From: Pseudomonadota bacterium
GTDB lineage: Bacteria; Pseudomonadota; Gammaproteobacteria; Burkholderiales; Burkholderiaceae
Assembly: GCA_029777935.1 (NCBI GenBank)
Contig: JAKORH010000219.1
Coordinates: 1-16,332 of the forward strand
DNA: 16,332 nucleotides
Direction of reading: 5' to 3'
Below, in pieces: positions 1 through 16,332 of this stretch. The notes beneath the pieces were generated by a model. It ran no database searches. It saw only the letters and a list, made by a program, of their open reading frames with translations, and was not told the origin of the DNA. Position numbers and translations under genes: made by a program. Every line of letters starts with the position of its first letter. Position 1 is the first letter of the stretch.

Positions 1-978
1 GGCGCGCTCCAGCGCGGGCTGCTGCAGCTCGAGCAGCTGGGCGGCGAGAAGTTCTTCGGCGAGCCGATGCTGAACATCGACGACCTGATGCAGGCCGTCG
101 ACGGCAAGGGCGTGGTCAACATCCTGGCGGCCGACAAGCTGCTGCAGTCGCCGAAGCTGTATTCGACGTTCCTGCTGTGGCTGCTGTCGGAGCTGTACGA
201 GAAGCTGCCCGAGGTCGGTGACCGCGACAAGCCGAAGCTGGTGTTCTTCTTCGACGAGGCGCACCTGCTGTTCGACGAGGCGCCGGGCGCGCTGCTGGAC
301 AAGGTCGAGCAGGTGGTGCGGCTGGTGCGCTCCAAGGGCGTCGGCGTCTACTTCGCCACGCAGAACCCGCTCGACATTCCGGACAAGGTGCTGGGCCAGC
401 TTGGCAACCGCGTGCAGCACGCGCTGCGTGCGTTTACGCCGCGCGACCAGAAGGCGGTCGCGACCGCCGCGCAGACGATGCGGCCGAACCCCACGCTCGA
501 CCTGGTGAAGGCGATCACCGAACTGGCGGTCGGCGAGGCGCTGATCTCCTTCCTCGACGCCAAGGGCTCGCCCGCGATCACCGAGCGCGCATACGTGCTG
601 CCGCCGGCCAGCCGCATCGGCCCGATCACTCCCGACGAGCGCGCCCAGCTCGTCGAAGGCTCGATCGTCGCCGGCCAGTACGAGAAGACTGTCGATCGCG
701 AGAGCGCCTTCGAGATGCTGCGCGCGCGGGCGGGAACGGGTCAGCCGCTGCCCGGCAGCCCGGTGCCGTCGGGGAGCGCCAATGCGCCGGCGCAGTCCGG
801 CGGCGGCCTGCTCGGCGGCCTGAGCGACATCCTGTTCGGTTCCACGGGTCCGCGCGGCGGCCGGCACGAAGGCATCGTCGATTCGATGGCGAGGAGCGCG
901 GCCCGCACCGTCGGCTCCTCCGTCGCGCGCGAAGTGATGCGCGGCGTGCTCGGTTCGCTGCTCGGCAAGGGGCGGTAG
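1..978 (+). CDS. HerA/YjgR-like (DUF853) ATPase, 3' part
   Basis: The frame is open from the first base, so the gene begins left of the window; the first in-frame Met at base 67 is internal. The visible C-terminal part has a Walker B-type stretch ([17 protein letters not shown]), followed by a sensor-like segment ([18 protein letters not shown]) and conserved text through [20 protein letters not shown]. This is the pattern of the DUF853 / YjgR family of HerA-related P-loop ATPases. The Walker A motif should lie outside the window. The last 80 or so residues are Gly/Ala/Ser-rich and probably disordered or membrane-proximal. The family is cytoplasmic and its physiological role is poorly defined; DNA translocation is suggested only by homology to HerA. 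The gene converges on the hemerythrin-like gene 33 bases away and shows no link to denitrification. Confidence 0.9.
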
Positions 979-980
979 AA

Positions 981-1010
981 CGGCGACCGGATCGCGGCGC
1001 CGGGTCGCCG
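981..1010. terminator. Stem-loop between convergent genes, possible terminator
   Basis: CGGCGACC (981-988) is the reverse complement of GGTCGCCG (1003-1010). With one bulged base the stem extends by GG/CC around a loop of about 9 bases. It fills the 33-base gap between the stop codons of two convergent genes. There is no T-run on either side, so it is not a textbook intrinsic terminator. It could protect 3' ends or stop transcription with Rho. In such GC-rich DNA a stem of this size can also occur by chance. Confidence 0.4.
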
Positions 1011-1011
1011 C

Positions 1012-1590
1012 TCAGCGTTGCGCCGCCAATTCGGACCAGTCGACGCCGCGCCGCTTCGCCATCGCCTGGCCGACGGCAGCGAGGTCGGCCTTCGTCAGCA
1101 GGCGGCGGAATGCAGGCGCGACCTGTGTGTCCTCGCGCTCGGCGTGATCGAGGAAGCGGCCGGCGAACAGCGCCACCAGCGCGCCATCGAGCGGGCCCGG
1201 CCGGCCCGCCTCGATCTGCGCCAGTGCCTGGCGCAGCGCGCTCCACATCGCATGCAGTTCGGCGTGATCGGACTCGAGCGCCGCAATCACCTGCGCCAGT
1301 CGCTCCGACTCGGCCGCATCGGCCTTTTCCGCGGCGCGTCTTCGCACCAGCGGGAACAGATCGATCTCCTCGTCCTCGTGGTGGCGCGGCGCGGCCTCGT
1401 CGAAGTAGCGGCGGATCGACGTGGCGGTGACGCGTGCGCTGTCATCGACGCCGCTCTTGTGCAGGTGCTCGTCCAGTCGCTGCAACAGGCCGACCATGCG
1501 CCGCACGCGGTCATGGCACGCGCTCCACAACTCGAGCGGCTGGTCGAAGCCCGCGGCCGGGGTGCTGAAGTCGACGAATACGCGCGCCAC
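1012..1590 (-). CDS. Hemerythrin-like (HHE) di-iron protein
   Basis: A 192-residue soluble protein with the spaced ligands of the HHE cation-binding fold: His26, His70-His71 followed by EDEE, His109, His113, and His149 with Glu153. The helices are rich in Arg and Ala. Such four-helix proteins bind a di-iron centre and bind O2 or NO, sense redox state, or take part in iron-sulfur repair; the sequence does not decide which. I chose the GTG start at 1590 because GGAGAT lies 6 bases upstream. The longer frame back to 1662 has no such site and starts with unconserved residues. The gene diverges from the CBS-domain gene, and the Fnr/Dnr-like box at 1683-1696 lies about 92 bases upstream of this start, so it may be co-controlled. 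A small inverted repeat (CCGAT-GAT-ATCGG, 1621-1633) lies in its leader. Confidence 0.85.
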   Translation of the reverse strand: MARVFVDFSTPAAGFDQPLELWSACHDRVRRMVGLLQRLDEHLHKSGVDDSARVTATSIRRYFDEAAPRHHEDEEIDLFPLVRRRAAEKADAAESERLAQVIAALESDHAELHAMWSALRQALAQIEAGRPGPLDGALVALFAGRFLDHAEREDTQVAPAFRRLLTKADLAAVGQAMAKRRGVDWSELAAQR

Positions 1591-1682
1591 TGTCCAATCT
1601 CCGCTACGACGATCCACGTGCCGATGATATCGGCGTGGTCGATGCGTGAGACCACTTACCACGCAGCACCTTCGGGGGACGT

Positions 1683-1724
1683 TTGCCCTGTGTCAAGGGG
1701 ACGACGCGGGACCGCGCCTTTAAT
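1683..1724 (+). promoter_or_regulatory. Fnr/Dnr-type class II promoter of the CBS-domain gene
   Basis: TTGCC-CTGT-GTCAA at 1683-1696 matches 9 of 10 fixed positions of the Fnr/Dnr consensus TTGAY-N4-RTCAA. If its centre is placed at -41.5, the start of transcription falls at 1731 and the -10 hexamer at 1719-1724. That hexamer reads TTTAAT, 5 of 6 matches to TATAAT and the only AT-rich patch nearby. The GTG start of the gene is 36 bases beyond the predicted transcription start. The match of box, spacing and -10 makes this the best-supported regulatory site in the window. The same box could act on the divergent hemerythrin-like gene. Confidence 0.72.
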
Positions 1725-1766
1725 TCCGAACCGTGTGCGCAATCGCGCCGATCGCTCGAGGACAAA

Positions 1767-2198
1767 GTGTTCAGTCAACCAGTTACGAACATCATGGAGC
1801 GGCATAAGCTGGTGATCGCCGCCCCGACGACCACCGTGCTAGCCGCCGCGAAGACGATGGCGGAGAAGCAGGTCGGCGCGATCCTAGTGGTCGATGCGGA
1901 TCAGCTTGTCGGCATCTTCACCGAGCGCGATGCGCTGTTCCGCGTGCTGGCCCGCGGCCTTCCGCCCCAGAGTACGCCGCTTGCCGACGTGATGACGCCC
2001 GGTCCCAAGACGATCCCGCCCGGTAAATCGTTCGGCCACGCGATGCTGGTGATGCAGGACGGACGGTTCCGGCACCTGCCGGTGGTAGACAAAGGCAAGC
2101 TGATCGGGATCGTCTCCGCGCGCGATGCGCTCGATCCCGATCTGGAGGAATTCGTGTTCGAGGAGCGCCGCCGCAAACAGTTGCAGCAGTCGCGGTAG
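1767..2198 (+). CDS. Two-CBS-domain protein
   Basis: A 143-residue protein made almost wholly of a tandem CBS pair: about residues 7-63 (ending VGIFTERDALFRV) and 73-127 (ending IGIVSARDAL). Each repeat carries the typical hydrophobic strand followed by an S/T-x-x-D motif. CBS pairs (Bateman modules) bind adenine nucleotides or similar ligands and usually act as sensors; a stand-alone pair may act through a partner. The start is GTG at 1767 with GAGGA 4 bases upstream. The frame opens further upstream, but that part overlaps the promoter. The C-terminal tail is basic and Glu/Gln-rich. The gene ends one base before the convergent d1-propeller gene. Its Fnr/Dnr-type promoter suggests expression under low oxygen or NO, although its target is unknown. 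Confidence 0.88.
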   Translation: MFSQPVTNIMERHKLVIAAPTTTVLAAAKTMAEKQVGAILVVDADQLVGIFTERDALFRVLARGLPPQSTPLADVMTPGPKTIPPGKSFGHAMLVMQDGRFRHLPVVDKGKLIGIVSARDALDPDLEEFVFEERRRKQLQQSR

Positions 2199-2199
2199 C

Positions 2200-2949
2200 T
2201 CAATCCGACGGCAGATTCCCGGCGGGCAGGCGCAGCAAGCCCGCCTCCGTGGTCACTGTGACCGCATCGTCATCGACACGGACGGCGGTCGCAACCGCAG
2301 GCAGTTCGATCGCCGTGCGCAGCCGCCAGGTGCGCGCATCGAGGACGAGCAGGCGCGGCGCGACTGCGTCCGGAATCAGGAACAGGCCGCGCCCGCGCGG
2401 CCACACCGCGCCGCGCTCCGGACGCGGCGCCCCGCCGCTGGCGATCGTCTCGATCCGCCGCCGCACGTCCAGGTTCACCACGTGCAGAGCGTCGCCGGCG
2501 GCGGCGACGAAGTCCGCGTAGCGCGGCGCGAACAGCGCGTCCGTCAGGACGGCGTCGAGCACGATCCGCCGCACAGGTAGCGGGCCGCGGCTGGCGAGCC
2601 CTTCGCCCATCCGGTAGTCGTGCACCATGCCCTCGAACACCGGCTCGGCGTTCGGGCCGTACGGCAGTTCCCAGGTTTCTGCGACATCTGCGAGCAGCGC
2701 GACGAAGCTCGCGCGCGGCGGTGCGTCGAGTACACGCGCGACGCGCGACCGCATGCCGTTCCGGTCGGCGACCGGAATGCGGTGAACGATGGTCCCGCTC
2801 GCGGCGTCGATCGCGACAAGTTCGCGCGCCGCGTTGTCGGCGCGCAGGATCCAGCGCTGATCGGACGAACGCGCCTCGGGCTCGCCCGCGGCGGCGGTGG
2901 CCGCCGCGAGCACGAGCCCCAAGGCGATCGCTACATCGCCAAGACCCAC
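2200..2949 (-). CDS. Short cytochrome d1-type propeller protein (NirF/NirN-like)
   Basis: A 249-residue protein with an N-terminal export signal (hydrophobic AIALGLVLAAATAAAG) and no CxxCH, so it is periplasmic without a c-heme. The segment LVAIDAASGTIVHRIP, then SRVARVLDAPPRASFVALL and VHDYRMGEG resembles the heme-d1 beta-propeller proteins NirF and NirN and the d1 domain of NirS. NirF proteins are usually near 390 residues and NirN longer, so several propeller blades are missing. The last 80 residues are weakly conserved. The start is GTG at 2949, overlapping the nirM end by 19 bases in another frame; no good ribosome site is visible, which suggests translational coupling. It is probably co-transcribed with nirS and nirM. 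It may help in heme d1 handling or may be a degenerate remnant; the unbroken frame argues against a recent pseudogene. Confidence 0.7.
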   Translation of the reverse strand: MGLGDVAIALGLVLAAATAAAGEPEARSSDQRWILRADNAARELVAIDAASGTIVHRIPVADRNGMRSRVARVLDAPPRASFVALLADVAETWELPYGPNAEPVFEGMVHDYRMGEGLASRGPLPVRRIVLDAVLTDALFAPRYADFVAAAGDALHVVNLDVRRRIETIASGGAPRPERGAVWPRGRGLFLIPDAVAPRLLVLDARTWRLRTAIELPAVATAVRVDDDAVTVTTEAGLLRLPAGNLPSD

Positions 2950-3242
2950 TCCACCAGCTTCTTGACGTCCGCGTCGGGCACGGCCGCGTTCGGTGGCATC
3001 GGGATCTGGCCCCAGACGCCTACGCCGCCCTGCTTGACCTTGTTGGTCAGCTTGGCGACCGCGTCGGCCTGCCCCTTGTACTTCTTCGCCACGTCCTTGT
3101 ACGCCGGGCCGACCAGCTTCTTGTCGATCTGATGGCAGGCGAGGCAGTTGTACTTCTTCGCCATCGCCTCGTCGGCGCGCACGGCCGGTGCGGTAGTTGC
3201 GACTGCCAGCGCCACTGCGGCCAGCGTGAACCAGCTCCTCAT
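2931..3242 (-). CDS. nirM: Cytochrome c551-type electron donor to nitrite reductase
   Basis: A 103-residue class I cytochrome c with a cleavable signal peptide (residues 1-23, ending APAVRA). Cys33-Leu-Ala-Cys36-His37 binds heme c covalently, and Met82 in the loop QIPMPPN is the sixth ligand. The length, the KLVGPAY segment and the GGVGVWGQIPMPPN loop are those of cytochrome c551/c8, the small periplasmic donor to cytochrome cd1. It starts 10 bases after the nirS stop, with AGGAG overlapping that stop and a 7-base spacer, so it is clearly in one transcription unit with nirS. NirC is the other small c-type cytochrome found in nir clusters and cannot be fully excluded, but the Met loop and position favour NirM. 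Confidence 0.88.
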   Translation of the reverse strand: MRSWFTLAAVALAVATTAPAVRADEAMAKKYNCLACHQIDKKLVGPAYKDVAKKYKGQADAVAKLTNKVKQGGVGVWGQIPMPPNAAVPDADVKKLVEWVLAM

Positions 3243-3252
3243 CCCTGCTCTC

Positions 3253-5050
<1,798 letters not shown>

Positions 5051-5064
<14 letters not shown>

Positions 5065-6865
5065 ACGACGTTCCGGTATGAGTCTGCCTCTGCGCTGCGC
5101 CCGGCGGCGCGGCTCCGAGGACTGGCTGCGCCTCGACGAAGCGCAAGGTCTGTTCGCGTGGTTTGCCTCGCTGCCGCCGCAGGCGCCTCTCGATCAGCGG
5201 CATGCAGCGTTGGTCGTCATAGTAGGTCACCTGGCAGCTCAGGCAGTAGTGGCATTCGCTGTGATTGATCTCGCCGGTGGGCCGGATCGCCCGCACCTCG
5301 CATTCGTTGGCACAGGTCTGGCATGGCCGGCCGCACTCCCTGCGCCTCCTGAGCCACCAGTCGAACACGCGGAAGCGCCCGGGAATCGACAGTGCCGCAC
5401 CGAGGCCGCAGAGGTATTTGCAGAAGAACTTGCGGTTGACCGCCGATACCGCGATCAGCCCCGCGGCGTACAGCACGAACGGATAGTCGCGCTGGAAGCG
5501 CAGCGTCACCGCCGTCTTGAAGGGCTCCACCTCGGCGTAGCGCACGGCCTCGCCGAGGGATTGCAGCGACAGGCCGAACAGCAGGATCAGGATGATGTAC
5601 TTCACTGCCCACAGCCGCTCGTGCACGAGATCGGGAAACTCGAACTGGCGCACGTTGAAGCGCTGCGACGCCACCTGCACCAGTTCCTGGATCGCGCCGA
5701 ACGGGCACAGCCAGCCGCAGTACACGCCGCGCCCCCACAGCAGCAGCGTCAGCGCGACGAAGCTCCACAGGATGAACAGCATCGGATCGATCAGGAAGTT
5801 CTCCCACTGAAAGCCGCGCATGAACGCGTGCACGAACGTCAGCGCGTGCACGACCGAAAGCTGCGCCAGCGCGTACCAGCCGATGAAGAGGACCGTGTAG
5901 AAGAGGAATACGCGTCGCACCCTTTGCAGCAGGCGCGGCCGGCGGGCGAACCAGTCCTGAAACACGAGGATCACGGCCAGCGTGGCCAGCCCGGACATGA
6001 GGACGGCGATGCGGAATCTGCGCTCCTGCCACGCGGAGACCCACAGCGGCTCCTCGGCTTGCGCGACGGCGGCCGGCGCCGATGCAGGCGTCGGCGTTGG
6101 CGTGGCGCTCTGCACCGGTACTGCCGGGGCGGGCGGCGCGGGCGGCACCGCGCGCGGCGCGGGGCGTTCGCGCTTCGCGGCCGCTTCCGGCGCAGTCTTC
6201 GCGGGCGGCGCCGACTGCGCTGGCGCCGCCGGCGCGGCCGGCGGGATGGCTTGCGCGTTGCGCGGCTCGTCCGACGCTTCCGCCGCCGGCGCCGGCTGCT
6301 GCGGCGGCGCTGCCTCCGCCGCCGCCAGCCGTACGCCGCGTGATTCCGCGACCATGCGCGCCGACCGCATGATCGTCGCGTTCTCCACCATCACCGTAAT
6401 CGTCGCGCCCGAGATGGTGTCCACAGTGACCTGTCCCTCGCGCCTGCCGCCGATCGCGATCCGGTCGAACACCGATTTGCCGCGGTACTGGTCGGTGAAG
6501 CGCCGCAGATGGTCCTGGGTGACGCCGACGACCAGGATCGGCTCCTCGTGCTGGACGATCGAAACGCCGGTGATGCGGCCGGCGAGGTCGAAACCGATCA
6601 GCGTATTGATCGGCCGCCCCGAGTAGGCAGGGATCCGCACCACGTCGTTCGAAAGGAACACGTAGCCGAGCAGCCGATCGCCGTGATGGACCGCCGCCGC
6701 CCGCGGTGTGCCCTCGAGCTCGCCGAAGCGATCGGCGTCGGGAAAGAATCCGCGCACCTGCGGATAGTCGTTTGCGATGTCGCCGGCGACAGCCCACGGC
6801 AAGGCGGCGCACAGCAGCCACAAGGCGACCACGCAGCGCAGACCGGATCGAAGGAGCAAGACCAT
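5051..6865 (-). CDS. nirI: NirI (NosR/NirI family flavo-iron-sulfur membrane protein)
   Basis: A 604-residue NosR-family protein. An N-terminal signal segment (1-27) precedes a periplasmic FMN-binding domain with the flavinylation motif D149-TISGA-T155, where FMN should be joined to Thr155. Then comes an Ala/Pro linker (about 182-273), five or so membrane helices (about 285-480), a C383-x3-C387-P motif, a second Cx3C at 482-486 followed by Gly rather than Pro, and a cytoplasmic ferredoxin-like end with Cys511, 515, 518, 522 and Cys538, 541, 544, 554. NosR supports N2O reductase, while NirI of Paracoccus is needed for nirS expression. I call it NirI because nirS follows by 64 bases and nosZ is absent here. 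It is shorter than typical NosR (about 700 residues or more). The start at 6865 fits the signal peptide, though its ribosome site is weak. Confidence 0.88.
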
Positions 6866-6917
6866 GCGCGAGCCGCAAGTCAACGAATAACTCTGCACAG
6901 GCCGCACGTCACAGCGC

Positions 6918-6931
6918 TTGACATGGATCAT
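6918..6931. promoter_or_regulatory. Fnr/Dnr box shared by nirI and nirX
   Basis: TTGAC-ATGG-ATCAT matches 9 of 10 positions of TTGAY-N4-RTCAA. It sits almost midway between the divergent starts: 52 bases from the nirI ATG and 55 bases from the nirX ATG. With the centre at -41.5, predicted transcription starts are near 6883 for nirI and 6966 for nirX, leaving leaders of about 18 and 21 bases. The -10 regions in register are poor (CAGAGT for nirI, GATGCC for nirX), so the site is called on the box and its position. A bound regulator could serve both genes. Confidence 0.68.
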
Positions 6932-6986
6932 GCGTCGGCTTGCGACGAGAGGGGATGCCCGACAGGCACGGCAGAATGCGGCACGC

Positions 6987-7991
6987 ATGACCGTCCGACG
7001 CGCGCTCGCTTCATTGGCCCTCTCCGCGGTGCTGGCTGCGGTGCACTGCGCGCCGGCCGAAGCCGTGCAGGTCCGCGACGCGCGGCCGCTGATGGGTACG
7101 GTGGTCGAAATCATCGCCGAAGGGCCCGACGAAGCCGCGCTCGGCGCGGCGCTCGGCGCTGCCTACCGGGAAATGCAGCGGCTGACGGGCATGATGAACC
7201 ACTTCGATCCGGCGAGCGTCGTCAGCGCGATCAACGCCGCGGCCGGCACCCGCGCCGTTGCCGTTCCGCCGGAGCTGATGGAAGTGCTGGTGATGGCACA
7301 GCGGCTCTCGCGCCGCTCCGGCGGCGCCTTCGATGTCACCGTCGGCGCGCTCACGGGCTGGCGCTTCCGGCCCGGCGGGGAACGCCTGCCGTCGCCGGAC
7401 GAGGTCGCCGCACAGCGCGCGAAGGTGGACTGGCGCAAGCTCGAACTCGATCCGCGCGCGGGTACGGCGTTCCTGGCCGAACCCGGCATGCGGATCGATC
7501 TGGGCGGCATCGCGAAGCTCTACATCCTCGACGCCGGCCTGCGTGCGCTGAAATTGCACGGCGTGGCGCGCGCGATGGTCAACGGCGGCGGCGATGTCGA
7601 GGTCGGCGGGCACGCGAACGAACGCCCGTGGCGGATCGGAATCCGCGATCCGCGCGCCCCGGACCGTTTGCTCGGCGTGGCCGAGGTGGCGCGGGGTTTC
7701 GTCGCTTCCTCGGGAGACTACGAGCGCGGGTTCGTTCGCGACGGCAGGCGCTTTCACCACATCCTCGATCCGCGCACCGGTTCCCCGACGCAGGGACCGC
7801 GCGGCGTGACGGTGATTGGCGAGGATCTGGCCGCCGTCAACGGCCTGTCGCTGGCGATCATGGTGCTCGGCAAGGTAGCGGGCATCCGCCTCGTCGCCGG
7901 CACGCCCGGTGTCGACGCGCTGATCGTCGACGGCGACGGCAGCGTGTGGATGTCGAACGGCTTCCGTGCGCGGCTGAAGCCGGCGCAGTGA
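6987..7991 (+). CDS. nirX: NirX, ApbE-family FMN transferase
   Basis: A 334-residue ApbE-family protein with an export signal at 1-26. Family motifs are PLMGTVVEI (34-42), DLGGIAK (171-177), VNGGGDVEVGG (198-208) and HHILDPRTGSP (257-267). ApbE enzymes transfer FMN from FAD to Thr of an S/T-GAT motif in exported proteins; NirX and NosX do this for NirI and NosR. NirI, encoded divergently, carries that motif. One oddity: the region that in ApbE reads DAL(A/S)T and supplies metal ligands is here Asn285-Gly-Leu-Ser-Leu289, so Asp and Thr are replaced. The start at 6987 gives the signal peptide; an upstream ATG at 6930 would add an unconserved basic stretch overlapping the regulatory box. A Cys at 21 follows AVH, a poor lipobox. 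The gene ends 29 bases before the convergent receptor gene. Confidence 0.88.
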   Translation: MTVRRALASLALSAVLAAVHCAPAEAVQVRDARPLMGTVVEIIAEGPDEAALGAALGAAYREMQRLTGMMNHFDPASVVSAINAAAGTRAVAVPPELMEVLVMAQRLSRRSGGAFDVTVGALTGWRFRPGGERLPSPDEVAAQRAKVDWRKLELDPRAGTAFLAEPGMRIDLGGIAKLYILDAGLRALKLHGVARAMVNGGGDVEVGGHANERPWRIGIRDPRAPDRLLGVAEVARGFVASSGDYERGFVRDGRRFHHILDPRTGSPTQGPRGVTVIGEDLAAVNGLSLAIMVLGKVAGIRLVAGTPGVDALIVDGDGSVWMSNGFRARLKPAQ

Positions 7992-8020
7992 CCCAGCTCG
8001 GCAGCGGGCGTGGGTTCGAC

Positions 8021-10240
8021 TCATAGCTGCATGCGCAGCAGCACGCTGGCGTTGCGGCCGGGCTGGGTATAGCGGTCGACGGTCGCGCCGGGGTTGAGCA
8101 CGTTCTTCATGTCGGACCACAGCCAGTACCTGCGATCGAACAGGTTGAACACGCCGAGCGACAGCCGCGCGTGCTTCCCGAGACGCAGCCACGCGGTCAG
8201 GTCGGCGACCGTGTACGACGGCGTGGCGAACAACGCCCCCGCGCTGGCATCGACGCCGGTCTTCGTCCACGCGTGCGTCACGGTGAGCGCGCCGCCGACG
8301 TCGGCACGATCGAAGCGCAGCCCGACGACGGTGCGCGGCGGATCGATCGAGTTCAGCGGCCGGTCGCGCGCAGTGTCCGCGCCGCGCGCGAAGGTGAACG
8401 CGCCCTGCAGCGCCCATTGCGAGTTCAGCCTCGCGAGCAGCGTGGCTTCGGTGCCGTAGATGCGTGCGCGCGTGATGTTCTGCGACTGGAAGGTGCCGGT
8501 GGCGCCCGCCACGCAGTTCGGATCGCCGGGGCAGGGCAGCGCTGCGCGCGACACGATCAGGTCGGTGTAGCGCGTGTCGAATGCGGCCAGCGTGTACTCG
8601 ACGCTGCGCACGCGGCCGCGTACGCCGAGCTCCAGTCCGCGGCTCTTCTCGGGTCTCAGCTCCGGATTCGGCACCACGGCGTAGCCGGCCGGCAGGTTCG
8701 ACAGGCCGATGTTGATGTCGGCCGCGGGCGGTGCGCGGAATCCAGTCGACCATTGCGCGGACAGCGTGGTGCCTTCGTTCAGGCGCCACAGCGCGCCGAG
8801 CTTCGGCGACCACGCCGCGTCGGCTAACCCCTCGACGCTGCGTCCCGGATTGGTCGCGGCGAAGACCGGGTCGATGCGCGGCGTCACGCGGAAGCGGTCG
8901 TAGCGCAGCGCCGGCACCAGCGCGACGCCGCGGCCGAGGTCGATCTCGTCCTGGGCGAAGATGCCGAGGCGATCGGTGGTCGACAGCGGAAAGTCACGCG
9001 TCGGCAGCAGTTCGCCGCCGACCACGCTGCTGACAGTGCCGGTGTTCAGGTCGATCTGGCGGCCGGAGCGCGTTTCTTCGGTGTCGACGTGTGCGGCCTC
9101 GGCGCCGACGACCCAGCGGCCGAAGCGCTCGAACTCGCCGATGGCGCTGGCGCCGTCCTCGCGCTGCGCGAAGCGGAAGCGCACGTCGCGCTCGCAGCGC
9201 ACGTTGCCCGGCGCCGACAGGCACACCGCAGTCGTGTTGGCGCGCACCTCGCTCGTGTCGTCCAGCGTCGTCGCGCGCTGCGAATAGGCGAGCATCCGCA
9301 GCCGGTCGAGCCGCGCGACGTTGACGAACTCGGTATCCAGGCTGACGCGCTCGCGCAGCGCGGCATCGGCGGCGGTCAGCCTCACGGTGCGGCTCGACTG
9401 CGGATTGAGCGACAGCACGTCGGTGTCGGTGCCATCGGCGTGGCGGTCGACGGTGAAGCGCACACGCCCGCCGCCGGTGATCGGAATCAGGAACTTCGCC
9501 AGCCAGTCCTCGCGATCGGCCTGCTGCGGATTCGGCGTGGTGCGCGCGTTGCCGACCACGTCGTTCGTACCTAGGTTGATCGTCGAGTGCGCGTCGATGC
9601 GCTGGTAGCCGAGCAGCGCCTGCGCGCCGCCCAGGTCCGCAGCCGCGGCCGTGCCGCGCTGCCAGCCGCGGCTGGCCTCCGTATATCCGGCGTCGGCCAC
9701 GAGCGCCGTGCGCGCGCGTTTCAGCAGGTCCTGCGGATCGATCGTCGAGAACGCGATGACGCCCGCCAGTGCGTCCGATCCGTACAGCGCCGAGCCTGGC
9801 CCGCGCAGGATCTCGACCCGCTGCAGCAGACCGAGGTCGAGCTGATTGCGCAGCGCGTTGGAGAAGCTGCCGACGCGATAGCCTTCCGGCAACCGGATGC
9901 CGTCGACCAGCATCTGCACGCGGTTGCCGTCGAGCCCGCGGATGCTGATGTTGCCCAGTCCGAAGCGCGCCGGAGAATCCTCGATCGACACGCCCGGCTC
10001 GTAGCGCAGCAGGTCGCGCAGCGAAACGGCGACCTCGCGCTCGATGTCCTCGCGCGTGATCACGCTGACCGTGGGCGGCGTGTCGGCGAGCGGCCGGTGC
10101 GCGCGGTAGGCGATGCCGACCACCTCGACCGGTTCGAGTTGCGCGGCCGGTTGCGCGGATGCCGGCGGGCTGGACAGGGCGAGTGCCGGGAGGCAGCAGA
10201 GCAGGGCGAGGCGGGGTGGCACGGGGCACGGCGGGTACAC
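8021..10240 (-). CDS. TonB-dependent outer-membrane receptor, heme/hemoglobin type
   Basis: A 739-residue outer-membrane receptor: signal peptide (about 1-29), TonB box-like LEPVEVVG (35-42), plug domain (about 45-168, with IRGLDGNRVQMLVDGIR and VEILRGPGSALYGSDALAGV), then the 22-stranded barrel. FRAP (501-504) and NPEL (525-528) are spaced as in the heme/hemoglobin receptor branch of the family, so heme is the best guess for the ligand. A siderophore or metal complex is possible. Two close Cys pairs, 340/349 and 570/576, fall in predicted external loops and may form disulfides. The last residue is Leu rather than the usual aromatic. The start is GTG at 10240 without a strong ribosome site; GTG at 10222 is an alternative. 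It diverges from the dnr-like gene, and no TonB/ExbBD or ABC genes accompany it. Heme supply would suit a heme-rich respiratory chain, but that link is inference. Confidence 0.9.
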   Translation of the reverse strand: MYPPCPVPPRLALLCCLPALALSSPPASAQPAAQLEPVEVVGIAYRAHRPLADTPPTVSVITREDIEREVAVSLRDLLRYEPGVSIEDSPARFGLGNISIRGLDGNRVQMLVDGIRLPEGYRVGSFSNALRNQLDLGLLQRVEILRGPGSALYGSDALAGVIAFSTIDPQDLLKRARTALVADAGYTEASRGWQRGTAAAADLGGAQALLGYQRIDAHSTINLGTNDVVGNARTTPNPQQADREDWLAKFLIPITGGGRVRFTVDRHADGTDTDVLSLNPQSSRTVRLTAADAALRERVSLDTEFVNVARLDRLRMLAYSQRATTLDDTSEVRANTTAVCLSAPGNVRCERDVRFRFAQREDGASAIGEFERFGRWVVGAEAAHVDTEETRSGRQIDLNTGTVSSVVGGELLPTRDFPLSTTDRLGIFAQDEIDLGRGVALVPALRYDRFRVTPRIDPVFAATNPGRSVEGLADAAWSPKLGALWRLNEGTTLSAQWSTGFRAPPAADINIGLSNLPAGYAVVPNPELRPEKSRGLELGVRGRVRSVEYTLAAFDTRYTDLIVSRAALPCPGDPNCVAGATGTFQSQNITRARIYGTEATLLARLNSQWALQGAFTFARGADTARDRPLNSIDPPRTVVGLRFDRADVGGALTVTHAWTKTGVDASAGALFATPSYTVADLTAWLRLGKHARLSLGVFNLFDRRYWLWSDMKNVLNPGATVDRYTQPGRNASVLLRMQL

Positions 10241-10279
10241 TGCGACCCGCGCACGTTACGCACCCGCTTTCGTGCCCGC

Positions 10280-10293
10280 TTGACCTGACACAA
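10280..10293. promoter_or_regulatory. Weak Fnr/Dnr-like box between receptor and regulator genes
   Basis: TTGAC-CTGA-CACAA has one perfect half-site and 8 of 10 matches overall. It lies 39 bases upstream of the receptor GTG and 144 bases upstream of the regulator ATG. No -10 element is in register on either strand, and class II spacing would leave almost no leader for the receptor. The rest of the 197-base gap (10241-10437) holds alternating CG tracts and a small CCTCC-TT-GGAGG hairpin (10328-10339). I see no firm promoter there. Confidence 0.25.
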
Positions 10294-10437
10294 CCGCGCG
10301 CGCGGCGCGCGCGGGGCGTTCGGGTTACCTCCTTGGAGGAGGGTCGCGCGGCGCGGCCGGGGCGGATATGACCGGAATCAGGATTCGCCCGTGCGTGCGC
10401 ACCAGACTTCGCCGTTATTTTGCTTCAGATCGAAGCG

Positions 10438-11136
10438 ATGGCCACGACTCCGATCACTGCCGAGACCTTTCTCGCCGCGATGCCGCTGTTCCGCGAACTG
10501 GCGCCGGTCCAGCGCGAACGCATCGCCGAACGTACGCGCCAGCTGCGTGTCGCGCGCGGCGACACGCTGTTCCACCGCGGCGACCCGTGCCTGGGCATGC
10601 ACCTGATCGTGCACGGACAGGTCAAGCTGTCGTTCGTGTCGTCGACGGGCGTGGAGAAGGTGATCGAGTTCCTCGGCGCCGGACAGACCTTCGGCGAGGC
10701 GGTGATGTTCCTCGACATGCCGCACGTGGTCACTGCCACCGCGCTCGCCGATTCGCTGCTGCTGTTCATCCCGAAGGAAGCGGTGTTCGAGCGCATCGAG
10801 TCCGACCCGGGCTTCTCGCGCGGCATGCTCGCGGGGCTGGCACGCCGGCTGCACCAGCTTGTCGCCGACGTCGAGGCGTTCTCGACCCGCTCCGGCACGG
10901 AGCGCGTGATCGGCTTCCTGATGCGCGACTGCTCGATCGCGGACGAAGGCAGCGAAGCGCGGCCGACCGAGGTCGTGCTGCCGGTGGCCAAGGGTGTGAT
11001 CGCGTCGCGCCTGAATCTGACGCAGGAGCATTTCTCGCGCATCCTGCACGACCTGTCGGCGGCCGGGCTGATCGAGGTGCGTGGCCGCAACATCCGCGTG
11101 CCGGACCCGCGCCGGCTGCGCGATTACCGGCCCTGA
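10438..11136 (+). CDS. dnr: Dnr-type Crp/Fnr-family transcription regulator
   Basis: A 232-residue Crp/Fnr regulator: cyclic-nucleotide-binding-like beta roll (about 15-125, with GDTLFHRGDP and GQTFGEAVMF), dimerisation helix (about 126-155), and winged helix-turn-helix (about 180-222). The recognition helix has Glu197-x-x-Ser200-Arg201, the E-x-x-S-R pattern by which Fnr and Dnr read TTGAY half-sites. There is no N-terminal cysteine cluster; the only cysteines are 51 and 165. This excludes an Fnr-type [4Fe-4S] oxygen sensor and fits Dnr/NnrR, which respond to NO and activate nir and nor genes. The ATG at 10438 is preferred over an upstream TTG, though its ribosome site is weak. The gene converges on the DUF2249 gene with a 13-base tail overlap. 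Exact subgroup (Dnr, NnrR or a relative) is not settled. Confidence 0.85.
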   Translation: MATTPITAETFLAAMPLFRELAPVQRERIAERTRQLRVARGDTLFHRGDPCLGMHLIVHGQVKLSFVSSTGVEKVIEFLGAGQTFGEAVMFLDMPHVVTATALADSLLLFIPKEAVFERIESDPGFSRGMLAGLARRLHQLVADVEAFSTRSGTERVIGFLMRDCSIADEGSEARPTEVVLPVAKGVIASRLNLTQEHFSRILHDLSAAGLIEVRGRNIRVPDPRRLRDYRP

Positions 11137-11354
11137 AAGACCTCGGGCGCGCCGATCTCGATCTCGAAGTGCCCCTGGTCCGACTGCCGCGTGCGATGCG
11201 CGTAGCCGTTGTGCTCGAGCACGCGATACAGCGGATACGGCTCGCGTTCCAGAATCAGCAGGATGCGCTGATCGGGCTTCAGTTCGCACAGCGCTTCCAT
11301 CACTCGCTCGAAGGGCGCCGGCGGCGCAAGGCCACGCGCGTCGATCACGATCAT
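11124..11354 (-). CDS. DUF2249 family small protein
   Basis: A 76-residue soluble protein. It begins IVIDARGLAPPAPFERVMEAL, with the D-x-R-G-L-x-x-P-x-P signature and a following helix, and contains EREPYPLYRVLEHNGY, which matches the DUF2249 P-x-P-L-Y region. The fold is related to TusA/SirA, but the TusA catalytic Cys-Pro is absent (it has APPAP), so sulfur transfer is not expected. Function is unknown. DUF2249 proteins often accompany denitrification and hemerythrin genes. The ATG overlaps the stop of the CtaA-like gene by ATGA, which fixes the start and ties it to the operon as its last gene. The 3' end overlaps the end of the regulator gene on the other strand by 13 bases. Confidence 0.85.
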   Translation of the reverse strand: MIVIDARGLAPPAPFERVMEALCELKPDQRILLILEREPYPLYRVLEHNGYAHRTRQSDQGHFEIEIGAPEVFQGR

Positions 11355-12223
11355 CGGACACTCTCCCACGAAGCCTTGCCGGCCGCGGCCAGCGCCGCGA
11401 TCAGGATGCCGGCCAGCACCGCGTGCAGCACGGCCAACAACAGCGGACGCTCGAATACGTACAGCGCGAATCCCGCTGCGGCCGCGGCGCCGGCGGCGAT
11501 CGCGAGCCGGCGCGCCGCGCGCCGCGCGCCGCGCGCGGCCGCAACCAGCAGCGTGGCGACCAGCAACGCGGCGCCCGCGAGCGCGTGCGTCGCAACCAGC
11601 GGCTGACCCGCGGTCGGGGCGCCGAGCAGTTCGGCCGCGCTGCCGGCACGCGTGACGTCCCACAGCGTGGCCGTGCCCGGTGCCCAAAGGGTGTCGCCCG
11701 GCCATGAATTCGCCGCCGCCGCCACGCGCGCACTGATCAGCGCGCCGCCGGCCGCTTGCAGCGCCAACGCTGCCGCCAGCGCGGCCACCAGCGCCAGTCG
11801 CGGCGCGCCGGCGCCGCGCACCAGCAGCCACGCCGTCAGGCCGATCAGGGCGAGCCCGCCGAGCACGTTGGCGATCGTCACCGCCGGCAGCGGGGACGGC
11901 GTGTAGCGGCCGAGCCAGGCCAGGCCGACGGTGACAGCGAGCAGCAGCAGCGACGCCGCGCGCTCGCCGCGCGTGAAGCGGCGCCAGCCCGCCAGCGGGA
12001 TCGCCAGCGCAAGCAGACCGAACACCGTCGCGGCGATGCGGTGCAGCGCGCGCAGCATCGACGTGATGACGGAGCCGCGCTGCTCCTCGGCGGTCGCCGC
12101 CTGACCGTAGCAGGCGGGCCACGGCGCGCACGACAGCCCGTTGGCCGCCAGCCGCAACCCGCTGCTCGCCGCGAGCACGACGAATGCCAGCACGAGCGCG
12201 GCCATGAGCAGCGCGCGGATCAC
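11351..12223 (-). CDS. CtaA/COX15-like heme-modifying membrane protein
   Basis: A 290-residue membrane protein with about eight hydrophobic segments. It matches the heme A synthase family: GLRLAANGLSCAPWPACYG (22-40) with Cys32 and Cys38, His61 in LRALHRIAA, His213 in THALAG and His267 in LHAVLAG. The fourth family histidine, expected near PAVTIANVLGG (113-123), seems to be Asn119. CtaA converts heme O to heme A; with one heme ligand changed and a probable NO reductase next door, the substrate may differ or the role may be assembly. The start is taken as the GTG at 12223, which overlaps the oxidase-like gene's stop (GTGA); ATG at 12205 is the alternative. A 7-base tandem repeat lies in the coding sequence at 11511-11538. 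Confidence 0.78.
   Translation of the reverse strand: MIRALLMAALVLAFVVLAASSGLRLAANGLSCAPWPACYGQAATAEEQRGSVITSMLRALHRIAATVFGLLALAIPLAGWRRFTRGERAASLLLLAVTVGLAWLGRYTPSPLPAVTIANVLGGLALIGLTAWLLVRGAGAPRLALVAALAAALALQAAGGALISARVAAAANSWPGDTLWAPGTATLWDVTRAGSAAELLGAPTAGQPLVATHALAGAALLVATLLVAAARGARRAARRLAIAAGAAAAAGFALYVFERPLLLAVLHAVLAGILIAALAAAGKASWESVR
11511..11538. repeat. 7-base tandem repeat in the CtaA-like gene
   Basis: CGCGCCG occurs three times in a row (11511-11531), followed by the near copy CGCGCGG. On the coding strand it spells the Arg/Ala loop RGARRAARR (231-239) between two membrane helices. As the unit is not a multiple of three, gain or loss of one copy would shift the frame. Confidence 0.6.
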
Positions 12224-13638
12224 GCGCTGTCCTTGCGCGTGAGCGCACGCAGCACGACCAGCACGAACAGCAGCCCGCCGATCACCGCGATCAGTCCGCC
12301 CAACCCCATCAGCGCCATGCCGGCGACTTCGCCCGGCGTGCGCAGCACCTGCTCGGCGCCGGCGACCTTGCGCTGCACGCCGTAGCCGCCCGACCACACG
12401 AGGCCGATGATGTGCAGCAGTTGTCCGCCGCCGTAGATCCACGGCTGCAGCCGCGCCGCGCGCGAGGCCGGCGCGGCGAAGCCCAGCCGCGGCAGCAGTG
12501 CGTAGGCGAGTCCCATCAGCGCCAGCGTGATGCCGACGATCGAGCCGTGGTAGTGCGCCGGAATGCGCACGTCGGAGCCGCGGATCAGAAAGCCGATCAG
12601 CCCGCCGGCGGCGAACAGCAGCACCGAGGCGATCAGCGCCGCGCGCAGCGGCTTCGTAGGCGCGTCGAGCGCGCTGCCGCGCGAGTTGTACAGCGCCAGC
12701 GCGATCGCCGCGGTGACGGGCACGATCGCCAACCCGCCGCCGAACCGCATCTGCCACGTGAACAGCCGCTGGAACTCGACCGAGGTCACGTCCCACGCGA
12801 GGTAGATCACCGGCGTGGCGAACACCGACACGAGCCCGATCGCGAACAGCAGCAACACCACCCGCGGCGACAGCGGCACGCGCGCGCCGGCGAGCGACGC
12901 CAGCACCAGCCACGCCACCAGCATGATCAGGCTCCAGCAGAACTGCGCCACGTGTCCCGGGCCCCAGAACAGCATCTCGTAGTACGCCTTGGCAGGCAGG
13001 TCGCGCGGCACCGAGAACGCCGACCACGCGAGCGCGAGGACGGCGAGCGCGGCCGCGACCGCGGCGGCGTTCAGCCCGAAGCGCAGCGCGCTCTCGGGCG
13101 CCAGCCGCGTGCCGACCTTTTCGGGCACAGCGAGCGCGCGCAAGGCTGTCAGGCCGAAGCCGATGCCGAAGATCACGAGTCCCGCGATGAATACGTTGCC
13201 GTCGAGCACCGGTACGTAGTTGGCCATCACGGCAACCGCGGGCTCGACGAACGGCGCGATCGCGAGCGTGGCGGCGCCCAGCAGCGCAAAGCCCCAGCCG
13301 ACCCAGGCCGCGCCGAGCCAGCGCTCGGTGCCGGCGAGGCTCCACAGCATCCCGGCGCAGGCGGCGAACCAGACCAGCACCGACAGATCGACGTGCACCA
13401 CCAGCGCGACCCGGAAGAAGTCGATGCCCGGCAGCAGCGCGCCGATCGCGGGCGTGCGCGCCGCCACCAGCAGCACAGAGAACACGCCGGAGGCGAGCAG
13501 CGCGCCGACGGCGAGCAGCAGCCACGCGGTGGCGAGCCGGCGCCGCTCGCCCGCGTGCACGGTCAGGCCGTAGCCGTGCGTGGCTACCGCGCCGAGCGCG
13601 CGCCACGTCTGCGGTTCGGCCAGCGTCGCGGGCCTCAT
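12220..13638 (-). CDS. Divergent heme-copper oxidoreductase subunit I, probable NO reductase
   Basis: A 472-residue, 12-helix membrane protein of the heme-copper superfamily. Low-spin heme ligands are His82 in helix II (VVHVDLSV) and His364; His362 is the likely axial ligand of the high-spin heme (PAHYHG aligns with AHFHY of aa3 oxidases). Helix VI has GHVAQF where aa3 oxidases have GHPEVY: the metal-ligand His229 stays, but the cross-linking Tyr is Phe. In helix VII the CuB His-His pair aligns with Trp282-Asp283. Such changes are expected of NO reductases outside the cNOR/qNOR type, and an Asp ligand recalls the described gNOR group; this assignment is from memory and tentative. No subunit II with a CuA site is in view. 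The start ATG overlaps the preceding stop (ATGA) and the end overlaps the next start (GTGA). Confidence 0.8.
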   Translation of the reverse strand: MRPATLAEPQTWRALGAVATHGYGLTVHAGERRRLATAWLLLAVGALLASGVFSVLLVAARTPAIGALLPGIDFFRVALVVHVDLSVLVWFAACAGMLWSLAGTERWLGAAWVGWGFALLGAATLAIAPFVEPAVAVMANYVPVLDGNVFIAGLVIFGIGFGLTALRALAVPEKVGTRLAPESALRFGLNAAAVAAALAVLALAWSAFSVPRDLPAKAYYEMLFWGPGHVAQFCWSLIMLVAWLVLASLAGARVPLSPRVVLLLFAIGLVSVFATPVIYLAWDVTSVEFQRLFTWQMRFGGGLAIVPVTAAIALALYNSRGSALDAPTKPLRAALIASVLLFAAGGLIGFLIRGSDVRIPAHYHGSIVGITLALMGLAYALLPRLGFAAPASRAARLQPWIYGGGQLLHIIGLVWSGGYGVQRKVAGAEQVLRTPGEVAGMALMGLGGLIAVIGGLLFVLVVLRALTRKDSA

Positions 13639-14144
13639 CGGATAATCACGCCGCCGCGTTCCGGATTGAAGTCGATCAGCAGGATCTGCCCCGGCGCGAT
13701 CGCGACGCGTTCGTCCTTCTCGTACGTGTAACCGCTGGCGCGCGCGTCGTCGTTGACCTGCACGCGCAGCTCGTGCGATCCCGCAGGTACCGGCAGCCGG
13801 CGATAGCCGGAGGCCGCGCCGTCCTTCGACAGGCCCGCCGGCGGAAACGCGTTCTCGATCACCGCCACGCCGTCCAGCTCCACGCGCACGCGCACCGGCG
13901 AACGCTCGCGCGGGCAATCGGTCGGCGAGCGCAGGTGCGGCGGCAGCTTCGCAAGTTCTTCCGGCGTGCGCTGCCGGCATTCGAAGCGCGGCTTGCCCGG
14001 CGCCAGGAACGACAGCCGCAGCAGCCCTTCATCGGGCGCGAGCAGCGTGAACGGCGGATGCGTCGAGAAGTAGCCGACGAAAGCAGCGAATGCGCCATAC
14101 GCGATCACCTGCAACGCGTAGCGCAGCGGGGCGCGCCAGTTCAT
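13635..14144 (-). CDS. Membrane-anchored protein of unknown function in the NO-reductase-like operon
   Basis: I do not recognise this 169-residue protein. One N-terminal membrane helix (about 8-27) is followed by a predicted periplasmic domain of about 140 residues rich in beta strands (SPVRVRVELDGVAVIEN, GSHELRVQVNDDA, GQILLIDFN). Two cysteines (56 and 77) could pair. The topology is that of a small subunit II of a heme-copper enzyme, but no CuA ligand set (CxxxC with flanking His) and no heme motif is present. The start is firm: ATG with GGAG 7 bases upstream, overlapping the preceding stop as ATGA. The end overlaps the next gene the same way. Its place between the electron-transfer protein and the catalytic subunit suggests a structural subunit of the complex; this is inference. 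Confidence 0.75.
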   Translation of the reverse strand: MNWRAPLRYALQVIAYGAFAAFVGYFSTHPPFTLLAPDEGLLRLSFLAPGKPRFECRQRTPEELAKLPPHLRSPTDCPRERSPVRVRVELDGVAVIENAFPPAGLSKDGAASGYRRLPVPAGSHELRVQVNDDARASGYTYEKDERVAIAPGQILLIDFNPERGGVIIR

Positions 14145-15610
14145 GTTTGCGCTCCTGCGGCGTCGATCTGTTGCACGTGCGCGCCGCGCGCGCGCGGGTG
14201 CAGGTGCGGCTCGCGCGCGCCGGCGAGCCGGGCACGCGTGAAGCGGCTGCCGAAACGGAACTCGCACGCGTCGTCGCCGCAGCCGGCCAACCGCACGGCG
14301 CGCGCCCCGCGCGCGAGCGCGTAGTCGGCGAACGACGGCGGCACGTAGCCGAGGCACGGCACCGCGAGCGTGACCGCAGCGGGATCGCGCGGCGTCGCGG
14401 CGCGCTCGCAATCGAACACCACCGCCGCGCCGGGCCGGACCGCCAGCGCCGCGTCGAGGCGGCGACGCAGATCATCGATCGGCTGCGCCGGCAGTTCGAT
14501 GCCGCTTGCGAGCCGACTCACGCGGCGGAACGGATCGGAGCGCGGGCACGCGCCGACGCAGATGCCGCACGCGGCGCACAGGTCGGAATCGACGCGCGCG
14601 ATCGAGCGGAAGCGCGCGGTGTCGGTGCGCGGCGCCATCACGACCGCCTCGTATGGGCAGTCTTCGAAGCAGCGCGCGCAGCCCGTGCATTCGCGGGCGT
14701 CGATCATGGCGGCGGCGGTGCGCGGTTCGCGCCGCGTCCACGGCAGCAGTCCGACCAGCAGCACGAGCGCGGCGACCGCACCCCAGGCCAGCGCGGGCGA
14801 AGCACCCTGCGCGAGCACCAGTGGCGCGAGATAGAACCAGTCGATCGGCAGGTCGACCGGTGCGCGGGCGAAATCGGCCGGCACTGTCGACAGCGCGGGA
14901 GCGGCGAGCGCAAGCAGCGCGATCGATGCCGCGAATCCGGCGCCGAGCGCGCGCGCCGGATTCACACGCGGGCGCGCCAGCCGCAGCAGGTGCGCCCACA
15001 GCCCGAGCAGGATCAGCAGGCCGACGCCGATGTGCAGGAAGATCAGCAGCGAGAACAGCCGGTCGGACACCGCCTCGGCGGTGACGAAATTGCGGATCAG
15101 TCCGTCGCCGAAGCCGGGCAGCCAGCCGGCCCACTCGCCGATCGCGGTGGCGACGAACTGTGCGCGCGTATCGGCCGGCAGCCAGTAGCCGACGATGCCG
15201 TCGGCCGCGAGCAGCAACAGGATCGGCACACCGGTCAGCCACGAGAACCAGCGGAAGCCGTGGTAGCGGCCGTGCGCCCACTCGCGCGCCAGGTGCAGAA
15301 CCGCGAGCAGCGCGAACGCATCGGCGCTGTAGCGGTGCAGTCCGCGCACCAGTCCGCCCAGCCAGGGCTGGCGCGCGAGCGCGTCGATCGAGCCGTGCGC
15401 GCCGAGCGCCGAGCTGTCGAACACGATGTACAGATAGGCGCCGCTGCCGAACGCGATCCACAGCGAAAGAAAGGCGAGCGCGCCGAGCTGGCGCAGCGGA
15501 TTGGCGCGCCCGAACGGCAAATCGAGCGCGCGCTCGACGCGCTCGATCGCGCTCGACGCGCGCGGCGACGCCGGCATCACCGTGGGTGCGAAGGCGAGTT
15601 GAGCGTGCAT
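14141..15610 (-). CDS. Fused cytochrome b / 2x[4Fe-4S] ferredoxin / MvhD-like protein
   Basis: A 489-residue three-part protein. Residues about 35-240 form a cytochrome b N-terminal-type membrane domain with His92/His106 and His193/His207, each pair 14 apart, able to bind two b hemes across the membrane. After more hydrophobic helices (about 255-290) come two [4Fe-4S] sites, Cys308/311/314/318 and Cys345/348/351/355. The C-terminal part (about 395-470) resembles MvhD/FrhD, the iron-sulfur subunit of methyl-viologen-reducing hydrogenase, with Cys401, 419, 444 and 449. No hydrogenase gene is near. It most likely takes electrons from quinol or a cytoplasmic donor and feeds the neighbouring heme-copper enzyme. 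Start at 15610 is the best guess; 15661 would add a poorly conserved stretch. The stop overlaps the next start (ATGA). Confidence 0.82.
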   Translation of the reverse strand: MHAQLAFAPTVMPASPRASSAIERVERALDLPFGRANPLRQLGALAFLSLWIAFGSGAYLYIVFDSSALGAHGSIDALARQPWLGGLVRGLHRYSADAFALLAVLHLAREWAHGRYHGFRWFSWLTGVPILLLLAADGIVGYWLPADTRAQFVATAIGEWAGWLPGFGDGLIRNFVTAEAVSDRLFSLLIFLHIGVGLLILLGLWAHLLRLARPRVNPARALGAGFAASIALLALAAPALSTVPADFARAPVDLPIDWFYLAPLVLAQGASPALAWGAVAALVLLVGLLPWTRREPRTAAAMIDARECTGCARCFEDCPYEAVVMAPRTDTARFRSIARVDSDLCAACGICVGACPRSDPFRRVSRLASGIELPAQPIDDLRRRLDAALAVRPGAAVVFDCERAATPRDPAAVTLAVPCLGYVPPSFADYALARGARAVRLAGCGDDACEFRFGSRFTRARLAGAREPHLHPRARGAHVQQIDAAGAQT

Positions 15611-15670
15611 GAACGTATGAACCCGGCCGCGATCATGCGTTGCACGATCGGTGGCGCGCATTGACCGTCA

Positions 15671-16332
15671 TCAAGAGGCGCGGCGGGTCCGGAAGTGGCG
15701 GCGCGTCTCGCGGCCGATGAACCATGCCAACACGCCGAGTGTGGTGATGCCGGCGAAGATCTCGACGAACAGCGAGTAGTCGAACTTGTACTTGCCGCTG
15801 GCAGGGTCATACACGGTGCAATAGAGCTTCACCCGCTGCCACACGCTGTCGAGCGTGAGCGCGTGCGCGGCTTCGCCGGCGAGCGCCGCCTTCAGCGGGC
15901 CGATGAACATCGGCAGCTCGAACGCGTCGCCGTACACCTGTGCGTGGATGCGGCCGTTGGCGTCGACGATCGTGGCCTGGATCAAATGGTCGAAACCGGA
16001 CGCGGTCGGCGTGACCGACATGCCGAAGCGCGCCAGCAGCGGCTCGACGTCGGTCGTGCGTGGCGCGAGGAACTCCCAGTTGGGCAGCTCCGCGCCCTGC
16101 TGGCGCGCGAAGGCGGCCAGCGCTTCCGGCGTGTCGAACGGCTGGTTGAAACCGATCGACACGACGTGGAAGCTGTCGGCGCCGAGCGCATCGCGCGCCG
16201 CCTGCGTGGCACGCTTCAGGAACTGCGTGGTCGCCGGGCAGACCTGGAAGCAGCCGGTGTAGATGAAGCTCACGACCAGCGGCTTGCCGCGGTAGTCGGA
16301 CAGTCGGACCGCGCGGCCGCCGCGGTCGGTGA
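15671..16332 (-). CDS. SCO/SenC-family copper chaperone, 5' end missing
   Basis: The frame stays open to the right edge, so the N-terminus lies beyond the window; the GTG at 16273 is internal to the SCO domain (RLSDYRGKPLVVSFIYTGCF). The thioredoxin-like domain has the copper-binding CFQVCP motif and the conserved distal His in GFDHLIQATIVD, so copper binding looks intact. SCO proteins deliver copper to, or reduce, CuA or CuB sites of heme-copper enzymes in the periplasm. Near its C-terminus is a membrane helix (YSLFVEIFAGITTLGVLAWFIG) followed by a basic tail, whereas most SCO proteins are anchored at the N-terminus. It precedes the fused cytochrome b gene by 60 bases, with no visible terminator between, and probably belongs to the same operon. 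Confidence 0.88.
   Translation of the reverse strand, partial: TDRGGRAVRLSDYRGKPLVVSFIYTGCFQVCPATTQFLKRATQAARDALGADSFHVVSIGFNQPFDTPEALAAFARQQGAELPNWEFLAPRTTDVEPLLARFGMSVTPTASGFDHLIQATIVDANGRIHAQVYGDAFELPMFIGPLKAALAGEAAHALTLDSVWQRVKLYCTVYDPASGKYKFDYSLFVEIFAGITTLGVLAWFIGRETRRHFRTRRAS

What the first reader, a model, noticed from the sequence alone, without database searches (positions are those of the whole stretch)
12220..13638. Heme-copper subunit I with Trp-Asp in place of the CuB His-His pair
Aligning by eye with aa3 oxidase subunit I, the heme histidines and helix VI His229 are kept, but Trp282-Asp283 sits where the two CuB histidines should be, and the helix VI Tyr is Phe. The number of residues from this pair to the helix VIII Ile-Pro matches the oxidase almost exactly, so the alignment is not arbitrary. 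The enzyme probably reduces NO at an atypical metal centre. The known gNOR group is described as having altered CuB ligands, so it may belong there or form a new branch.
Basis: partly seen in the sequence, partly recalled or inferred. Interest (0 to 1): 0.75.

Follow-up and report, generated by a model that had tools for sequence, protein, structure and literature searches.

The report
Copper-site-altered relative of NO reductase
A membrane protein built like the enzymes that reduce oxygen or nitric oxide has lost two of the three histidines that normally hold the second metal of its active site, and in the genomes sampled it mostly occurs together with another, intact nitric oxide reductase of the eNOR type, so it is probably a partner or variant nitric-oxide-handling enzyme of denitrifying bacteria.

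Summary
The gene is real, on the MINUS strand (13638-12220, 472 aa), under purifying selection. It keeps the low-spin heme ligands (H82, H364), the high-spin heme ligand (H362) and one CuB ligand (H229), and has no His-His pair at the CuB loop (0 of 339 aligned family members). Trp282-Asp283 is not the signature: position 282 is among the most variable sites (Y/W/H/F), D283 is kept in 274 of 339. The family hallmarks are E221, W225, H229 and Q232; no loop metal ligand is universal. In a tree without gNOR, nNOR and bNOR references the family is one clade (100/100), sister to eNOR-type NO reductases (99/98), within the B family. It co-occurs with eNOR (19 of 19 eNOR genomes in 250 of one order; the same 7 of 77 Nitrospinota; 18 of 23 eNOR genomes in 274 of a gammaproteobacterial class) and with cytochrome d1; 12 genomes of that class have it without eNOR. 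In relatives the eNOR genes lie upstream in the same cluster; the window ends before them. A member labelled Candidatus Methylomirabilis, a genus published to carry gNOR, makes it plausible that the clade is or includes gNOR; no reference gNOR was testable. Most likely it handles NO at a heme-dominated site; a non-catalytic eNOR-partner role stays open.

The parts
12220..13638 (-). divergent heme-copper subunit I, 472 aa (start ATG at 13638-13636, stop at 12222-12220)
   Evidence: dN/dS about 0.31-0.35 against the three nearest loci L001-L003
12790..12795 (-). codons of Trp282-Asp283 in the loop after helix VII, near where the CuB His pair lies in other HCOs; variable in the family
12952..12954 (-). 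codon of His229, the only CuB-type ligand kept (338 of 339, one gap)
12943..12945 (-). codon of Gln232 (H229+3), 338 of 339 with one gap; Gln also in 11 of 11 eNOR-type rows
12976..12978 (-). codon of Glu221 (H229-8), E in 335 and D in 3 of 339; Arg or Lys in the 11 eNOR-type rows and Arg in the one ba3 row
13638..14141 (-). 168-aa protein, one TM helix plus beta-sandwich, two invariant Cys, no cupredoxin copper ligands; its stop overlaps the subunit I start (ATGA)
14141..15661 (-). cytochrome b domain fused to a two-cluster ferredoxin domain and an FlpD-like end; quinol or ferredoxin-side electron transfer module
   Evidence: neighbour in 25 of 36 loci
15671..16330 (-). SCO1/SenC copper chaperone family (5' end beyond the window)
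   Evidence: neighbour in 24 of 36 loci
11351..12223 (-). COX15/CtaA family (heme A synthase-like), overlaps the stop of subunit I (GTGA)
11124..11354 (-). DUF2249/TusA-like 76-aa protein
10420..11136 (+). Crp/Fnr family regulator, convergent with the cluster
3253..4992 (-). cytochrome cd1 nitrite reductase (NirS), source of NO, elsewhere in the window
   Evidence: Cytochrom_D1 513.8 bits

Best explanation
The gene encodes a member of a large clade of B-family heme-copper proteins that is sister to the eNOR-type NO reductases (shown on this sampling). It keeps both heme sites and one CuB ligand, H229, but has lost the His pair, the active-site Tyr (F233) and the K-channel Tyr of helix VI (shown by alignment). 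I infer that it works on NO in denitrification beside the eNOR-type enzyme encoded in the same cluster in relatives: electrons reach the low-spin heme (H82/H364), pass to the high-spin heme (H362), and NO is bound and probably turned over to N2O there, with H229 and the invariant Q232 as distal residues and with no, or only a weakly held, metal at the CuB place. The 168-aa protein and the cytochrome b/FeS protein serve the same module; the electron donor (quinol or cytochrome) is unknown. The clade is probably the published gNOR group or its close kin (inference).
For: Ligands and family-wide invariants: H82 334, E221 335 E + 3 D, W225 338, H229 338, Q232 338, H362 339, H364 339 of 339 rows, remaining cells gaps; variable loop 282/283/288/289. 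HCO fold. Clade support 100/100 and sister to eNOR-type rows 99/98; shared Gln at H+3 in 18 of 18 and 11 of 11 rows. Loss of Tyr at H+4 and H+15, 0 of 18 rows. eNOR-type HCO in 16 of 18 genomes searched, motif GHS[SA]QQ with HH, on the same contig 3.1-8.4 kb apart in 14 of 18. Co-occurrence with eNOR: 19 of 20 family genomes in 250, 7 of 7 in 77, 18 of 30 in 274; with cytochrome d1: 18 of 20 and 23 of 30 against 66 of 250 and 54 of 274. Purifying selection.
Against: No activity, metal or spectrum is known. Two thirds of the metal ligands are gone, which in most HCOs would abolish turnover. The eNOR-type enzyme can already reduce NO. 12 of 30 family genomes in the 274 lack a detected eNOR, 5 eNOR genomes there lack the family, and 7 of those 30 lack cytochrome d1. 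In 5 of those 12 (and in G015) the gene lies near an A-type oxidase operon instead, which points away from an eNOR-only role. The genomes are MAGs of unknown completeness. D283 is conserved enough (93 of 95 rows of the Methylomirabilis-side search) that a metal held by H229 and D283 cannot be excluded.
Confidence: 0.45

Rival explanations
1. Non-catalytic or auxiliary partner of the eNOR-type enzyme: a degenerate paralogue that forms a heterodimer with it or feeds electrons, NO or heme to it, without turnover of its own.
For: Sister relation to eNOR; near-obligate co-occurrence in two of three samples, unlinked on separate contigs in all 7 Nitrospinota genomes; no second copper subunit of its own in the window; cluster holds heme O/A and copper maturation genes.
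Against: 12 of 30 family genomes of the 274 set have no detected eNOR, the Defluviimonas plasmid has an eNOR module with the cytochrome b and 172-aa genes but no detectable family member on that record (its chromosome was not searchable), and all heme ligands stay invariant, which a structural subunit would not need.
Confidence: 0.27
2. gNOR-type catalytic NO reductase with a rebuilt metal site: the second metal (Cu or Fe) is held by H229, D283 and a third loop residue (H282 where present, or E288/H289).
For: D283 in 274 of 339 and H282-D283 in 64 of 339; a passage in PMC3475470 says that in certain NOR types one CuB/FeB His is substituted by Asp; family member labelled Candidatus Methylomirabilis sp. 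(P0254, N282-D283), a genus with a published gNOR (PMC6094997 passages).
Against: No loop ligand is universal: 283 is P, E, N, T or other in 65 of 339, 282 changes 63 times on the tree, E288 is Ala in 102 of 339; the window itself has W282 and F289, so only H229, D283 and E288 remain.
Confidence: 0.2
3. NO or O2 sensing or scavenging heme protein without turnover, protecting neighbouring oxidases or NO reductases.
For: Stand-alone gene in several loci (for example L150, L156, L159) and near A-type oxidase operons in G409, G555, G557, G573, G600 and G015; distal His and Gln would suit gas binding (inference).
Against: An invariant low-spin heme site implies electron transfer, which a scavenger does not need; no signalling domain.
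Confidence: 0.06
4. Pseudogene, frameshift or assembly artefact.
For: Loss of metal ligands.
Against: Open frame, dN/dS 0.31-0.35 against three loci, hundreds of homologues with the same losses.
Confidence: 0.02

Closest known systems
eNOR-type NO reductases (Gln at the Tyr position, B family; Thermus, Thermomicrobium and betaproteobacterial rows here)
   Same: Sister clade (99/98); Gln at H+3, Trp at H-4 and H+14; same gene cluster in relatives.
   Different: eNOR keeps His-His (17 of 17 ORFs), Gln at H+4, Tyr at H+15 and Arg/Lys at H-8; this protein has none of these.
gNOR (proposed NO reductase group; Sulfurimonas, Sulfurovum, Persephonella, Methylomirabilis according to PMC8756737 and PMC6094997, passages seen)
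   Same: Altered CuB ligands with an Asp in the loop; member labelled Candidatus Methylomirabilis; no K-channel Tyr, in line with 0 proton channels in Table A4 of PMC8756737.
   Different: Both loop His are missing here, one according to PMC3475470; no cupredoxin subunit found next to it; no reference sequence was compared.
Thermus thermophilus ba3 oxidase (B-family oxygen reductase)
   Same: Best solved relative by profile (65.8 bits) and by Foldseek.
   Different: ba3 has His-His, the cross-linked Tyr and a K channel (established knowledge); 19-20% identity in Foldseek.
cNOR and qNOR (C-family NO reductases)
   Different: They hold three His and Glu at the metal site (motifs seen) and fall in another part of the tree.
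NO dismutase (NOD) of Methylomirabilis (recalled: qNOR-like with altered FeB ligands)
   Same: An HCO-fold protein with an altered second-metal site in NO chemistry.
   Different: qNOR-derived, not B family; not compared by sequence here.

Membership tests
heme-copper oxidoreductase superfamily | fold and Pfam COX1 over its cut-off | tested here: met
heme-copper oxidoreductase superfamily | two low-spin heme His and one high-spin heme His | tested here: met
   H82, H364, H362
heme-copper oxidoreductase superfamily | His sextet, i.e. three CuB/FeB His (called a signature in PMC3475470, passage) | tested here: not met
   only H229; 0 of 339 rows with HH at 274-286
eNOR | Gln at the Tyr position (PMC8756737 passages) | tested here: not met
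   F233 at H+4; Gln is at H+3
eNOR | inside the eNOR clade | tested here: not met
   sister clade, both clades 100/99 or better; bNOR, gNOR, nNOR references missing
gNOR | one CuB/FeB His replaced by Asp (PMC3475470, passage) | tested here: inconclusive
   D283 present, but the second His is missing too (W282); 64 of 339 relatives have His-Asp; register uncertain
gNOR | active-site residue D (Table A4 of PMC8756737) | tested here: inconclusive
   the table does not say at which position; Tyr position here is F233
gNOR | two-subunit enzyme with a cupredoxin subunit II (PMC8756737, passage) | tested here: inconclusive
   the adjoining 168-aa protein has no cupredoxin ligands and no confident fold match; a CuA-type subunit II lies upstream beside eNOR in L001
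gNOR | sequence kinship to a reference gNOR (Sulfurimonas, Persephonella, Damo_1118-1119) | not tested
   no reference sequence was reachable; only P0254, labelled Candidatus Methylomirabilis sp.
nNOR, bNOR | kinship to the reference sequences of Murali et al. 2024 | not tested
   paper not held
B-family oxygen reductase | His-His, Tyr at H+4, K-channel Tyr at H+15 | tested here: not met
   absent in 18 of 18 rows for the two Tyr positions; no HH
cNOR/qNOR | three His plus Glu at the metal site, C-family clade | tested here: not met

The most novel reading that the evidence does not exclude
NO reduction in these bacteria is done by a two-HCO system: an intact eNOR-type subunit and an obligate, CuB-less sister paralogue that divide the work (one binding or pre-reducing NO at a heme-only site, the other forming the N-N bond), possibly as a heterodimer fed by the cytochrome b/ferredoxin protein of the cluster. 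A heme-only HCO of this kind would be outside all described HCO mechanisms.
Probability: 0.18. Interest if true: 0.8.

Novelty: new variant of a known kind. Interest (0 to 1): 0.52.

Why it matters
Three His at CuB/FeB are taken as the signature of heme-copper enzymes. A large, selected clade that keeps both hemes but has given up two of them, and that sits next to and co-occurs with eNOR in denitrifiers, makes it testable whether N-N bond formation or NO handling in this fold needs the second metal at all. It also means that genome surveys that count these genes as 'cbb3-type cytochrome c oxidase subunit I' (the label of most named homologues) may call a probable NO-related protein an oxygen reductase.

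Tried and rejected

Led nowhere: the window's own genome is not held; the window protein has no match among plasmids up to E 0.001; the paper that defines eNOR, sNOR, gNOR and nNOR is not held, so what I know of its families is recalled or comes from passages in other papers; 7 of 10 paper searches gave no sequence or residue description of gNOR or nNOR beyond the passages cited. Model coordinates are not given to the Python box, so distances at the metal site could not be measured. No AU test of the eNOR-sister relation was run; the H2 stem is long (1.32), ba3 is represented by one long row, and 8 family rows were flagged for letter make-up.

Limits of the counts: 339 rows are the window, 36 loci and the capped best-120 lists of three searches, so they are related and chosen by similarity, and some are fragments (one to five gaps at the positions cited); a locus and a protein of the same gene can both be in. 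Orders and classes are named after the record titles of L003, L035 and L022; in GTDB the class of G012 can include Burkholderiales; none of the 274 genomes was among the 250. Thresholds differ: family E <= 1e-10 or 1e-30, eNOR E <= 1e-60, cytochrome d1 E <= 1e-60, which also catches NirN/NirF-like proteins. G163 has only a 39% relative. Fisher values ignore kinship of the genomes.

Full report
What is there. The gene is on the minus strand, 13638 to 12220, 472 aa. Its start overlaps the stop of a 168-aa gene (ATGA) and its stop overlaps the start of a COX15/CtaA-like gene (GTGA). The cluster on the minus strand reads SCO - cytochrome b/ferredoxin/FlpD - 168 aa - subunit I - COX15 - DUF2249, followed by a convergent Crp/Fnr regulator; a TonB receptor, ApbE, NosR-like, NirS, cytochrome c and a second short cytochrome d1-like gene fill the rest of the window. 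dN/dS is 0.31, 0.35 and 0.35 against L001, L002 and L003.

Ligands. Pfam COX1 matches over its cut-off, a profile of 48 members matches Thermus ba3 oxidase best (65.8 bits; 19 distinct PDB sequences up to E 0.01, all ba3 or the Aquifex enzyme 7deg), and AlphaFold2 gives a confident full-length HCO fold. H82, H229, H362 and H364 are invariant apart from gaps. There is no His-His pair in the loop: 0 of 339 rows for 274-286. The loop runs over residues 282-286 between helices 274-281 and 287-318 of the model.

But Trp-Asp is not the signature. Among 339 rows the 282-283 pairs are YD 90, HD 64, WD 54, FD 50, WP 14, YE 8 and others. Position 282 ranks 322nd of 446 in conservation; D283, E288 and F/H/Y289 vary too. 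What is kept is a face of helix VI: E221, W225, H229, Q232. Compared with 11 eNOR-type rows and one ba3 row, the family shares Gln at H+3 with eNOR only, has Phe (17 of 18) instead of Gln or Tyr at H+4, has lost Tyr at H+15 and has reversed the charge at H-8 from Arg/Lys to Glu/Asp. The exact register of 282-283 against the pair cannot be fixed by sequence, and no coordinates were available.

Kinship. In a 52-row IQ-TREE tree the family is one clade (100/100) and sister to the eNOR-type clade (99/98), apart from ba3, aa3, cbb3, cNOR, qNOR and two further groups. bNOR, gNOR and nNOR references were not available. [quoted passage not shown] A third protein search reached a member labelled Candidatus Methylomirabilis sp. 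(P0254); PMC6094997 (passages) reports one qNOR, one sNOR and one gNOR, two NOD and one oxidase in two Methylomirabilis species, so by elimination P0254 may be their gNOR. That is a lead, not a test.

Company. In L001, whose subunit I is 85% identical, a CuA-type subunit II, an HCO with GHSSQQ and His-His, and a heme O synthase precede the SCO gene. Such an eNOR-type HCO is found in 16 of 18 genomes searched, in 14 of 18 on the same contig, 3.1-8.4 kb from the family gene, 13 of these 14 on the same strand. Gln at the Tyr position is the eNOR mark given in PMC8756737 (passages), and the rows include Thermus and Thermomicrobium plasmid genes. It belongs to the B family (164.6 bits to ba3 against 39.9 to the best A-type). 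Co-occurrence: in 250 genomes of the order of L003, family 20, eNOR 19, both 19; in 77 of the phylum of L035, 7, 7 and 7, on different contigs in all seven; in 274 of the class of L022, 30, 23 and 18 (Fisher p 1e-27, 4e-10, 3e-16 without correction for kinship). Cytochrome d1 genes: 18 of 20 and 23 of 30 family genomes against 66 of 250 and 54 of 274 in all. Against an eNOR-only role: 12 family genomes of the 274 without eNOR, 5 eNOR genomes without the family; in 5 of those 12, and in G015, the gene lies near an A-type oxidase gene; several copies stand alone. On a Defluviimonas plasmid the eNOR module has the cytochrome b and 172-aa genes but no family member, so these two neighbours belong to the eNOR module at least as much as to this gene.

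Mechanism. Shown: fold, heme ligands, loss of two CuB ligands and of both Tyr, family invariants, kinship on this sampling, association with eNOR and cytochrome d1. Inferred: electron entry to the low-spin heme, NO as substrate, a heme-dominated site with H229 and Q232 as distal residues, and the donor. I hold NO handling with or without turnover as most likely, with catalysis in this subunit somewhat more likely than a purely auxiliary role because all heme ligands are invariant and the gene can occur without eNOR.

Verdict. Not an artefact and not an ordinary oxidase. It is a divergent member of a broad, little-described HCO clade next to eNOR that is probably gNOR or its kin; the extreme reading, a two-HCO NO reductase with a CuB-less partner, is open.

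Noticed in passing
L001:3870-6119 (relative; upstream of what corresponds to the window's cut end): eNOR-type HCO with CuA-type subunit II precedes the window's cluster in relatives; the window contig ends before it.
   Followed up: yes
L089:431+ and L090:492+ (G005, G013): Another degenerate HCO group: Tyr in place of the high-spin heme His (PGYFHF) and no His-His.
   Followed up: no
L082:2096+ (G018:C98): 482-aa HCO-like protein directly after a second eNOR-type gene; high-spin heme His replaced by Tyr (LGYIHA) but His-His kept.
   Followed up: no
L097:478-2400 (G005:C86): Paralogue of the window protein with a C-terminal extension that weakly matches TPR models, below their cut-offs.
   Followed up: partly
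L107:7361-13900 (Defluviimonas plasmid NZ_CP156080.1): eNOR module with heme O synthase, SCO, cytochrome b and a 172-aa gene, plus a hemerythrin gene, without the divergent subunit.
   Followed up: partly
window:2200-2949 (-): Second, short cytochrome d1-like protein (249 aa, 42.4 bits) next to the cytochrome c and NirS genes.
   Followed up: no
window:5051-7114 (-) and 6918-7991 (+): NosR-like protein (669 bits, below the NCBIfam cut-off of 1000) and ApbE side by side; no NosZ was recognised in the ORF list, but no search for it was made.
   Followed up: no
window:1012-1662 (-): Hemerythrin HHE domain protein (58.8 bits); another hemerythrin gene follows the eNOR module on the Defluviimonas plasmid.
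   Followed up: no
L160:980-3079 (-) (G338): Nitrospinota fusion of the cytochrome b/ferredoxin/FlpD protein with a domain like the 168-aa protein, right beside the divergent subunit I.
   Followed up: partly
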